64,000 bases of DNA from an uncultured bacterium (GTDB lineage: Bacteria; Muiribacteriota; Ozemobacteria; Ozemobacterales; Ozemobacteraceae): assembly GCA_900317935.1 (NCBI GenBank), contig ONIU01000013.1:1-64000 (forward strand), written 5' to 3'. The position numbers and the translations under genes are program-made. The notes under the pieces were generated by a model that made no database searches, had not been told where the DNA came from, and saw nothing but the letters and a program-made list of their open reading frames with translations. Below, piece after piece: positions 1-64,000 of the stretch. How positions within the stretch are numbered: position 1 is the first letter of the stretch; each line of letters starts with the position of its first letter.

Positions 1-641
1 CCAATGTTGTCGAGAGGGCGAAAAAAGCAGGAGTTACAGAGTTTATTGTTCCTGGAATATGTGGTTTTCCAAATAGATTAGAAGAACTGAGAAAATTTTT
101 TGAAATTAAAATCTGTTGGGGTGTTTACCCTGAATATGCCGATAATGAAGCTTTAATTGAAAAAGAGTTTCAAAATTTGAAAAATTCAAAAATAGATATA
201 TATGCAATTGGTGAATGCGGGCTTGATAAGCGTTTCTCTAACATAGAAAAGCAGATAGAACTTTTCAGAAAACAGATTGTTATTGCTTTACAGATGAATA
301 AACTGCTGATTATTCATTTGGTAGGCTGCTATCAGAAGGCTTTTGAAATATTAAAAGAATATGATCCTCGACCAGAGTTTATTTTACATTCCTGGAGCGG
401 CTCTGCTCAAATGGCAAAAGAATTTATAAAACTTGGCGGCAAGATATCGTTATCGGCTGGTATTCTTAAGAGTCCCAAAAAACTTAAAGAAATTTTTGAT
501 TCAATTCCTTCTGAAAAAATATTGTATGAAACAGATGCTCCGGACCAGAAACCAGATTTTGTAAACACAGAGCAAAACGAACCAGCCAATCTGCCCAAAA
601 TCGTAGAGGTTATGTTAGGGATTAAGGAATTGAGATATTGA
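1..641 (+). CDS. TatD family metal-dependent hydrolase (5' end outside window)
   Basis: The reading frame is open from the left edge (codons in phase with base 3), so the N-terminus, including the usual HxH metal motif, is missing. An internal ATG at 177 is not the real start. Visible TatD features are the GECGLD glutamate, the IIHLVG histidine, the LHSWSG histidine and the ETDAP aspartate near the C-terminus, in family order. TatD proteins are cytoplasmic Mg-dependent DNases of the amidohydrolase TIM-barrel fold, acting in DNA repair or quality control, and some are tRNA-processing hydrolases. The C-terminus (KELRY, stop 639-641) runs directly into the heptamer repeat tract, so the last few codons may derive from repeat sequence. 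Family assignment is firm; substrate is not known. Confidence 0.88.
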   Translation, partial: NVVERAKKAGVTEFIVPGICGFPNRLEELRKFFEIKICWGVYPEYADNEALIEKEFQNLKNSKIDIYAIGECGLDKRFSNIEKQIELFRKQIVIALQMNKLLIIHLVGCYQKAFEILKEYDPRPEFILHSWSGSAQMAKEFIKLGGKISLSAGILKSPKKLKEIFDSIPSEKILYETDAPDQKPDFVNTEQNEPANLPKIVEVMLGIKELRY

Positions 642-731
642 GATATAAGTTATAAGACTATAACTTGAGATACAAGTTTAAAGAATTCTAACTTAAATCT
701 TATATCTTACGTCTTATATCTTATATCTTAA
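626..731. repeat. Inverted heptamer-repeat element A
   Basis: The left half carries heptamers of the AAGNTNN type; the right half carries reverse-complement units of the CTTATAT type. A spacer around 670-690 separates the halves. The tract fills the gap between the tatD stop and the pilT stop (convergent genes) and could fold into an imperfect hairpin. It belongs to the same family as the tracts at 5968, 11082, 41875 and 42370. Confidence 0.75.
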
Positions 732-748
732 ATAAGCGAAGCTTAAAC

Positions 749-2161
749 TTAGTAGTCTCTAGGCTTATACTGTTCAAAGGCCTTCTTGTCGAAAGCTCTT
801 CTGTATGCTTCCTGCGGACTGATTTTTCTTGATTTTACCAAGTCCATCAAAGACTGGTCCATTGTCTGCATACCCTGTTGTTTACTGGTCTGCATAATTG
901 ATGTGAGCTGGAATGTCTTGTTATCACGAATAAGATTGGCAACAGCCGGAGTATTTATCATGATTTCAAGAGCACATTCACGACGCTGTCCATCAATCGT
1001 TGGTATAAGCTGCTGAGCTATAATTCCCTGCAGAGCATCTGCCAACTGAGTTCTAATCTGTGCCTGCTGGTGAGCAGGGAAAACGTCAACGATACGGTCT
1101 ACAGATTGAGCTGCAGAAGGAGTATGCAGTGTCGCAAAAACCAAGTGACCAGTTTCAGCTGCGGTAACGGCCAAAGAAATTGTTTCATAGTCACGCATTT
1201 CGCCGACTAGAATGATATCTGGGTCTTCACGCAGTGCTGAACGCAGTGCATTGGCAAATGACTTGGTATTTGGTCCGATTTCACGCTGGTTGACTATACA
1301 TTGTTTATGCTGATGAACAAATTCGATTGGGTCTTCGATTGTCAGAATATGGTCTTGGCGTTCGCTGTTAACCTGGTCAACCATGGCAGCAAGTGTTGTA
1401 GACTTACCAGAACCTGTTGGGCCGGTTACCAGAATAAGACCTTTATTTCGGCGGGCTAAATCACCAAGTACCATAGGCAATCGCAATTCAGCCAAAGTCT
1501 TGATACGTGTTGGAATAACACGGAAAACAGCGCCTAATCCAAGTCTTGTAAAGAAAACGTTACATCTATAACGAGCAACGCCCTTTAATTCATAAGAAAT
1601 ATCTAATTCCAAGTCTTTTTCAAGCTTATCACGCTGGTCATTGCTTAAAAAGTTATAAACAAGACGTCGAATTTCTTTTGGAGAAAGAGGCGGTAAATCT
1701 GTAGGCCATAATTTACCCTGGAGTCTAAGCATTGGGGGTGACCCTACTGTTAAGTGAAGGTCTGACCCTGCTTTATCAACAATCATCTTAAGAAGATCAT
1801 CTATGCCTAGTTCCCCTTCTTGAACTTCTGAACGGCCGCTACTTATAGGCTGTGCTGGAGCTGCTGGCTGAGAAGGAGGAAATCCTCCCATTCCACCCAT
1901 ATTCTGACCCATAGGTCTGGCGGCAGGTCTTGGTGAAGGAGCTGCACCAGGTCTTTGAGAAGGTGGAACCTGAGATGGTGGTTGATTTGCTGGTCTTGGA
2001 GCAGTAGCAGTAGGTGGTCTAGGCGGCTGATAATTCGAAATAGCCGGATTTATCGGCCGCGGCGGCATAGTCGCCGGTTGTGCTGGTTTCGGAGGAGCAG
2101 CAGGAGCTGCTGGTTTTTTATCATCTCCGCCAAATAATTTACCAAAAAAATTATCAGCCAT
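749..2161 (-). CDS. pilT: Type IV pilus retraction ATPase PilT with proline-rich N-terminal extension
   Basis: This hexameric cytoplasmic motor depolymerises type IV pili for twitching motility. From about residue 117 the protein follows PilT closely: GSDLHLTVGSPPMLRLQG, Walker A GPTGSGKS, the Asp box LTIEDPIEFVH, Walker B DPDIILVGEMRD, the His box ATLHT and the C-terminal AIAQQL-type segment. All catalytic motifs are intact. At 470 aa it is about 110 residues longer than usual. The extra part is an N-terminal low-complexity Pro/Ala-rich leader with a short charged start (MADNFFGKLFGGDDKK), probably a flexible tether or localisation tail. It starts 3 nt after the PilB-like gene and is surely co-transcribed with it. 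The start ATG at 2161 overlaps no better candidate. Confidence 0.95.
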   Translation of the reverse strand: MADNFFGKLFGGDDKKPAAPAAPPKPAQPATMPPRPINPAISNYQPPRPPTATAPRPANQPPSQVPPSQRPGAAPSPRPAARPMGQNMGGMGGFPPSQPAAPAQPISSGRSEVQEGELGIDDLLKMIVDKAGSDLHLTVGSPPMLRLQGKLWPTDLPPLSPKEIRRLVYNFLSNDQRDKLEKDLELDISYELKGVARYRCNVFFTRLGLGAVFRVIPTRIKTLAELRLPMVLGDLARRNKGLILVTGPTGSGKSTTLAAMVDQVNSERQDHILTIEDPIEFVHQHKQCIVNQREIGPNTKSFANALRSALREDPDIILVGEMRDYETISLAVTAAETGHLVFATLHTPSAAQSVDRIVDVFPAHQQAQIRTQLADALQGIIAQQLIPTIDGQRRECALEIMINTPAVANLIRDNKTFQLTSIMQTSKQQGMQTMDQSLMDLVKSRKISPQEAYRRAFDKKAFEQYKPRDY

Positions 2162-2164
2162 AGG

Positions 2165-3829
2165 TTAAAACAGCCTCATAAATTCATCTGCAGTAGTAAC
2201 TCCCTTTAAAACAAGGTCTAAAGTTTCTTGTTCAATGCTCTTTATGCCTTGTTTGCGAGCGAAGTTAGAAAAATCAAGATAAGACATTTTGTTTATTATC
2301 ATTTGTCTTAATCTAGCTGTTGCAGGTATAAATTCTGTGACCAGTACTCTGCCGACATAGCCGGTATGGTTACAGGAATCACATCCACAAGCCTGATATA
2401 CTTTTGTATTTAACTGTTCTTCTGGAATAAGTTCTTTTATTTCTTCTGGAATTTCTGCTTCTTTTTTGCAGTTTGGACAAAGCATTCTTACCAAACGTTG
2501 ATTAACAAATCCGCAAAGAGAAGAAGCCATAATTACAGGGTCTACTCCAGTATCAAGCAGTTTTATTATACTACTTGAAGCATCATAAGCAAGAACTCCG
2601 GTAAGAATTGTTTTTCCACCAAGAGCTGCATAGCACATTTCTTCTAAGAGTTCTTTGTTATCTGTTTTATCGACATATATTACATCTGCATCAAGCATTA
2701 AAGATAATCTTAACCCATCAACAGACTTGGCTATATCGCCTGAGCCTACCTGAAGTTGTGTTATGCTTGGCAATGAAGAAACGACAGGGTCTTCAATTGT
2801 AACCAGTTTATGCTTTTCTGGGTCATAACTGCTTATAATACAGTATTGAGTAGTTGTTCTTCCCGATTCTCTTGGACCGCTTACATAAAGTATACCATGA
2901 GTTGTTTGAACAGTTTTCAGTATTTTTTCGATGGATTCTTTACCTGTATTAGAAATTTGTTCAACCAAAGCAGCAATATCGCTCAGGTGAAGAATAACCA
3001 TTTCACCGTTTACTGTCGGATAGAAAATAGACTGTATATTTATCTGTCTGTCAGAGACATTTACTTTAAAATGCCCGACAACAACTCCGCCTTCGCGAGC
3101 CAGATCTTTTTCTGACAACTGAGATAGTTTTTTCAGTCTGCTGATTACATCATGGTGAACTTTGACTGGTATTTCTATTTTGCGGTTCAAAACATTGTTA
3201 GAACGGAATCTGATAAGAACACCTTTATCTGATGGTTCAAAGTGAATTCTGTCTACTTTGTTTAAAATAGCCTGACCTAATATATAGTTGATGATTTTTT
3301 CAGAGCTTTCCATTCCTTTTGGAATGCCCTGTTCCATCTGTTTTGCTTCTGCATCAGTTGCATTTGGATCAACTTCACCAGTATTCCCCACTTCAAGCGG
3401 GCCATAAACAGCATTAAATGTCTGTTCGAAGTCGAATGCAGTACAAATAGAAATTGAAACTACTGCACCGAATTTCCCTTCGAGATATTCGATAGGTCTT
3501 GAATCCAAGGGGTCAACCATACAAACACTGAATTCAGTGCCTGCTTTATATAATGGCATCAATCGATTATCTCGAGCAAAATCAGCAGAAATAAGCTTAA
3601 CAACTTCTGGATTAACTATATCGGGGTTTAAGTGAATGAATGATATATTCAACTGGTTGCCAAGAGCCCAGATAATATCGTCTTCTGTTACTAGCCCCAT
3701 CTGAGAAAGAGCTTCACCCAGCTTAAGACCATGCTCACGCTGAAAGGTCAATGCTTCTTTCAACTGATCTTCGTTAATAAGATTACAATCTATTAGGATA
3801 TCGCCTAAACGTTTCTTTGGTATACTCAT
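2165..3829 (-). CDS. PilB/GspE-like ATPase with degenerate catalytic motifs
   Basis: Domain order is that of a type IV pilus extension ATPase: an N-terminal MshEN domain (about 5-145, beginning KKRLGDIL), N2 domain (about 175-290), then the RecA-like core with the tetracysteine zinc site (C451, C454, C481/C483, C486). The core motifs are altered. Walker A reads GPRESGRTT (residues 318-326) with Arg in place of Lys. The Walker B segment near 380-390 is DADVIYVDKTD, without the usual GEIRD acid. The His-box position reads TGVLAYDA. The fold should persist, but ATP hydrolysis is doubtful. It is followed at 3 nt by pilT. Possible roles are a regulatory subunit of the pilus motor or a c-di-GMP sensor through the MshEN domain. 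A functional PilB is expected elsewhere in the genome. Confidence 0.85.
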   Translation of the reverse strand: MSIPKKRLGDILIDCNLINEDQLKEALTFQREHGLKLGEALSQMGLVTEDDIIWALGNQLNISFIHLNPDIVNPEVVKLISADFARDNRLMPLYKAGTEFSVCMVDPLDSRPIEYLEGKFGAVVSISICTAFDFEQTFNAVYGPLEVGNTGEVDPNATDAEAKQMEQGIPKGMESSEKIINYILGQAILNKVDRIHFEPSDKGVLIRFRSNNVLNRKIEIPVKVHHDVISRLKKLSQLSEKDLAREGGVVVGHFKVNVSDRQINIQSIFYPTVNGEMVILHLSDIAALVEQISNTGKESIEKILKTVQTTHGILYVSGPRESGRTTTQYCIISSYDPEKHKLVTIEDPVVSSLPSITQLQVGSGDIAKSVDGLRLSLMLDADVIYVDKTDNKELLEEMCYAALGGKTILTGVLAYDASSSIIKLLDTGVDPVIMASSLCGFVNQRLVRMLCPNCKKEAEIPEEIKELIPEEQLNTKVYQACGCDSCNHTGYVGRVLVTEFIPATARLRQMIINKMSYLDFSNFARKQGIKSIEQETLDLVLKGVTTADEFMRLF

Positions 3830-3838
3830 GATTCTAAA

Positions 3839-3867
3839 ATCATAACCAAAATATAGACTCTTTACAA
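3839..3867 (-). promoter_or_regulatory. Putative sigma-70 promoter of the PilB-like/pilT operon
   Basis: On the minus strand TTGTAA (3867-3862) is followed after 17 nt by TATGAT (3844-3839). The -10 box ends only 9 nt before the ATG at 3829 and no Shine-Dalgarno sequence precedes that ATG, so the transcript may be leaderless or nearly so. Confidence 0.5.
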
Positions 3868-3890
3868 GCTAAATTTTGTTTTACAGACAT

Positions 3891-3924
3891 AAAAAAACCG
3901 TCTTCGTTATGGAAGACGGCTTTT
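3891..3924 (-). terminator. Rho-independent terminator downstream of HU
   Basis: The arms CCGTCTTC / GGAAGACGG flank a 5-nt loop. Read on the minus strand, a run of seven T follows the stem, immediately after the HU stop codon. An A/T tail on the other side is short. Confidence 0.85.
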
Positions 3925-3938
3925 AGACTTACAAAATA

Positions 3939-4223
3939 TTATTTTTTCTTGGAATTTACCATTTCGCGAAGTTCTTTGCCAGGAACAAATTTAGCTACAT
4001 TGCAAGCTGGAATCTTGATAGATTTCTTGGTCTGTGGATTGATGCCAGTGCGAGCTTTTCTAGTTCCAACTTTGAAAGAACCAAAACCAACAAGGCGAAC
4101 ATCATCTTTATTTTTAAGAGCAACTTTGATAATAGCAAGAGTTGCATCAAGAGCTTTTGCAGCCTGAGCCTGAGTCATTTCAGCAGTTTTAGCGATTTCG
4201 CGAACTAATTCGATCTTTTTCAC
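3939..4223 (-). CDS. HU family DNA-binding protein
   Basis: A 94-aa protein of the HU/IHF family: N-terminal helices with KKIELVREIAKTAEMTQAQA, the GFGSF turn, and the arm sequence RKARTGINPQTKKSIKIPA with the conserved intercalating proline (NPQT) followed by VAKFVPGKELRE. It dimerises and bends nucleoid DNA without strong sequence specificity. The start is GTG at 4223 with an AAGGGAG ribosome-binding site about 10 nt upstream. A strong consensus promoter (4270-4298) and a terminator directly after the stop make this a monocistronic, highly expressed gene. IHF cannot be fully excluded, but a single homodimeric HU is the simpler reading. Confidence 0.96.
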   Translation of the reverse strand: MKKIELVREIAKTAEMTQAQAAKALDATLAIIKVALKNKDDVRLVGFGSFKVGTRKARTGINPQTKKSIKIPACNVAKFVPGKELREMVNSKKK

Positions 4224-4269
4224 TTTGTTATTCTCCCTTGAAATAAATATAAGAACTCAACTTCTTGCA

Positions 4270-4298
4270 ATCATAACTGTTGTTTTGTGCTTTGTCAA
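4270..4298 (-). promoter_or_regulatory. Strong sigma-70 promoter of the HU gene
   Basis: Minus strand TTGACA (4298-4293), 17-nt spacer, TATGAT (4275-4270), about 46 nt upstream of the GTG start. It is near-consensus in both boxes and spacing. Confidence 0.85.
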
Positions 4299-4405
4299 CG
4301 GGTAAAAAAATATTTTTGTAAAGAACTTTGTTTCGACAGTTCTGAAATTATTGTATTTAACTAGCTTTTAGAGGTAAAAATTTTTTTACAGCAATTACAC
4401 ATTGT

Positions 4406-4500
4406 TAAGGGTTACGCTGTGCAGTGGGACACTTCGTTCTGTGACGTTTTACTGTGGTAATTGTTTGTAATAGTTGAAAGGGTTGGAAGGGTTAAGCTGC
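4406..4500 (+). repeat. Intergenic repeat family 2, copy 1
   Basis: The segment contains GTTACGCT, GGGACACTTCGTT, GACGTTTTACTGTGGTAATTG and a run of GGTTGGAAG-type 9-mers. The same blocks in the same order recur in reverse orientation at 42240-42345, and in degenerate form at 33118-33195. The open frame across it (about 4461-4736) is an artefact of the repeat. Confidence 0.7.
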
Positions 4501-4701
4501 ACCATGGTAATTGTCTGCGGACGGTAGACGTGAAACCTTCTATTCTCCGCACAAGGCTCGTTCTCTCAAAGATTATTCGAAGGCAGAAATTTACAGAGAC
4601 CGCGGAGGAGAATAAGGTTGAGCAAGCGATAGTCCGCTATGTTTTAGTAATGTTAGAAGAGTTTGGAAGGGTTATATGCCTAGCTCCACTTGGTCCTAAA
4701 A
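4501..4701. other. Intergenic region with a long imperfect hairpin
   Basis: No gene is convincing here. It is richer in G+C than its surroundings. Arms at 4534-4550 and 4602-4619 pair as AACCTT / AAGGTT, ATT / AAT and CTCCGC / GCGGAG, with a small CT/GAG internal loop and a roughly 50-nt apical region. A smaller stem GTCT/AGAC lies at 4513-4529. It could be an unidentified structured RNA or a palindromic repeat. No match to RNase P, SRP, tmRNA or 6S signatures was recognised. Confidence 0.4.
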
Positions 4702-5907
4702 TCATCTCTTTTTGTGCTGGAGTTGATAAAGTTTAGAAGTCAGAACCCTGTTTTCCGCTCTAAGTTCAGACAATCTTCTCTGAGCATAATTAATTTTAAG
4801 TCTGTTGCCAGTAGAATCGTCATTGTTAGAACATAAAGCTCCTATTTCCATTTCTGTCTGGCGAATCATACTCTGAACCCTTAACATTCTGTTTCTAATC
4901 AGAGAACTTTCTCTTTCTAACGATGAATGGTCGGTAATACTGCTTGGAGTTCTGCCAGATTCTCCAAAAGATACTGCATGACCATCCTTTCTCATATCTG
5001 CTTTTTCAGAAAAACTAAAGCCAATTACAGAATCACGTTCTAAGTGCTGTTGTCTTAGCATTTCTGCAAATTCTGAACGCTGACGGGCTAATATCTTTAC
5101 TTTTCCTTCCCCTTCTTTAGAAAAAGTTTCAGGTTCTTTTTCCAGTATTTTTTCGATAGGTCGGAACTCCATTTCCAATTGTTTTTCCAATCCAATACTA
5201 GGTAATTCGCTATTGCTTGTTACTATCGGGGAAGTTTTTCTTTCGGTTTTTTCTTCGGCTAAGGTTTTGTTTTTCAATTGTCCTGGGGTAAAACCATAAA
5301 AGCTTCTCTGTTCCCATTCGCTTTTCATAGATGCTTCAATGCTTTGATGCTGAAATTTTTCCGGTTTGTCTGAAACTTTGCTGGAATTTGCTAACAAAGT
5401 ATGCATACCGCTCTGGAGAACCAGTTGTTTGTTGCGTTTTTCTTCCGAAGCTCTTACTGCAACTATGCCTTTAAATACTCTTATTCGTGCTTTGCCGTAT
5501 TTATCTACGTCTACATCAAAGGAAGTCCCTAAGACACTGCATGTTCCAAAAGGGGTTGTAACCTTGAAAATATCAGAACTTCTTCTGACATTCAGCCAAA
5601 CATAGCCGAATCTTAAGTTTATTCCATATCTTGAAAGGTTGACCATCGCATTGTTTTTCATTCTGACAGAAGTTCCGTCGGGAAAAACAATTTCACCCTT
5701 TCCGGCACCTTCAACATTAATGATGTCGCCGGGATGAAGTTCCATTGGTTGACCAGGCTGAAGTGTCAGCCAGGTAGAGCCTTGTGTTCTAGAAAGAACA
5801 GCTCTTCCATCGAATAAATAAAAAAAGTATTTGTCGTGCTGCGCATAAGCAGCGGTTGACGCAAAAACGAATAATATTATTGCTATTATAAAACTATGTT
5901 TTTTCAA
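4702..5907 (-). CDS. Secreted FecR-domain protein with C-terminal coiled coil
   Basis: A signal peptide is present (MKKHSFIIAIILFVFASTAAYA, cleavage after about residue 22). The next ~150 residues form a FecR domain: PGDIINVEGAGKGEIVFPDG, the VWLNVRRSSDIFKVTTPFG segment and GTSFDVDVDKYGKARIRVFKGIV. The remaining ~220 residues are polar, with a predicted coiled coil in the last 75 (heptad-like leucines, LERESSLIRNRML onwards). There is no transmembrane anti-sigma module, so it is not a classical FecR sensor. In this genome type such proteins are periplasmic or surface-associated with unknown function. It stands alone between HU and the next secreted protein. Confidence 0.75.
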   Translation of the reverse strand: MKKHSFIIAIILFVFASTAAYAQHDKYFFYLFDGRAVLSRTQGSTWLTLQPGQPMELHPGDIINVEGAGKGEIVFPDGTSVRMKNNAMVNLSRYGINLRFGYVWLNVRRSSDIFKVTTPFGTCSVLGTSFDVDVDKYGKARIRVFKGIVAVRASEEKRNKQLVLQSGMHTLLANSSKVSDKPEKFQHQSIEASMKSEWEQRSFYGFTPGQLKNKTLAEEKTERKTSPIVTSNSELPSIGLEKQLEMEFRPIEKILEKEPETFSKEGEGKVKILARQRSEFAEMLRQQHLERDSVIGFSFSEKADMRKDGHAVSFGESGRTPSSITDHSSLERESSLIRNRMLRVQSMIRQTEMEIGALCSNNDDSTGNRLKINYAQRRLSELRAENRVLTSKLYQLQHKKR

Positions 5908-5967
5908 TTTTTCTGCTACCTTTATAGATTTATTCTAACATTAATAAATCCTCAAAAACAATACCTT

Positions 5968-6092
5968 TTGAGATGTAAGATTGAAGTTACAAGTTTCAAG
6001 TTACAAGTTACAAGATTTATGATTTTAGCATTTTGTATCTTATGTCTCAATTTTTGGTCTTGTATCTTAAATCTTATATCTTATATCTTCTC
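5968..6092. repeat. Inverted heptamer-repeat element B
   Basis: Six forward heptamers of the AAGTTAC/AAGATTG type (from about 5976) are followed by a ~20-nt spacer. Reverse units of the CTTATAT type then run up to the stop codon region of the next gene at 6094. The phrase CAATTTTTGGTCTTGTAT inside the right arm recurs at 42410-42440. It lies upstream of the FecR gene and downstream of the 6094-8256 gene. Confidence 0.78.
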
Positions 6093-6093
6093 T

Positions 6094-8256
6094 TCACTCT
6101 AAGGCTTTCAAATGCAGTTTCCTGTCGTTTACTCTTAAAAAGAGTTTCAACTCTCTTGTTAAACCGGAAAAATCTTCTGCATATACGGTAACAGAAGGAA
6201 ATCCATTTGCCTCTAATTCTTCAACGCTTTTAATATTATGATTACGATTTGTTGTATCTTCTAACGTAAAAAGTATATCGCCGTTTATACTTTTTTTGGG
6301 GTCTATATTTATTTCTTTGTTTAAATTTTCATTATGAAAATCCAGCTTTATAAAACCAGATTTAACACCAGTTTCATAAACTTTTGGTCTATCTAAGATT
6401 TTGGCTTCAGTCTGATATACACCATTATTTTCTGTGCTAATATTAGTCCATTTTACGTTGTCATCAGTCCATACATCTAATTTGTATTCTACACCTGTCT
6501 TAAATTGAAAGTCTCCAGAATTTTCAAACAACACAGCCATTTTAGAAAAAGTTCCGAGGCTTTTTCCTAAAGAACCATTTTTTATATTAGACTTGTTATC
6601 GTTAACAATATTGATTCCATCTGTGTCGTTATCCGAAAAGTAGTAGTCCTCAACCCTAACATTTTCTTTTATGAATTTAGGATCAGCGTTTAACAGCAAT
6701 CTGTCAGCAAAAGAACCATTGGTTTTTCTCTTAAAATTTGAGTCATTAATAGAGTAAATAGTAAAGTATGGTTTTGATTCTTTATTTTTTACTATTTCTT
6801 CATGGTTGTATGCATCATCTAATTTTCTTACAAAGAAGTTGTAATCATCCTGATTTGTTTGAAACTTTCCAGAAACTGCTTTATATTTGCTGGAATTGCT
6901 GATTTTAATATCATTATTGCCAAAGCATGGCGGGAAAAACATTTGTTCGTTTGTTTGCGTATTGGTGATTCTAATTATAATATTGGGTCTGTCATTGTCG
7001 CAAACTCTTATTAACCCAGTATTATAACCATTTTCATTATAATCGGAAAGGTCGTTTTTTTCTGGCCAATCTTGAGCTGTATCCATAGTGTTTCCTAAGT
7101 CGCCGGCCTCGGGGTAGCCGTAACCTATATCCGGTTGCTTATATTCGATTTTTGCTACACTTGGATTAACATTTCCTTCACCCTTAGGATTTTTTTCTTT
7201 TGCAAAGACAGAGTATCTGATATAACCGTCAAAGGGTTCCGTAAACCTTACTACATCGTTAAAGTAATTCTTTTTAGAGGAATTGTTTTCGTTTCTATGA
7301 TCTATTTTTACTATTTTTTCTTCTTTGTTCCAGTTTTCTTTATCTATTAATTTTTCATCTTCTTTAGGACATTCTTCAAATCTACCAAAGCTGAATTTGG
7401 AATAAACAACAGGTTCTATATCATCTCTTATATCAAAATTTTCGGTTTTATAATGGTCACAGGAAGTACAAGTGTAATCAGAATTCTTTTCTCCAAGTTT
7501 GGGCAGACCATTTTCAATACTTGGAGGAACCCTGTCTTTTATTGTAATATTTATGTAGTTTTTCTTGTCTATATAATCATCAGCATCTTCGATGGTAGTT
7601 CTTGATAAAAGAGTATTTCTAAACTCTTTGTAAATATTGTTATTTCCAAAAGAGTGTTCTCTTTTGTTCTTTTCGTCTAATACAGTATAATAACCATACC
7701 TGGTTCTTATTATTCTTTCTTTAACTATTGTTTTTTGTTTTCTGCAGTTTTTATCACAGAGTTCAGGGCATTCATTACAAGAAAGAGCATCTGGTTCGTA
7801 TTCTTCAAATTCGGAAACATATCTGTAATTACCATCTAGACAGAGGTATAGCTTGCTTAATTCCGGACTCGTCTGTATCTCACAAGGAAAATCAGAGAAT
7901 TTTTCTGAGCCGTCTTCGTTTGTAATATAGAAATAATCATTCATGAATTCTTCAAAAGTAAGTTCATTTTCTGTATAAATAGGATGAGACTTAAGTTTTT
8001 TAAAAATTTTTCTAGCTTCTGACTTTTTTACAAATTCTTCTGGAATATCTGTTTCGCAGATTATTGGATATTCTGGATTAGAATCCTGTAAAGGGTTTAA
8101 TTTGAGAGTAACATCTTGATAAACTTCTACTTTACGTCCTCCGATATCCTCGAAAACGTCTAATTCAGAAAGGAATTTACCAACAGGATTTGCAGAAAAA
8201 GCTGTGGTAGAAATAAAAATACTTCCAATCAAAAAGCATAGCAGTTTATTTTTCAT
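6094..8256 (-). CDS. Large secreted protein of unknown function
   Basis: The ATG at 8256 is preferred over an in-frame ATG 7 codons upstream because a GGGGAG ribosome-binding site sits 5 nt before it. MKNKLLCFLIGSIFISTTAFS is a clear signal peptide. The mature protein (about 700 aa) is acidic and Asn/Asp/Lys-rich, with two small cysteine clusters (CNECPELCDKNCRK near residue 165 and CTSCDHYK near 265) that could bind metal or form disulfides. The last 60 residues (ENLNKEINIDPKK onwards) look like a beta-sandwich repeat. The family was not recognised. Long, polar, beta-rich sequence suggests a surface or extracellular structural protein. It is flanked by repeat tracts. Confidence 0.7.
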   Translation of the reverse strand: MKNKLLCFLIGSIFISTTAFSANPVGKFLSELDVFEDIGGRKVEVYQDVTLKLNPLQDSNPEYPIICETDIPEEFVKKSEARKIFKKLKSHPIYTENELTFEEFMNDYFYITNEDGSEKFSDFPCEIQTSPELSKLYLCLDGNYRYVSEFEEYEPDALSCNECPELCDKNCRKQKTIVKERIIRTRYGYYTVLDEKNKREHSFGNNNIYKEFRNTLLSRTTIEDADDYIDKKNYINITIKDRVPPSIENGLPKLGEKNSDYTCTSCDHYKTENFDIRDDIEPVVYSKFSFGRFEECPKEDEKLIDKENWNKEEKIVKIDHRNENNSSKKNYFNDVVRFTEPFDGYIRYSVFAKEKNPKGEGNVNPSVAKIEYKQPDIGYGYPEAGDLGNTMDTAQDWPEKNDLSDYNENGYNTGLIRVCDNDRPNIIIRITNTQTNEQMFFPPCFGNNDIKISNSSKYKAVSGKFQTNQDDYNFFVRKLDDAYNHEEIVKNKESKPYFTIYSINDSNFKRKTNGSFADRLLLNADPKFIKENVRVEDYYFSDNDTDGINIVNDNKSNIKNGSLGKSLGTFSKMAVLFENSGDFQFKTGVEYKLDVWTDDNVKWTNISTENNGVYQTEAKILDRPKVYETGVKSGFIKLDFHNENLNKEINIDPKKSINGDILFTLEDTTNRNHNIKSVEELEANGFPSVTVYAEDFSGLTRELKLFLRVNDRKLHLKALE

Positions 8257-8571
8257 AGAACTCCCCAGTAAAAACACATTATAACAATTATATCATATAG
8301 TTTTTGAGTTTACTATGGTTCTAGCTCAGGGCAAACGCAAACTTTTCCTATTATTGATGGTATTTGCAAGAATTCATTTTTATAATATTGTAACGTCTTC
8401 CACTGATTGCGTAGCAATCAGCCCCCACCGTCTTGCCTACGCAATGAAAAAATTTGTTCGAAAACTCATCATAAAAATTTCCCAAAAATATCTTTAAATT
8501 AAAAAATTGTACAATTTAAACCAAAATGATATAATAGCTTCACAAAACTTATCGCAGGATATTTTAAACTC
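8257..8571. other. Divergent intergenic region with palindromic repeat
   Basis: This 315-nt spacer separates divergent genes. At 8403-8421 a perfect 8-bp hairpin (CTGATTGC, loop GTA, GCAATCAG) is followed by CCCCCACCG. Its core ATTGCGTAGCAAT also occurs, reverse-complemented, at 61477-61489 inside hrpB, where CAGCCCCC likewise follows. The rest is A+T-rich promoter DNA; no small ORF is convincing. Confidence 0.6.
8507..8535 (+). promoter_or_regulatory. Sigma-70 promoter of the J-domain/TPR/CSD gene
   Basis: TTGTAC (8507-8512), 17-nt spacer, TATAAT (8530-8535), 36 nt before the ATG at 8572. A weak AGGA ribosome-binding site lies between. Confidence 0.75.
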
Positions 8572-9969
8572 ATGCAAAACTACTATCAGCTTTTGGGTGT
8601 TCCAAACTTCGCCTCATTAGACGAAATAGCTGCGGCTTACAAAAAGAAGTATAATGAACTATTCTCTTCGGATTCACCATTGGCAAACATTCCTAAACTA
8701 AAGCAGTTCAAACAGGCTTTAGACATTTTATCTGACGAAGACCAAAGAGAATCTTACGACCAGGAACTAGGCGAATTTCTAGAGTTAGTAAACGAACAAT
8801 ATGAAGAAGCCGTTTACGATTTAGATAACAGAGATTTGGATTCTGCTGTAGAAAAGCTGAATTGGTGCATGAATCAGAATCCGGGTGAACCAGACTACTA
8901 CGAAACTATGGGGTTGGTTTACCGCTTGAAAGGCGATTTGAAGAACTCCCTAAGATTTTATAAACTTGGTTTGGAAACAGGCCAGCGAAAGGGGTTCTTC
9001 CATCGCTATCTTGGCGATATATACTCACTGATGCACGAAGATGACAAATCAGAAGAAAACTATCTGATTGCAGCAGAAGAATTCAAAGAACTTTTGAAGG
9101 TTGATCCTAAAAATGCTGAAGCTATGGAACAGCTAGGCAATATTTATCATCATATGAAGTTCTTTGAAGAAGCTCTGGATACCTACCAGCAGCTTTTGAA
9201 GAGATATCCATACAATGCTGCTTTTCACCGTGAAGCAGGTAGCATAATGTCTGAAATGGATATGCTTGGTGAAGCTGAAAGTCATTTAATAGAAGCTTTG
9301 AGAATAAAGCCAAGCAATGCTCCTTCATTAATGGAACTGGGTCTCGTCTACTTCAAAAAACGTCTTCTTGGTATGGCTGTTCAGACTTTTCAAGATTGTC
9401 TGAAAGCAGATCCTAACCAGCCTGAAGTTCGACAGCTTATAACCCAGATTGAATCTGTAAGAAAAGAAATAGGCCAAACAGTCGAAGAAATGACTTACGA
9501 CCCGACACCAGACGCTTATGTCGAAGGCAGAGTCAAGTGGTATAATAAAGAATCTGGTTTGGGTGTTGTTACCTGTGAAGAATACCCAGATGTTCTGCTT
9601 CACTATACTGCAATTAAAAATGAAAACGAAGCAGATCTAAAAAAAGGCGATGCAGTGCGCTTTGGTGTTGTAAAAGACAAAATGAGCCCGGTTGCAGTAG
9701 AAGTAGAAAAAATAGGCACCCCATCTGAAGCAGAAGTGCTTCCTGGCAAAATCACAAAATTCGACAACGAAAAGAAAATGGGGCTGATTAAAGGGGCTGA
9801 CGGCAATGACGTCTTTTTCCCTTATTCTGCACTTACAGAAGAAACTCTTAATAGTTTAGCTGTTGGTCTAGATGTCTTATACGAAACAAAAAGCATAATC
9901 GGATTAGATGACAATGCTGCTTCTCAAGCCATCAGAGTCAGACTCCGAAAGAAGAAAACCACAAAGTAA
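8572..9969 (+). CDS. J-like domain / TPR / double cold-shock-domain fusion protein
   Basis: Residues 1-70 resemble a DnaJ J domain (NYYQLLGVPNFASLDEI at the start, ILSDEDQRESYDQ at the end). The HPD tripeptide between helices II and III is absent (segment LFSSDSPLAN), so stimulation of DnaK is not expected. Residues about 80-300 hold six or so TPR motifs. Two cold-shock domains follow: VEGRVKWYNKESGLGVV (about 317) and PGKITKFDNEKKMGLIKG (about 390), the first closer to the RNA-binding RNP1 consensus. The combination suggests a cytoplasmic scaffold that links proteins to RNA or ssDNA. The methyltransferase gene starts 11 nt downstream. Individual domains are well supported; the overall role is unknown. 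Confidence 0.82.
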   Translation: MQNYYQLLGVPNFASLDEIAAAYKKKYNELFSSDSPLANIPKLKQFKQALDILSDEDQRESYDQELGEFLELVNEQYEEAVYDLDNRDLDSAVEKLNWCMNQNPGEPDYYETMGLVYRLKGDLKNSLRFYKLGLETGQRKGFFHRYLGDIYSLMHEDDKSEENYLIAAEEFKELLKVDPKNAEAMEQLGNIYHHMKFFEEALDTYQQLLKRYPYNAAFHREAGSIMSEMDMLGEAESHLIEALRIKPSNAPSLMELGLVYFKKRLLGMAVQTFQDCLKADPNQPEVRQLITQIESVRKEIGQTVEEMTYDPTPDAYVEGRVKWYNKESGLGVVTCEEYPDVLLHYTAIKNENEADLKKGDAVRFGVVKDKMSPVAVEVEKIGTPSEAEVLPGKITKFDNEKKMGLIKGADGNDVFFPYSALTEETLNSLAVGLDVLYETKSIIGLDDNAASQAIRVRLRKKKTTK

Positions 9970-9980
9970 GAGATAAAACA

Positions 9981-10589
9981 GTGAATAACACGATAGCTTA
10001 TTACGATGAAAATGCTGCCGATTTTTGTGATAAACACGATGCTATAAGGCTAGACCCTTTTCATAAAGAAGTCAGAGCACAAATTCCTGCTGGTTCTAAA
10101 ATATTGGAAATAGGCTGTGGCTCTGGTAGAGATGCAGCTCGTTCATTGGCAGACGGCTATGATGTTATTGCTTTAGATGGTTCAAAAGGTTTGTTGGCAG
10201 AAATTCCCAAGCGTCACCCAGAATTAAAAGACAGACTTGTTTTTGGAATTCTACCTTGCAGAATTGATTTTCCAGACGAATATTTTGATGGTTTTTATTC
10301 TGTAGCTTGTTTGATGCATCTCTACGAAAAAGATTTGCCACCTACATTAACAGAACTTTATAGATTGATAAAAAAGGGCGGAAAAGGTCTTGTTTCTATT
10401 CCAACCACTAGAGATGACGTAAACGATAATGGTGTTGATATAAAAGGCAGAACTATGAATGTTATGCCTGTAGAAATCTGGATTAAATATTTCAAAGATG
10501 CCGGATTTTCTGTAACTCATGGGGAAGAAGAACCCGATAGATTAGGTCGTCCTGGGGTTTTCTGGCTTACTTTTGTGTTGACGAAATAA
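9981..10589 (+). CDS. Class I SAM-dependent methyltransferase
   Basis: A 202-aa Rossmann methyltransferase: motif I ILEIGCGSGRDA, the acidic motif II VIALDGS, and a post-motif segment FDGFYSVACLMHL followed by the ELYRLIKKGGKGLVSI strand. This is the Methyltransf_11/25 type common for small-molecule or protein substrates. The start is GTG at 9981, 11 nt after the preceding stop, so it is probably translated from the same message. The methyl acceptor cannot be inferred. It converges on the gene at 10628-11077, and no obvious terminator hairpin lies between them. Confidence 0.88.
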   Translation: MNNTIAYYDENAADFCDKHDAIRLDPFHKEVRAQIPAGSKILEIGCGSGRDAARSLADGYDVIALDGSKGLLAEIPKRHPELKDRLVFGILPCRIDFPDEYFDGFYSVACLMHLYEKDLPPTLTELYRLIKKGGKGLVSIPTTRDDVNDNGVDIKGRTMNVMPVEIWIKYFKDAGFSVTHGEEEPDRLGRPGVFWLTFVLTK

Positions 10590-10627
10590 GTATTAATTGA
10601 GTTATTTAAAATTAGCTGTTAGAGTGA

Positions 10628-11077
10628 TTATTTGAAAGAGTCTTCTATAATTTGTGCGGCATCCATAATAACTTTTAGGCATGGACGGGTTGCATAATAT
10701 TCTTTAGTTCTTTCCGAAGCCATGGGAAATTCTTTTGTATTGCCTATTTTTAATCGTTCACGGCATATAATGGTTCCGTGAATCTTTTTGAATTTTTCAA
10801 GTAACTCCTGTTCTTTAAGGTAACAGGCTTTTTTTGCGCTTTGGTCACCTGTAGTTGCACCACATTCAAGTCCGCAGACTAAGGTCATTCCGCTTACAGC
10901 ACCGCATACTTCTCTTGTTCCACCAAAACCAGCACCAAAAGCACCTGCTAATCGGAGGGCCATTTCTTCTGAAATGCCGTATTTGTCTGCAAAAGCGGCA
11001 AATACGGCTTGACAACAATTAAACCCTTTTAAAAACAATTCTTTTGATTTTTCGACTCTGTCTATTTTGGGTTCCAT
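10628..11077 (-). CDS. C_GCAxxG_C_C family protein (putative redox)
   Basis: The protein carries the conserved pattern of the C_GCAxxG_C_C (split-Soret cytochrome-like) family: GFNCCQAV near residue 20, GFGGTREVCGAVSGM near 60, and later cysteines in ACYLKEQ and TIICRERL. It is 149 aa, the normal size. The family is common in anaerobes and is thought to be a redox or metal-binding protein of unknown reaction. No signal peptide, so cytoplasmic. It lies downstream of a nitroreductase on the same strand, separated by a heptamer element, and a functional link is possible but unproven. Confidence 0.88.
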   Translation of the reverse strand: MEPKIDRVEKSKELFLKGFNCCQAVFAAFADKYGISEEMALRLAGAFGAGFGGTREVCGAVSGMTLVCGLECGATTGDQSAKKACYLKEQELLEKFKKIHGTIICRERLKIGNTKEFPMASERTKEYYATRPCLKVIMDAAQIIEDSFK

Positions 11078-11081
11078 GATT

Positions 11082-11216
11082 TTGTTTGAGATTTAAGATA
11101 TAAGATCAAAGCTTGAGTTGTAAGACATAAGATACAAGACCAAAGATGGAGACACAAGAATTTTTATAACTTAAATCTTACATCTTGTATCTTGCAACTT
11201 GTGTCTTGTAACTTAC
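11082..11216. repeat. Inverted heptamer-repeat element C
   Basis: Forward heptamers (AAGACAT, AAGATAC, AAGACCA, AAGATGG) are followed by a centre near 11160-11172. Then come at least six reverse units (CTTACAT, CTTGTAT, CTTGCAA, CTTGTGT) up to the nitroreductase stop codon. It is the clearest two-armed copy in the window and could form a hairpin of more than 40 bp with mismatches. It lies between tandem minus-strand genes. Confidence 0.8.
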
Positions 11217-11846
11217 TCAATACTTATTCCAATGGATTCTTTCTGGTTTCCATTTATCTTTTGGCTGGTCGGTTCCATCAGGATAACCTACAAGAATAAC
11301 GCACAAAGGAACAACATTGTCTGGAAGAGCAAATTTTTCTTTTACTGTTTTTATTCTGTCTTCTCCAGGGTATATTCCTGTCCATACAGCACCAAGTCCA
11401 AGGCTTTCTACAGCTAATAGAAGGTTTTCTGTAGCAGCAGAACAGTCTTGATCCCAATAAGCCCAGCTTCTTTCGTTTCCTATTGTTTTATCACCACATA
11501 CAACAACTAGAGCAGAACATTTGTTAATCATATCTGCCTGACGATTGCCTTCTGCATATTTGGCTTTTAGAGCTTTGTCAGTTACGACAAGAAACTGCCA
11601 AGGCTGAGCATTAATAGCTGTCGGAGCAGCCATAGCAGCTTTAATTATTGTTTCAAGCTGTTCTTTGGTAACTTCTTTTTCAATATAATTACGAACACTT
11701 TTTCTTTGGTGAATAGTTTTTAGTGTTTCGTTCTGATAAGTTATTTTTGAACCTTTGTCTGTTGTTTTTGCTGGTTCTTCAGCATAAACAGAATTGCTTA
11801 ATAATAAAGCTGCAATCAAAGCAGTAAAAAGATTAGTCTTTTTCAT
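11217..11846 (-). CDS. Exported nitroreductase family protein
   Basis: MKKTNLFTALIAALLLSNSVYA is a typical Sec signal peptide. The mature domain has nitroreductase hallmarks: HQRKSVRNY (FMN phosphate contact), AAMAAPTAINAQPWQF, and the C-terminal GLGAVWTGIYPGE and VPLCVILVGYPDG segments with terminal KPERIHWNKY. Family members are FMN-dependent dimeric NAD(P)H oxidoreductases in the cytoplasm. A Sec signal on one is unusual because FMN normally binds inside the cell. SD AAGGAG lies 7 nt upstream of ATG 11846. It may be a periplasmic flavoprotein redox enzyme; the electron donor there is unclear. Confidence 0.87.
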   Translation of the reverse strand: MKKTNLFTALIAALLLSNSVYAEEPAKTTDKGSKITYQNETLKTIHQRKSVRNYIEKEVTKEQLETIIKAAMAAPTAINAQPWQFLVVTDKALKAKYAEGNRQADMINKCSALVVVCGDKTIGNERSWAYWDQDCSAATENLLLAVESLGLGAVWTGIYPGEDRIKTVKEKFALPDNVVPLCVILVGYPDGTDQPKDKWKPERIHWNKY

Positions 11847-11945
11847 TGTTATCTCCTTTTTGCTTGGCTATTTAATATCTATACCATTTTTTCTAAGTTT
11901 TAATAAGAAAAATAATAAAAAGAAATGTAAACATTAATACAAGCA

Positions 11946-11983
11946 AAGAAAACTACAAATAATACTTTGATTGTAGTTTTCTT
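11946..11983. promoter_or_regulatory. 13-bp inverted repeat between divergent genes
   Basis: AAGAAAACTACAA (11946-11958) and TTGTAGTTTTCTT (11971-11983) are perfect complements separated by 12 nt. It lies in the 5' region of both the nitroreductase and the cyclase, so a regulator-binding site or attenuator is more likely than a terminator, although a short T run follows. Confidence 0.45.
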
Positions 11984-12052
11984 GATAATTTAGTAAAATT
12001 TAATATATTAGTTATTGGAATATAAGATTATAAGTTGTTTAGAAAACCGGCT

Positions 12053-15000
12053 ATGAAACAATATTTCTCGCTACAAAATCTATTCATGTTTGCTGTTATT
12101 GTTGTTTTGCCGGTTTGTGTTGCTTTTTATTCTATCAACAACATGATTGAAGAACAATATCTGGCTAAGCGAGAAACAATTGCTCATGAGCTCAGACATC
12201 AGATAGCCGACTTAGGAGGTACGTCTTCAGAAGATTATCAGATAGAAGATTTTTTGTCTGTTCTTGTAGAGGATAAGAAAATATGCCGTCAAAAACCAGA
12301 GGTTATTAAGGATTTTATAGAAAAAGCAGATAAAGCATATCCAGGTGCTTTTAAATGGATTTTTTTAGATGAAAATTATGATGTATTACCGGTGAAATCG
12401 CCATGTATTGTTGAAGTTCCAAGATATTGGCAGAGATGCTTAAAAGGTGGAATATATGTTTATTGTAATGCAAAATGCAATTATAAGTTCGATGATTATG
12501 ATAAAACTTTAGCAGATTATATGAGTGCTAAAGATAAAATGCAGAGCTTTATGGGGAGTGATGCCAAGCCCGAGCATGTTTTCGAATATAAATATCAAAC
12601 AGCAAAAACAAAATGGCTTAAAAAGGACTGTTATGCTGTTTGGGCTTATGATGGATTATCTTTCAGCCAATTTGGAGCTCCAACTAAAATAGCAGGAGTA
12701 TGTGGGGTTATTGTTTTCCCGGAAAAACTTCCGGAAAATATTTGGTATAAGCGTTTAATTATACGCAGACAAAAATCTAAGGACAATTATAAGTATCCCA
12801 TCGCTGCTATTAATATTTCCAAAAACAAGTCTTTAGTCTTGGATTCTACTCTTGCTCAAAGTGATAATTTTGTAAAAGGATTGATTAAAGCTTATAATTC
12901 TAGAACAAATGAATTGTTTGAGTATGGAAACTATCTGATAGGAACAACTATAGCTCGTAGGAAAGATGTTTTAACCCTAGATCACCAAAGTGGAAAATAT
13001 ATTAAAAAAACCATAGAAGATACGAGTGTGGCAACTCAAGAATCAGAAATCAGACTTTTATCTTTGGCTGATATGTCTGACTCTTTGATAAGCAAAGGCT
13101 ATATGCAGTTGTGGCTTAGTATTACTTGTGTCGTCTTAGTGATAATTTCTTCAATATTGTCTTTTTACATAAAGCGCCTGCATTTGGGTAATATTTCGCT
13201 TAGACAACGAATTGCAGCTATTTTCTTAATAGCAATCATTCTTCCTTTATTGAGCTTGATTAGTATAGGTAAAACATTTATTTCTCATGAAGAAGGTCGT
13301 TTGAAGGAGTCTGCTTATGTAAGAATGCGTTCTGGGCTTGAAGCTTTAAGTATGCGATATAAAGATACTCCAAGACTTATTGAGATTGGGCTTTTTGATC
13401 AATTGAAAAGTATGATTGGGAGCGAACCTTATACTGTTGAACAAGTTGCTTTTGGCATGAATAAGGCAGTTGAAGAAGGAATAATAAACCAATACATTCT
13501 CTTTAAGAATGAAGGCGGTATTGCTACTACAAGTTGGCTTGGGTTAGAAAAACCTTTGGAAAAAACCTTGGTTTTCATGTCTAAGCAGGTTCTTAAAAGA
13601 TATGAAAAACCAACAGATAATCCTAAAAATAATGTTGCTCAGGAAGCTATAGAAGAAGAATTAGAAGAGATAGTAAAAGGTGTGGGAAAAGAGCAATTTG
13701 ATTTTTCCAGACCAACGCACCTAAGACATTTTGTATATATTGATTCTCATTTTTATTTTATGACTATAATGGTTTGTATAAATGGCGCTATACGACCGCT
13801 TTTTGTATATGTTGATGATAAATTAATAGAAAAGAATTTCGCAGCAAGAGAATTTGCTACTAATAATATTGCTGCTCAACAATTACCTGGAAGTGTTATA
13901 ATTCCAGAATTATCATTTTTTTCGAAATCAGATGGTTTTGAAAGTTATCCAGCGAATTCACCTGTTTGGAAAAAACTACAAGATGTTTTAGATCGTTCTG
14001 CCAAGCTTAAAATAGAAGAATTGGGCAGCATAAATATTGATGGTGAAAACTTTCTATATTTGATGAAACCTCTTAGTAGCATGAATTCTCAAGCTTATTT
14101 GCCTTGTCTGCTTACTTCAACCAGACCAATAGATTTACGTCTAAGAGATGTTGGAATATTGCTTTTTGCTTTATCTGCTTTTGCGGTATTAGGTTCTATT
14201 TCTTTAAGCTTGATACTTTCATCTAGTCTTCTTGTGCCAATAAAAAAGATTGATTCAGCCGCGCAGCAGATTGGTAAGGGCAATCTTAATGTAGCATTAC
14301 CAGAAGAAGGAAAAGATGAACTTGCCAGACTTAGTATGACTTTCAATGCTATGGTTAAAGGTTTAAGAGAACGTGCGAAAATGAGAGCCTATGTTTCAGA
14401 TTCTGTTCTTGAAGCTGTAAAAGACAATAGTGATCAGACTGTTCATCAAGGGAAACACATTGAAGCAACAATTCTTTTTTCTGATATACGAAATTTCACA
14501 GGTATAAGTGAAGCAAATACTCCAGATAAAATATTTGAAGTTTTAAATGAGTTTCTTGGAGGAGCTGAACCTATTATAAGAATTAATCATGGTCGAGTTG
14601 ATAAGTTTATAGGCGATGCAATAATGGCTATTTTCCATGATACAGAGCAGGAACATCATGCTTTAAGTGCAATAAAAGCCGCTGTAGGAATAAAATATTT
14701 TGTATCACTTATGAATAAAGATAGAGCAGAAAGAGGATTGTTTCCAATTGAAATAGGTATAGGATTAAGTACAGGTCAAGTCTTGTTAGGTGATGTGGGA
14801 AGCCGTCGTAGAAAAGATTTAACTGTTATTGGTGATGAAGTGAATTTGGCTTCTAGGCTTGAAACAGCTTCAAAACAGGGGCATTATTCAAAAATCATTT
14901 TTTCCGGGCAAACTTTAAAATTTATTGAAGATTATGTAGAAGCTGTTAAAATGCCATTTGAAGAAATTCGCGGCAAGAAGAATGCTGTTCAGATTTATGA

Positions 15001-15064
15001 ATTTATTAAGTTTAAAGATAACGTATTAGATATTCAGGAGTATACATGGAATACGAAAATTTAA
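12053..15064 (+). CDS. Membrane-bound class III adenylate cyclase with HAMP domain
   Basis: ATG 12053 is chosen over an in-frame TTG at 12035; no strong SD precedes either. The N-terminus has a transmembrane helix (LFMFAVIVVLPVCVAFY). A ~330-residue extracytoplasmic region and two closely spaced helices (near 362 and 385) follow. Then comes a second extracytoplasmic domain, a fourth helix (near 705), a HAMP (PIKKIDSAAQQIGKGNL) and the catalytic domain (about 795-985). The cyclase has FSDIRNFT and DKFIGDAIMAIF (metal Asp and substrate Lys), GDVGSRRRKDLTVIGD (Thr of class IIIb) and NLASRLE. It should make cAMP in response to an external cue. The U32 gene overlaps its 3' end by 19 nt. Confidence 0.93.
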   Translation: MKQYFSLQNLFMFAVIVVLPVCVAFYSINNMIEEQYLAKRETIAHELRHQIADLGGTSSEDYQIEDFLSVLVEDKKICRQKPEVIKDFIEKADKAYPGAFKWIFLDENYDVLPVKSPCIVEVPRYWQRCLKGGIYVYCNAKCNYKFDDYDKTLADYMSAKDKMQSFMGSDAKPEHVFEYKYQTAKTKWLKKDCYAVWAYDGLSFSQFGAPTKIAGVCGVIVFPEKLPENIWYKRLIIRRQKSKDNYKYPIAAINISKNKSLVLDSTLAQSDNFVKGLIKAYNSRTNELFEYGNYLIGTTIARRKDVLTLDHQSGKYIKKTIEDTSVATQESEIRLLSLADMSDSLISKGYMQLWLSITCVVLVIISSILSFYIKRLHLGNISLRQRIAAIFLIAIILPLLSLISIGKTFISHEEGRLKESAYVRMRSGLEALSMRYKDTPRLIEIGLFDQLKSMIGSEPYTVEQVAFGMNKAVEEGIINQYILFKNEGGIATTSWLGLEKPLEKTLVFMSKQVLKRYEKPTDNPKNNVAQEAIEEELEEIVKGVGKEQFDFSRPTHLRHFVYIDSHFYFMTIMVCINGAIRPLFVYVDDKLIEKNFAAREFATNNIAAQQLPGSVIIPELSFFSKSDGFESYPANSPVWKKLQDVLDRSAKLKIEELGSINIDGENFLYLMKPLSSMNSQAYLPCLLTSTRPIDLRLRDVGILLFALSAFAVLGSISLSLILSSSLLVPIKKIDSAAQQIGKGNLNVALPEEGKDELARLSMTFNAMVKGLRERAKMRAYVSDSVLEAVKDNSDQTVHQGKHIEATILFSDIRNFTGISEANTPDKIFEVLNEFLGGAEPIIRINHGRVDKFIGDAIMAIFHDTEQEHHALSAIKAAVGIKYFVSLMNKDRAERGLFPIEIGIGLSTGQVLLGDVGSRRRKDLTVIGDEVNLASRLETASKQGHYSKIIFSGQTLKFIEDYVEAVKMPFEEIRGKKNAVQIYEFIKFKDNVLDIQEYTWNTKI

Positions 15065-16338
15065 AGCGCCCTGAACTTATGGCTCCAGCAGGTGATATGA
15101 TTAGTCTGAGGGCAGCTTTGGATTCTGGGGCAAATGCGGTTTATTTTGGTATTGTTTCTATGAATATGAGAGCAAATGCCAAAAATTTTGCAGTAGAAGA
15201 TTTGCCTGTTGTTGCAAATCTTTGTCATGAATATAAAGCAAAAGCTTACTTAGCTTTAAATACTATAATTTTTGATCATGAGGTTGAATTAGCTGAAAAT
15301 TTAGTTAATAAGGCAAAAGAAGCTGGTATTGATGGAATAATATGTTGGGACTTTTCTGTTGTAGAGCTAGCTTTAAAGTATAAAATGAAAGTTTTGCTTT
15401 CTACTCAAATGTCTGTTGCAAATGCTCATTCAATAGCTTTTTTGTATAAGAATTTTGGAATCAGGCGTTTTGTGTTGGCTAGAGAATGCACTTTGGAAGA
15501 AATTGCCAGTATTAGAACAAATCTTAAGAAGTTATTAGGTGAAGAGTCCTCTAAAATAGAGATAGAAGTCTTTGCTCATGGCGCAATGTGTGTTTCTGTA
15601 AGCGGCAGATGTTTTATGTCTCAATTTGCTTTTAATGAATCGGCAAACAGGGGAGAATGTCGGCAGCCTTGCAGACGGGAATATTTGATTAAAGACATAA
15701 GGGAAGGCAAAGAGTTTCTGATTGGCCAGGATTATGTCATGAGTCCGAAAGATCTTTGTTCTCTTCCTTTCTTAGAAAAGCTCTTAGATGTCGGAGCTGA
15801 CAGTCTGAAAATAGAAGGAAGAGGCCGCAGTGCAGAATATGTAAGTGTTGTAACTAAGGCTTACAGAGATTTTATTGATTTCTATATGGAAAATCGCCGC
15901 AAAGACGATTTCTTTGAACGTTTAGAGCCTTTACGCAAAGAATTGTTGGAAAAAGTGGATTCTGTATTTCATAGAGGCTTTTCAGAAGGCTTTTTCTTTG
16001 GCCGTCAGATCAGTGAATGGAGCGGTGGAAACGGTTCAAAAGCATCACATCGTAAAACTCATGTTGGAGTTGTTACTAACTTTTTCAAAAGGGTTAGTGT
16101 TGCTGAAATAAAAGTTGAAGGCAGAGATTTTAAGGTTGGCGATGAACTTATGTTTCAAGGCCAGACGACTGGAGTTAAGACTCTTAAGGTGCTTTCTATA
16201 GAAGAAAATGAAAAAGCTGTTGATATAGCTAGAAAAGGTAGTGTAGTTGGTGTAAAATTATCAGAAATTGTTCGTGAAAATGATCAGGTGTTTATGATTG
16301 TTCCTGTAGAAGAAGTCAAACATTTGAAACAGAATTAA
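15046..16338 (+). CDS. Peptidase U32 family protein (RNA hydroxylation type)
   Basis: Begins RPELMAPAGDMISLRAALDSGANAVYFG, the U32 TIM-barrel start. The signature HGAMCVSVSGRCFMSQ followed by NRGECRQPCRREY (about 185-225) supplies the four cysteines proposed to hold an iron-sulfur cluster. Named members are E. coli TrhP (tRNA U34 hydroxylation) and RlhA (23S rRNA C2501); 430 aa is closer to TrhP. The ATG overlaps the cyclase gene by 19 nt with AGGAG 5 nt upstream, so translation is probably coupled. Which RNA is the substrate cannot be decided here. Confidence 0.9.
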   Translation: MEYENLKRPELMAPAGDMISLRAALDSGANAVYFGIVSMNMRANAKNFAVEDLPVVANLCHEYKAKAYLALNTIIFDHEVELAENLVNKAKEAGIDGIICWDFSVVELALKYKMKVLLSTQMSVANAHSIAFLYKNFGIRRFVLARECTLEEIASIRTNLKKLLGEESSKIEIEVFAHGAMCVSVSGRCFMSQFAFNESANRGECRQPCRREYLIKDIREGKEFLIGQDYVMSPKDLCSLPFLEKLLDVGADSLKIEGRGRSAEYVSVVTKAYRDFIDFYMENRRKDDFFERLEPLRKELLEKVDSVFHRGFSEGFFFGRQISEWSGGNGSKASHRKTHVGVVTNFFKRVSVAEIKVEGRDFKVGDELMFQGQTTGVKTLKVLSIEENEKAVDIARKGSVVGVKLSEIVRENDQVFMIVPVEEVKHLKQN

Positions 16339-16366
16339 TATAATTAGGTTTATGGAGTAATTAATA

Positions 16367-17059
16367 ATGAAAAAAGGATGTTTAGGTTGTCTTGGTTGCG
16401 GATGTTTGCTAATTATTTTAGGTATAGTTGTTCCTGCTGTCTGGACTTATCATTGGGCAAATACTGAGGGAAGAAAAATGTTTGCAGAAGTAGTGCAAAA
16501 AGTAGCAGAAGAAGGTTCTAAATTTGCTTTTGAGCCGGATTCTGCCGCAGAAATTGCTTCTTTGACGAAGGAAATAAAAGAAGATGTTGCGAATGGTAAT
16601 ATTGGTATAATTGATTCTTTTAATTATTTAACTAGAAATGAGAATGATTTTATGAAACTTTATGGTCAGCTTTCTATGGCGGCTGCTTATAGAATGCTTA
16701 AGGGTAAAGTTACCAAAGCTGGAGAAAATCCAATCTTAGTAGATGAAGAGGGTGCGGAAGCTGTTAGAACCATAATGTTTGCTTTAAGTAATGGTAAATT
16801 AGATACTAAGGAAGCTGCCGAAAAATTAGAACCAATAATGGAAACCAGTGATAAGTTAAATAGTGGCAGTAAGCAGTTTGAAACTAATAAGATGAAGGAA
16901 AACATTACAAAAGAGGATATGGAGAAGATGGTTAAGGCTCTAAAAGAATATGTCAAAAAGAACAATCTTGAAAAACCTTCAAAAGAAGTTACTGCTGATT
17001 CTCTCGCAAAAGAAGAAGTTATAAAGTTTTTAAAAGGTATAAAAAAGCTTAAGAAATAA
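16367..17059 (+). CDS. Small membrane-anchored protein with cysteine-rich N-terminus
   Basis: 230 aa. The N-terminus KKGCLGCLGCGCLLIILGIVV combines closely spaced cysteines with one transmembrane helix (about 12-32). The rest is hydrophilic, alpha-helical and Lys/Glu-rich (for example EKMVKALKEYVKKNN). A similar Cys/Gly-rich start occurs in several uncharacterised small membrane proteins. No family or function was recognised. It is 28 nt downstream of the U32 gene and followed immediately by a terminator, so it is likely the last gene of the cyclase-U32 transcript. Confidence 0.72.
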   Translation: MKKGCLGCLGCGCLLIILGIVVPAVWTYHWANTEGRKMFAEVVQKVAEEGSKFAFEPDSAAEIASLTKEIKEDVANGNIGIIDSFNYLTRNENDFMKLYGQLSMAAAYRMLKGKVTKAGENPILVDEEGAEAVRTIMFALSNGKLDTKEAAEKLEPIMETSDKLNSGSKQFETNKMKENITKEDMEKMVKALKEYVKKNNLEKPSKEVTADSLAKEEVIKFLKGIKKLKK

Positions 17060-17096
17060 AAAAATTCCCTTCCTTGTGGAAGGGAATTTTTTTTTT
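17060..17096. terminator. Bidirectional rho-independent terminator
   Basis: A long stem AAAATTCCCTTCC / GGAAGGGAATTTT with a TTGT loop and a run of T on the plus side (A on the other) separates the convergent genes ending at 17059 and 17102. Confidence 0.92.
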
Positions 17097-17101
17097 TAGA
17101 A

Positions 17102-18937
17102 TCACGGACCGTAAACACCCATCTGACAACCTGATTCCCCGCCTGTTAAACAGGGTGAATCAGATGCATAACCAGCAGCTTGTGTCTGGAGATGATAATC
17201 GAAGATAGTTCCACCAATGAATAATGGATCTGAAGCTATGTTACCAGGTCCAGATGCAGTCATTCCGTTATATGGATAAGAAAGGTTATAAATATCGTTG
17301 TATTCAACAGTTGGAGAAGCTGTAGATTCTTTCATGTTGATTCCATACAACCCCTTGGAAAGGGTATTTGTATAGGTAATAATATTGTTCTTTATTGTCG
17401 GTTTTGTTGCAGCTGGCAATTCTATTCCTGTAATGCAGTCTATTGTGTTGTTTTCAAAGAAATCTGCACCCATTAAAGAGACTGCTGTTCCACAACTTAT
17501 AAAGAGATTATTTCGTATATTTGATCCGAAAGATATCATTCCTACATCACAGTCTCGAATGGTATTTCCCTTTATATTGAGAGAAGTAGATAAACCTAAA
17601 TCCAAAGCTAAACCGCAGTATCCGAATTCACAGTTTTCAATTGAAGGGGTAGAGCCGTCGCTTTTTATTCCTGTATCAGCAAACATTATTGTGCAATTCC
17701 TCATAATATTGTCTGCTTGTGTAGTTCCATAGAATACAAGACCGCCCCAGACGCTTTTGCGTGGAAAATTATCTGCAGAAGTAAATACAATTGGTTTACT
17801 GTCTGTTCCTGATGCAATAAGACCACCTTGAATAATAAGTTCAGTCATTGTTGCACCAAGTGAATCAGATATAATTGCTTCTTTGGCAAATCTGACTTCA
17901 ACGCCAGGTTCAATGGTTAATAAAGAACCACCTTTGACTCTTATGTCACCACAGATTATGTATGGACTATCGGCTATAGTCCAGGTTCTGTTTTCGTCGA
18001 GAATTCCCGGAGTTACTGCTGAATGTGTGTCTGTTGGCTGGCTTTCATTGCCGGCTAGGTCAACAGCTTTTAACTGGTAATAGTATTTTGTGGCAATCTT
18101 GAGACCTTCATCTTTGTAGGTTACAGCTGCTTCTGTATTTGGAATTGGAGAACCATTAACCTTTATGAAAGATCCATTAGCTCCTTCTGCACGATATAGA
18201 TTATAACCGGCTAAGTCTTCTTCTGTATTGCTTATCCACATTAAGTCAAGCTTTTCGCTTTCTGTGGCAATTCCAACATAGAAGCCTACCGGAGTTGCTG
18301 GTGCATCTCCTGCTGGAGTTGTAAACTGATAATCTGAAGATATACCTTCGTTACCATCAAAGTCGCGGCTTTTAACTCTGAAATGATAAGTCAAACCAGG
18401 TATTAGGTTCTTAAGTTCTAAGCAATGATCTGTAACCATGCTAGTGTCGGAGGCTGACATGGTGTAAGCTAAGCCTATAGAACCTGTAGCATAATCAATA
18501 AAAGAGTCTGCTGCTTCGTTTGTTGTCCATGTTATTGTCGCTATATTCTCTGTCAGACTAGCAACTTTAACATTTGTTATCAGTGGTGGCAATCCATCGG
18601 TTACTTTAAATGTCAAATCACAATTTTCTGTTGTTTCACCTCTTACAACATCAACAATGATTATAACTGTTTTACTGGCATTTGTAGCTACGACTTTGTG
18701 TTGTCCGGGTTCTAATCCGGAAAGCATATATTTTCCCATATAGTCGGTGGTTGTTGATGGATTACCACCGTATATTTCTACTTTGGCACCTGAAAGAACT
18801 TTACCATTTGAATCATAAACTTTGCCTGTTATATTGCCACGAGCTGCCTTGTTGTTCTTGACTTTGGTACAGCCGCTCATGGTTATAACAAGCATCATTG
18901 CAGTAATTATTGCAATGATTTTTGTAAGGTTCTTCAT
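17102..18937 (-). CDS. Lipoprotein with carboxypeptidase-regulatory-like, FnIII and beta-helix domains
   Basis: A lipoprotein signal ends in the lipobox MSGC (Cys about 22). Next is a CarboxypepD_reg-like domain (GNITGKVYDSNGKVLSGAKVEIYG, about 35-105). Two fibronectin type III domains follow (about 110-210 with TENIATITWTTNEAADSFIDY, and about 212-310 with ESEKLDLMWISNTEEDLAGYNLYRA). The C-terminal half (about 320-600) is a right-handed parallel beta-helix of NosD/DUF1565 type, with repeated NCTI, IENCEF, IKGNTIRDC and NNLFISCGTA turns. This is a typical surface-exposed, possibly glycan-binding lipoprotein. It pairs with the TPR lipoprotein upstream. Confidence 0.85.
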   Translation of the reverse strand: MKNLTKIIAIITAMMLVITMSGCTKVKNNKAARGNITGKVYDSNGKVLSGAKVEIYGGNPSTTTDYMGKYMLSGLEPGQHKVVATNASKTVIIIVDVVRGETTENCDLTFKVTDGLPPLITNVKVASLTENIATITWTTNEAADSFIDYATGSIGLAYTMSASDTSMVTDHCLELKNLIPGLTYHFRVKSRDFDGNEGISSDYQFTTPAGDAPATPVGFYVGIATESEKLDLMWISNTEEDLAGYNLYRAEGANGSFIKVNGSPIPNTEAAVTYKDEGLKIATKYYYQLKAVDLAGNESQPTDTHSAVTPGILDENRTWTIADSPYIICGDIRVKGGSLLTIEPGVEVRFAKEAIISDSLGATMTELIIQGGLIASGTDSKPIVFTSADNFPRKSVWGGLVFYGTTQADNIMRNCTIMFADTGIKSDGSTPSIENCEFGYCGLALDLGLSTSLNIKGNTIRDCDVGMISFGSNIRNNLFISCGTAVSLMGADFFENNTIDCITGIELPAATKPTIKNNIITYTNTLSKGLYGINMKESTASPTVEYNDIYNLSYPYNGMTASGPGNIASDPLFIGGTIFDYHLQTQAAGYASDSPCLTGGESGCQMGVYGP

Positions 18938-18972
18938 AATGCCTCCAGAAATAAATGTTTTATACCGTTTGT

Positions 18973-19620
18973 TTAATAGCTGTTAAGAAATTCAATTGCG
19001 CTGAATAGCTGTGAAATGCTTTTCCCTTCGTAATTGGGTTCAAGTTCTTTGGCATATTCAAGTTGCTGTTCTGATTTTTCTGTGTCACCAGTTGCCGCAA
19101 AAGCATAAGCTAACATAGCGTGAACATCTGCATTGGTAACACCTGTGGCTCTCCCGGGAATATAGTTAAATTTAGGTTTACTTTTACCTAACTGAACATA
19201 AAGAATCTGAATGGCTTCTTCTAAATCGCTAAGAGAAGCTTGCTGTATATATGCAGCTCCTAAACCAACTTTTGCGTCATCACAAAGATCGGCTGCCAAC
19301 TGGAAATATTTCATCCCATCTTTTAATTTACCATTGAAAGCTTTTGCCCAGCCAATACCATTATAAGCTTCAGCTTTTTCGCTTTCAGTTGGACTTTCTG
19401 AAAGAACATCGTTAAAGTGTTTTATAGCGCTATCGTATTGTCCCTTTGAAAGATATTCCCAACCAGTATCATTGTAAATATTTCCTCTAACTACTGGGGT
19501 TCCGGTATCATAGGAACCTTTTCCTTCTCCATTAACACCACCGCCGCTGCAGCCTGTAATACCTATTGCTAAAGGTATTGAAATCAGCAGCATTATGATT
19601 ATTTTAAATTGGTTTTTCAT
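18973..19620 (-). CDS. TPR-containing lipoprotein
   Basis: The start at ATG 19620 has GGAGG 6-10 nt upstream; an upstream in-frame extension of 21 codons lacks an SD and is rejected. The signal peptide ends in the lipobox GITGC. Residues about 45-200 hold TPR-type helices: GWEYLSKGQYDSAIKHFNDVL, GIGWAKAFNGKLKDGMKYF and AYAFAATGDTEKSEQQLEYA. Probably a periplasmic outer-membrane-anchored scaffold. It lies 35 nt upstream of the beta-helix lipoprotein and is likely co-transcribed with it. Confidence 0.82.
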   Translation of the reverse strand: MKNQFKIIIMLLISIPLAIGITGCSGGGVNGEGKGSYDTGTPVVRGNIYNDTGWEYLSKGQYDSAIKHFNDVLSESPTESEKAEAYNGIGWAKAFNGKLKDGMKYFQLAADLCDDAKVGLGAAYIQQASLSDLEEAIQILYVQLGKSKPKFNYIPGRATGVTNADVHAMLAYAFAATGDTEKSEQQLEYAKELEPNYEGKSISQLFSAIEFLNSY

Positions 19621-19683
19621 AAAGCCTCCGATAATTATAGCTATCTTCATTATCGGCAGCTTTATTTTATAAATTAATAACAA

Positions 19684-19717
19684 AAAAAAGACCTCCTTAT
19701 TTAAAGGAGGTCTTTTT
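19684..19717 (-). terminator. Rho-independent terminator after the Ig-like protein gene
   Basis: A perfect 9-bp stem GACCTCCTT / AAGGAGGTC with a 5-nt loop. On the minus strand a run of eight T follows. It lies 16 nt past the stop at 19734. Confidence 0.9.
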
Positions 19718-19733
19718 GGGTTTAGATGTCTAT

Positions 19734-22700
19734 TTATCTCAAAACTGCTATTTTACCGCGTTTTGAAATCTTTTGGCCATTGGCAGATACTTCCAGTCTG
19801 TAGATGTACGTGCCGTTAGCTATTCTCTTACCCTTTCTGTTGGTAAGATCCCAACGCATAAGACCAGATGCTCTGTCAAAGTCTTCTGGACCAAACTTAG
19901 CTACCAGATGTCCTGCTGAATCATATATTTTCAAGGAAGCAGAATCTGGAACTGCACCGAAGTTAAAGGCAAAACTTATGCGGTTACCTCTGGCTGGATT
20001 TGGATAAGCTTGGAATTCACCTATTCTTATTGGATCTGGAGCATCAACTGTAACAGCTCTGACCAAACTATTTCCAGCTTTGTCGTAAACTTCACACTTA
20101 ATTTCATGTTTACCTTTTTTCAGAGTCTGCTTTACTTGATAACTGAAAGTTCCGTCTTTATTCATTTCAGCTTCCTTTACTTGCAAACCATCAATGTAAA
20201 GCTTGAATGAATCTGTTAAAAGACCTGAACCATTATCAATAAACTGACCTTTGATTTCTGGTCGGTTGGTATTAAGTTTTTCCTGATTAGAAGGTGTCAA
20301 AGAACTCATCTTTGGTGCTGTCTTATCAGACATGAGTGCTAGACGTCCAAGACCGGTAATCTGTGCCGAAATCTTGTAATCTTTCAGTTCACCGCCCTGG
20401 AATACCCAGTTGCCATTTGCATCCTGACGATAGACGTGAATCTTATCTAATGATGCTTTGTCAATGTTTTCACCATTAACATCGGCAGTATACAACATGC
20501 ATTTCTTTAATTTGACACTGCTTGGGCCAATTTCATCAAGTCCAAGAATTCCTACCAGTTCAGAATTGTTCTTCTTAGAAGATTTGGTGCTAACTCCAGC
20601 ACTTGCTCTAAGGGTTGCATTAACTGTTGATTCATTAGTTACAGAGAAAGGTGATTCTAGTGTTTCTCTGTCAATGATATAAACAGCTGTAGGTGTGAAG
20701 GTTGAACTTTCGGCAGCTTTGAGAGTAGCACGTCCTGAAGAAGAACTGATATTCAACCTTGAAGAAGCGTTAACATCTGCAACAATGAATTCGACAATAT
20801 TAGTTCCTACTTTACCATAAAGATCTGTGCCTGATATATTAATATAGGCAGAACCAGGATTTTCTTTATTTATTCTATAAGAACCAGAATAGAATCTATC
20901 TTTTAAGAAATTCATGGTTACTGGAGTCTTTTCAGAATTCTGTCTGACGATAACACTAGGTGCTGTCTGCAGAGATTCTGATGATCTGGTAATGATAGTA
21001 ATTTCATATTCATTAGCCGGATTCGAGAAGAGCTTGGTTATAAAAGCTGGACCTGTATTTACAACTACTGTATGAGAACTGTCTACAGCCATAGAGTTGC
21101 CAGCTAAGTCTGTGGCTTTATCAACAGATATAACAGCATTTCCGTCATAGAGAGCACTATTATTCTTAGGAATAACAGTTGTTCCAACCCAAGTATCACC
21201 GCTGCTGCTAACTTTTTCTATTTTCATTACCTGTCCGCCGGCAGAAGTTAATGTTGCGGATACATCTATCGTAGAATCAATAGGTTCATTGAATCTGATG
21301 GTAAAGGTTACCATACCTGTAGATATACTATTGGAACTACTAGGTGAAGGTGATATAGATACAACATATGGTTTTACGGTATCTATAATAACTTTTCTTG
21401 TTTCAGAAAATTCACTGATATTAAAACCATCTTCACATTTTTCTAGAGATGCAACCCTCCAATAGAAAGTTCCGTCTTTGGGAAGGCTGAAAGAACCATC
21501 TGTTGTACTGGTTACGTAGCCTTTTAATCCTGTATATACTTGATTGCTAGTATGATTTAGAATATTGTTAAACGATGAATCATCAGATATTTGGAACAAA
21601 TATGATGTTGCATCAGTAACAGAGTTCCATTTAAAACTCTGGTTCCTTTTGTTTACTGTATAGTCAGCTAATGGAATTGTAAGTTCTGGAGAACTTGGCG
21701 GAGTTCTGTCTATTATGTAAGTAAACTCTTTTTTAGAAGAGATATTTCCAGCTCGGTCAATTGCTCTGAAAAATACTTTATAGTTCCCATCTTTTTTATT
21801 GGTTATGTCTAGAGATAAGGTGAATGAAGCTGATTTTGCAGGCAATACTTTAACTTCTAATACTTTCCAGGTTGCGTTATCGCTTTCTTCTTCGGTATAT
21901 TCGATTTTAGAAACCTGGAGATCTCCGTTGCTTCCTACATCTTCTGCCTTAGCTTCAACTTTCAAGATATTCTTACAGAATTTTTTGCCATTACCTGTTG
22001 CTAATTCTATTTTTGGTTCCAAATAGTCAAATCTATACGTTTTATTTAAAGAGTATGAGTTAGGAACATTTACACCAGTTGTTACATTATCTGCAAGAAT
22101 AATAGTTGGAGTAAAATCAACCACACCTGCGGATGTATCAGCTGGGACAGGAGGTCTAGAAACAATGAATTTATTTCCTTCAACTTTATGACTTGTTGGA
22201 GGGCCTCCAGCCGCAGGGAAAAGCCAAGTAAAAGAACTTATTGTCTTATTAATACCAGAACCACTACCGTTATACCAGGATGTATCACCTGGTATAACAG
22301 GTTCACTTGCTGTTACAGGATATTGGTCTTTATAGTTTTCCAATATATCTTTTGGTGCGTCTGACATTGTAATACTTAATTCATTAGTATTCAAACCGAA
22401 CCATACTCCACTAGCAGTATTAACAGTCGGGTCTTTGAAGTCTGGAACAGATTCTATAATTACAGGTGGTTGAGTATCATAGATAAAGCTGCTAGTAATT
22501 GCTGTTCCTGCTATTCCTGTTGTCGAACGAGGAGTAACTGAAATATAGTAATTACCGTCATGACTGCCGTCTGTTAATAAATTGCCACCATGAAGTTTTG
22601 CTACTAAGGCATCGGTAACTGCTGTGTCTTTCTCTCCTACTTCAACTCCATTGTATTTTACAGAAATTGTAGAACCAGCATAGCTTGGTACTGTCCCTGT

Positions 22701-25163
22701 TGAATTTGCAGGAGAATTAGAAAGGACTACTTTAACAGAATTTGAGGCTAGGCTTGCTTCTGTTTTGTTGGCTATAGCCTGAGAATCCGGTGAGAATACA
22801 GCATAATCAGGTGCTGATTTGTCAAGAGTGAATTTTCTTGTTACTGTTTCTCCTGTATTTCCTGCTTTATCAACTGGAGTAACTGTTATCGTATACTCTC
22901 CTGATGCTGTAAGAACAGGGAAGTCAAAATAGATAGTGTTTATATTGTTGTTGGTTTTTTCACCAGATATATCTTGCCCAGATGGATTAGTGAGCTTAAA
23001 TATAAAGTTGGTATTAGTTAAATCAACTCCTGAACCAGTATCGGAAGCAACAACAACAAGTCTGGTTATATCGCTTGCTATAACAGGATTGTCTCCATAA
23101 ACAGATATATCTTCACCTGTATTGTTCAAGCTGATTCTTTCAACACCAGGCAGGGTATTATCTATAAAAAGAGTAATTCCTGTTTTGTTTGTAATACTTT
23201 CTGCATTGCCTATAGCTGTTCCTTCGCCTTCTGCTGGACGAATAGCTTTATCAACAGCACTTGTAACAAGCAAAATTTCTCCATTTTCAACACCGCTGGG
23301 AGTATAAGAGTAACTCCATGGAGATTGATTTCCTGTTTGCAGAGGAACTTTTCCTGCGGAGGACCATTCTTCGCCTTCTTTTTTAGTAAAAAGTTCTAGA
23401 TAATCAATTCCTGATCCATTATCGTTGTCGACAACAGTACCTTGTAGCGTAACTGTTGGATTAGATTTTGAAACATAGACAGGAGATGGGTTTGTAATGG
23501 TTGAGGTTGGAGCCGTAGAATCTATGTGCAATGATCCATCGGTGCTCGTATATGGGGAAAGAGTATTACCATAAGTATCTTTTGCGTCTTTTATACTTAT
23601 TTGAGCAGGACCATCAATGGATGCTCCTCCATTGTTGGGTATGGAGAAAGTTCCTGATAAGACTCTTGGATTACCTTCGGTCCAGTTAGAAGCAACTACA
23701 ATTTTACCGCCGCCTCCGCAGACTATTTCTACGGTTGGAATTGCAGTTGTGTTACAATCCTGACTAAAGGTTATCTGTAAACTGTGGTTACCAGAACCGA
23801 ACATAGCTGTTTGTGGAGCTGGACAAGGATAAGAATTGTCTATTAATATGCTGGAAACGCCTCCAGTAGCTTCACCACTTTGATTAATGGTAACCTGGGC
23901 GCTCTTTTCAGACTGATTGCCAGCTTTATCTATAGATCTGAAGTAAATGTTGTTTGTTCCAGGATTCAAAGGAACTGTAATTCTTGCTGGATTGCCATTT
24001 TGTGATATATTGGCAATATTGCCAACAGCAGCATCATTATTGTATGCCTGCACGGTAACAGGAGCAGATTTTTCTGATTCATAGCCTTCAACACTTACGC
24101 TGAATTCATATGACGTTTGATTTGTTTGTGCTGGTATACTTTCAGATGAAAATGTTGGAACCCCCGGAGCTTCTCTGTCAATTACCAGAGGGAAAGCTGA
24201 TGAGCGTGATATTTCCTGGCTCAGTTCATCATAGCTGACAGCTACTAAACTATAATCTTTGGCTTCTAGTTGCAAATTGTAAGTCCAGTCAGTATTACCT
24301 ATAGCAAAGGAAACTAATTCTGCACCGTTATCTAACAATTTGATTGTTTTAGTACCATTTGGTGCTTTACCAGACAAAATCACATTCTGAGCATTGGTTG
24401 GAGATGCTGGATTACTACTGTCGATAGAGGTCGAACCAGAAGACGAGGTTCCTACTGTAAAATTAATAGAAGTTGTGCCTTTGTTTCCCGGCTGAGGTTC
24501 AGAAACGTCATTAGCTTCTATTAAAATAGTATGTTGTCCATTAGAGAAACTTTCATTAAGTTGCAAATTATATACGAAGGTTGTGCCTTGAGCCGCATTA
24601 CCTTCTATTTGTGCTGAAACAGTTTCACAAGTAACTGTAGGTGGGTTTATAGTTTCATTAGACATTATTTGGATGCGAACAGAGGAATTTTGAGAAAAAT
24701 TAGGCCCGTTTGTTAATGTGGCAGTAAGCTCAGGTCCTTTTGTATCTATTATAAAGCTTTGGCTCATGCCAGTAGCACTTCTTGCAGCAGAGTCAACTAT
24801 TTCAACGGTAATACTTTCTGCACCGCCATTAGTATCACCCCAAGTGGTAGCTGATATTCGAGCATTTGTAGAATTACCAGTCAATGAAGGATCGGCTAAT
24901 ATAACGTTACCGCCTTTTTTGTATTTTGCTGTAAATGGAGGAGAATCTCCTTGCCAGGTGACCGATAATTCAACAGCACCAGCAGCATTTAATCTGTTGT
25001 TAGTTCCTGAAGTGCCAAAATTTGTTTCTATAGCCACATTCTGCGGAGGCATATCCGCAAGAATTATAGAAGTGATGCTACAAAACATTAAGAGCATCAC
25101 GAAAAGCATAAGCTTTTTGTTTCCTTGGCAAAGCCTAAATATATTAGTCTGCCCCATATTCAT
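19734..25163 (-). CDS. Giant secreted protein with tandem Ig-like domains and FlgD-like C-terminus
   Basis: 1809 aa. ATG 25163 with AGGAG 6 nt upstream. N-terminal signal peptide/TM (KLMLFVMLLMFCSITSIILA). About ten beta-sandwich domains are separated by the motif IDxxxP: IDTKGPELT, IDREAPGVP, IDSTAPTST, IDNTLPGV, LDKSAPDY, IDRTPPSSP, IDTVKPYV and DKTAPKMS. This is the hallmark of bacterial Ig-like surface proteins. The last ~95 residues (FQAYPNPARGNRISF, LKIYDSAGHLVAKF, GTYIYRLEVSANGQKISKRGKIAVL) are a FlgD-like/T9SS-type C-terminal domain. It is probably an extracellular adhesin or matrix protein. Its terminator directly follows. Confidence 0.87.
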   Translation of the reverse strand: MNMGQTNIFRLCQGNKKLMLFVMLLMFCSITSIILADMPPQNVAIETNFGTSGTNNRLNAAGAVELSVTWQGDSPPFTAKYKKGGNVILADPSLTGNSTNARISATTWGDTNGGAESITVEIVDSAARSATGMSQSFIIDTKGPELTATLTNGPNFSQNSSVRIQIMSNETINPPTVTCETVSAQIEGNAAQGTTFVYNLQLNESFSNGQHTILIEANDVSEPQPGNKGTTSINFTVGTSSSGSTSIDSSNPASPTNAQNVILSGKAPNGTKTIKLLDNGAELVSFAIGNTDWTYNLQLEAKDYSLVAVSYDELSQEISRSSAFPLVIDREAPGVPTFSSESIPAQTNQTSYEFSVSVEGYESEKSAPVTVQAYNNDAAVGNIANISQNGNPARITVPLNPGTNNIYFRSIDKAGNQSEKSAQVTINQSGEATGGVSSILIDNSYPCPAPQTAMFGSGNHSLQITFSQDCNTTAIPTVEIVCGGGGKIVVASNWTEGNPRVLSGTFSIPNNGGASIDGPAQISIKDAKDTYGNTLSPYTSTDGSLHIDSTAPTSTITNPSPVYVSKSNPTVTLQGTVVDNDNGSGIDYLELFTKKEGEEWSSAGKVPLQTGNQSPWSYSYTPSGVENGEILLVTSAVDKAIRPAEGEGTAIGNAESITNKTGITLFIDNTLPGVERISLNNTGEDISVYGDNPVIASDITRLVVVASDTGSGVDLTNTNFIFKLTNPSGQDISGEKTNNNINTIYFDFPVLTASGEYTITVTPVDKAGNTGETVTRKFTLDKSAPDYAVFSPDSQAIANKTEASLASNSVKVVLSNSPANSTGTVPSYAGSTISVKYNGVEVGEKDTAVTDALVAKLHGGNLLTDGSHDGNYYISVTPRSTTGIAGTAITSSFIYDTQPPVIIESVPDFKDPTVNTASGVWFGLNTNELSITMSDAPKDILENYKDQYPVTASEPVIPGDTSWYNGSGSGINKTISSFTWLFPAAGGPPTSHKVEGNKFIVSRPPVPADTSAGVVDFTPTIILADNVTTGVNVPNSYSLNKTYRFDYLEPKIELATGNGKKFCKNILKVEAKAEDVGSNGDLQVSKIEYTEEESDNATWKVLEVKVLPAKSASFTLSLDITNKKDGNYKVFFRAIDRAGNISSKKEFTYIIDRTPPSSPELTIPLADYTVNKRNQSFKWNSVTDATSYLFQISDDSSFNNILNHTSNQVYTGLKGYVTSTTDGSFSLPKDGTFYWRVASLEKCEDGFNISEFSETRKVIIDTVKPYVVSISPSPSSSNSISTGMVTFTIRFNEPIDSTIDVSATLTSAGGQVMKIEKVSSSGDTWVGTTVIPKNNSALYDGNAVISVDKATDLAGNSMAVDSSHTVVVNTGPAFITKLFSNPANEYEITIITRSSESLQTAPSVIVRQNSEKTPVTMNFLKDRFYSGSYRINKENPGSAYINISGTDLYGKVGTNIVEFIVADVNASSRLNISSSSGRATLKAAESSTFTPTAVYIIDRETLESPFSVTNESTVNATLRASAGVSTKSSKKNNSELVGILGLDEIGPSSVKLKKCMLYTADVNGENIDKASLDKIHVYRQDANGNWVFQGGELKDYKISAQITGLGRLALMSDKTAPKMSSLTPSNQEKLNTNRPEIKGQFIDNGSGLLTDSFKLYIDGLQVKEAEMNKDGTFSYQVKQTLKKGKHEIKCEVYDKAGNSLVRAVTVDAPDPIRIGEFQAYPNPARGNRISFAFNFGAVPDSASLKIYDSAGHLVAKFGPEDFDRASGLMRWDLTNRKGKRIANGTYIYRLEVSANGQKISKRGKIAVLR

Positions 25164-25390
25164 TTGTCTCCTGTTCGCCTTAACGGGCTTTTTTTTGTTA
25201 TAATATCACCCCTAAAATCGGCAGATTGTTTAAATTTTTTAACAAAAAAGCACAATCTGTATGTTTTTTTTGTGCCCTTTCAACAATCTCTATTTAAGAG
25301 CATTAGAAAGCCCGTAACATATGACCGAAGTATAATAAACTCAATGCACCAAATTGAAGTTTGATTCAGTATATGTTAATGTAACATTAT

Positions 25391-28057
25391 ATGAGTAATA
25401 AATATATAAAATCAATAGTTATAAATTTATTTTTTATTTTTGTTTTTTTTATTTGTGGATGTGGGGGCACGTCGTCCACTAAAACCATAAGTCAAGGCTC
25501 TTCTCAGACTTATGATGAGTTTTCTACTGGTAAAATTAAAGGCAAAGTTGTTGCATTAGATACTGGTGTTGGGTTAAAAGACGCTATAGTTGAAGCTTAC
25601 CAGTGCCAGGCCATTACTGATGAAAACGGAAACTATGTTCTAGAAGGAATTCCTGCCGGGGACCATTTTGTTACCGTCAGACTTCAAGGGTATAATGCCG
25701 CCGTTGTTAACGAAGTTAGAGTTTTTAATGGGCAGGTTACTGAAAATATCAATTTTTCTTTAGGTTATGCTACCAATGAATATACTTCTGATTTTCAGGT
25801 TCTTTCTTTGAATCCGAGATGGGGCACAGATGGAGATCAGGTTACCATTCTCTGTGCCGGTTGTGGTAGAAAACCAGGAAGAGTTACCTTTAACGGTGTT
25901 GATGCACAGATTGTGGATTGGAATTCATCTAATGATGGTAGAATAAAAGTTTATTTGCCAGCTAAAGTTGAATCCGGACCTGTAAAAGTTTTGATTAATG
26001 ATGAGGCTTCTAAAGAAGTTAATGCTATTAATTTTATAGGAAGGCCCGTTATATTAGGGGTTCATCCTAATATAGCCAGTGGCGGTCAAACTGTTGTGGT
26101 TAACGGAAGAAATTTCAGCCAGGTTTACAGTAGAAATAAATTCCAATTGAATGGACAGGATTGTTTTACTATAAATGAAGATTCAACTATTTATAATCAG
26201 AAAGTAACTTTACCTGCTAATGCTACAACAGGTTTTCTGACTGTAAAACTTGTTAATCAGGGTGAATATTCTATTGATGGTGTTGGTTCTGCAACAATAA
26301 CTGTTGCACCAAGACTCGTATACATGACTCCTAAACGTTCCTTACCGGGGGCACCGATAACTTTATATGGTTATAATTTTGGAAATAATCCTGCTAATTT
26401 TAAGGTTATTGTCGGTAGTTTTGAATTAACTCAGGCTGATATAATAAGCCAGACTGATACTTCAGTAACATTTAAAGCTCCAGATAATAACGTTGTGGCA
26501 GCAGGAACTTCTGTTGACGTTGCTGTTCAGGTAAATAATGCGAAAAGTAATACCTTAAAATATACTGCTTATAACAATATTGGCGCTACTATAAGCGATT
26601 ACGGAATCTATGATTTTACGGCTGTGTCATTTGACAACAAATTAAAACTGGCCCAGCTTAAACCCAATGAAGTTATAGCTTTTATCAGCACTCTTTCTGG
26701 AAATTACAGTCAGAATTTTTCGGACGATTATTCTTATTATGTTGTTTCTTCTTATTTGGGTGGTAATACAGAGATGGTGCCTGATTTGCCTACTAGTGCA
26801 AGAGCTTCTGAATACGCTGCTAGATTTTCATCAACCAACCATTATTCTCAGACTATAAAAAATATTATTATGCCTAAAGTTAGTCCATCTATAGGTTTAA
26901 GAGCTTCTATGGCTGAACCTGCTTCAGAAACAATAGATGTTTATGTAAGAGATTTCACAAAGCCTTCTCCTTTTGATGCCGCAAATGATCTGATACAAAC
27001 TGGTGTTTTGGCGGCTTCTTCAACTCATGCTCTTGTTTATTTGGAAGAAAGTGTTGAAGGAATCAATCAAAATGATTGTTTTAAAATAGCTGAAACTTTT
27101 GATAAATCTTATGATTCTATAGCTACTGCTTTTGGTGTTTTAGACATTCCCGAAGGTAATATAGACAGCCAGCCAAGAATTGTTTTGTTCTTAACTGAAA
27201 AAGTTGATGCAAAATCAGATAAAGCTGCTTATTTTGATCCAAGAGATAAGCAGTTCCAGCAAGTGAATTCAAATGGAACCGAAATAATATTTGCAAGTCC
27301 AAACCGTTTTAAAAGTTCTTCTGAGGAATTTTATGCTGAACTTTGTCATGCTTTGCATGATATGTTCTATTACAATCAGCGATGGGATACTCCAAGAGCT
27401 ATTTATTACGGAACTGATTGGCAATGTGCTGGTCTTTCTTTGATGGCTAGACAGACTTCTGGCAGAGGGTTTGCTAACGGTAATACCGTGGATGTTGCCA
27501 GAGTTAAGAATTATCTGGTTAATCCAGAAAAAACAAAACTCAATGATTGGCCGGAAAGTTTAACGGCTGGAAACTACGGAATGCAGTTTTTGTTCTCACA
27601 ATATCTATTCGACCGCTGTGGTGGATGGAATACTGTAAAACTGCTTGAAAGCGGACGCAGTTTTGGGGTTAAGAAAGGTTTGGAAGATATAGAAATGAAT
27701 ATTCTTCCGAAAGCTAATCCTGCAACAACTGGTCTTAGCGCATTTTTTAACGATTTTTGTCTTGCTTTATACTGTGACCATATTGGTTTTGCAGAAACTT
27801 TTCCTGGTTATGATTCTCAAAAATACAGCTTTAAGAGCATTTCTTTGAGAAGTAATACTGTTAGCGGTTTAAGAGGAAAATCTCTAAATGAAAGTCCCGT
27901 AAACAAAGTTGTATATCAGATTCCTGCTTTCGGTTGTTCTGCCTTGGTTTATAACAGTGGCAACTGGGGTGATTTGGAATTTGAAATGATTGCTAAGCCA
28001 AATCAAGGTGTTTTTAAGACCTGGGTTATTTATTATTCAACAGAACAAACACAATAA
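25391..28057 (+). CDS. Lipoprotein with TIG domains and degenerate M30-like peptidase domain
   Basis: 888 aa. Lipobox FICGC near residue 24. Then a CarboxypepD_reg-like domain (GKIKGKVVALDTGVGLKDAIVEAYQ, about 50-125) and three IPT/TIG domains (about 137-395). The C-terminal ~370 residues resemble the M30 (hyicolysin) metallopeptidase fold: QPRIVLFLTEKV, YFDPRD, SNGTEIIFASP and then FYAELCHALHDMFYYNQRW. There HALHD (653-657) occupies the place of HExxH; the catalytic Glu and second His are gone. The later ACAGLSLMA-type helix is also altered. It is probably a non-catalytic binding protein on the cell surface. No SD precedes the ATG. It ends at a bidirectional terminator. Confidence 0.75.
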   Translation: MSNKYIKSIVINLFFIFVFFICGCGGTSSTKTISQGSSQTYDEFSTGKIKGKVVALDTGVGLKDAIVEAYQCQAITDENGNYVLEGIPAGDHFVTVRLQGYNAAVVNEVRVFNGQVTENINFSLGYATNEYTSDFQVLSLNPRWGTDGDQVTILCAGCGRKPGRVTFNGVDAQIVDWNSSNDGRIKVYLPAKVESGPVKVLINDEASKEVNAINFIGRPVILGVHPNIASGGQTVVVNGRNFSQVYSRNKFQLNGQDCFTINEDSTIYNQKVTLPANATTGFLTVKLVNQGEYSIDGVGSATITVAPRLVYMTPKRSLPGAPITLYGYNFGNNPANFKVIVGSFELTQADIISQTDTSVTFKAPDNNVVAAGTSVDVAVQVNNAKSNTLKYTAYNNIGATISDYGIYDFTAVSFDNKLKLAQLKPNEVIAFISTLSGNYSQNFSDDYSYYVVSSYLGGNTEMVPDLPTSARASEYAARFSSTNHYSQTIKNIIMPKVSPSIGLRASMAEPASETIDVYVRDFTKPSPFDAANDLIQTGVLAASSTHALVYLEESVEGINQNDCFKIAETFDKSYDSIATAFGVLDIPEGNIDSQPRIVLFLTEKVDAKSDKAAYFDPRDKQFQQVNSNGTEIIFASPNRFKSSSEEFYAELCHALHDMFYYNQRWDTPRAIYYGTDWQCAGLSLMARQTSGRGFANGNTVDVARVKNYLVNPEKTKLNDWPESLTAGNYGMQFLFSQYLFDRCGGWNTVKLLESGRSFGVKKGLEDIEMNILPKANPATTGLSAFFNDFCLALYCDHIGFAETFPGYDSQKYSFKSISLRSNTVSGLRGKSLNESPVNKVVYQIPAFGCSALVYNSGNWGDLEFEMIAKPNQGVFKTWVIYYSTEQTQ

Positions 28058-28074
28058 TTATTTTATAGTATAAT

Positions 28075-28116
28075 AAAAAAGCACTATAACTTTTAAACTG
28101 TTATAGTGCTTTTTTA
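28075..28116. terminator. Bidirectional terminator (TIG lipoprotein / tRNA-Gln)
   Basis: A 10-bp stem GCACTATAAC / GTTATAGTGC is flanked by A6 and T6, with a 9-nt loop. It ends both the plus-strand lipoprotein gene and the minus-strand tRNA transcript. Confidence 0.93.
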
Positions 28117-28118
28117 AT

Positions 28119-28190
28119 CTGGGGTGGCAGGACTCGAACCTACGAATATCTGCTCCAAAGGCAGACGCCTTACCACTTGGCGACACCCCA
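28119..28190 (-). tRNA. tRNA-Gln (anticodon UUG)
   Basis: The minus strand folds as a cloverleaf with acceptor TGGGGTG/CACCCCA and discriminator G. The D arm is GCCAAGTGGTAAGGC. The anticodon stem TCTGC/GCAGA encloses the loop CTTTGGA (anticodon TTG), and the T arm contains GTTCGAGTC. The 3' CCA is not encoded. The U1-A72 weak pair and GGGG start are typical of tRNA-Gln. Confidence 0.96.
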
Positions 28191-28276
28191 ATATCACCCT
28201 AAGTGATTTGTGGATTCTATCATAATTAAAGTTAATAATCAAGAGAAGTTTTTATTTATTGATATTTATTCTTTAA

Positions 28277-28552
28277 TTATTTGTTATTGTTTTTTAACAA
28301 TTCTTCCTTTTTGAGAAAATAGTAAACTCCAACTATTGCAAATAGAATAGTGAAAGGAATGATAACCATATAGGCAGTTGTAAGTGAACGTTTGCGACAA
28401 TCTGCAGCTTCTTTTCTTTCTTTAATTTTCTTTTTTAACCCGTGCTGCAAATGAACAAGTCTTTTTCTTGCGTTAGCATCTTTTACATTTTTTATGACTG
28501 ATTCAAGTTTTAATAAATCTTCATCATTGAAAACAGTATCGTTGGTGCTCAT
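28277..28552 (-). CDS. Small single-pass membrane protein
   Basis: 91 aa. Residues 1-60 are charged and helical (EDLLKLESVIKNVKDANARKRL), with a transmembrane helix at about 66-85 (AYMVIIPFTILFAIVGVYYFL) and a short basic tail, suggesting a C-tail-anchored protein. SD GGAG lies 8 nt before ATG 28552. It starts 23 nt after the TPR lipoprotein and is the last gene of the glmU-prs operon. No family recognised. Confidence 0.68.
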   Translation of the reverse strand: MSTNDTVFNDEDLLKLESVIKNVKDANARKRLVHLQHGLKKKIKERKEAADCRKRSLTTAYMVIIPFTILFAIVGVYYFLKKEELLKNNNK

Positions 28553-28575
28553 TTTTTATCTCCTATTCTTGGTTT

Positions 28576-31071
28576 TTATTTCTTTGTAGCTGAAGTAGAA
28601 GCTTGGTCGGCGAAATTTGTTCCTAACCTCTGGTCAAGTTTTTTTACTTGTTCCATATTAAGGTTCATGGTTTTTAATTTGCCTAAGATGCTTCTGGAAT
28701 CATTCAGACGCCCCATCTGAGCATAGCGGTCAGAAATGTAAAACATGCTGTCTGGATCAATGAAGGTTGTGTTCATTGCTTTCTTATATTCTGTTAGAGC
28801 TTGATTTGGCTGACTTGCAGCAAGATAAAGGTCTCCTATTTTTATATAAGAAGCAGGGCTTTGCTGGTCAGCGTTCTGAACATGTCTGTATGATTCCATT
28901 GCTAAATCGAATATTTTCATTTGTTTATATATGTCGCCCTGAAGCAGATAAAGATTGTTGTTATCTGCTTGTTCGCTTATAGCGCCTTGAACAACAGCTA
29001 GAGCTTCATTGTTTAAACCTTCCTGCATTAGAGCCTTTGCCATAGGTTCAATGGCTCTTGGGTCGTTTTTGATTACTTTGCTGTCGTATTCTGGGAAACC
29101 TTGAAACTGGTCAGGATAATTTGTCTTAACCTGTTCAGAAATCTGAGAAGCCAGGCTGTGCATTCCTACTTCAGAATAACTATTAGCAACAGCTTTAAGA
29201 GCATGTATATTGCGAGAATCTATTTTAAGGGCTTTAAGGAATATTGCTGCTGCTATATTAGGTTTGGAAGTCGCAGTATAGATTTTACCCAGATTCATCA
29301 TTGCATTAAAGTTATTGGGTTCATTAGCTGTAATTTGTCTGAAAATTCTTTCAGCTTCATAATAATTACCGCTTCTAGCGTATTCTAATGCTTGATAATA
29401 GTCTGGTGAAGGCATTTCACTAACTTCATGAGGCATAACCGGATTATCATTGTCTATTGTAATAACTCTGGCATTAGCGTCTTCTGCACTTACAGACGGG
29501 ATTCCGCTATTGGTTACAGAAGCTTGAAGTTCAGAATCTTCACCCATTGCTCTGAGTATTCTGGCTGCATAAGGATCTGATGGATTTAAATTACCTTTAG
29601 AAAGGCTCCAAAGAGCGGCAGCTTTATCTTTATTTCCTTTTTGAATGTGGTTTAAACCAGCAAAATATCTGAATTTGTTGTTGAAAGGCTGTTGTTTTAT
29701 TGCTGATTCATAGTATTGGCTTGCTTCATCAAGCTTGCCGCTTTCTGAAGAAAGCTGACCTAAGTAAAACAAGGCATCTGCATTATTTGGATTCTGTGCG
29801 AGAACAGATTTCCAGGTTTCTATTGCTCCATTAAAATCACCTTTTCTAGCTAATGACTGCCCTCGTTCGTTCATTAAAGCAAATTTATCAGAATAGCTGT
29901 TTTCTAATTTTGTTAGAATAGCTAGAGCAGAATCGCATTGGCCTTTCTGATTAAGACATTTTGCGTAAAGGAATTGTCCTTCTGATGAATCAGGAACAGT
30001 TGAATTGTATTTTTCAATGGCCTGAAGTGCTTCATCAATATTGCCTAAGCGTTCGTTTACTTCTGCTAGTTTGTAATAGGCGCCTGTTTCTTCAGGATAA
30101 TTATCTGTGCAGTATTCTAAAAGTTTCTTTTCTTCTGCATAATTTCCAGATTTTTCAAAGAATTTAATTCTTTCGTTTATTGCTTCAATAGAAAGATTTG
30201 AGTTGTTTATAGGACTGAAAGAAATGACTGGCATATCATTGCTTTCTGAACTGCCTAGTATAGATGCGGCTTCTTTGTTGTTGGGATCTATTCCAAGAAC
30301 TTTGTTGGCCATTTCTGCAGCTTCATTAGCATCACCCATTTTTTGAAGCAGTTTTGCGTAAAGAAGCATACATTCAGAATTATCTGGATTAGAATTGACA
30401 AGCTTCTTTAAAAGTCTTTCAGCTTCCATAAGTCTGTCATCATTAATGTATAATTTTGATAATTCCAGTCTTATATCAGTATTGTTTCTTAACAGGTTTG
30501 CACCTTCAGTTAAAATAACTTCAGCGTCATAGCTGTCGCCGCTTTTCATTGTCTTTTGAGCAGAAGCAATGTATATGTCAGACAGTGCTTTTTCGGTTTT
30601 TGATGGTTCATAGTCCTTTTCCATCAGCTTTTTGTATAGGGAAATAGCATCTGTATATTCATTTTTTTCAACGGATTCTTTTGCTAATGCTTCCACACTT
30701 TTGCAGTATTCTCTTGAATAATTAAGATTATCTGGAACTAATGAACAGGCTGTTTCTAGGCTTTTTCTTGCTGCTCTATAATTCTTTTGTCCCATTAGAG
30801 CCTGACCAAGCAGGAAATGAGCTGTAGCATCATTGGGCTTGTCTGATATTCTTTTTCTCGCAAGAGATTCAACAGTATCGTATTCTTTGTTGTCTAAAGC
30901 TGTGCGGGCTTCAAGAGATTTTCCCCATTCTGATTTTTCAGATTTTTCTGCAGAAGAAGGACTAGATACTGGTGATACAGGATTCTTTTTTTTGCCGGAA
31001 CAACCGCCAAGAGTTGTTGAAACAATAGCTGCAGCTATTAAAAAAGTAATTATTCTTTTAAATTTAAACAT
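28576..31071 (-). CDS. TPR-rich lipoprotein
   Basis: 831 aa from ATG 31071 (AAGGAAG upstream; a TTG two codons earlier is less likely). The lipobox LGGC is followed by SGKKKNP. Nearly the whole mature protein is tetratricopeptide repeats, roughly 18 copies. Examples are AHFLLGQALMGQKNYRAARKSL, ALFYLGQLSSESGKLDEASQYYESAI and ASYIKIGDLYLAASQPNQALTEYKKAM. A linker near 500-540 divides the array. This is an outer-membrane-anchored assembly scaffold of the PilF/BamD-like size class, but much longer. It starts 15 nt after prs. Confidence 0.85.
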   Translation of the reverse strand: MFKFKRIITFLIAAAIVSTTLGGCSGKKKNPVSPVSSPSSAEKSEKSEWGKSLEARTALDNKEYDTVESLARKRISDKPNDATAHFLLGQALMGQKNYRAARKSLETACSLVPDNLNYSREYCKSVEALAKESVEKNEYTDAISLYKKLMEKDYEPSKTEKALSDIYIASAQKTMKSGDSYDAEVILTEGANLLRNNTDIRLELSKLYINDDRLMEAERLLKKLVNSNPDNSECMLLYAKLLQKMGDANEAAEMANKVLGIDPNNKEAASILGSSESNDMPVISFSPINNSNLSIEAINERIKFFEKSGNYAEEKKLLEYCTDNYPEETGAYYKLAEVNERLGNIDEALQAIEKYNSTVPDSSEGQFLYAKCLNQKGQCDSALAILTKLENSYSDKFALMNERGQSLARKGDFNGAIETWKSVLAQNPNNADALFYLGQLSSESGKLDEASQYYESAIKQQPFNNKFRYFAGLNHIQKGNKDKAAALWSLSKGNLNPSDPYAARILRAMGEDSELQASVTNSGIPSVSAEDANARVITIDNDNPVMPHEVSEMPSPDYYQALEYARSGNYYEAERIFRQITANEPNNFNAMMNLGKIYTATSKPNIAAAIFLKALKIDSRNIHALKAVANSYSEVGMHSLASQISEQVKTNYPDQFQGFPEYDSKVIKNDPRAIEPMAKALMQEGLNNEALAVVQGAISEQADNNNLYLLQGDIYKQMKIFDLAMESYRHVQNADQQSPASYIKIGDLYLAASQPNQALTEYKKAMNTTFIDPDSMFYISDRYAQMGRLNDSRSILGKLKTMNLNMEQVKKLDQRLGTNFADQASTSATKK

Positions 31072-31086
31072 AAACAACTTCCTTAT

Positions 31087-32028
31087 TTAAAACAACTCAC
31101 TTATAGAGCGTCTTTCAAAAATTCTTTTAATGGTTTCACCTATTAAAGGAGCTATTGATAGAACTTTTATTCTACATTTTTCAATTTTGTCTGGATTTAT
31201 AGGAACTGAGTTTGTGGTAACCAGTTCACTTACCGGTGAATTTGCTATGCGTTCTACTGCTGGTTTTGAAAGCAGAGCATGAGTACAGCAGGCAACAACA
31301 GAAAGAGCACCGTTGTTTAGCAGACTTTCTGTAACAGTTGTTAAAGTGCCTGCTGTATCAACGATATCATCTACAATTATACAATGTTTGTTGTTTACAT
31401 CACCAACTACATTCATAACTACGGCATTATTAGCTTCAGGACGGCGCTTGTCTATGATAGCCATAGGCAGATTCAATCTTTTACCAAAGGAACGGGCTCT
31501 TAGAACTCCGCCTGTATCTGGAGATATTATGACGTGGTTTGTTAAATCTCGTTTCATAAAATACTCAGATAAGCGTTTTGATGCAGAAAGATGGTCGACT
31601 GGAATGTCAAAAAAGCCTTGAATTGCTGGGTCATGCATGTCGACAGTTATTATTCTGTTGGCTCCTGCACAAGTAATGAGATTAGCAACAAGTTTAGCTG
31701 TAATCGGTTCACGACCCTGGCTTTTCTTTTCCTGTCGTGAATATCCTAAATAAGGAATTACAACATTAACGCTGGCTGCTGAGGCTCTTTTTAGAGCATC
31801 TATTGTTATTAGCAGGCGCATCAGGTTTTCGTTTACAGGATTACAGGTTGGTTGAATAACAAATGTATCGCAACCTCTGACCGACTCATCGATTCGGCAG
31901 TATATTTCTCCATCAGCAAAAGATGAACGAACCATTCTTCCCTGATGAATATCAAGAAATTTGCAAACCTCGCGGAAAAGAGCATCGTTAGCTCCGCAAG
32001 AAAAAATTTTAACTCTTGAATGATTCAT
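31087..32028 (-). CDS. prs: Ribose-phosphate pyrophosphokinase
   Basis: It makes PRPP from ribose 5-phosphate and ATP for nucleotide, His and Trp synthesis. Class I hallmarks: KIFSCGAND at the start, the SFADGEI substrate site, QPTCNPVNENLMRLLI, the flexible loop YSRQEKKSQGREPITAKLVANLI, VDMHDPAIQGFFDIPVDHL, and the PRPP-binding motif IIVDDIVDTAGT. At 313 aa it has full length. It begins 4 nt after the glmU stop. glmU-prs is the arrangement known from Firmicutes. Confidence 0.97.
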   Translation of the reverse strand: MNHSRVKIFSCGANDALFREVCKFLDIHQGRMVRSSFADGEIYCRIDESVRGCDTFVIQPTCNPVNENLMRLLITIDALKRASAASVNVVIPYLGYSRQEKKSQGREPITAKLVANLITCAGANRIITVDMHDPAIQGFFDIPVDHLSASKRLSEYFMKRDLTNHVIISPDTGGVLRARSFGKRLNLPMAIIDKRRPEANNAVVMNVVGDVNNKHCIIVDDIVDTAGTLTTVTESLLNNGALSVVACCTHALLSKPAVERIANSPVSELVTTNSVPINPDKIEKCRIKVLSIAPLIGETIKRIFERRSISELF

Positions 32029-32032
32029 TCTT

Positions 32033-33052
32033 TCACCCTTCTACAGAGGTAAATGGAGATATTTTACTATCGCTGCTAATAGAAGTGTTTTCAACAATGC
32101 AGAACTGTAGTCTGGTATCTTTCTGAACCTTGACATTGTTTAGTTTGACGTATGGACCTATTACACAGTTGCTTTGTATTTCAGTAGAACCGTAAATCAT
32201 GCATCCAGGTTCGATGACAGTATCTGGACCTATTTTAACTTTTGGACCTATAAAAGTCTGATCAGGACATGTTATAGTAACTCCTGAATCCATCAGTTTG
32301 TTTAATATCTGCTTTTGAAGAATTGAACTTACTTCAGAAAGATGCTGACGGCTATTTATGCCCAAAGTAGATGATTCATCTTTTTCTATTACGGCTATTA
32401 TCTTTTTATTCTGATTAACGGCCATTTCGATTAAGTCAGTAAGATAATATTCCTTTTGTTTGTTATTGGGTTTAAGATTAAATATGTTATTGAACAAGAA
32501 TTCTGAATCGAAGAGATAAACTGCCAGGTTGACTTCTTTTATTTCAAGTTCTTTTTCCGAGCAGTCTTTGGCTTCACGAATAGCGGCAACATTTCCATCT
32601 TTTGAACGTATGATTCGCCCATAATTGCCGGGTTCTTTCATAACCAGAGTCATCATTGTGATTGCCGGTTTTTCCTTATTGTGTATTTCTACCATCTTAT
32701 TTAAGGTTTCTACAGAAATAAGAGGTGTATCTCCACAAACAACCAGCAAGTCCTTCGGACGTTCTGATACCGATTTAGCATAGCATTGAACAGCATGACC
32801 TGTTCCTAATTGTTCTTTTTGTTCTGCATAATCAATAGAACCATCATTTATATCTTTTAATGAGGCTTTAACTATTTCGCTTTTGTAACCAGTAACTAAT
32901 ATGGTTTTATTGCAGCCGACAGATTTTACTGCGTCTATTACATAAGAAACCATAGGACGGCCAAGAATGGGATGAACTACTTTTGGTAATTCTGATTTCA
33001 TTCTGGTTCCCTTGCCAGCAGCAAGGATAAGAGCGTGTAATTCACTAGACAT
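32033..33052 (-). CDS. glmU: GlmU-type N-acetylglucosamine-1-phosphate uridyltransferase, short form
   Basis: The N-terminal pyrophosphorylase domain is complete: LILAAGKGTRMKSELPKVVH, GTGHAVQCY, VVCGDTPLI, NLAVYLFD and TDLIEMA. It makes UDP-GlcNAc for peptidoglycan and LPS. The C-terminal left-handed beta-helix is represented by only about five coils (FIGPKVKIGPDTVIEPGCMI onwards), and the protein stops at 339 aa, where normal GlmU has about 455. The missing part carries the acetyl-CoA active site, so acetyltransferase activity must come from another protein. The stop lies 4 nt before prs, arguing against a sequencing error. ATG 33052 has GAGG 9 nt upstream. Confidence 0.9.
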   Translation of the reverse strand: MSSELHALILAAGKGTRMKSELPKVVHPILGRPMVSYVIDAVKSVGCNKTILVTGYKSEIVKASLKDINDGSIDYAEQKEQLGTGHAVQCYAKSVSERPKDLLVVCGDTPLISVETLNKMVEIHNKEKPAITMMTLVMKEPGNYGRIIRSKDGNVAAIREAKDCSEKELEIKEVNLAVYLFDSEFLFNNIFNLKPNNKQKEYYLTDLIEMAVNQNKKIIAVIEKDESSTLGINSRQHLSEVSSILQKQILNKLMDSGVTITCPDQTFIGPKVKIGPDTVIEPGCMIYGSTEIQSNCVIGPYVKLNNVKVQKDTRLQFCIVENTSISSDSKISPFTSVEG

Positions 33053-33082
33053 GGAGTTAAACCTCACCGTATATTTTTAGCT

Positions 33083-33088
33083 ATTATA
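33083..33088 (-). promoter_or_regulatory. Putative -10 element of the glmU-prs operon
   Basis: TATAAT on the minus strand preceded by TGTG, 30 nt upstream of the glmU ATG. No good -35 at 17 nt (TTTTAA), so an extended -10 promoter is possible. Confidence 0.5.
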
Positions 33089-33117
33089 CACGGTTTTGGT
33101 TCGTTTTAAAACAATAA

Positions 33118-33195
33118 TTCTTTTAGAGGTTATGCTTTGCTGTGAGACGGCAAATGCCGTTGCCTATGGAAATTATTGAAAGAGTTGGAAGTATT
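33118..33195 (+). repeat. Intergenic repeat family 2, degenerate copy
   Basis: Blocks similar to the copies at 4406 and 42240 are recognisable: TTATGCTTTGCTGTGAGAC, AATTATTGAAAGAGTTGGAAG. Between them is a small palindrome GGCAAATGCC. It lies between glmU and the SLH-domain gene. Confidence 0.5.
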
Positions 33196-33203
33196 CTCGT
33201 TTC

Positions 33204-33995
33204 TTAATTCGAAATTATTGGCCTTAACCTTATGGTCATGTTTCTGCTTAAATTCAAGTCTTTTCTTATTTCTGCAAGATGGTATCCGTCTGCGGCAGCA
33301 AAAATATCTGCTGTTGGAGTATTGTTCGGCAGATTGAAACAGAAACTACCGTCTTTTCCTGCAGCAATTGCCTGTTTGTTTGCTGAAATAAAAGCATTTT
33401 CAATAGGTTTATTGGTAAGACTGTCTACTATTTGTCCAGATATGATGCAATTCTTTTCTTCGCTTTTTTGTCTTGTAAGCTTGTAAGCTAGCTCTTCTGC
33501 TAATTTTTTAGATGTTAATTCATTTGGATCTTCAAATTCTTTTGAAAAGTTAAGAGGATTATATTCAAATGCTATTGTGGGGTCGTCACTATAGGATAAA
33601 AATCTGAAAAGCTGTTTTGCAGAGTAGCTATCAGGAGTAGTTTTCCTCAAATACTCTGTAAGTCTTTGCAGATAAGAAATGACTTCAAGATTATGCATAC
33701 TTTTATCAGGTCTGAAAGTATTGTCTGGATAGCCATTCATTATTTTAAGCTTTAATACTTTTTCTATAGATTTATGCTGTTCTTTGGAAATATCGGAATA
33801 ACTAGGCAAGGATTGATCTTTAACGCTTATTGAAGAGTCTTCAAGGATTTTTTCCATTAAGACGGCCATATCTAGTCTGGTTAGGTATTTAGAATTGCTT
33901 GGGAAGGTGAAAGCAGATAAAAAGATGAAAACAAGGCATAGAAAAATAAAAGCCGATATTTTTGCTGCTAAATTTTTCAATGCTGCTTTCGTCAT
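33204..33995 (-). CDS. Exported SLH-domain protein with carboxypeptidase-regulatory-like tail
   Basis: N-terminal signal/TM helix (IFLCLVFIFLSAFTF). Residues about 36-118 hold one and a half S-layer-homology motifs (LTRLDMAVLMEKIL, YSDISKEQHKSIEKVLKLKIMNGYPDNTFRPDKSMHNLEVISYLQRL). After a linker, residues about 183-260 form a CarboxypepD_reg-like beta sandwich (ISGQIVDSLTNKPIENAFISANKQ). The SLH part would bind cell-wall polymer or interact in the periplasm. It starts 3 nt after the AMIN/STN gene, so the two probably act together in the envelope. Confidence 0.78.
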   Translation of the reverse strand: MTKAALKNLAAKISAFIFLCLVFIFLSAFTFPSNSKYLTRLDMAVLMEKILEDSSISVKDQSLPSYSDISKEQHKSIEKVLKLKIMNGYPDNTFRPDKSMHNLEVISYLQRLTEYLRKTTPDSYSAKQLFRFLSYSDDPTIAFEYNPLNFSKEFEDPNELTSKKLAEELAYKLTRQKSEEKNCIISGQIVDSLTNKPIENAFISANKQAIAAGKDGSFCFNLPNNTPTADIFAAADGYHLAEIRKDLNLSRNMTIRLRPIISN

Positions 33996-33998
33996 TGC

Positions 33999-34721
33999 TT
34001 ATTTTTTAGAACCTTCTAAATACCAGATTTTGCCATCTCTATAAAAATTACTATTAGTTTTTACTGCTATAGAACAAATTGCATTAAATGGGTCTTCTGA
34101 TTGTAGTTCAATAGAGAAAGTTTCTGGAAAATTACCTTTAAAATGTAGATCCATTCCTGCCTGAGCGGCAATTTCTGAAACTACTGGCTTAAATGGAGCA
34201 TTTTCTAAGCTTAAAACAACAGGAGCGAACTTGTTTTCGCTTGGGTGCATCAGAGAATTGGATGGCTGATTTGGTTTGTTTAGGTTTTCCTTAACAGAGA
34301 GTTTTAAGACAACCTTATTATCAAGATATTTTATAGATGGTATGCACTCTGGTTTCAGGAAAAACTTAGCTTTTACTTTCTTGTTGATAACAGGTTTTGA
34401 ACTTTTATTTACATTCTTTTCTTCAGAAACAAGACTTAGATAGCCTAGTTTAACATCTCTACTGGCAAAGGCTTTGGTTTTCAATGATTCTGTAATTGTA
34501 GATTTATCAAATTCGAGAATAAAGCAGTTTTCAGAACCTTTAAGATAGGGAACAACCTTTGCTGCCTTAGACAAATCTATATTTATCAGGGTTTGATTTT
34601 CAGATTCAATAATATTGATGTCTTTTATTTCTGACAAACTTGGGTAGGCTCTTGTAACACGCCATGAAATAGCAGATAAAAGAACCATTATATAGAAGAT
34701 GTATATATATTTATGTTTCAT
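33999..34721 (-). CDS. AMIN and secretin N-domain (PilQ-like fragment) protein
   Basis: 240 aa with a signal anchor (YIFYIMVLLSAISWRV) and AGGAG before ATG 34721. Residues about 30-145 resemble an AMIN domain (INIIESENQTLINIDLSKAAKVVPY, IKYLDNKVVLKLSV). Residues about 165-235 resemble the secretin STN domain (VVLSLENAPFKPVVSEIAAQAGMDLHF ... FNAICSIAVKTNSNFYRDGKIWYLEG). There is no secretin barrel, so it looks like a stand-alone periplasmic part of PilQ that could assist the type IV pilus secretin. The SLH protein follows at 3 nt. Confidence 0.72.
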   Translation of the reverse strand: MKHKYIYIFYIMVLLSAISWRVTRAYPSLSEIKDINIIESENQTLINIDLSKAAKVVPYLKGSENCFILEFDKSTITESLKTKAFASRDVKLGYLSLVSEEKNVNKSSKPVINKKVKAKFFLKPECIPSIKYLDNKVVLKLSVKENLNKPNQPSNSLMHPSENKFAPVVLSLENAPFKPVVSEIAAQAGMDLHFKGNFPETFSIELQSEDPFNAICSIAVKTNSNFYRDGKIWYLEGSKK

Positions 34722-34744
34722 TATTTGCTCTCCTTTTTTCTTTT

Positions 34745-35419
34745 TTAATAGAACAATGTCTGCTCCAATATATAAAAACTCTGAATTCTGCTGGTATCAG
34801 GAATTTCAGAACTGTTAGGCTTTAATTGTCTAAGTTTGTGGTTCAAATTATCAAGAGAAACTGCTTCATTTTTTGAGAAATAAGCAGCCTCTGGATATTT
34901 GAGGTTTAAGTATTTTGAAGCTTGATTAATCGCATGATTCCATTCTGAAGCAGAAATCTGTTCATATGGGGCTAATTCGACATTTTTTCTGAAACTTACA
35001 GCATCTATTTCCAATAGGTTTTTGCATACTGTATAAATAGGGTGGTCTAGAGAAACATCTGTGAACTTTGTTTGGGTAAGATGTATAGCATCGACATTGG
35101 TATAAAGTTTATACCCACTAAGTAATGATGCAACAAGCAAAATAAACGCTGACGCTATCACAGCTTTATACATTTTTTTCTTAGTGGGGTAAAAAATGTG
35201 TTTTAAATGGGAGAATATTCTTCTTTTTGTTTTTGTCGGTGATTTGACTTCTCGGAAAATAGATTTGTCAACAGCTTTTAAAACAGGTTTAAGAATTTCT
35301 TTTTCTCGAGCAGAACCGCATTTACCGCAGAACTTTGCGGCAGCGACTTTATTCAAAGCGCCACAATGGCTGCATTGCCATTCAATGCCCGATAAATTGT
35401 TACCATGGTTTATATTCAT
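34745..35419 (-). CDS. Zinc-ribbon membrane protein
   Basis: 224 aa. The N-terminus has a zinc ribbon with two CxxC knuckles (CSHCGALNKVAAAKFCGKCGS, cysteines near 15-35). A Lys/Arg-rich cytoplasmic stretch and one transmembrane helix (about 88-108, AVIASAFILLVASLLSGY) follow, then ~115 residues on the outside. The outer part has no recognised family. It is 23 nt upstream of the AMIN/STN gene in the same orientation, so a membrane partner of the same envelope group is the simplest idea. Confidence 0.72.
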   Translation of the reverse strand: MNINHGNNLSGIEWQCSHCGALNKVAAAKFCGKCGSAREKEILKPVLKAVDKSIFREVKSPTKTKRRIFSHLKHIFYPTKKKMYKAVIASAFILLVASLLSGYKLYTNVDAIHLTQTKFTDVSLDHPIYTVCKNLLEIDAVSFRKNVELAPYEQISASEWNHAINQASKYLNLKYPEAAYFSKNEAVSLDNLNHKLRQLKPNSSEIPDTSRIQSFYILEQTLFY

Positions 35420-35507
35420 GATTAGCTAGCTCTATAAAAATTATCGGCATACTTGATGGCTGATAATAGAACTTTATATATAGTTGTATCTAAGCTGCTA
35501 ATCTTTT

Positions 35508-36632
35508 TTATTCAATAGGCTGCAGGTTGAGATCTTCTCTTGTAAGCCCTAAGGAATGCATGGTTCTATAAAAAGTAGCTTTATGAATTCCTAAAATTCG
35601 TGAGGCTTCTGTAATATTGCCTCCGGCTAAACTATATGCATCTATTATTTTTTTCTTTGTTAGGTTTTTCCCTTTGGTGTGTAAAGTAACCACATTGGGT
35701 GTATTTGCGTTTTGATTATTGTGACCTAATAGAATCGGCTGACGGTTAGGCGGAATTATAACATCATGATATTCCTGATCCATAGCGTATTGAGCTGCAA
35801 TTTGTCTTTCCTGGAACCAGTCAGTTAGTGAACGCAGACCAATTACATCTGTCTGATTTTCGGCAAAAAGCCTTTCTATCAGATTTCTGAGTTCTCTGAC
35901 ATTGCCTGGCCATCTGTATTGAGAGAGCAAGTGTATTGCGTCTTTGGTTAAACAAGCTACATTTCTTCCATATTTTTTGTTTAATAATCCAATAAAATGC
36001 TGAATTAAAGGCTCAATATCTTCGATTCGTTCTCTTAAAGGTGGAACATGAATATGGAGTGCACTTAATCTATAGAATAAATCTGAGCGAAAAGAACCGA
36101 TTAATGATTCTTTTTCCAGATTATGGTTGGTTGCTGCAATAACTCTTACATCTACTTTTATAGGTGTTTCAGAACCAACTCTTTCAATTGTTGAAGTTTC
36201 TAAGGCTCTTAAAAGTTTTGCCTGGGAAAGAGGTGGCAAGTCGCCTAGTTCGTCTAAAAATAAGGTTCCGCCGTTTGCTCGTTCGAATCGGCCTTTATGA
36301 GACTTTATCGCTCCGGTAAATGAACCTTTTTCATGACCGAATAATTCACTTTCAAAAAGTGTGTCTGTTATGGCAGAGCAGTTCATGGTAATAAAAGGAC
36401 CATTAGCTCTTTTGCTTAATTTATGAATTGAAGAGGCTATTCCTTCTTTACCTGCTCCTGTTTCTCCTGTTACTAGAACCGGAGCATCAGATTGGGCATA
36501 CATTGCTACTTTTTTGAATACTTGACGCATTGCCTCAGAAACGCCAACCATGTCAAAAAATTCACTCTTACCCTGTATGGTTGGAGGAGGAAGTAACAAT
36601 ACTTTTTTTTCTGTATCTATTCTGTCTGTCAT
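35508..36632 (-). CDS. Sigma-54-dependent transcriptional activator without receiver domain
   Basis: 374 aa. The central AAA+ domain has Walker A GETGAGKE (56-63), the sigma-54 contact loop GSFTGA (103-108; GAFTGA in most relatives), Walker B GGTLFLDELGDL and the arginine-finger region. A C-terminal Fis-type helix-turn-helix follows (KKIIDAYSLAGGNITEASRILGIHKATFYR). There is no N-terminal receiver, GAF or PAS domain, as in PspF, so activity must be controlled by expression or a partner protein. It lies upstream of the zinc-ribbon/AMIN/SLH genes and divergent from the barrel gene. No clear -24/-12 site was found nearby. Confidence 0.93.
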   Translation of the reverse strand: MTDRIDTEKKVLLLPPPTIQGKSEFFDMVGVSEAMRQVFKKVAMYAQSDAPVLVTGETGAGKEGIASSIHKLSKRANGPFITMNCSAITDTLFESELFGHEKGSFTGAIKSHKGRFERANGGTLFLDELGDLPPLSQAKLLRALETSTIERVGSETPIKVDVRVIAATNHNLEKESLIGSFRSDLFYRLSALHIHVPPLRERIEDIEPLIQHFIGLLNKKYGRNVACLTKDAIHLLSQYRWPGNVRELRNLIERLFAENQTDVIGLRSLTDWFQERQIAAQYAMDQEYHDVIIPPNRQPILLGHNNQNANTPNVVTLHTKGKNLTKKKIIDAYSLAGGNITEASRILGIHKATFYRTMHSLGLTREDLNLQPIE

Positions 36633-36758
36633 ACGGAAAGAAATACTACAATCATTTTAATAAAATTTCAATTCTAGAATTTTATCATTCATAAATTTTA
36701 AATATTTGTCGAGTGAAAGTTGACCTTTAATTGTTATTGATTTTTCAAATAGAGCATA

Positions 36759-38291
36759 ATGAAAAAAATTAGTAAAAAACTATTATTAACTTTAGCTACA
36801 GCTTTGGCTCTTACGTTGGGCTCAAAGTCTGTAATTAGTTCAGCATTTGCCCAGGAAGCAGATGAAAATACTAGCTTTGAAGGTAATGCTAGAATAAAAG
36901 CTTTTGTTGAAAGCACAAGAAAAGACTATTTTGATAAGGTTTACTCCTATACTAATCCTGTGCCAAGATACGAGAAAAAGCAATACGATAAAAGTTTTTA
37001 CGGAACAGATTCAGATTTGGATTTTTCTTTGAAAACCGATTTGAGTGATGTCAGCTTTTTGGATTTCAAAGAATCTGCATATATAAGACATTATAATAGA
37101 GAAGATCCTTTTAGTATTGATTATACTTCAAATAAGTTCAATGAAATAGACCATAATCTGCGAGTTACTTTGGGCTTATCTGCCGGACCCCACGATTATA
37201 TACAGCTTGATTATATCAACAATATTTATGACGGTGGTGAATTCGAAAGCTTTGATTACAGATCAAATAAAGGGCGAGCCATGGTTGCTCATGACTTTGA
37301 CGAAAGAGCTTGTGCTGCTTTTACTGGTAGTTACGAAGAACGTGAATATCAATCTGACAAAGTTATGAATTATAGAGAAGGCAGAGTAGGTTTTGAAGTT
37401 TCCGGAATAATATCAAGCCGCAGCGAGTATGTTCAGATTGCAAACTCTTCAAGAGGAGAAAAAGCAACTTTTGAAAAGGTTCCTGGTGCAATGGCTGCCA
37501 GAAATGCAATAGATTACTATACTACTTATGTAAGAAATCCAAGAGATGATGATCCTACGGCTAAGTATGTCTTAAATCAGACTCGTGGTGAACTTTATAT
37601 GAGAGGTTTCGGAGAAATTGCTCAGCGAGAAAGAGTCAGGTTAGATACTGATTGTAACGAAATCGTTGGCGGCTTTGAAACAATTTATAAGAGCACTGAA
37701 AACATGAGAGTAAGATTTAATGAAGTATATACAGATCAGGATTATGATAGAGAATCAAATATAAATGATTTGCACGATGGCTTTTCTAATTATGCAGCTA
37801 TGACTGTGGATTATGACTGTACAAAGAATTTTTCTCAAAGTTTTACATACAGTCATGAATTTTATAAGTATAAACACAATGCCGATAAAAACAACAAAGC
37901 AAATTCTGTAACTTATGAAAGCTTATATTGCGGAAAAAATTACCGTACAAGCGTGCTTCTTGGTTCAGTAAAAAGAGAATACTATAATACCGGTGTTTTC
38001 GCTCCTGATGAAACAGAAAGACGAGCCGCTTTCTGTTGCGATTACGATATTATTGAATCTTTAGTATTTAAGTTTAAAGCTGAATATGCTGACCTTAATT
38101 ATCATGATATGCAGGATGAACTATTCTCTAATTACAAGAGAAAAACCTGGAGAATTGCTCTAGAAAAGGGATTAGGTGAATGTTTGTCTCTTGAAGCTGC
38201 ATTCCAGAACAATGTTGAAAGACATAAGGTTTTTGACCAGAATAATGTAGAAGAAAAAACTGTCGGTGTAAGTTTAATAGGAAAATTTTAA
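36759..38291 (+). CDS. Putative outer-membrane beta-barrel protein
   Basis: 510 aa with a Sec signal peptide (KKLLLTLATALALTLGSKSVISSAFA). The mature chain alternates short amphipathic beta segments rich in Tyr/Phe/Asp/Arg and ends in GVSLIGKF with a C-terminal Phe, the BAM recognition signature. Roughly 20 strands are suggested. Examples are HDYIQLDYINNIYDG, RVGFEVSGIISS, VRFNEVYTDQDYD and FKFKAEYADLNYHD. The closest general type is the MtrB/DUF-type or TonB-independent porin-like barrels; no family is certain. A 12-bp palindrome AATTCTAGAATT lies upstream at about 36670. A large terminator follows. Confidence 0.75.
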   Translation: MKKISKKLLLTLATALALTLGSKSVISSAFAQEADENTSFEGNARIKAFVESTRKDYFDKVYSYTNPVPRYEKKQYDKSFYGTDSDLDFSLKTDLSDVSFLDFKESAYIRHYNREDPFSIDYTSNKFNEIDHNLRVTLGLSAGPHDYIQLDYINNIYDGGEFESFDYRSNKGRAMVAHDFDERACAAFTGSYEEREYQSDKVMNYREGRVGFEVSGIISSRSEYVQIANSSRGEKATFEKVPGAMAARNAIDYYTTYVRNPRDDDPTAKYVLNQTRGELYMRGFGEIAQRERVRLDTDCNEIVGGFETIYKSTENMRVRFNEVYTDQDYDRESNINDLHDGFSNYAAMTVDYDCTKNFSQSFTYSHEFYKYKHNADKNNKANSVTYESLYCGKNYRTSVLLGSVKREYYNTGVFAPDETERRAAFCCDYDIIESLVFKFKAEYADLNYHDMQDELFSNYKRKTWRIALEKGLGECLSLEAAFQNNVERHKVFDQNNVEEKTVGVSLIGKF

Positions 38292-38295
38292 AAAG

Positions 38296-38369
38296 AAAAA
38301 TTTACGCTTTGATATTTTCTCAAAGAGTCTTTTTGAGCGGCTTTTTGTAAGACTGGCGTAAATTTTTTT
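38296..38369 (+). terminator. Two-tier hairpin terminator after the barrel gene
   Basis: The outer stem AAAAATTTACGC / GCGTAAATTTTT encloses an inner CTCAAAG / CTTTTTGAG hairpin, and a T7 tract ends it. It is directly downstream of the stop at 38291. Confidence 0.75.
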
Positions 38370-38437
38370 ATAAATCCCAACAAGTACACAATTAAAAACT
38401 AGTAATATAAAAAATGTTGTGATAAAATATTGCTACT

Positions 38438-39217
38438 ATGGTAGCGATAGCTTTTATTGGAACTATACAGCACGAAATAGCAAAAGACGCTGTTCGTAAG
38501 CTTGTTGATACTATAAAAGCTAAAGCGACAAGCGATTCTGTAATCGTTTGTAATGCAGATGGTTTGTTTTTAACTTCATCAAAACTTGGTGAACAGTTAG
38601 AAATGCTCTTTGATAACGGAATAGATTTAGTCATGGTTGGGGAACAGGCATTAAGCCGAAACTGTTGCCGTTCAGTTCTTGCGAAGTCTGATTGGCCAGT
38701 ATTAAGAGGTCTAAACCTGCCGGGAGCTTCAGCTAAAACCAGTATCAAGTATATAAATCACAAAGAAGAGGCTTTTTGGTTTATAAGCACTTGTGGGCAA
38801 AATGGAAAAATACCCGTCGATAATTCCTATATAGAATTAGATGAATTTTTTCAAAACAAAAAAGATGATTTGCCCGTAATTATAAATGAGAGTAGTTCTG
38901 ATTTTAAATATTTACAGGCTTTAACCTGGAGATATTCAAAAAAAGGATGTTCTCTTCTGATATTTGGTTCAGGAACAGGTTTTATGACAATGCCGTCTCT
39001 ATATGCCGATAATTGCTTTTTGCAGTGTGATACGGGGTCAGTTGTTACCGAAAATACAATTTTTGGTATAGAACCCGAATTATGGTGGAAAAAGAATATT
39101 GATAGACGTCCGCTTACCTTGCTTCCGAAATGGGGAGCAGTTAAATGCGACTACACTATAGTAAGATTTGAAAAAGGGAAAATCACTGATTATTTTGTAG
39201 AATCTGTCAGAATATGA
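38438..39217 (+). CDS. YmdB-like phosphodiesterase paralogue lacking metal ligands
   Basis: The 259-aa protein aligns along its length with YmdB/DUF1385-type 2',3'-cyclic nucleotide phosphodiesterases (calcineurin-like fold). Compare AIAFIGTIQHEIAKDAV with FIGDVVG, VIVCNADG with INGENA, and VMVGEQAL with MGNHTW. The positions corresponding to D8, E39, N40, H68, H150 and the HTH pair (GSGTGFMT against GTHTHVQT) are all changed. The later CDTGSVVTENTIFGIE matches the TDVGMTGPYDxxxGxx segment. It is therefore probably catalytically dead. It is 40 nt upstream of a GAF/HD-GYP protein. The -10-like TAAAAT ends 9 nt before the ATG, and no SD is seen. Confidence 0.72.
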   Translation: MVAIAFIGTIQHEIAKDAVRKLVDTIKAKATSDSVIVCNADGLFLTSSKLGEQLEMLFDNGIDLVMVGEQALSRNCCRSVLAKSDWPVLRGLNLPGASAKTSIKYINHKEEAFWFISTCGQNGKIPVDNSYIELDEFFQNKKDDLPVIINESSSDFKYLQALTWRYSKKGCSLLIFGSGTGFMTMPSLYADNCFLQCDTGSVVTENTIFGIEPELWWKKNIDRRPLTLLPKWGAVKCDYTIVRFEKGKITDYFVESVRI

Positions 39218-39257
39218 CTAATCATTTCTGTTATTGAATATTTGAAGGAGTTTCTTG

Positions 39258-41120
39258 GTGTCTGAAGAATTGTCTATAAAACATCAGAGTCTGATTTATA
39301 AGGCTCAGAAAAGTATTCTTGCTCATGGCAAGGATGTTAAAGCTATTCTTGAAGTTTTAGGCAAACTCTCTTTAGACCTTTTCAATAAAGAAGGTTTTTC
39401 TGTTCTTTCTTATGACTTTGCTGCCCAGATGACCAGACCAATATATAAACAGGGCTTCAAAGAAGAAACCTTAAATCATCTTGCTGAAGAATTCACTAAA
39501 CTAAAAGTTGAAAAGAAACCCATAGTCCGCGAACAGATTGTTGACCCAGACGCAGGCAAAATTAATCTTGTTCCTATTGGTGATGAAGAAGATATTTATG
39601 GACAGATTATTTTTGCAGATTCTGAAGATGCAAATAAAGTTGCTGTAACAGAATTTATAGAACTTGCAACAGCATCATTAGGCACATTCCTTGGCGTTGG
39701 TCTTTTACAGCTTCATCTTGAAGAAATGGCTGCTCTTATTGAGGTCAGCCATGTTGTAAGTTCTACTCTTGATTTAAGAGAACTGCTTACAAAGATTATG
39801 AAGACAGCTACCAAGGTTATGAGATGCGAAACTTCAACTGTATATCTTGTAGATGAAGCAACAAATGAATTGTATTTCAGTATAGTTCAAGGCGATTCAA
39901 ATGTAGGCGCTAAACTGAAAGAAATTCGTTTGCCTATGGGAACAGGTTTGGCAGGTTGGTGTGCTCAGAATAACGCTCCTGTAATGGTTCCTGATACAGA
40001 TAAAGACCCTCGTTTCTTTAAGGGAGCTGATAAAAAATCTGGTTTTGTTACAAGATCAATGATTTGTGTTCCAATGTGCTTAAAAGAAAAAGTCATTGGT
40101 GTTCTTCAGGTTTTAAATAGAACCGGAGACATTCCATTCAACGATCATGACCTTGAAACATTAAAAGCAGTTGCTACTCAGGCTGTATCAGCTATTGAAA
40201 ACGCAAGACTTTACGAAAATATTCAGAAGATTTATCTTTCTACAATTGAAGTTTTGGCTACAGCAATTGATGCTAAAGACCCATATACAAGAGGGCATTC
40301 TCGCCGTGTTACACTTTATTCTGTTGCAATTGCAGAACAGTTGGGGCTTTCTCCAAAAGAAATCGAAAACATTAGATATGCCGGTTTGCTTCATGACGTA
40401 GGTAAGATTGGTATTTCTGATAGTATCATCAGAAAACCAGGTCGTCTTACAGACGAAGAATACGGCATAATCAAGACTCACCCCGCTATTGGTGCAAGAA
40501 TATTAAGACCGGTAGAATTTTTAGCAGACAAAATTCCAGGTGTTCTTCACCACCACGAATATTATGATGGCCGCGGATATCCTGATCATCTGTCTGGTGA
40601 AGACATACCTTTAGCTGGTCGCATAATCTGTGTTGCAGACTGTTTCGACGCAATGACGACAAATCGTCCTTACCGCAAAGGTTTAAGCGTAAATACAGTT
40701 ATTGGTGAACTTAATAAGCTTTCTGGTAAACAGTTTGACCCTGTTTGTGTTAAAGCTTTCTTAAGTGCTTTTGAAGCTAAGATTTCTCAGTATTTTGAAC
40801 CTATTGAAGGTTCGGAAGATAATGATATGGCTCTTAAACCTGAAGAAATGGGAACTACTGAAGAACCAGAAAAGATTCAGAAAGATAAGCAGCCTTATCC
40901 TCCAATAAGCTGTGATAGCGACAAGAAGGAAGAAAAGAAACTGGAATCTCAGCCTTATCCTCCGATAAATTGTGACAGCGACAAGAAGGAAGAAAAAAAG
41001 CTTGAGTCTCAGCCCTATCCTCCGATAAACTGTGACAGCGACAAGAAGGAAGAAAAGAAGCTTGAATCTCAGCCCTATCCTCCGATAAACTGTGACAGCG
41101 ATAAAAAAGATAACAAATAA
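39258..41120 (+). CDS. GAF / HD-GYP cyclic-dinucleotide phosphodiesterase with C-terminal tandem repeats
   Basis: GTG 39258 is chosen because GAAGGAG ends 7 nt upstream; TTG 39255 is too close. The N-terminal ~150 residues are a degenerate GAF-like region. A clear GAF follows (about 165-310: VMRCETSTVYLVDEA, AGWCAQNNAPVMVPD, VLQVLNRTGD). Then comes an HD-GYP domain with HSRRVTLYS, LLHDVGKIG, HHEYYDGRGYP and the DAMTTNRPYR signature, all catalytic residues present. It should hydrolyse c-di-GMP or a related dinucleotide. The last ~77 residues are four near-identical 20-residue repeats QPYPPINCDSDKKEEKKLES, each with one Cys. It is likely translated with the preceding YmdB-like gene. Confidence 0.92.
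   Translation: MSEELSIKHQSLIYKAQKSILAHGKDVKAILEVLGKLSLDLFNKEGFSVLSYDFAAQMTRPIYKQGFKEETLNHLAEEFTKLKVEKKPIVREQIVDPDAGKINLVPIGDEEDIYGQIIFADSEDANKVAVTEFIELATASLGTFLGVGLLQLHLEEMAALIEVSHVVSSTLDLRELLTKIMKTATKVMRCETSTVYLVDEATNELYFSIVQGDSNVGAKLKEIRLPMGTGLAGWCAQNNAPVMVPDTDKDPRFFKGADKKSGFVTRSMICVPMCLKEKVIGVLQVLNRTGDIPFNDHDLETLKAVATQAVSAIENARLYENIQKIYLSTIEVLATAIDAKDPYTRGHSRRVTLYSVAIAEQLGLSPKEIENIRYAGLLHDVGKIGISDSIIRKPGRLTDEEYGIIKTHPAIGARILRPVEFLADKIPGVLHHHEYYDGRGYPDHLSGEDIPLAGRIICVADCFDAMTTNRPYRKGLSVNTVIGELNKLSGKQFDPVCVKAFLSAFEAKISQYFEPIEGSEDNDMALKPEEMGTTEEPEKIQKDKQPYPPISCDSDKKEEKKLESQPYPPINCDSDKKEEKKLESQPYPPINCDSDKKEEKKLESQPYPPINCDSDKKDNK
40890..41117 (+). repeat. 60-bp tandem coding repeat (3.8 copies)
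   Basis: Units start at 40890, 40950, 41010 and 41070. The period is exactly 60 bp, with a few silent or single-base differences and one Ser-to-Asn change after unit 1. Being a multiple of 3 it stays in frame and encodes the acidic/basic Pro-Tyr-Pro-Pro repeat at the end of the HD-GYP protein. Confidence 0.95.
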
Positions 41121-41130
41121 AAGTTATTGA

Positions 41131-41165
41131 AAAAAAACATCGTTACTAGGTAACGATGTTTTTTT
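41131..41165 (+). terminator. Rho-independent terminator after the HD-GYP gene
   Basis: A 16-bp stem AAAAAAACATCGTTAC / GTAACGATGTTTTTTT with a TAG loop, 10 nt past the stop codon. Confidence 0.93.
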
Positions 41166-41253
41166 ATATACTATCAAAGCTTTTTTGATTAAGATTTTGT
41201 AAAAACAATGCTGTCTAACCCCCTTATATAAAAGCTGTCTAAAAACTATGAAT

Positions 41254-41856
41254 TTATATAATATTTAAGGGGGGAGTATTTGTTCTCACCCCCTTTTGTA
41301 TTACCGCCAAGGATGGCGGTATGCAAGCGAGCTGGCAAACAGGATGTTTGCTATATCGAATGTCCAGGATGGAATAACATTCGACAAGAGAAACTCTGTA
41401 TCTTATAGAACGATAATCATAATCTGGGTATTGCAAGGGCTTTTCTTCTATGAGTTCATCTTGATTAATTTCTTTATTGCCGGTAAATGTCGGCATTAGT
41501 ATTAGTCTTCTGATAAAGGCTTCAGGGTAGGCTTTGTAATATTCAAATATTTCAAAATGATTTAATACTTCTTTCCAGAAATCGGAAATTTCATATTCAT
41601 AAGAATCTATCAGCGAATGCATAAAGCGACGCTGATTTTTAATATTGTTCACCACAAAATTTCTTGATTTTATAAAGATAGATTTTTTATTGTTTTCTAT
41701 TAATTGGAGAGGGAGGGCAACAGGTTCTTTGGTTATGAATATTTCTACATCACTTTTATTCTTTTTTAATTCCTGGTCATAAACAGTTATGTAGAAAGAC
41801 AAAACTAAAGATAGAAAGAGTATTATTGCCGCTGCGATAGTTGGTTTGTTGTTCAT
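41254..41856 (-). CDS. Small membrane protein with repeat-derived C-terminus
   Basis: 200 aa. An N-terminal transmembrane helix (PTIAAAIILFLSLVLSFYITVY) precedes a basic/aromatic soluble part. From about residue 152 (SIRYRVSLVECYSIL to the end) the frame reads through the palindromic repeat at 41257-41400, so the native C-terminus has probably been replaced. No family recognised, SD weak. It could be a decaying gene, but the first 150 residues look coding in composition. Confidence 0.5.
   Translation of the reverse strand: MNNKPTIAAAIILFLSLVLSFYITVYDQELKKNKSDVEIFITKEPVALPLQLIENNKKSIFIKSRNFVVNNIKNQRRFMHSLIDSYEYEISDFWKEVLNHFEIFEYYKAYPEAFIRRLILMPTFTGNKEINQDELIEEKPLQYPDYDYRSIRYRVSLVECYSILDIRYSKHPVCQLACIPPSLAVIQKGVRTNTPPLNII
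41303..41384 (+). repeat. Triple palindromic hairpin repeat with AGGAT loops
   Basis: Three consecutive perfect stems on the plus strand: ACCGCC/GGCGGT (41303-41320), GCAAAC/GTTTGC (41335-41351) and TCGAATGT/ACATTCGA (41356-41384). Each presents the pentamer AGGAT in its loop (41310, 41341, 41366). The element overlaps the 3' end of the 41254-41856 frame on the other strand. Confidence 0.8.
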
Positions 41857-41874
41857 TATGATAGAATTATAACA

Positions 41875-41982
41875 TAGATATAAGATATAAGATATAAGAT
41901 ATAAGATACAAGATGCAAGTTACAAGTTACAAGATGCAAGATATAAGTTACAAGTTACAAGATGTGAGATATAAGATACAAG
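41875..41982 (+). repeat. Heptamer-repeat array D (forward arm)
   Basis: Fifteen contiguous 7-bp units of consensus AAG(A/T)T(A/G)(T/C) plus a partial sixteenth, without interruption. It is the purest array in the window. It lies just upstream of the small membrane protein gene. The matching reverse arm (E) is 390 bp away, at 42370. Confidence 0.92.
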
Positions 41983-42193
41983 TTTAGTGGTAAGTCACTG
42001 CTACAACAGATGTTGGCGGCGTAAAATACCCTCTTTTTTAAAGAGGGATGTCAAGTTCATAGAACCTGACAGGGAGATTTTTCATAATAATACAGTCTTC
42101 GGACTCAACTTTCTACTGCTTTGCAAACTTCTCGAAAATCCCCTTGTCTGCTATCGCAGACATTCCCCTTTGAGAAAGGGGATATTTAAAGAA

Positions 42194-42236
42194 CCCCTCA
42201 GTCACTTCGTGACAGCTCTCCTCAAGGAGAGCCTTT
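42194..42236 (+). repeat. CAGTCACTWCGTGACAG repeat, intergenic copy
   Basis: CAGTCACTTCGTGACAGCT is followed by a CTCCTCAAGGAGAG hairpin. The same block occurs twice inside hrpB (about 60829-60845 and 61606-61621), where it is translated as QSLRDSSP. This repeat type is widespread in gut-associated bacteria. Confidence 0.8.
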
Positions 42237-42239
42237 AGG

Positions 42240-42345
42240 ACAACACTCAAAACCCTTCCAACCCTTCCAACTCTTCCAACAATTACCACAGTGAAACGTC
42301 TCACAACGAAGTGTCCCACAGCGAAGCGTAACACTTCCTACCCTT
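42240..42345 (-). repeat. Intergenic repeat family 2, copy 2 (reverse)
   Basis: Read on the minus strand it gives GTTACGCTTCGCTGTGGGAC, ACTTCGTTGTGAGACGTTTC, ACTGTGGTAATTGTTGG and three 9-mers of the GGTTGGAAG type, matching 4406-4500 block by block. Confidence 0.75.
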
Positions 42346-42369
42346 ATAAAACCTTCGAACTTAGAACTG

Positions 42370-42450
42370 TTTCAATATATAAGATACAAGAAATCTTATA
42401 TCTCCATCTTTGGTCTTGTATCTCAATTTTTGGTCTTATATCTTAAAAAT
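42370..42450. repeat. Heptamer-repeat array E (mainly reverse arm)
   Basis: Begins with two forward units, then reverse units (CTTATAT, CTTTGGT, CTTGTAT, CTTATAT). It includes the phrase CAATTTTTGGTCTT also seen in element B. It may be the displaced right half of array D. Confidence 0.75.
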
Positions 42451-42557
42451 ATCGGGGTAATTAAAAAAAGCTAAATATCATAACAGAATATGTCGATATA
42501 ATAACTGGTAAAATCTTCCATAAAAATAGAGTTAATTGTTTAGGAGAAAAAGAGATT

Positions 42558-42692
42558 ATGTTATGTCCACAATGTAATGCCCCAATGTCTAGACATTCCC
42601 ACAACGGCCTTCAGTCCCCTTACTTCACACTTAATTGCAGTCACTGCAAGTTCACTGTTTTTTACAGAGGACAGTTGAATTTCAATAAGTAA
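42558..42692 (+). CDS. 44-aa zinc-ribbon microprotein
   Basis: A short gene on the plus strand. ATG 42558 has a TAGGAG ribosome-binding site 11 nt upstream, and a TATAAT box lies at 42497-42502. The protein starts MLCPQCNAPMSRHS and ends with CSHCKFTVFYRGQLNFNK, giving two CxxC knuckles 22 residues apart, a minimal zinc ribbon. No other domain. Such single zinc-ribbon proteins are usually nucleic-acid- or protein-binding adaptors. It converges on the yitT-like gene, whose stop is 7 nt away. Good codon structure and spacing support it being real; function is unknown. Confidence 0.72.
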   Translation: MLCPQCNAPMSRHSHNGLQSPYFTLNCSHCKFTVFYRGQLNFNK

Positions 42693-42699
42693 TTTTAAG

Positions 42700-43698
42700 T
42701 TAGTTTTGATTAGAAGCAGAGTTTTTGGCTAAGGTTTGAGCCTGTTTTCTTTGTTCTACTTCTGAAGTGTCAAAACGTATTTCATCTTCTAGCTTGGTAA
42801 AACCTTGTCCTAGAACCTGTCTTGCATCTGCAACTATTAGAAAGGCTTTGGGATCATATTCGTAGACCATTGTTCTTAACAGAGGTAATTCACCGCGTTT
42901 TATTGCGGTCATCAGGACATTTGTTTTCTTCCCGGAATAGATACCTATTCCTTCAAGAGCAGTTACGCCTCTTCTTAAGTCTTCAATGATGGCCCAGCCG
43001 ATAACATCTGGCTCTGAAGTAAAAATAAATACTGTTCTGAAATTGGATATTCCTTCTAGAACCATGTCTATTACTTTGCTTGAAACATATACATAGAGCA
43101 GACTATACATAGCTATATGCATGCCTTTAAAATAGGCGCATGCTAAGAGAACTACTGCATTTAAACATAGAGAGACATGAGCAATAGGAAGCTTGTATTT
43201 GAAGTGGACAATCTGCGTTATAATATCTGTTCCACCAGTAGTTCCACCAGTTTTAAAAATCATCCCCATAGATATTCCAGAAAAAATTCCCCCATATAAA
43301 GTCGTTAAGAACAAATCGTTTGTAAGTGGATTAACTGCAAAATGTTTTTCTATACTATCTAGAAATGATAAATATGGGGATATGCTTGAAAAATTATATG
43401 CACCCATCATTAAATCTGTTGCTACGGAAGAAACTACCGTTACATAAATGGTTTTCCAGGCTGTTTTTTTCCCTACCATTTTAACCTGCATGGCAACCAA
43501 TATAATATTGCCCAAGAGTATGGTTAAACCTATAGGAACCTGTTTTATTCCATATAAAATAGTTGCTATTCCAGTAAGGCCGACAGGAACAATATGATTT
43601 GGTGCTGTAAAAGCAGCAACACAATAACCTAAGAGCCAAGAACCAAAGGTCAAATAGAGAAAATCAAGAAAGCGAAGTGAATCTTTGGGCTTATCCAC
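42700..43698 (-). CDS. YitT family membrane protein
   Basis: 332 aa. Five to six transmembrane helices (for example FGSWLLGYCVAAFTAP, GLTILLGNIILVAMQ, HVSLCLNAVVLLACAYF) form the DUF161/YitT region. The glycine-rich GGTTGGTDIIT is typical of the family. The C-terminal ~80 residues are the cytoplasmic DUF2179 domain (GIGIYSGKKTNVLMTAIKRGELPLLRTMVYEYDPKAFLIVADA), often described as a nucleotide-like ACT-fold domain. The transported substrate is unknown. The first gene downstream on the same strand ends at the microprotein; the upstream neighbour is the scramblase-like gene, 26 nt away. Confidence 0.92.
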   Translation of the reverse strand: MDKPKDSLRFLDFLYLTFGSWLLGYCVAAFTAPNHIVPVGLTGIATILYGIKQVPIGLTILLGNIILVAMQVKMVGKKTAWKTIYVTVVSSVATDLMMGAYNFSSISPYLSFLDSIEKHFAVNPLTNDLFLTTLYGGIFSGISMGMIFKTGGTTGGTDIITQIVHFKYKLPIAHVSLCLNAVVLLACAYFKGMHIAMYSLLYVYVSSKVIDMVLEGISNFRTVFIFTSEPDVIGWAIIEDLRRGVTALEGIGIYSGKKTNVLMTAIKRGELPLLRTMVYEYDPKAFLIVADARQVLGQGFTKLEDEIRFDTSEVEQRKQAQTLAKNSASNQN

Positions 43699-43724
43699 GA
43701 TAGAGAACCTTTTTTATTAATTGC

Positions 43725-44309
43725 TTATTCGTGGAACCAGATATCGATAGCTAATGCAGAAGCTAAAGCAACCAGTGCCATGCTTGAATCTGGTGTTTCA
43801 GCAAGCATTTCTATATCATAATCATCGGCTGTTGTTAAGGCTTCACGTAAAAATCCACCATAACAATGGGTAATTTTGGCAATATCTTTTCCGCCGATAT
43901 CTTTGAGTTCAAAGTTTTTAAAATGCCAGTCGCCTTTAATAGAGGCAATAACCTGTTTTCGTTCGTCAAAAATTTCTATAAATGGTTTTAAAAACCAGGA
44001 ATTGGATTTTAGAATGCAAAGTGTGCGTCCTTCAGAGTTTTTAACAGTGAAAGTCGGCTTTATGAATGAAACTGGCTGATACATTTCCAGAATGTTGGTT
44101 CCTTCGCTAGAAACCATTTCTAGCTTAACAGGAAGCAATGATTTGTCTAAAAATGCTTTTGCTATCTTGAGTCCAATCCCGGTTTTTTCGTCAACAGCGG
44201 CCAGACCACAGCCTGATTCAGGATCTGAAATCATGTAGGATTCATTGACACTAGTAGCTCCAATGGCTTCGTGAATATGATATCTTCTCTTGTATGCTAT
44301 AGTGGCCAT
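43725..44309 (-). CDS. LURP-one/scramblase-like protein
   Basis: 194 aa of the LURP-one-related/phospholipid scramblase beta-barrel type. Characteristic strands run SYMISDPESGCGLAAVDEKTG, KLEMVSSEGTNILEMYQPVSF, FTVKNSEGRTLCILKSN and IEIFDERKQVIASIKGDWHFKNFEL. Then come IAKITHCYGGFLREALTTADDYDIEMLAE and a C-terminal hydrophobic helix (ALVALASALAIDIWFHE), also typical. In bacteria these proteins have no established function and eukaryotic scramblase activity should not be assumed. SD GGAG before ATG 44309. Confidence 0.85.
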   Translation of the reverse strand: MATIAYKRRYHIHEAIGATSVNESYMISDPESGCGLAAVDEKTGIGLKIAKAFLDKSLLPVKLEMVSSEGTNILEMYQPVSFIKPTFTVKNSEGRTLCILKSNSWFLKPFIEIFDERKQVIASIKGDWHFKNFELKDIGGKDIAKITHCYGGFLREALTTADDYDIEMLAETPDSSMALVALASALAIDIWFHE

Positions 44310-44324
44310 TGCTGTATGTTCTCC

Positions 44325-45185
44325 TTACCAGATTAAAGCGGTAGTATTGGCAGACCATTCAATTGGTTCAATTTTTAATCTTGTTGCATAGTCAAGTAAA
44401 TCACTGTAAACATCTGTATTAATAGCGGCTTTAATGTTTGCAGAAGTTACATCAGCACCTGGTTTAAGTCCAAGCTTTGCAAAATCTTTCTGCCAAGCAG
44501 CTTTCTGTTTTGCATCAGCATTTTGCCAAGCAGCTCTAATAAGATACCAGGTTAACTGGAAATCTTCTAAAGCGCTCTTCTCATCTTCTGTATATTTGGC
44601 AAAACCAGTTCTGATACGCATAGCTGTTGCATCAACTGTTAAGTCATTGGGCCATACAGGATTGCTTGGATTTGCAACAAAAGCTAAATATTCAGCTAAG
44701 GCTTCAACTGATTGTCTTGTTACTTTTACTTCTTTATTGCTAACAACGATTTTAGTAAGATTATCTTTTAATTTTTTATACTGAATAGCAGCTAAATCGT
44801 TCTGACCTTCTAAGGCTGCAACTGTAGCATCAAAATCTTTTTCGAGAAGCTGTCTTACTGGTTCTGCATCCTGGTTTGAAAGTTTATTCAAAGATTCTGC
44901 AAGCCCAACAACATCTAAGAAATCATTAAGCTGTTCTTCATCCATGTTTTTGCTTTCATCTATAATAGCTTTAACAAAAACTTGTTTTTGAGCAACAGTC
45001 ATTCTTGTTCCAACGACAAATTCCATAATTCTAATCTGGCAGTCAACTGATTTGCCTGTGATAACAGGATTGGTTTCACCAAAATATTTATCGTTAATGC
45101 CATTATTAATATCTGCTGAATAAACTGGAGCAAAGCAGGATAAAATAAAAGCTATAAAAAGGACCATTACGCTAAGCTTTTTCAT
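44325..45185 (-). CDS. Secreted alpha-helical protein of unknown function
   Basis: 286 aa. Signal peptide KKLSVMVLFIAFILSCFAPVYSA. The mature chain is mostly helical with an Asp/Glu/Lys/Ala-rich composition (EQLNDFLDVVGLAESLNKLSNQDAEPV, EYLAFVANPSNPVW, QNADAKQKAAWQKDFAKLGL). No Cys pair beyond one, no TPR pattern clear enough to call. SD GGAG 6-8 nt before ATG 45185. It starts 15 nt upstream of the scramblase-like gene and may form one transcript with it. Family not recognised. Confidence 0.7.
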   Translation of the reverse strand: MKKLSVMVLFIAFILSCFAPVYSADINNGINDKYFGETNPVITGKSVDCQIRIMEFVVGTRMTVAQKQVFVKAIIDESKNMDEEQLNDFLDVVGLAESLNKLSNQDAEPVRQLLEKDFDATVAALEGQNDLAAIQYKKLKDNLTKIVVSNKEVKVTRQSVEALAEYLAFVANPSNPVWPNDLTVDATAMRIRTGFAKYTEDEKSALEDFQLTWYLIRAAWQNADAKQKAAWQKDFAKLGLKPGADVTSANIKAAINTDVYSDLLDYATRLKIEPIEWSANTTALIW

Positions 45186-45320
45186 ATTTTCCCTCCGTTA
45201 ATATGATTATATAATATAGATTTTATGCAAAAATAGCAAGATTATAATTTAGAGAGAAAGTCTTTTTGCAAAGAATTAAAGCCTTAAAATCTTATCAACC
45301 AACAATAATAATAAACAAGG

Positions 45321-46127
45321 TTATTGGATATATAGCTCGGGTCTTAGAGAATAGTCTTTGGTGTCGAGGCTGTAGATAGTTACAAAACCAGAGGTGATTT
45401 GCCTGTTTGCTGGGTCAGACATTATGATAAAACCTGGGACGTCCCATTCACCAGATTTCTGAGATTTTTCAAAAAAATATTTTACTATTTTGGTAACATC
45501 AATAGAATTTCGTGTTCCGCTTTTCAAAACGCCTTTGCAGAAACATTCTGGCTCAAAGTCCCCGCCTTCATGCTGCCAGGGCATAGCAGATGTAGCATTA
45601 AACCAGGTGCAACCACTAGGAATTCTTTTTCTCTCCCTAAATATTTCATAGCCGGGAATAAAACTTTGTGTTAGTGGATAAACCACGACTGGTATTTCTA
45701 AATCAGATTTACGAGGTAGAGCTGAAATAAATAAGAATGCTTTTTGGGGCTTAAAAGTCAGATAATTAATTCCGTAATAATCCATAGCAGATTCTATTCG
45801 GAATCTGATTAGATATCTTAATGTGCTGGGACCACCCCATACACCGATTTCTCCGGTTTTGTCACCACCTGCATTTTTATTTGATTTATAAGCTCTATTG
45901 TCGGCATGAGGGTGACGAATAAAGGCATCGTAACCGCTTCTAACTGTGATTGTAGATTTAACAGATTTTTTCTGAGACCATTCAGGATTTACCTGAAAAA
46001 GGCACTTGGGGCACTTGTTTGTGTCTATGCCTATTCTGTATCTGCATCTTGGACAGGATGTCAGCGAAAATGCTGGCAGACAAAAGCAAATAACAAAAAG
46101 TGCTGTAAGAAAGGCTTTTCCTTTCAT
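45321..46127 (-). CDS. Secreted protein with zinc ribbon and DNRLRE-like domain
   Basis: 268 aa. Signal peptide (KAFLTALFVICFCLPAFS), then a zinc ribbon CPRCRYRIGIDTNKCPKC (about 24-41). The remainder resembles a DNRLRE/disaggregatase-related beta sandwich: a TITVRSGYDAFIRHP start, a RYLIRFRIESAM strand, SIDVTKIVKYFFEK and a final YSLRPELYIQ (SxxxRPxLxI signature). An exported zinc ribbon is uncommon. It starts 5 nt after the HEAT/TPR gene and is the last gene of that cluster. Confidence 0.62.
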   Translation of the reverse strand: MKGKAFLTALFVICFCLPAFSLTSCPRCRYRIGIDTNKCPKCLFQVNPEWSQKKSVKSTITVRSGYDAFIRHPHADNRAYKSNKNAGGDKTGEIGVWGGPSTLRYLIRFRIESAMDYYGINYLTFKPQKAFLFISALPRKSDLEIPVVVYPLTQSFIPGYEIFRERKRIPSGCTWFNATSAMPWQHEGGDFEPECFCKGVLKSGTRNSIDVTKIVKYFFEKSQKSGEWDVPGFIIMSDPANRQITSGFVTIYSLDTKDYSLRPELYIQ

Positions 46128-46132
46128 TTATA

Positions 46133-49048
46133 CTAATTGCCTTTTTGAGGAATTTTTATTGCCGGCGGAAGTTTTGACGCACTGGCAGATTCCATTTCTT
46201 TGTTTATCTTATTAAGCATTTTTACTGAATATGCTCCCTGCTGGCTAGTTGGACCTAATGCCTTGGCTATTTTTGTGAAAATGTCCGCAGCATCCTTGTA
46301 TGCTCGGCGTCGGTAGTAGACCATACCAAGGTTGAGTTTGAGAGTGTTGTCGTCAGGTGTTATGTTGGTAGCCATAACATAAGCTTTTGTTGCATCAATA
46401 AGTTTGCCGGATTTGTAATATAGATTTCCCAAAGCAGAGTAAACATAAGCTGCTCTTGGATTTATTCCAACAGCAATTTTAAGAAGTTCTTCTGCTTTCT
46501 TCATGTTTCCAAGACGCATTTGATTCATGCCTTCGTCAAAGTTCTTTTTGAATAAATCCTGTTTCTTTCTCAGTGCGGAAATTGCTTTTTCGGTTTTTCT
46601 GTATTCTTCTGGAGTCAATATCATTTCGAGGGAAGCTAGTGCGTCCCGGCCTACAATTGCGTCATCGTCTTTTAGAGCCTGCAATAAAGCACTCTTAGCT
46701 TGTACAGCATGCATTGTTCCTAATGCTCTTATTGCTGCTCTTCGTTCTTCAACATTGTCTTTTTTCTGGGAAATTTTAATAAATACCGGAATTATAGAAG
46801 CGTCTCCAATTACAGAGAGGGCTTCTATATAGGCGAGACGTGAATCAGGGTCTTTTTCTGTTTCAAAACGTTTTTTCAATTCGTCAAAGCATCTGACGTG
46901 AGGAATCTGAGATAAGGCTTTAATAATATGATTTTTAAGGTCTAATGTATCTTCATCCAATAAACGCAACAAATCAATAAAAGCTCTGTTTACATGCATT
47001 TCGCCAAGTATTCTGATAGCATGGAATTTTAGAGTCCAGGCTTCTCGTTGAAGCGTAGATATTAAAGCTGGTACTGCTCTGGGGTCATTAAGCTTTCCAA
47101 GAGCCTCAACTGCAGCGCATGCCATATCTTCATCATCATCTTCCAGAATTTCAGCTAGTGCAGGAACTGCAGAAGTGTCTCCAATATCTCCGAGTACCTG
47201 GGCTGCTGCTATTCTTGCAGGCCAATATTCATCCTTCAGATGGGCTTCTATTATATTTGAATCCTTTGATGTTCCAATCTGTCCCAGGCAAAGTATGGCT
47301 TGTCGTCTTACTTCTTCTTCGCTGCTTTCCAGCAATTTTAAAACACTTTGATGGGCTTCATTTTTAAATTTAAGCAGAACTCGACGAATCCAATAGTTTA
47401 TGTGTTCATCGTATTTCCCTAGAGCATCACAAAGAATTGGAACCATTGTTTTGGCACCCATTTGTTGGAAAATTGCACTGATACTTTCTAATACACGTCT
47501 TTTATCGGTTTTTAACAGTGCAAACAAATCATCAATGATATTTGTTCCATAATTGGATAAAGCTTTTTGAGTTGCATCTCTTATAGATTCTGAAGGATCT
47601 TCCAAAAGTTTATACAACAGCATTAATGAAGATGGCGACTGAATTTTTCCTATTGTTCTTATTATCCAATATCTTATTTCAAGATCATCAGATTCATTAA
47701 CAATAGTTGTAAGGTCTAAAAGTATATCTTCGCCATAAAGGCTTAATATTTCTGACGTAGTGTTACGAATAGTCCAGGATTTGTCTTTGAGCCTTTGCAT
47801 TAAAACAGGAGTTATGCCCTTAGGTTTAATTTCTCCTAATGCGCGTAAAGCCCAGTATTTCATGTCTTCATTTTCTGAAACAAGAACTTTTAGCAGAGGT
47901 TGAACGGCTAACTGTTCAAAGGCTGTTATTGCTTTTGAAGCGCTTTTTCTTACAACCCATGCCGGGTCAATAAATTTATCAATAATTTTTGGAATGGCTG
48001 CCGGTTCCCCAAAATCACTAAGAGCTTCTAACGCGGCCATTCTAATTTCAGAATCTGGGTCATTTAAAAATCTTAATATTTCGTTAAATGCACTCTTTTC
48101 ATGCATTTTCCCTAATATTTTAATAGACCAGAATCGTCTTTCTTTATCATCGCACTGAAGAGCAGCAACAAGAGGTGAAACTGCTTCATTGCCCATATCT
48201 GTAAGGGCTTGAGCGGCTAGATTTCTTCCCATCCAATATTCATTTGATAACGAATCCATAAGGTATGGTATAGAGTGGGTGCCAAAATCTTTTAGTATTT
48301 CATAGACTAGATCTCTAACCTGTTCTGATGGTTGAGACAGGGCTTCAAATAGTTTCGAGGCTATATTTGGGTCACCTATTTCTCTTAAGGCTCTTAACGC
48401 AGCTACTCTTACACCAGTATCACTGTCTTGGAGCTTGCTCAATAAGAGATTTGTGTAGCTTCTGTCTCTGAGATGTCCTAAACAGGTAATTGCCCAGAAT
48501 CTTATGTTAGAGTCTTTGTCGGATGTCGCGGCTTTGAGAGCTTCAACTGCTTGACGCCCCATTTTAGTTATAGCCATGGCGGCCCGGCTTCTAATTTTCC
48601 ATGAATTATCAGAAAAAAGCTTTATTAAAGCAGAAAGCTTATTTATAGGCTGCTTAGATAAACTTTTGGCGGCCATATTTGCAACTTCATCTTTTATGTC
48701 ATAGAGAAGGCTTACCAGGGCTTCAAATGCCAATTCATCATTTGTGCATCCGCATAATGCTCTTGCTGCTCTCAATCTTACGTCGGCAGACTTGTCTCTT
48801 GTAAGAGGAATAATCAATGAAGATAGATTTGGTGGTGAAATTTGGAATAAGGCTTCAATCGCGGCACATCGTATATCTCTTGAACGGTCGTTTAGAACGC
48901 GGCTTAAGGGCTCTGCGGCTTCTAAATATTTTAACTTTCCAAGTTCTCTGACTGCTCGCAATCTTTTGGTAATTAAGGTTGATCTTAAATCTGTAACTAA
49001 GTCTTCTATTTCATTTTCTATCTTTTTATCGGTCTTTCGTTCTGTCAT
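46133..49048 (-). CDS. HEAT-repeat protein with C-terminal TPRs
   Basis: 971 aa. Residues about 10-800 are some 25 HEAT/PBS-lyase-type repeats of ~31 residues. Examples are AVRELGKLKYLEAAEPLSRVL, DSNIRFWAITCLGHLRDRSY, AAQVLGDIGDTSAVPALAEIL and AVEALGKLNDPRAVPALIST. The end (about 845-950) has two or three TPRs (GMNQMRLGNMKKAEELLKIAV, VYSALGNLYYKSGKLIDATKAYV, LKLNLGMVYYRRRAYKDAADIF). No signal peptide or TM. It is a large solenoid for protein-protein contacts in the cytoplasm. The downstream neighbour is 5 nt away. The upstream neighbours are pilX-like and prfB, so a role in pilus or envelope assembly is possible. Confidence 0.9.
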   Translation of the reverse strand: MTERKTDKKIENEIEDLVTDLRSTLITKRLRAVRELGKLKYLEAAEPLSRVLNDRSRDIRCAAIEALFQISPPNLSSLIIPLTRDKSADVRLRAARALCGCTNDELAFEALVSLLYDIKDEVANMAAKSLSKQPINKLSALIKLFSDNSWKIRSRAAMAITKMGRQAVEALKAATSDKDSNIRFWAITCLGHLRDRSYTNLLLSKLQDSDTGVRVAALRALREIGDPNIASKLFEALSQPSEQVRDLVYEILKDFGTHSIPYLMDSLSNEYWMGRNLAAQALTDMGNEAVSPLVAALQCDDKERRFWSIKILGKMHEKSAFNEILRFLNDPDSEIRMAALEALSDFGEPAAIPKIIDKFIDPAWVVRKSASKAITAFEQLAVQPLLKVLVSENEDMKYWALRALGEIKPKGITPVLMQRLKDKSWTIRNTTSEILSLYGEDILLDLTTIVNESDDLEIRYWIIRTIGKIQSPSSLMLLYKLLEDPSESIRDATQKALSNYGTNIIDDLFALLKTDKRRVLESISAIFQQMGAKTMVPILCDALGKYDEHINYWIRRVLLKFKNEAHQSVLKLLESSEEEVRRQAILCLGQIGTSKDSNIIEAHLKDEYWPARIAAAQVLGDIGDTSAVPALAEILEDDDEDMACAAVEALGKLNDPRAVPALISTLQREAWTLKFHAIRILGEMHVNRAFIDLLRLLDEDTLDLKNHIIKALSQIPHVRCFDELKKRFETEKDPDSRLAYIEALSVIGDASIIPVFIKISQKKDNVEERRAAIRALGTMHAVQAKSALLQALKDDDAIVGRDALASLEMILTPEEYRKTEKAISALRKKQDLFKKNFDEGMNQMRLGNMKKAEELLKIAVGINPRAAYVYSALGNLYYKSGKLIDATKAYVMATNITPDDNTLKLNLGMVYYRRRAYKDAADIFTKIAKALGPTSQQGAYSVKMLNKINKEMESASASKLPPAIKIPQKGN

Positions 49049-49120
49049 TTAAAACCCCGTAACAAAAGAAATCAAAAATCTCTTTGTGAAATAATCATAT
49101 CTGAAATATTAAAGCAGACG

Positions 49121-50704
49121 TTATTGCCAGCACCTGATTTTAACACCTGTTATACTGTTTTTGGCATAAATAGCTGCTTCAACTTTTGCTTCTGTTAAAG
49201 AGCGGTCAATTTTAACGCCTCCGTTTAAAGCAACAAGTGATAAAAAGGCTTCACCACTATCGTGAATAACATTATCTGTAATGATAATATTACCAGTACA
49301 AACTATCATGCCTCTGCCATTTATTCTTCCGCCGATACGAACATTTCCGTCAACAAAAATGATGCCCCATACTGATGCCGGGGTGGAATAAGTACCTTGT
49401 AGAGTTAAGTCTTTTTCATGAAATTCATGACAATAATCTTTCGCGTTTTTCTTTATTCTTTCCAGTTGCATTGGTTGAAAAACATCCTGATTTTTAGCAA
49501 CATAATCAAATTTTGTTGTTACTGTATATGGGTCGGAGCTAGGGTAGGGTGTTTCTGTAATACCAAGAACGTAAGGCTTTAATTTTTGATAGTATTTAAT
49601 AATTTCGCCTTCGTAAGTTGTGTATTTGCTTAAGTATGGATCATGCAGTTGATTACTGCAAAAGAGATAGCCTATTTCAGGTCTGTGGTATGACTGAGTG
49701 GAATTATCTTCAAAGTAGTTGATTATATCATCAGCAGCAAAGAAGGGCATGTAAACATGAAGTCTGCCATTAGTTCTTACTTTGCCCCAAAGATATGGGT
49801 GCAGCTTGCTGACAGAAAAGTCTACGAAGTCTTTTATTTTAATATCGGAGATTTTCATACATAAATCTCTGATAACTTTTAGAGTCTGGACTCTGACGTC
49901 TCCTTCAAAACTAATGTTGCTTCCCATGTTGGGTTCCCAGAAGAATTCACTGTTCCCAGCATTTCCCATAGTGGTTTGGAAAGCTTCTTTTGTCTTTTTG
50001 GCTACGTCAAGAACCAGGTCATTAAGTTCTCTTATTACGCTCCAGTTTCTTAAACGGAATTCTCCTTCACGGAGATATTCATCTTTTTTATTGGTAACAA
50101 AAAGTGTGTAATGCTCTGCTGGAGGGGTAAGATCTGAGACTTTCAAATCTTTCATCAACTCTATTTTTCTTTGAGCACTGCGATAAACTCCTGTTGCTTC
50201 AAATCTTAAATTGGCTTCCCAGCCTCCTAATGATTTGTCGGCATAGGTTTCGCGGCTTTCTCTCTTATAGCAGTTTAAGCTTTGGGGAACATCAATATAT
50301 TCGTCAATATAACTTTTAAAAGGAGTGCTTCTAACATTGCCTACTTGAACTAATACTTCTGCTGTTCCGCCATCAACAAGCTCTCCATCAGTTATTTTAA
50401 CGCGCATTGAAAAATTTTCTGCTTTGTCTATGTCTAGTAAAGCCAAAACTTTCTCGTCGAATTGTCCTTCACTATCCATAAGCTTTTGAGAAAATACTTC
50501 TTTTACTTTTACTAAAGCTTTTTCTAACCCAGCTTCAGCTAGGTATAATGCTTGAATATTTTCACTGAGCTTAGTGGTTTGAGTGCGTTCCTGGGTAAGA
50601 TAATTGATGAGCATTATACCTAAAATATATAAAACAGCGACAATACCTATAAGCATAAGCATTGCGCTCCCTTTTTTATTATTACAAGATATTCTACTCA
50701 TCAT
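49121..50704 (-). CDS. PilX/GspK-like pilus-associated protein
   Basis: 527 aa. After CNNKKG a prepilin-type helix SAMLMLIGIVAVLYILGIMLINYL follows, with no Glu at mature position 5, as in PilX/GspK tip components. The helix continues QALYLAEAGLEKALVKV, the PilX N-terminal motif. The rest is a large beta-rich extracellular domain, including a C-terminal polymer-like beta segment (VWGIIFVDGNVRIGGRINGRG MIV) typical of the PilX C-terminal/DUF4900-type helix. Prepilin peptidase processing is likely. It follows prfB by 54 nt and precedes the HEAT gene on the same strand. Confidence 0.82.
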   Translation of the reverse strand: MMSRISCNNKKGSAMLMLIGIVAVLYILGIMLINYLTQERTQTTKLSENIQALYLAEAGLEKALVKVKEVFSQKLMDSEGQFDEKVLALLDIDKAENFSMRVKITDGELVDGGTAEVLVQVGNVRSTPFKSYIDEYIDVPQSLNCYKRESRETYADKSLGGWEANLRFEATGVYRSAQRKIELMKDLKVSDLTPPAEHYTLFVTNKKDEYLREGEFRLRNWSVIRELNDLVLDVAKKTKEAFQTTMGNAGNSEFFWEPNMGSNISFEGDVRVQTLKVIRDLCMKISDIKIKDFVDFSVSKLHPYLWGKVRTNGRLHVYMPFFAADDIINYFEDNSTQSYHRPEIGYLFCSNQLHDPYLSKYTTYEGEIIKYYQKLKPYVLGITETPYPSSDPYTVTTKFDYVAKNQDVFQPMQLERIKKNAKDYCHEFHEKDLTLQGTYSTPASVWGIIFVDGNVRIGGRINGRGMIVCTGNIIITDNVIHDSGEAFLSLVALNGGVKIDRSLTEAKVEAAIYAKNSITGVKIRCWQ

Positions 50705-50758
50705 ATAATAATCTTACCAATTTTAGCTTAATTAGACTAGTAGTTGATAAAATTTTTA

Positions 50759-51884
50759 TTATTCTTCATCGACTACATTTCTAGGCTTTTCGCCATTAGC
50801 ATGCCAGTTCAAATATGATTTTATGAATGGTTCCAATGCACCATCCATTACTTTCTGCACGTCAGAAGTATAATAACCTGTGCGAAGGTCTTTTACCATT
50901 GTGTAAGGGCAAAAAACATAGGATCTTATCTGGCTTCCCCAGGCAATAACTCTTTGGTCGCCTTGAATATTTTTAATTTCTTTTTTCTTGGCTTCTTGTT
51001 CTAATTCATAGAGCTTAGCTTTCAGCATGCCGAGAGCTACTTCTCTGTTTTGATGCTGGCTTCTTTCAATCTGACAAGAAACAACTATTCCTGTGGGAAT
51101 ATGGGTTATACGTACGGCTGAACTTGTTTTGTTTACGTGTTGTCCACCGGCACCGGAGCTTCTAAAGAAGTCTAGTTTGAGGTCATCTTCTTTAATTTCA
51201 ACATTTATGTCTGTTGGAAGAATAGGAAGAACATCTACTGCGCAGAAACTTGTGTGACGACGTTTATTGGCATCAAATGGAGAAATTCTTACCAAACGGT
51301 GAACGCCTTTTTCCCCTTTGAAATAGCCATAAGCATAGAGCCCTCTAATGCGCAATGTTGCTGAATTTATTCCATTTTCTTCTTCCTGGATATCCATTAC
51401 ATCGCATTGAAAACCAGCTTGTTCAGAATATCTGGTATACATTCTATATAACATCGATGCCCAATCGGTGGCTTCTGTTCCTCCGGCACCAGGTTTAATA
51501 GAAAGATATACGTCTGATTGGTCATAAGGTTCATTTAAGAATGTACCCAATTCCAAATCATCAATTGTTTTGTTTATATTGTCAAGCTGAGCAACCAGCT
51601 CGTTGAACATTGCCGGGTCTTCTGTTTCATACATTTCCATTAAATCAACATTATCTTTGAATTCCTTTTCTACGGATTCAAAGGTATCGCAGCATTTCTT
51701 TAATTCTGCTATTTTCTGATTAATAGATAATGCTTTGTTTCTGTCGTTCCAAAAATTAGGGTCTAAGGTAGAGGCTTCTAGTTCTCTGATTTGTTCTCGT
51801 TTTTCGGGTAAGTCAAAGATGACTCCCGATGCCGGAGAGACGTTCTTGAATACCTCTTATTTTTTCTGTTACTTCGTATTCCAT
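50759..51884 (-). CDS. prfB: Peptide chain release factor 2, programmed +1 frameshift
   Basis: It recognises UAA/UGA stop codons and triggers peptide release. The full gene starts at ATG 51884 (AGGAGA 9 nt upstream: MEYEVTEKIRGIQERLSGIGSHL). It meets an in-frame TGA at 51815-51813 within CTTTGAC and continues in the +1 frame as LDLPEKREQIRELEAS. The main frame has the class hallmarks SPF (anticodon-like, LVRISPFDANKRRHTSF) and GGQ (FFRSSGAGGQHVNKTSSAVR), 374 aa in total after shifting. A G-rich GGGAG precedes the shift site as a weak internal SD. An ATG-started frame of only 293 aa would miss the first 80 residues. Confidence 0.96.
51812..51818 (-). promoter_or_regulatory. prfB programmed frameshift site CTTTGAC
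   Basis: CTT slips +1 onto TTT/TTG when release factor 2 is low and the UGA is read slowly. This is the standard autoregulatory device of bacterial prfB. The upstream purine run GGGAG sits 5 nt before CTT. Confidence 0.92.
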
Positions 51885-51905
51885 TGTCTTTCTCCTGAAA
51901 TATAA

Positions 51906-52370
51906 TCAACGACTTATGCGAACTAGTCGTTTAATATTATCTGAATACCCTCCGTATTTACCTACAGATTCCATTTCTAGGACTAACGAAGAGTTTTCTA
52001 AATCTACAGATTCTATTTTAAACTCATTTATTCTATATTCGTATTTATCGTTTTTTCTGAAATCTTTATTTGGCGGAATAATAACATCGCCTGTGAATAC
52101 CGAATTTAAAAGATTTTTTTCTTCTTCCGGAGCTTTTTCTAATGCTAACATGGTGTCAGGACAATGACGCTGCATTGTTTTGATTTTAAGCATTAAATGT
52201 TCTATTCCGGAACGAGCCATAAAATATGCTTTACGATTGTTTAAAGTTTTTTCGTAGCGATTCCTGGAATTGGCCATTGACCAGGATAAAGAAACAATAT
52301 AACATCCCAGGCAGACTATTACGCATAATACTATAGCTAATGCCATTCCTTTTTTGTTATTTTGTTTCAT
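51906..52370 (-). CDS. Pseudopilin-like protein (PilX/GspK N-terminus type)
   Basis: 154 aa. KQNNKKG precedes a hydrophobic helix MALAIVLCVIVCLGCYIVSLSW; mature position 5 is Ile, not Glu. NNRKAYFMARSGIEHLMLKI matches the post-helix motif of PilX/GspK-like subunits (usually ALYxAExGxE). The C-terminal part is a small beta domain with ...VGKYGGYSDNIKRLVRISR. It starts 36 nt after the other pseudopilin and ends 21 nt before prfB. Probably a minor pilin of the type IV pilus. Confidence 0.8.
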   Translation of the reverse strand: MKQNNKKGMALAIVLCVIVCLGCYIVSLSWSMANSRNRYEKTLNNRKAYFMARSGIEHLMLKIKTMQRHCPDTMLALEKAPEEEKNLLNSVFTGDVIIPPNKDFRKNDKYEYRINEFKIESVDLENSSLVLEMESVGKYGGYSDNIKRLVRISR

Positions 52371-52406
52371 AATTTCATTGCTTGTTTTTCTTCAAAGAAT
52401 AAAGTG

Positions 52407-52892
52407 CTAAAGATTTGCTTTGTATACCATTAATTGAATATCTTTAACATTATTATCTTTTCCCCACTTGGCAGTAATAGTAATTTTCTTAAGGCCATTA
52501 TCTATTTTTGCTCTCTGAGTCTGGTGGGTAGAATAATTTTTGACAGCTTCAAAACTCATAGGAATAGTTTCAACCATGCATTCAAAAGATACCTGTTTAT
52601 TGCTTATTTTTATTGGTTTTAAATCTAATTTTCTTCCGTTTTCAGATTCTATGACAATATCTTTGCTTAATCCATCAGGAATATCTTTGAAAGGTATGGC
52701 CAGGGCTGTTTCAAGCTTTTCTTCAATACGATTTAGTATTTCGAATCTGTCGCCAATGTCGGAACCGCCCTTGGCATATTCGATTAAAAACATGAATGAG
52801 GGTAGAATTAAGGTAGAAAGAATAGTCAAAGCTGTCATAACTTCTATGAGAGAAATACCTTGATTATTCTTTTTTCTACCTATTCTAGCCAT
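52407..52892 (-). CDS. Type IV pilus pseudopilin (PilV/GspI-like)
   Basis: 161 aa with a textbook class III prepilin signal: basic RIGRKKNNQG then ISLIEVMTALTILSTLILPSFMFLIEY, with the conserved Glu at mature position 5. Prepilin peptidase would cut after the Gly and methylate the new N-terminus. The rest is a short polar head without Cys pairs. It lies 31 nt downstream of secA and immediately upstream of the second pseudopilin, so both are expressed with the secA-prfB run. Confidence 0.88.
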   Translation of the reverse strand: MARIGRKKNNQGISLIEVMTALTILSTLILPSFMFLIEYAKGGSDIGDRFEILNRIEEKLETALAIPFKDIPDGLSKDIVIESENGRKLDLKPIKISNKQVSFECMVETIPMSFEAVKNYSTHQTQRAKIDNGLKKITITAKWGKDNNVKDIQLMVYKANL

Positions 52893-52923
52893 TTATTCAT
52901 TATTCTTACCTGTATCAGAAAAA

Positions 52924-55731
52924 CTATTTGTTGGCTCCGCAGCAGTTTTTATATTTCTTACCGCTTCCACATGGGCATGGGCCGTTTCTAGAAGGTTCAT
53001 TGGAACCTTGAGCCGGCTGATTCGGAGTTTCGTCATCTGAACGATTATACTGCATTTCTTCTTCGTGACGTTCCTGGGCTTCACGTTCTTCTGAATGAGA
53101 ATATCTTACTCTGAACATGTAGTAAAGAATGTCTTCACGAATAGTTGCAATCATATCGTTAAACATGTCTGAACCTTCGATTTTGTATTCTACCAATGGA
53201 TCTCTCTGGCCCCAACTTCTTAAATGAATACCATCCTGAAGGGTATCCATGTTGTGCAGATGATCTTTCCATTTTGCATCTACTATTTGGAGAAGCAGAA
53301 ATTTTTCCATCTGATAGAAATCTTTTTCACCGATTTCTTTGATTTTTTCATCTAGCTTAGCTAGAACTCGGCGCTTTAATTCTTCGAATAACTCGCGTTT
53401 CTGATATGTGCAAAGCTGACCTGGTTCGCCTTTTGTTTTCCCTCTGATTATTTTTCCGCCTACGGCTTCTATTGGGAATACTTTCTTAACTTGTTCTGCA
53501 AGAGAATCGTAGTCGATATCATCAGGATCAACGTTGTCTAATGCATGACCAACCATAGATTCAAGAACATCATCAATCATCTGAAGTATATCATCATGAA
53601 CTGAATCTTGTTCCAAAGCTCTGCGACGCTGTTCATAAATCAGAGTTCTCTGTTCATTCATAACGTCGTCGTATTTAAGAACGTGCTTACGAATATCAAA
53701 GTGATAAGATTCAACTTTACGCTGAGCAGTTTCTATAGAGCGGGAAACCATACCATGTTCAATAGGTTCTCCTTCTTCCCAGCCTAAAGTTTCCATTAAA
53801 CCTACAATCTTGGCTGAGCCGAATAGACGCATTAGATCGTCTTCCATTGATAGATAGAACTGACTGCAACCTGGGTCACCTTGACGGCCTGAACGACCAC
53901 GAAGCTGATTGTCTATACGTCTTGATTCGTGACGTTCTGTTCCAAGAATAAACAGACCGCCAGCATCAATAACATGCTGTTTTTCTTCTTCACAGATTTT
54001 GGTATATTTTTCTAATGCTCTTTCGTAATCAGGTCCTTCTGTTGAGCGGGTTTCCTTTTTGGCAAGCATTTCAGGATTGCCGCCTAGAAGAATGTCTGTA
54101 CCACGGCCAGCCATGTTTGTTGCTATAGTAATTGCAGATTCACGTCCTGCTTGAGCAACAATTTCGGCTTCCATTTCATGATATTTAGCATTGAGAACCT
54201 GGCATGAATAGCCTCTTTTACGAAGCATAGCAGCTATCAATTCAGATTTTTCAATCGAAATAGTACCAACCAGAACAGGTTGTTTCCTTTCATGTATTTC
54301 GATTATATGATCAACAATAGCTTTGAACTTTTCTTTAACGGTTTTGTAGATAACGTCTGGAAGGTCTTTTCTTATGCAAGGTTTATTTGGTGGAATGACT
54401 ACAACTTCGCATTTGTAGATTTCCTTAAATTCTTTTGCTTCTGTTTCAGCAGTACCGGTCATGCCAGCAAGCTTACGATAGAGTCTGAAATAATTCTGGA
54501 AAGTAATTGAAGCTAAGGTCTGATTTTCCTGCTGTATCGGAACACCTTCTTTGGCTTCAATAGCTTGATGCAAACCATCAGAATAACGTCGACCAAACAT
54601 TAGACGACCTGTGAATTCGTCGACTATTACGACTTCTTGTCCGCGGCCATCTTCTCTAGGTCTGACTATGTATTCTTTATCTCTATGGAAGAAATGCTTT
54701 GCGCGTAAGGCATTCTGCAAATGATGAACAGAATCCATGTTGTTATCTGCATAAAGATTTTCAATACCAAGGGCTTTTTCTACTTTTGCAATACCCTGTT
54801 CGGTTATTGAAATACCATGATTCTTTTCATCAATGGTGTAATCGCCTTTAAGACCATGTTCTTGCATGTCTTCCGTTTCTTCTTTAAGAATGTCGCGGGC
54901 AACTTTTGCAAAAATATAATATAAAGCAGTAGCTTTTTCTGCTGGACCAGAGATAATTAACGGGGTTCTGGCTTCATCTATAAGAATAGAGTCAACTTCG
55001 TCAACAATCGCATAGTTATATTCCGGTCGTTGAACACAGTCGGCTACACTAAGAGCCATATTGTCGCGAAGATAGTCGAAACCAAATTCATTGTTTGTGC
55101 CGTAGGTTATGTCGGCTGCATATGCGGCTCGCTTTTCTTCTGCATCCAAACCGTGAACATTCAAGCCAACCGTCATTCCCAAAAATTTAAAAATCTTGCC
55201 CATCCATTCTGAGTCACGTTTTGCAAGATAGTCGTTGACTGTTACAAGTAAGGCACCTCGGCCTACAGGAACCCAGACATCGTTCTTTTCATCGTAAATG
55301 GGTTTAAACTCTTTTTGCCCTCTTTCCTTGGCTAATTTCAACCATTGAGGATTTAATTCAAGAGCATTGAGATAAAGGGGAAGGGTGGCAACCAAGGTTT
55401 TACCTTCACCTGTTTTCATTTCGACTATACGGCCTTCGTGAAGAGCCAAACCACCGATAATCTGAACATCATAGTGGCGCATTTTCAAAACACGTCTGCT
55501 TGCTTCTCTTACGGCAGCAAAAGCTTCTTCCTTCAATTCATCCAATGGAAGACCATCATATAGTTCTCGGCGAAATTCTTCTGTTTTACCGGCCAATTCT
55601 TCGTCGGTTAGTTTCTTGTATTTTTCTTCCAGATCATTAACATTTAAAGCAATTCCTTTAAGTCTGTTAATCTGAGTTTCGTTAAAATCTGGAATAAAAA
55701 ATCTTAACAGCTTATAAAGCCAACCTAACAT
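52924..55731 (-). CDS. secA: Protein translocase ATPase SecA
   Basis: It drives preproteins through SecYEG. 935 aa. NBD1 Walker A EMKTGEGKTLVA (residues 104-115), DEVDSILIDEARTPLIISGP (Walker B), TGTAETEAKEF, TNMAGRGTDI, and RGRSGRQGDPG in NBD2 are all present. The C-terminal SEC-C zinc motif CPCGSGKKYKNCCG for SecB/ribosome binding is present too. An insertion of about 35 residues (LELNPQWLKLAKERGQKEFK to VWVPVGR, about 124-158) lies after motif I, before LLVTVNDYLAKRD. Other SecAs have only about ten residues at this point. Confidence 0.97.
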   Translation of the reverse strand: MLGWLYKLLRFFIPDFNETQINRLKGIALNVNDLEEKYKKLTDEELAGKTEEFRRELYDGLPLDELKEEAFAAVREASRRVLKMRHYDVQIIGGLALHEGRIVEMKTGEGKTLVATLPLYLNALELNPQWLKLAKERGQKEFKPIYDEKNDVWVPVGRGALLVTVNDYLAKRDSEWMGKIFKFLGMTVGLNVHGLDAEEKRAAYAADITYGTNNEFGFDYLRDNMALSVADCVQRPEYNYAIVDEVDSILIDEARTPLIISGPAEKATALYYIFAKVARDILKEETEDMQEHGLKGDYTIDEKNHGISITEQGIAKVEKALGIENLYADNNMDSVHHLQNALRAKHFFHRDKEYIVRPREDGRGQEVVIVDEFTGRLMFGRRYSDGLHQAIEAKEGVPIQQENQTLASITFQNYFRLYRKLAGMTGTAETEAKEFKEIYKCEVVVIPPNKPCIRKDLPDVIYKTVKEKFKAIVDHIIEIHERKQPVLVGTISIEKSELIAAMLRKRGYSCQVLNAKYHEMEAEIVAQAGRESAITIATNMAGRGTDILLGGNPEMLAKKETRSTEGPDYERALEKYTKICEEEKQHVIDAGGLFILGTERHESRRIDNQLRGRSGRQGDPGCSQFYLSMEDDLMRLFGSAKIVGLMETLGWEEGEPIEHGMVSRSIETAQRKVESYHFDIRKHVLKYDDVMNEQRTLIYEQRRRALEQDSVHDDILQMIDDVLESMVGHALDNVDPDDIDYDSLAEQVKKVFPIEAVGGKIIRGKTKGEPGQLCTYQKRELFEELKRRVLAKLDEKIKEIGEKDFYQMEKFLLLQIVDAKWKDHLHNMDTLQDGIHLRSWGQRDPLVEYKIEGSDMFNDMIATIREDILYYMFRVRYSHSEEREAQERHEEEMQYNRSDDETPNQPAQGSNEPSRNGPCPCGSGKKYKNCCGANK

Positions 55732-55762
55732 TGTTACTAGAAAACCCCTCTTTCAATATTAA

Positions 55763-55792
55763 AGGCGCGAGCCTGAAATCAGTCCCGCGCCT
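55763..55792 (-). terminator. Probable terminator after ptsN
   Basis: A GC-rich stem AGGCGCG / CGCGCCT with an inner CTGAAATCAG palindrome, 40 nt past the ptsN stop and 32 nt before the secA ATG. The T tract is weak (TTTAAT), so it may attenuate rather than fully stop transcription into secA. Confidence 0.55.
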
Positions 55793-55832
55793 GAAAATTC
55801 AGAATTTCATTTTGTTTTAAATGAATTCTAGC

Positions 55833-56288
55833 TTATTTTTCTTCTGAAGAAATGATATTTACTATTTCTTCAACTGTTCCGGCTTCCATAAGCTCATTTC
55901 TGAATTCTTGATAACGCAATAGTCTAGATAATCTGGCGAGAGCTTTCAGATAAAGTCCACCAGATTCTATTGGGGCTGCGATCAAAAAAATCAGGTGCAC
56001 GGGACGATTGTCTAGTGCGTCAAACTCAATACCGGCAGTAGAACGACCAATAGCAACAACAACTTCTTTAACAGTAACAGCTCTGGAATGAGGTATAGCG
56101 ATGCCTTTACCTATACCGGTAGATCCTACTTTTTCTCTTTCAAGAACAGATTTTAAGAATTCATCTGCGTCAGTCAGATAACCACCAGCATTAAGCATAT
56201 CTATAAGCTCTTTTATAGCATCTAGTTTGTTGTTTGATGCTAATTCTAATTTTGTAAGCTGAGGTGATATAAATTCGCTGAGTTCCAA
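55833..56288 (-). CDS. ptsN: PTS IIA-like nitrogen-regulatory protein
   Basis: 151 aa, single EIIA(Ntr) domain: TGIGKGIAIPHSRAV with phosphorylatable His67, then GIEFDALDNRPVHLIFLIAAP and LKALARLSRLLR. It receives phosphate from PtsP/PtsO (NPr) and signals nitrogen/carbon balance, for example to potassium transport. ptsN and hpf lie side by side near rpoN in many Proteobacteria; rpoN itself is not in this window. Start ATG 56288; stop 55833. Confidence 0.92.
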   Translation of the reverse strand: MELSEFISPQLTKLELASNNKLDAIKELIDMLNAGGYLTDADEFLKSVLEREKVGSTGIGKGIAIPHSRAVTVKEVVVAIGRSTAGIEFDALDNRPVHLIFLIAAPIESGGLYLKALARLSRLLRYQEFRNELMEAGTVEEIVNIISSEEK

Positions 56289-56331
56289 GGACTAATTCCT
56301 CCTGTTAGCTGTTTAGGAGCTGCCTGACTAA

Positions 56332-56922
56332 TTAGTATTCTGGTTCAATAAGACCAAAATTACCGTCGCCGCGGCGATATATTACATTAACTTTATTGGT
56401 TTCAGCATTGTAGAATACAAAGAAATCCTGACCAAAAAGTTCAAGCTGTTCTGCAGCTTCATCAGAATACATTGGGCGCATTGGGAATGTGCCGCTTCTA
56501 ACGATTTTTGGACTGACTTCAGCAGGAGCGTCTTGTTCAGCTTTTTCAGCAAAATCTTCACCAAATGAAAGAATGGTGTGAGTTGCTTGTTTGTCTGCAC
56601 CTTTATTATTTCTTCTGCGAGAAGTGATTTTTCCTTTGTATTTCTTGGCCTGGCTTTCAATCTTTTCAACAACCATGTCGATTGAAGCATACAAGTCTTC
56701 AGAAACAGCACGAGCATGAATTGGATTACCAATAGCTTTTGCCCATACAGTAACTTCACATACTTTGCTGCGGCTAGTATCTTTTGAATCTTTTACAGCG
56801 AGAGTTACATCTACTTCGACGTCATCGTCAAAATATTTTTTTGTTACAGAAAGTTTCTTTTCTGAATATTCTTTAAGAGCATCGGTTAATTGTAGATTTT
56901 TACCTTTAACTACAAATTGCAT
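56332..56922 (-). CDS. hpf: Long-form ribosome hibernation promoting factor
   Basis: 196 aa from ATG 56922, which has GGAGG 5 nt upstream; an ATG four codons earlier lacks one. The N-terminal domain (FVVKGKNLQLTDALKEYSEKKL ... ARAVSEDLYASIDMVVEKIESQAKKYKGK) binds the 30S decoding region. A linker leads to the C-terminal dimerisation domain (IVRSGTFPMRPMYSDEAAEQLELFGQDFFVFYNAETNKVNVIYRRGDGNFGLIEP). The long form makes 100S ribosome dimers in stationary phase. Preceded by a consensus promoter. Confidence 0.95.
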   Translation of the reverse strand: MQFVVKGKNLQLTDALKEYSEKKLSVTKKYFDDDVEVDVTLAVKDSKDTSRSKVCEVTVWAKAIGNPIHARAVSEDLYASIDMVVEKIESQAKKYKGKITSRRRNNKGADKQATHTILSFGEDFAEKAEQDAPAEVSPKIVRSGTFPMRPMYSDEAAEQLELFGQDFFVFYNAETNKVNVIYRRGDGNFGLIEPEY

Positions 56923-56976
56923 AAAATCCTCCATTAGATGGATAGAGACGGTACCTCAAATTTTGTCACTAGTTCG

Positions 56977-57005
56977 ATACTAGCACAGTAAAAATTTGGT
57001 GTCAA
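56977..57005 (-). promoter_or_regulatory. Sigma-70 promoter of hpf
   Basis: Minus strand TTGACA (57005-57000), 17 nt, TAGTAT (56982-56977), with TGTGC before the -10. It lies about 55 nt from the hpf ATG. A small inverted repeat CTAGT/ACTAG overlaps the -10 and could be a regulator site. Confidence 0.82.
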
Positions 57006-57183
57006 GAGAGAGTTTTTTACTAGAAAAAAAACAAAGAAAGAGAAAAAGAGATAAGAGATTAGAATTAAGGGGATTGTTTTAGTAATCGCAAGTCTCTGTC
57101 GCTCGCAAACGTTTTTGTTGTTGCCAGAGTTCTATACTAAACTAATGACAGAAAACCTTGAAAATTGCTTAATATAATATTAA

Positions 57184-57215
57184 TTAATCTTATCTATTGA
57201 CATAGATAAGATTAA
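57184..57215. promoter_or_regulatory. Perfect 14-bp inverted repeat in the fusA-hpf spacer
   Basis: TTAATCTTATCTAT / ATAGATAAGATTAA with a TGAC loop. It is too A+T-rich for a strong terminator, and no T tract follows on the minus strand. It is probably an operator or a partial terminator. The rest of the 57006-57324 spacer shows an A/G-rich stretch and no gene. Confidence 0.5.
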
Positions 57216-57324
57216 TAACATTCCAGATTTCTTTTATTGTTCGTGCGGTGTTGTTCTTTTTTATCTTCTTAAATGGAGGCTTTAGAACCTCCACCACCCA
57301 CCATCCATCACTCACCACACCAAG

Positions 57325-59427
57325 CTATGCTTGTTTTGCAGCTTCCTTCAAAGCAAAGTCTTTTCTTATTTTATCAGCAATTGTTGGTGGAACATCAACA
57401 TAGTATAAAACTTCCATACTGAAACTTGCTCTGCCTTGAGAAAGTGATCTTAAATGTGTTGAATAGTTAAACATTTCAGCTAAGGGAACTTGGCAATCAA
57501 GAGTTCTCATATCGCCCCTCATTTCCATATTCATAACCTTGCCTCTGCGAGAATTAAGGTTAGCAATTATGTCACCAAGATACTGTTCTGGAGTTTCAAT
57601 TTCAACTTTACAAATAGGCTCTAACAATACTGGATTAGCTTTTGCCATACCAATTTTCATAGCTTCTATAGCAGCTGTTTTAAAAGCCATTAAACTAGAG
57701 TCTACTTCATGATAAGAACCATCTAAGAGTGTAACTTTAACATCTGTAACTGATTTTTTACACAAAGGTCCTTGTTGTAAAGCTTCTCTTATACCTTGTT
57801 CAATAGCAGGGAAATAAGTTGACGGAACCGTACCACCCTTGACATTAGTTTCAAATAGAATTCCTGTTCCTCTAGGCATTGGTTCAATATCCATAATTAC
57901 ATGACCATATTGACCACGACCACCTGTTTGTTTAGCATGCTTATATTCGGTTTGAACTTTCTTGCGAAGACCTTCTCTATAAGCAACTTGCGGTGCGCCA
58001 ACAGAAGCTTGAACATTGAATTCTCTCAAGATACGGTCTACAATAATTTCGAGGTGAAGTTCACCCATACCAGAGATGATAGTTTCACCGGTTTCTTCAT
58101 CCATTGATGCTTTGAATGTCGGGTCTTCATCCATAAGAGTATGAAGAACTGTACTGAGTTTCGTTCGGTCAGCTTTAGTTTTTGGTTCAATTGCTACAGA
58201 AATTACTGTTTCTGGGAAACTGATTTTTTCTAAAATGGGGTCGTCTTTTTCATGGGTAAGGGTGTCACCTGTACCTATTGATTTTATGCCCACCAATGCG
58301 ACAATATCACCAGCATGAGCTGTTTCAATCTCTGTTCTGCTGTTCGCATGCATTTGAACTATACGGCCAACTCTTTCTTTTTGACCGCGGGTGACATTGT
58401 AAACAGTATCACCAACATCTAATGTACCTGAATATATTCGAGTATAAACAAGTTTTCCAATATGCGGCATAGTAGCTATCTTAAAAGCCATAGCTTCCAA
58501 TTTGCCATCTGGATCTGCAGGAATTTCAACTTCTTCCATACCGTCTTGAGTATAGCCTATTGAGGGCGGAATATCCATCGGTGATGGTAGATAGTCTACT
58601 ATTGCATCTAACAAAGACTGAATACCCTTGTTCTTGAAGGCTGTTCCGCAAAGCACAGGAACTATCATGTTCTTTATTGTTGCTTCTCTGATGGTTTCTT
58701 TTATTAACGATTCTTCTATTGGTTCTTCAGCCATGTATTTTTCTAATATATCATCACTGCATGAGGCTAAAATATCTATTAGATTAGAATGGGCTTCTTC
58801 TACAGCGTCAACCATATTTTCAGGTATTTCATGCTTAACCATTTTTCCAACTGGATTCTTGGGGTCTGCTTCCCATATCCAGGCTGTTTTTGAAACTACA
58901 TCGCAGTGACCCTGATAATTGTCTTCTGAGCCAATAGGAAGAGAAATCACTAGTGGAAGGGCTTTTAAACGTTCTCTGATCTGAGTTACTACTCGATTAA
59001 AATCCGCTCCTACGCGGTCCATTTTGTTTACGAAAGCTATTCTTGGAACAGCATATTTGTTAGCCTGACGCCATACTGTTTCTGATTGTGGTTGTACTCC
59101 ACCTACTGCACAAAGTAGAATTACTGCTCCGTCTAATACTCTAAGAGAGCGTTCAACTTCTGCTGTAAAATCAACATGCCCTGGAGTGTCTATTATGTTT
59201 ATAGCAGCGTCCTTCCAGTGACATTTTGTGGCAGCGCTTGTAATTGTAATGCCGCGTTCTTGCTCCTGAACCATCCAGTCCATGGTAGCAGTTCCTTCAT
59301 GAGTTTCACCTAATTTATAATTACGGCCGGTAAAATAAAGTATTCTTTCTGTTGTTGTTGTTTTTCCTGCGTCTATGTGCGCAATAATACCTATGTTGCG
59401 TACTTTTTTTATTGCTTCTTCCTGCAT
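57325..59427 (-). CDS. fusA: Translation elongation factor G
   Basis: A GTPase that translocates tRNA and mRNA on the ribosome. 700 aa from ATG 59427 (GAGGG 7 nt upstream); a longer open frame of 31 codons upstream has no SD and is rejected. G motifs: AHIDAGKTTTTE (P loop), DTPGHVDF, NKMDRVGAD and the EFG-specific domains IV/V: GGRGQYGHVIMDIEP, SDVKV-type TDVKVTLLDGSYHEVDSSLMAFKTAAIEAM and SRRGKVMNMEMRGD. Length and motifs are complete. Confidence 0.97.
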   Translation of the reverse strand: MQEEAIKKVRNIGIIAHIDAGKTTTTERILYFTGRNYKLGETHEGTATMDWMVQEQERGITITSAATKCHWKDAAINIIDTPGHVDFTAEVERSLRVLDGAVILLCAVGGVQPQSETVWRQANKYAVPRIAFVNKMDRVGADFNRVVTQIRERLKALPLVISLPIGSEDNYQGHCDVVSKTAWIWEADPKNPVGKMVKHEIPENMVDAVEEAHSNLIDILASCSDDILEKYMAEEPIEESLIKETIREATIKNMIVPVLCGTAFKNKGIQSLLDAIVDYLPSPMDIPPSIGYTQDGMEEVEIPADPDGKLEAMAFKIATMPHIGKLVYTRIYSGTLDVGDTVYNVTRGQKERVGRIVQMHANSRTEIETAHAGDIVALVGIKSIGTGDTLTHEKDDPILEKISFPETVISVAIEPKTKADRTKLSTVLHTLMDEDPTFKASMDEETGETIISGMGELHLEIIVDRILREFNVQASVGAPQVAYREGLRKKVQTEYKHAKQTGGRGQYGHVIMDIEPMPRGTGILFETNVKGGTVPSTYFPAIEQGIREALQQGPLCKKSVTDVKVTLLDGSYHEVDSSLMAFKTAAIEAMKIGMAKANPVLLEPICKVEIETPEQYLGDIIANLNSRRGKVMNMEMRGDMRTLDCQVPLAEMFNYSTHLRSLSQGRASFSMEVLYYVDVPPTIADKIRKDFALKEAAKQA

Positions 59428-59584
59428 TTTTATCCCTCGAATTATGCTTTGATTAAATTCAGTGACTATATTCTTTGGTAGAGTTATTTCTTTGATTGAT
59501 GTCTTTTTATGTGTGCACAATACAAATCTTTATGCTCTGAAAAAAGCAAATAAGGTACACTATTTTTTGAAAATAGTCAACTAT

Positions 59585-62437
59585 CTAAACTTTTGGTTTC
59601 GTTAATCTTGTTGGCTTTGTATTGGCTGGGTCATCTGGCCAAAGATGTTTCGGGTATCTTCCTCTAAGCTCTCCAACAATTGTTTTGTAACCATTTTGCC
59701 AGAACGAAGCTAAATCAGATGTAATTTGCATTGGTCTTCCTGCTGGTGAAAGCAGGTGAACAGTTAATTTTATTTCTCCATTACAAATTGAAGGGCTTTG
59801 AGCCTGTCCGAACATTTCCTGCATTTTAACAGGTAAAACCGGGTGTTCGCTTTGAGTATAATCTATTTTTATATTACTTCCTGTAGGAACTTTGATTCGT
59901 TCCGGAACTAATTTTTCAAAGTCTTCTCTCTGTTTCCATGAAAGTTGGTTTAAATACAATGATGATATACCCTGTTTTTGTAGCCAGTCAAAGCTCAAAT
60001 TATCTGTTGAACATATTGATGCTAATGTGTTTTTCAGCCATTTCTCATCAATATCTGGGTAGAACTTGCTGTAAGATGTAGCTTTTATTGCATTAAGTCT
60101 GCCTATGAAACTGGAATTGGATTTTTCGTTTAAGTCAAATGCTTTGTTTTTATCTGCTAAAATAGCTTTGCAAAAACAATCTAGAGCTGTTTCTAATTCT
60201 TTTTCTGTTAGTTTGCTTTCTTGCTCTTTTAATAATAAAGAACCATATCTTATTCTTTCTTTAACGCAAATTTTATTTATTTTTTCAGAAAAAAAGATTT
60301 CTCTGGCTTTTTTTATTGCGGAACTCTGTAATAGCCAATCTAATTCTATTTTGCATGCTAGGAAAATCTTGCCGTCAGAAGTGCTTGAACGAAGTTTTGT
60401 GTCTTGTTTTAAAGATAATATATATTCACAGTCTTTTAACAGGGAATCAGAATCAATGCTTAATCCTTGCCCGTTACAAAGCGTATAAGAATTTCCTCCT
60501 TGAGTTCGTCTTTGGCAAATTCTATCAGGAAAAGCCTGGAACAATACTTTTCTCAAACTGTTATAATTATTTTTTAAATTGCTAGTTCCTGACTCCTCAT
60601 TCATAATTGTTTTAAAAAGCTGCTGCTGTTCTTTCAAGATACGTTTCATAATCTGGTTATCAAGAGAGTATTGAGAGGGGAGAGCGGATTTGTCTTCGAA
60701 AGCCAATAGTCTTAAGAACAAGTCAGGATCAACTCCCTTTTCAGAAGCTCCATCAAAGTTTGAAAAACTGTTGGGGCTGCCATTATTCTCTAATTTCGAT
60801 GCTCCCCCATGAATGGTGGGGGAGCTGTCACGTAGTGACTGAGGGGGTCTTTTAAAAAAAAGAGTATTATTGGATTGCCACACCTCTTTTAAAGACTCAC
60901 AATGACGATTGTTGTTTAAAAAATCTTTTTCTTCTATAATTGCAGTTGCCAGAGCCGCTTCTTCTAAACAACCAGCTTCTTTTGCTTTTATAAGCATTGC
61001 AGCCAGCCTTGGTTCTGCGGGAATAGAATTTATCCTCTTGCCGAGTTCGGTAACAGATTTTTTTTCATCAATTGCACCAAGCATTTTCAATAATTCTATT
61101 GAATGCTCAATACTTTCTTTAGTCGGACTTTCTAGCCAGTTAAATTTGAATGGGTCTTTTATTCCCCATGAATAAAGTTCTAGAATAGATGAAGTCGGGT
61201 CTGAACGTAGAATTTCTGGAATTTCATTTTCCGCAAAGTTTTCAAATTCAGCTTTACTGTAAAGTCTTATAGCTCGACCAGCCTTTAATCTACCGGCACG
61301 ACCAGCACGCTGTTTTGCAGAAGCTTTGCTTATTCTTACCATTTCAAGCTTGTTTAAACCTGTTTCAGCATTAAATTGATTTTGTCTGGCATAGCCGGTA
61401 TCTATTACTGTTGTAATTCCCTCAATTGTTAAAGATGTTTCAGCAATGTTGGTGCTTAAAATAATTCGAGATACCGCATTGCTACGCAATGCAGCCCCCT
61501 CAGCTTCACTTCGTTCAGCAGCTCCCCCAAAACTTTGTTTTTGGGGAGCATCTTCTTCTTTTCCTAAAGCTCCCCCAAAGTTTGAAGAACTGGTAGGGGA
61601 GCTGTCACGTAGTGACTGAAGGGATCTTTTAACAAGAAAATTATTCCTTGCTGATAACACTCTCTGCTGGTCTTTTATATTCATCGAACCATGAAGTGTT
61701 AAAATATTATGACTTAGCCCTAGAGAGGTGCTTTCTAAATAATCTTTAACCCGATTTATTTCGCCAATTCCTGGTAAAAAAACAAGATATTCTTCTTTTT
61801 TATCGCTAGAAGCAACAATTTCATAAATAGCTTTAGCTGCATTATCAAAATAGTTTCTTCCTGCACCAACAGGTCTATATTCAACAGTTACTGGGTATAA
61901 AAAGCCTTTTCCGCTTATTACTTCTGAATTTTCTAAGTAATTGTTTATCAACTCTGTGTCAATGGTTGCTGACATAACCATTATTCTTAAATCTGGACGG
62001 ACATCTTTTTTTATTTCACAGCAAAGGGCTAAGCCCAAATCAGCATTAATGCTTCGTTCATGAAATTCATCGAAAATTACTAAGCCTACATCTTCTAAAA
62101 AAGGGTCTCTTTGTATACGTTTAGTTAAAATTCCTTCTGTTAATACTTCTATTTTTGTTGAAGGCTTAATATTTGAGTTGAATCTAACAGAATATCCGAC
62201 AGTTTTACCTGGCTCAGAACCATGAGTTTCAGCCATTCTATTTGCTACAGCAACAGCGGCTACCCTTCTTGGTTGTAGCATGACAATCTTTTTACCTTCT
62301 AACCACGCTTCGTTTATTAAAGCTAATGGAACAACAGTTGATTTGCCAGCCCCAGGTTCAGCAGTCAATATCAGGTTTTTATTCCCTGCCAAAGCTTGTT
62401 TTATATCTTCTAAGCTAGATTCTATCGGATATATCAT
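59585..62437 (-). CDS. hrpB: ATP-dependent helicase HrpB with two in-frame repeat insertions
   Basis: A DEAH/RHA helicase of 950 aa; HrpB is usually 800-850. Motifs: AEPGAGKST (Walker A), VIFDEFHERS (DEFH box), STNIAETSLTIEG and AKQRAGRAGRL. The C-terminal HrpB_C is present (SRPMQITSDLASFWQNGY, RGRYPKHLWPDDP). Residues 271-323 (61469-61627) and 511-567 (60737-60907) are insertions made of palindromic repeat DNA translated in frame. The first disrupts the stretch before motif V but the motif itself is intact. Subtracting both gives about 840 aa. The protein likely tolerates the insertions as surface loops. Confidence 0.9.
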   Translation of the reverse strand: MIYPIESSLEDIKQALAGNKNLILTAEPGAGKSTVVPLALINEAWLEGKKIVMLQPRRVAAVAVANRMAETHGSEPGKTVGYSVRFNSNIKPSTKIEVLTEGILTKRIQRDPFLEDVGLVIFDEFHERSINADLGLALCCEIKKDVRPDLRIMVMSATIDTELINNYLENSEVISGKGFLYPVTVEYRPVGAGRNYFDNAAKAIYEIVASSDKKEEYLVFLPGIGEINRVKDYLESTSLGLSHNILTLHGSMNIKDQQRVLSARNNFLVKRSLQSLRDSSPTSSSNFGGALGKEEDAPQKQSFGGAAERSEAEGAALRSNAVSRIILSTNIAETSLTIEGITTVIDTGYARQNQFNAETGLNKLEMVRISKASAKQRAGRAGRLKAGRAIRLYSKAEFENFAENEIPEILRSDPTSSILELYSWGIKDPFKFNWLESPTKESIEHSIELLKMLGAIDEKKSVTELGKRINSIPAEPRLAAMLIKAKEAGCLEEAALATAIIEEKDFLNNNRHCESLKEVWQSNNTLFFKRPPQSLRDSSPTIHGGASKLENNGSPNSFSNFDGASEKGVDPDLFLRLLAFEDKSALPSQYSLDNQIMKRILKEQQQLFKTIMNEESGTSNLKNNYNSLRKVLFQAFPDRICQRRTQGGNSYTLCNGQGLSIDSDSLLKDCEYILSLKQDTKLRSSTSDGKIFLACKIELDWLLQSSAIKKAREIFFSEKINKICVKERIRYGSLLLKEQESKLTEKELETALDCFCKAILADKNKAFDLNEKSNSSFIGRLNAIKATSYSKFYPDIDEKWLKNTLASICSTDNLSFDWLQKQGISSLYLNQLSWKQREDFEKLVPERIKVPTGSNIKIDYTQSEHPVLPVKMQEMFGQAQSPSICNGEIKLTVHLLSPAGRPMQITSDLASFWQNGYKTIVGELRGRYPKHLWPDDPANTKPTRLTKPKV
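60737..60907 (-). repeat. Palindromic repeat insertion 2 in hrpB
   Basis: 57 codons: RHCESLKEVWQSNN (the translated form of the widespread GTCATTG...GTGGCAATCC repeat), then PPQSLRDSSP and GASKLE/SFSNFDGASEKG segments. It contains CCCCCATGAATGGTGGGGG and GTCACGTAGTGAC palindromes. The length is a multiple of 3, so hrpB remains open. Confidence 0.8.
61469..61627 (-). repeat. Palindromic repeat insertion 1 in hrpB
   Basis: 53 codons encoding SLQSLRDSSP, NFGGALGKEEDAP, SFGGAAERSEAEG and NAVS pieces. It includes the palindromes GCATTGCTACGCAATGC and GCTCCCCCAAAACTTTG/TTTTTGGGGAGC, and the CAGTCACTACGTGACAG block shared with 60829 and 42194. Confidence 0.82.
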
Positions 62438-62439
62438 TT

Positions 62440-62718
62440 TTATTTTAGGTTATTGTTGGTGTGATTGTTTTTTTTATATGATATGATTAAATTTCTAAAA
62501 ACAAATAATATTCCGACACCTAGAACAAAGTCTATTGCAGACATTGTAAGTATATCTGTTCTGTATTTAGCATACTCTGGCATGCTGGAAATATAAAAAC
62601 TTGCTATAGCTCCAATAACAGAAGTAGTAAAAAGAAAAATACCAGCGAAACCGGTTTTTATAATTTTTTTTCTTAATTCTTCTAAGTTATTTTTGGGTAT
62701 ATCTTTATTTTCCATCAA
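62440..62718 (-). CDS. Small two-helix membrane protein
   Basis: 92 aa. A charged N-terminus (ENKDIPKNNLEELRKKIIK) is followed by two transmembrane helices (about 28-50, FAGIFLFTTSVIGAIASFYI, and about 62-82, AIDFVLGVGILFVFRNLII) and a basic tail. It starts 10 nt after the ABC ATPase and ends 2 nt before the hrpB start, so it is packed within an operon. No family recognised. Confidence 0.68.
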   Translation of the reverse strand: MMENKDIPKNNLEELRKKIIKTGFAGIFLFTTSVIGAIASFYISSMPEYAKYRTDILTMSAIDFVLGVGILFVFRNLIISYKKNNHTNNNLK

Positions 62719-62728
62719 TTTTTAATAA

Positions 62729-63796
62729 TTAATTCTCAACTTTCAGCTTAAATTCCACACTGCTTTCAGATTCATTTATTTTATCTAGAATAAGTATTTT
62801 AGAAAGCATTTTCATTGATATATCAGCATTGTCTTTATTTTGTAATTTTTCAAAGAAGACTTTTTCAAAATCTCTGGAAGTTAGTTTAATTTTGATTTCT
62901 TTGCCTTCTTCAGCTGCATTAACATCGATCAATATAAGCTTCTTTTTCCCACTTGAGTTTGTTGGGAACAGAACATCTGTTGTTGTCAGTTCTTCTATTG
63001 CCAGTTTCAATCTGTTAAACTGTTTTGCTGAAAGGAATTGTTTTATGGCAAAGTTTTCTAACGAACCCATCATGGCATGAAAATCGTTATCTCTATCTTT
63101 TAACAGCCATTCCCAGTGTCTGATTTTGAAAATAAATTTTCTTGTCAGCTCTTTTTGAGGGTTTTCAAATATTTGTTGAGGTGTTCCTTCTTCGTAGATA
63201 ACACCTTGATCCATATAAAAAACTTTTGTGGAAATGTCTTTTGCGAAACGCATTTCGTGGGTAACAATCATCATTGTCAGCCCTTGTTTGGCGAGCATTT
63301 TTATAACGGAAAGAACTTCTGTAACCATTGTTGGATCTAATGCTGAGGTTGGTTCGTCAAAAAGAACTATCTGAGGTTTCATAGCTAAAGCTCTAGCTAT
63401 AGCCACACGCTGTTTTTGTCCACCTGACAGCTCGTCAGGATAATTCATGGCTTTATTTTTTAAACCGACCATTTCAAGAAGTCTTAAACCTTCATTATAT
63501 GCTTCTTGAGGGCTTATTCCAAGTAAGTCTACAGGTGCCATCATGATGTTTTCTATAACCATTTTATGAGGGAAAAGATTGAAGTTTTGAAAAACCATGC
63601 CCATTTTTTGTCTGATTTTTGCCAAATCTACACCTGGTTTTGTAATATCTTCACCTTCAATAATAATTTCACCTTCTGTTGGAGTTTCAAGCATATTCAA
63701 ACAACGTAAGAATGTGGATTTCCCTGTTCCTGAAGGCCCTATAATAGAAATAATATCGCCTTTGTTTATTATTTTACTCCAATTCTCATTTCTCAA
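62729..63796 (-). CDS. Amino-acid ABC transporter ATPase, short N-terminus and C-terminal extension
   Basis: 355 aa. The ABC domain has Walker A IIGPSGTGKST, Q-loop FQNFNLFPHKM, signature LSGGQKQR, Walker B IVLFDEPTSALDP and H-loop THEM, of polar-amino-acid (GlnQ/ArtP) type. About 25 N-terminal residues with the A-loop Tyr are missing; the frame opens at TTG 63796 two codons after an in-frame stop. After about 215 residues a ~130-residue extension follows (LSAKQFNRLKLAIEELTTTDVL, KLILIDVNAAEEGKEIKIKLT) with a faint resemblance to RsbW-type HATPase domains. Downstream of a truncated permease gene. Confidence 0.85.
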   Translation of the reverse strand: MRNENWSKIINKGDIISIIGPSGTGKSTFLRCLNMLETPTEGEIIIEGEDITKPGVDLAKIRQKMGMVFQNFNLFPHKMVIENIMMAPVDLLGISPQEAYNEGLRLLEMVGLKNKAMNYPDELSGGQKQRVAIARALAMKPQIVLFDEPTSALDPTMVTEVLSVIKMLAKQGLTMMIVTHEMRFAKDISTKVFYMDQGVIYEEGTPQQIFENPQKELTRKFIFKIRHWEWLLKDRDNDFHAMMGSLENFAIKQFLSAKQFNRLKLAIEELTTTDVLFPTNSSGKKKLILIDVNAAEEGKEIKIKLTSRDFEKVFFEKLQNKDNADISMKMLSKILILDKINESESSVEFKLKVEN

Positions 63797-64000
63797 TTCT
63801 CAATTGTTGCTTCTACAACTCCCTTTATTTTTCGTTCTCTTCGTTTCGGGTCTAGACTAATTTCAATATTATTAAGAGCCATCAACATAAGGTTTGAAAT
63901 AATAAAATAAATTAAAGCTGTAACAATCAACGGGAAGAACGCTTCCATAGTTCGAGAACGAATTAAGTCTGAAGCTTTTGTTAAATCTATACATGATACA
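63793..64000 (-). CDS. Amino-acid ABC transporter permease, C-terminal end (window edge)
   Basis: Only the last ~68 codons are in the window. They read ...SDLIRSRTMEAFFPLIVTALIYFIISNLMLMALNNIEISLDPKRRERKIK, the final transmembrane helix and basic cytoplasmic tail of HisM/GlnP-type permeases. The stop (63793-63795) overlaps the TTG start of the ATPase by 2 nt. Confidence 0.85.
   Translation of the reverse strand, partial: VSCIDLTKASDLIRSRTMEAFFPLIVTALIYFIISNLMLMALNNIEISLDPKRRERKIKGVVEATIEN

Follow-up and report, generated by a model that had tools for sequence, protein, structure and literature searches.

Dispersed imperfect palindromes of about 80–160 bp, such as ERIC/RU, REP-BIME/REPIN and MITE-type elements, are intergenic and non-coding, and the STRR heptanucleotides of heterocystous cyanobacteria are 7-bp intergenic tandem runs that are not known to rest on a hairpin. 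Many bacteria carry heptamer arrays in excess, and there is no consensus on how these arise. The GGGAATC arrays of Xanthomonas and the heptamer arrays of Nostoc follow a strand rule near genes, lying on the non-coding strand upstream and on the coding strand downstream; they occupy the same gap in relatives with variable length and have been discussed as G-quadruplexes (Rehm et al. 2015, PMC4692102). In Xanthomonas, 70–75 convergent GGGAATC pairs form inverted repeats (PMC4692102). The TAACTGA direct repeats of Beggiatoaceae, Cyanobacteria, and Bacteroidetes have an invariant unit, are nearly always one-armed, and are located just upstream of starts (MacGregor 2015, PMC4679880).

We analyzed a window of 64,000 nt (positions 1 to 64,000 of contig ONIU01000013.1, genome GCA_900317935.1, Ozemobacteraceae), whose genome is designated G000. 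Its arrays of AAGWTRY resemble the GGGAATC / GGGGAYT arrays, which have two to 26 copies, in being intergenic, non-coding 7-bp tandem units, and they share with Xanthomonas the convergent pairing and the positional rule. However, the AAGWTRY unit is A/T-rich and has no G-tract of three or more, so no quadruplex is expected, and the family belongs to a different phylum, has a second arm built of a 20-bp unit, and forms a defined element of 78 bp. Like the TAACTGA repeats, which show 7-nt indels between strains (PMC4679880), it is an intergenic heptamer family with 7-nt indels, but its units are variable, it is two-armed, and it shows no preference for starts. It differs from the cyanobacterial STRR in its unrelated unit, its phylum, and its hairpin basis. 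As in the ERIC, REP, and MITE palindromes, the Riflebacteria element is dispersed, intergenic, and imperfectly palindromic; unlike them, it has an expandable 7-bp arm, and we know of no sequence in common between it and ERIC/RU, REP-BIME/REPIN or MITEs. A preliminary description of the window had not recognised the AAG(A/T)T pattern and the inverted two-arm heptamer layout as a known element; such a layout is known from the 70–75 convergent pairs of Xanthomonas (PMC4692102). The family looks like dispersed DNA of a known general kind, in a form that looks unreported in the open-access literature, also for Riflebacteria.

Structure of the element and its copies in the window

The five AAGWTRY tracts named in the preliminary description were confirmed in place by direct reading and by TRF, which reported periods of 7 or multiples of 7 at 692–730, 5984–6014, 6058–6089, 11089–11214, and 41876–41982. 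Their number is far above chance, as the window holds four clusters of at least five heptamer units, compared with 0.02 per first-order Markov copy. The second building block, missed previously, is the 20-bp unit AAGACCAAARATKGAGAYAY, which is not a heptamer and makes the other arm. This unit is present in tracts B, C, and E and in a decayed version in A, and it matched the genome 114 times at ≤2 mismatches, compared with 13 for the control.

Alignment of well-formed copies gave a basic element of 78 bp composed of two 20-bp units, an apex, and typically four heptamers, with the consensus AAGACCAAAAATTGAGATAC AAGACCAAAGATGGAGACAC AAGAATTCTT GTAACTT GAATCTT ATAACTT GTAACTT and a self-complementary apex (AAGAWTTCTT). 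The mean column identity of 14 well-formed copies was 88% over the 78 bp, and their flanks were unrelated. With up to 14 mismatches allowed in 51 bp, the 51-bp consensus gave 38 matches, and a loose apex search returned mostly noise. In many copies the element runs on at its outer ends into inverted, T-rich arms, GTAGTTGGTTTTTGTTG ... AACAATAACTACC (also given as GTAGTTGGTTTTTGTTG...AACAATAACTAC). Copies A, B, and C had been described as a forward array, a spacer, and a reverse array; the two-armed plan stands, but the arms are usually unlike, one made of heptamers and one of 20-bp units.

Copy A (638–731, no strand assigned) is an imperfect hairpin between the convergent TatD DNase and T2SSE ATPase genes, with a left arm at 638–678, in which the decayed 20-bp unit lies at 654–670, a loop at 679–689, and a heptamer arm at 690–731. 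Its RNA fold was −28.8 kcal/mol (z −4.8), and 0 of 200 shuffles folded as well. Copy B (5969–6083, no strand assigned) has its heptamer arm at 5984–6018, a loop at ~6020–6025, and the other arm at 6026–6083, where one 20-bp core unit is matched on the minus strand at 6045–6061 (fold −31.7 kcal/mol, z −5.0). Copy C (11114–11215, no strand assigned) comprises a core arm, an apex, and a heptamer arm of 7 units (11166–11214); the core lies at 11136–11152 on the plus strand, the second 20-bp unit and the apex are present, and the fold was −36.5 kcal/mol (z −4.5). This copy fills a gap bounded on one side by a gene start (gene ending at 11077) and on the other by a stop codon (gene at 11217).

Copies D and E form the opposite ends of a single composite (41876–42445, no strand assigned) with inward-facing outer arms. 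Copy D (41876–41982, plus strand) is the left outer end, a one-armed array of 15 heptamers (15.3 copies by TRF). Copy E (42376–42446, minus strand) has a canonical core arm and a short heptamer arm, with core units at 42401–42417 and 42421–42437 on the minus strand and 3 mismatches to the 51-bp core-and-apex family consensus. As read from the sequence, other repeat families lie in the middle, including a 9-bp AACCCTTCC array at 42251–42280 and a GAA-loop mini-hairpin array at ~42290–42330. B, C, and the D-E composite each sit between same-strand genes, and A sits between convergent genes.

The long imperfect hairpin proposed earlier was confirmed for A, B, C, and E, which fold on either strand with z −3.2 to −5.0 relative to shuffled sequence (for E, z −3.2 and −3.7, one value per strand), whereas D alone gave no stable fold (z +0.3). 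Across the tested copies, z ranged from −3.2 to −5.7, and 94% of the cells at consensus pairs were standard pairs.

Range, array length, and turnover

The 4.55-Mb genome G000 is a draft of 371 contigs. It contains 167 exact (AAGWTRY)x3 triples on the two strands (103 + 64), compared with 0 for a reversed control pattern, and 34 distinct places have more than four exact units. In 679 kb of this genome, 37 clusters of at least five units were found against 0 expected from a first-order Markov model; the sampled regions were picked for carrying arrays or core matches, and such densities are not genome averages. A relaxed scan yielded arrays of 3–26 units, 3 of 85 lying inside called ORFs, with genes taken as longest-ORF calls.

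The three congeners (G001–G003) carry 7–18 exact triples each, and no heptamer triples were found in the other 36 of the 40 Candidatus Riflebacteria genomes examined. Triples number about 37 per Mb in G000 and 1–7 per Mb in the congeners, and the AAGTTAC unit type occurs in triples only in G000 among the places listed. Exact matches to the core in the four genomes of the genus (32, 10, 10, and 5) are less uneven than the heptamer triples. When 84,980 species were searched, the 24-bp core pattern was matched only in Candidatus Riflebacteria MAGs (Reindeer_2_mag_167, RGIG1619, and Rumen_Coassembly_mag_344), which all come from ruminants. Because triples occur in four genomes of one genus and core counts are more even, sequence comparison indicates that the element is a trait of this genus of rumen Candidatus Riflebacteria, with heptamer arrays expanded in the species of G000. 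The element provides markers specific to the genus for uncultured Riflebacteria of the rumen. The earlier view of a real repeat family therefore holds, given the triples, the empty control, and the copies in congeners, some at the same gap; the tracts are neither confined to this DNA nor an assembly error.

Copies that have heptamers directly after the apex most often have 4, and the longer ones have 5, 6, 6, 7, 10, 13, and 13; copy C is the one with 7. The dnaK-dnaJ hairpin is common to G000, G002, and G003, and the same arm in G002 is one heptamer longer, a 7-bp indel relative to G000. In one G003 copy, a 20-bp unit is duplicated. The graded unit numbers and the 7-bp indel between species indicate that the long arrays would be slippage expansions of the heptamer arm, since the series is what slipped-strand replication would leave.

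Comparison of positions with the relatives showed that some copies share a gene gap between species and that others are absent from the matching gap. At gap A, the right arm is retained in G002, where several other repeats sit mid-element beside it, and is missing in G001 and G003. Neither G001 nor G003 has copy B at the corresponding gene edges, and gap C in G001 holds a different short hairpin with GAGAGAT-like units. The D-E repeats are missing in G003, where the matching gap is ~100 bp and repeat-free, and in the visible part of the matching G001 gap. The dnaK-dnaJ copy and the copy upstream of the gene after L045:15530 are retained in two or three species. From these filled and empty matching gaps and the copies kept across species, it appears that copies come and go, that some are old, and that other repeats insert within them; the flanks of the relatives are ~75–85% identical, too diverged to define exact insertion ends or a target duplication. 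G002 contigs end inside heptamer elements, and the elements may break assemblies, as some congener contigs end within them.

No partner transposase was found linked to the element when the only Y1 (REP-associated type) transposase found in the genome was examined. This gene (L059:18300-19150, G000:C156) lies among palindromes of its own, CCTAGGGCG...CGCCCTAGG, which differ from the heptamer element, and the element was rejected as the REP of the resident Y1 transposase.

Arm direction, gene context, and origin

The sampled regions contained 362 intergenic gaps of 60 bp or more. Units of both directions were present in 29 of them, and the arms faced inward in 28 of these 29, with AAG read in the left arm and CTT in the right. 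For long arrays ≤30 bp from a gene, the AAG reading pointed away from that gene in 23 of 25 cases (p 2e-5), which is the rule known from Xanthomonas. The rule held at 15 of 16 stops and 8 of 9 starts; the stop side is partly confounded, as AAG-sense arrays supply TAA stop codons and the other sense stays open, whereas the start side is not. Genome-wide purine asymmetry between genes was rejected as the source, as array-free gaps show none or are slightly opposite. A strand bias relative to tandem genes, strong at first (17/19), weakened to 33/50 with more data, and the inward rule describes the arrays better. Concerted evolution of the two arms was also rejected, as the two arms within an element were no more alike than arms taken from separate elements (permutation p 0.99), which is expected if arms differ by design. 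Convergent, tandem, and divergent gaps were used in about proportion to the available intergenic DNA, in agreement with the preliminary argument that simple termination does not explain all copies.

The element is probably a passenger, a non-autonomous extragenic palindrome of MITE/REP-like type that was dispersed and then had its arms lengthened by slippage. This class was assigned because of the common consensus in unrelated flanks, the hairpin form, the filled and empty gaps, and the context following intergenic length. We do not assign the element to any named MITE or REP family, because neither a linked transposase nor a clean target-site duplication emerged. Near-identical copies in unrelated flanks are observed, and their dispersal to intergenic sites would have involved a transposase or recombination agent. 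After landing, the near-repeated heptamer arm would gain and lose 7-bp steps by slipped-strand replication, probably aided by the hairpin on single-stranded DNA. Slippage would lead to long arrays, and core-arm decay or mid-element insertions would lead to one-armed arrays. Transcripts crossing a filled gap would carry the hairpin, with no selected regulatory role evident, and the element is most likely tolerated between genes.

The persistence of some copies between species could also mean function. A selected RNA element, in which the hairpin in transcripts is a terminator, a 3'-end stabiliser, or an intercistronic processing or attenuation site, would account for the strong folds on both strands, for the hairpins at dnaK-dnaJ and L045:15446, which stay intact in two or three further species, and for the classical terminators at gap A in congeners that have no copy there. 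However, the gene contexts are unselective and no T-run follows a G+C-rich stem, so a terminator role was rejected. The covariation score was above most shuffles (reached by 5 of 500), but both-sided changes occurred in 2 of 19 consensus pairs compared with 1.8 expected from shuffles, a signal too weak to prove a selected RNA, and the arms of an element matched each other no better than those of other elements. The element had no Rfam match, and an Rfam scan of the window returned a tRNA only. Because of the weak covariation, the unselective context, and the lack of an Rfam match, the passenger reading is preferred, and a selected RNA, placed second, is unlikely.

Birth in place by slippage, as a plain intergenic STRR/SSR with a secondary two-arm layout, fits the 7-bp units and indels and the lineage-specific excess in G000 over its congeners, including the AAGTTAC triples. 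Nevertheless, dozens of loci cannot independently have come by one 78-bp consensus that includes a non-heptamer arm, and the two-armed gaps are convergent in all but one case; this origin is improbable and largely refuted for core-bearing copies, and it would hold for some coreless arrays only if these never carried a core. An array bound by a sequence-specific protein, or one acting post-transcriptionally at start codons as proposed for the Beggiatoaceae TAACTGA repeats (PMC4679880), would suit the common strand of 8 of 9 start-proximal long arrays and the well-kept unit, but is very unlikely, since arrays are commoner at stop codons, in the opposite sense, and matching congener gaps lack them.

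A wider reading is offered tentatively, and with more doubt than confidence: convergent inward-facing heptamer arrays in Xanthomonas and Riflebacteria may recur through one process, slippage growth of the heptamer arm of a hairpin, rather than through quadruplex function, with the Riflebacteria intermediates showing array birth. The G-poor Riflebacteria case speaks against quadruplexes being the general cause of such arrays. The same rule and convergent pairing with A/T-rich units, together with a parent hairpin and expansion stages, make this origin hypothesis testable by strain comparison.

Other repeats in the same DNA

Several further repeats were observed. A separate dispersed element of ~120 bp at 4517–4638 of the window has dozens of copies at 85–94% identity in G001–G003 and is far better conserved than the heptamer family. 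Another dispersed repeat (8327–8445) is common to G001 and G003. Inside the D-E composite, the dispersed repeat CCCTCTTTAAAGAGGG ... CCCCTTTGAGAAAGGGG (42025–42200) has many copies at 78–88% identity in all three congeners.

Mini-hairpin chains with variable, self-matching stems (GATTGCTAACGCAATC, GGCAGGTAAAGCTGCC, CGAGGCTAAAGCCTC) and constant TGTGRGAC linkers occur at 42290–42330 of the window, at L038:17250-17400, in L052, and in L054 near 8460-8540. They face a second arm of GCGAAGC-type mini-hairpins with GTCCCAC joints, giving a large branched palindrome. The stems seem to vary with compensation, and the branched palindrome is possibly more unusual than the heptamers.

Periodic intergenic repeats, namely the 9-bp GAAGGGTTG, the 7-bp GTGATAA/GGTGGTAAGTGATGGGTG, and the 7-bp TTGAGAA, often follow AAG arrays in the same gap, at 42251–42280 of the window, at L035:19600-19730, and in L037, L066, and L067. 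Within the ORF at 39255–41120, a 60-bp tandem repeat of 3.5 copies (40890–41101) encodes a repetitive protein tail.

Follow-up and report, generated by a model that had tools for sequence, protein, structure and literature searches.

What can be the function of a protein that has the fold of a phosphodiesterase and none of its metal-binding residues, encoded directly before a phosphodiesterase of a different family? The question is raised by a gene at 38438..39217 (+) of the window, by which is meant the whole 64,000-nucleotide stretch of bacterial DNA analysed here. The gene begins with ATG and encodes 259 aa with a metallophosphoesterase (calcineurin-like) fold in which all eight metal/active-site positions of YmdB are replaced. 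YmdB governs the choice between biofilm and motility in Bacillus subtilis, and the available part of PMC6123443 describes its molecular target as still open. Sequence comparison and predicted structures suggest that the non-catalytic protein, here called pseudo-YmdB, is probably a regulatory subunit of the adjoining GAF/HD-GYP protein, a predicted cyclic di-GMP (c-di-GMP) phosphodiesterase.

The sole Pfam family matched by the window protein is YmdB (PF13277; E 6.1e-11, 42.5 bits, cut-off 27). Residues 6-246 correspond to positions 2-242 of the 253 in the profile, which bears out the end-to-end alignment with YmdB claimed in the first-pass annotation. The score for the equivalog TIGR00282 is 28.5 bits, far below its cut-off of 254.15, and places the protein outside that equivalog. 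When solved structures are searched by sequence, the best match is Thermus 2CV9 (E 4e-7), and B. subtilis YmdB (4B2O) is found at E 0.027. The predicted structure, for which the input was an alignment of 23 sequences from its own clade alone, has a mean pLDDT of 92.8 and a pTM of 0.90. Compared with 4B2O, it gives Z 27.2 and rmsd 2.8 over 253 residues, so that the calcineurin-like YmdB fold, which the first-pass annotation had proposed to look for, is present in the model. The four nearest solved structures are four YmdB-family entries (Z 27.1-27.2 across 248-253 residues), and 5'-nucleotidases remain well under them at Z <20. The fold is common to the window protein and to YmdB (PF13277, TIGR00282; 4B2O, Deinococcus 1T70, Thermus 2CV9, Mycoplasma 1T71) over the full length, at Z of about 27. 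The two differ in the eight replaced positions, in the score below the TIGR00282 cut-off and in the gene neighbour, which is HD-GYP in place of rny. By these membership tests, the window protein is a YmdB-fold homologue and not a catalytic YmdB.

According to the portion of PMC10406935 available, the site of B. subtilis YmdB consists of D8, E39, N40, N67, H150, H175 and H177 together with H68/D71. D71 was omitted from the scored positions because catalytic relatives vary there, and H68 was scored as the catalytic residue beside seven metal ligands. The remaining eight, namely D8, E39, N40, N67, H68, H150, H175 and H177, are T9, D41, G42, E69, Q70, S152, G179 and G181 in the window protein, so that 0/8 are retained and the change of E39 to D41 is the sole conservative one. 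It had been claimed that D8, E39, N40, H68, H150, H175 and H177 are all replaced; the alignment agrees, and N67 can be added as an eighth position. By the alignment, the codon of T9, equivalent to ligand D8, lies at 38462..38464 (+) (coordinate from the residue number), those of D41-G42 (E39-N40 equivalents) at 38558..38563 (+), and those of E69-Q70 (N67-H68 equivalents) at 38642..38647 (+). The codons of G179-T180-G181, which replace the metal ligands H175-x-H177, occupy 38972..38980 (+).

The same loss is observed throughout the clade. Among its 23 copies, D8, E39, N40, H68 and H175 are never retained (0/23), N67 and H177 are each retained in 1/23, and H150 in 6/23. H175 is replaced by G in 23/23 copies and H177 by G in 20/23; E69 and Q70 are each found in 17/23, whereas the positions of D8 and H150 vary freely. 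All eight residues are retained in every catalytic relative scored (52/52), that is, in 6/6 fused copies (described below), 28/28 stand-alone copies (27 from the phylum of the window and one other) and 18/18 copies from other phyla.

Pseudo-YmdB is present in 23/24 genomes of the window's family (f1), and its reading frame is open and stop-free in all 23. For five pairs of copies, NG86 gives dN/dS ratios of 0.10-0.25; YN00 gives 0.08 and 0.17 for two pairs. Recent decay to a pseudogene was considered and is ruled out by the open frames in 23 genomes and by dN/dS of 0.08-0.25 across both methods. Because the frames are open and dN/dS is low, the loss of the site is one old event and not an ongoing decay. 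Indeed, the clade forms one group in the YmdB tree with 100/100 support and a very long stem (2.93), and it is on this stem that the metal-site residues were lost. Other residues have become fixed: F58, R78, G179, W216 and W217 are found in 23/23 copies and W114 and D155 in 21/23. None of the 50 active rows of the alignment has the clade's residue at W114, D155, G179, G181, W216 or W217, and R78 is found in 4% of them. The codons of the W216-W217 pair (23/23 copies against 0/50 active relatives in the alignment) lie at 39083..39088 (+). Within the clade, the eight old ligand positions are conserved slightly above average (permutation fraction 0.047).

The source genome, a relative of Candidatus Riflebacteria (68% identity to the nearest named record, L032), also carries an ordinary ymdB directly after the RNase Y gene, rny. 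This rny-ymdB pair (L002, G000:C297, 117-2283) has intact metal ligands, and since it occurs in the same genome, pseudo-YmdB is a second, divergent copy. The comparison with Bacillus drawn in the first-pass annotation, in which ymdB follows rny, therefore holds for this genome. Pseudo-YmdB itself does not follow rny; the rny-linked copy sits elsewhere in the genome. Stand-alone catalytic YmdB is present in 23/24 genomes of the family, and RNase Y is encoded directly upstream of ymdB in 10/10 f1 loci examined. No match to the YmdB profile was found in families f3, f7 and f8 (8 of 39 genomes of the phylum), and PF13277 is matched in 270/381 genomes sampled across bacteria. In one GC-rich genome outside the phylum (G363), YmdB and FolD (tetrahydrofolate dehydrogenase/cyclohydrolase) lie within one open frame of 585 codons (L130, 1778-3532), which is possibly another YmdB fusion.

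The gene which pseudo-YmdB precedes, at 39255..41120 (+) with TTG at 39255 or GTG at 39258 as start, encodes 621 aa and is identified by Pfam as a GAF/HD-GYP protein, as had been stated. The motifs scored for HD-GYP function were GHS, HDxGK, HP, HHExxDGxGYP and DxxDAM, and all are intact in the window's protein, where they read YTRGHS, HDVGK, HPAIG, HHEYYDGRGYP and DCFDAM. They are likewise intact in 22/22 readable f1 copies. By sequence, the protein matches PmGH (4MCW), a GAF/HD-GYP c-di-GMP phosphodiesterase, at E 3e-66, with an alignment that extends across both GAF and HD-GYP. The histidine and aspartate ligands of PmGH named in the accessible text of PMC4159591 are present, and a Y is aligned to the residue of PmGH that lies four positions ahead of its first ligand histidine. 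Unlike PmGH, the window's protein has an additional N-terminal GAF-like region, and its relatives add a fused YmdB domain. Its GAF domain finds its best PDB matches in the GAF domains of the CyaB2 adenylate cyclase and PDE5. The protein is predicted to degrade c-di-GMP.

The first-pass annotation had also proposed to survey whether the pair is conserved in relatives, and it is. Neither of the two outcomes which that annotation had named as refuting its proposal, a model lacking the calcineurin-like fold and a neighbourhood that is not conserved, was observed. An orthologous HD-GYP gene lies downstream of pseudo-YmdB on the same strand in 23/23 genomes. In 20 of them it is directly adjoining, with gaps of 31-331 nt, and in the other three (G010, G012, G015) a gene for a CHASE2-class III nucleotide cyclase intervenes (L045 1814-3787, L049 ~929-3132 and L051 ~8177-10307). 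The cyclase was identified by Pfam for the G010 copy and by homology for the G012 and G015 copies. The sole f1 genome without pseudo-YmdB, G002 (69% complete), is also without the HD-GYP orthologue. The upstream side varies even within a genus, as three genomes of one genus (G000, G003, G001) have three different genes there. A 510-aa secreted-looking protein without a Pfam match, encoded in the window at 36759..38291 (+), is the upstream neighbour of pseudo-YmdB in 15/23 genomes and is a looser member of the locus. Chance adjacency and mere shared ancestry of the neighbourhood were considered as explanations of the pairing and are ruled out by the varying upstream genes in these three genomes together with the fusions.

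These fusions join YmdB and GAF-GAF-HD-GYP in one polypeptide of 783-845 aa. Within the phylum, 6/15 non-f1 genomes, from three further families, carry them, and so does at least one genome of another phylum, two candidates per genome having been scored at E <= 1e-90. Three belong to f5 (G027, G032, G034; 833-839 aa), two to f4 (G026, G030; 783-785 aa), and one to the f2 genome G024, whose gene has the same domain order broken by one in-frame stop. The G024 gene (L105, 4603-6975) is split into two open reading frames by the in-frame TAA, which is either a sequencing error or a real break. In Pfam, the fused proteins match YmdB (E ~1e-81 to 1e-89) followed by GAF and HD_5 domains, and the ligands of both the YmdB and the HD-GYP enzymes are all present. 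No YmdB other than the fused copy was found in the three f5 genomes. The fusion outside the phylum (845 aa) comes from G122, the sole genome sampled from its phylum, where it follows a gene for a CHASE2-GAF-GGDEF diguanylate cyclase. The fusion overlaps the end of that gene (L153, 4542-9340), and a maker and a breaker of c-di-GMP are thus adjoining. A repeat of the search around G122 in 386 genomes gave no hits beyond G122 itself and the Riflebacteria genomes G026 and G006. The fusions were not foreseen in the first-pass annotation; they strongly support the pairing which it had suggested. The YmdB fold family and the HD-GYP family were already known. Literature searches, by listings apart from the papers cited here, found no description of a YmdB-HD-GYP fusion, of a dead YmdB clade or of the linkage of such a clade to HD-GYP.

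In the HD-GYP tree, the paired copies, the fusions and one f6 copy (genome G028) form one clade against 17 paralogues, with 99/98 support. The fusions, with G122 and the f6 copy, are sister to the f1 copies, in a tree in which long branches are flagged. G122 falls within the fusions of Riflebacteria, and the AU test rejects a group of Riflebacteria alone (p 0.0076), so that a transfer between phyla is likely. The f6 orthologue has no YmdB domain and has a CHASE2-class III cyclase gene upstream.

Taken together, the intact HD-GYP motifs in 22/22 copies and the loss of the YmdB site in 23/23 make the YmdB-fold protein best read as the regulatory part, and the domain fusion and the tight linkage point to a working complex of the YmdB-fold protein and the HD-GYP phosphodiesterase. 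In such a scheme, a YmdB domain that was catalytic and joined to a c-di-GMP phosphodiesterase would have turned into a non-catalytic regulatory subunit in the window's family, whichever of fusion and separate genes came first. The separate proteins would associate in the manner of the domains that share one chain in the fusions. Either the old pocket (E69, Q70, G179-x-G181, D155) or the W216-W217 helix may now bind either the partner or a nucleotide that is left uncut, and such binding would set the activity of the HD-GYP protein. A cyclic mononucleotide would be the likely input signal, as suggested by the in vitro activity of YmdB, by the resemblance of the GAF domain to cyclic-nucleotide-binding GAF domains and by the cyclase gene in three operons. 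In this regard, the part of PMC6123443 consulted reports that YmdB cuts cyclic mononucleotides in vitro, and the GAF of the fusion model is close to a GAF-cAMP complex of Lcd1 (Z 20.7). Residues 291-622 of the model, compared with tandem GAF structures, gave matches among those listed with large rmsd, and the first GAF may be taken only as a lead. Some observations count against a regulatory subunit. The f6 orthologue shows that the module can do without YmdB, and the full-length fusion model (pTM 0.40) is too uncertain for an interface to be read from it. In addition, pseudo-YmdB and the fusions are grouped weakly in the YmdB tree (88/44), and the AU test (p 0.34) does not reject derivation of pseudo-YmdB from the stand-alone copy of the same family.

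The latter result bears on another account, in which pseudo-YmdB forms a mixed oligomer with the rny-linked catalytic YmdB of the cell and acts there as the regulatory or dominant-negative subunit, the adjacency to HD-GYP reflecting shared transcription only. The catalytic protein with which it would assemble is encoded in 23/24 genomes of the family, with RNase Y upstream in all 10 f1 loci examined. A common origin of the two is compatible with the AU test, and evolutionary distances of pseudo-YmdB track stand-alone YmdB (r 0.87) as well as HD-GYP (r 0.86), so that the HD-GYP partner is not singled out. This account is nevertheless considered unlikely, as the gene keeps with HD-GYP in 23/23 genomes, its fused relatives have HD-GYP as their other part, and three f5 genomes show the fused copy as their only YmdB.

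It is also improbable that pseudo-YmdB has gained a metal-independent or rearranged catalysis and is no pseudo-enzyme at all. The glycines which replace H175 (23/23) and H177 (20/23) leave no obvious catalytic side chains there, and the positions of D8 and H150 are free to vary; what speaks for such a change is that new residues have become established around the former pocket (E69 and Q70 in 17/23 each, G179 in 23/23, D155 in 21/23). The precedent is the lasso peptide epimerase MslH, whose calcineurin-like fold is nearest YmdB and whose metal site is changed, as in pseudo-YmdB, and which shows that the fold can change its chemistry (PMC10406935, in the text available); unlike pseudo-YmdB, MslH retains several of the ligands and works as an active metalloenzyme. 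Similarly improbable is that pseudo-YmdB is only transcribed along with its neighbour and serves an unrelated function in a surface or polysaccharide cluster, its linkage being due to shared ancestry and operon selection. Several copies do have genes for glycosyltransferases, polysaccharide synthesis and secreted proteins around them. The HD-GYP neighbour, however, stays constant while the upstream genes differ within a genus (G000, G003, G001), and fusions to the same type of HD-GYP occur in different surroundings.

For the favoured reading of pseudo-YmdB as a regulatory subunit of the HD-GYP phosphodiesterase, an analogy is offered by VPS29 of the retromer, in which a metallophosphoesterase fold serves as a non-catalytic protein scaffold (PMC3101248, in the sections available) and which is among the Foldseek matches. 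VPS29 is eukaryotic, retains low-affinity metal binding and has different partners, and it is an analogue and not a relative in function. A more tentative extension, which we regard as possible although rather doubtful, is that the fusion acts as an enzyme on two messengers, in which YmdB would cut the cyclic mononucleotide sensed by the tandem GAF domains and HD-GYP would cut c-di-GMP, with the YmdB part having become a separate non-catalytic sensor or switch of HD-GYP in f1. If this were true, the fusion would couple two second-messenger pathways in one polypeptide, and the locus would provide a natural before/after series from an enzyme domain to a regulatory pseudo-enzyme. More generally, fusions with intact sites and a dead copy tied to the same phosphodiesterase lead to a testable proposal, in which HD-family enzymes would be targets or partners of YmdB-type domains in messenger signalling. 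The clade also lets the origin of a bacterial pseudo-enzyme be followed as a natural series, with catalytic outgroups within the same genomes.

Some minor features of the locus may be recorded. Divergent from it, at 35508-36632 (-) of the window, lies a gene for a sigma-54 activator in which Pfam recognises AAA+ and HTH segments and no receiver domain. The 37 nt that separate pseudo-YmdB from the HD-GYP gene contain, by reading of the sequence, a ribosome-binding-like site, AAGGAG, at 39245..39250 (+); no terminator-like site was found in the gap (39218-39254), and the promoter scan was near background. The part of the HD-GYP gene which encodes the C-terminal tail carries a 60-bp tandem repeat in 3.5 copies (window 40890-41101), with a unit of approximately SQPYPPINCDSDKKEEKKLE, and SQPYPP-like tails are also found in the alignment consensus of relatives.
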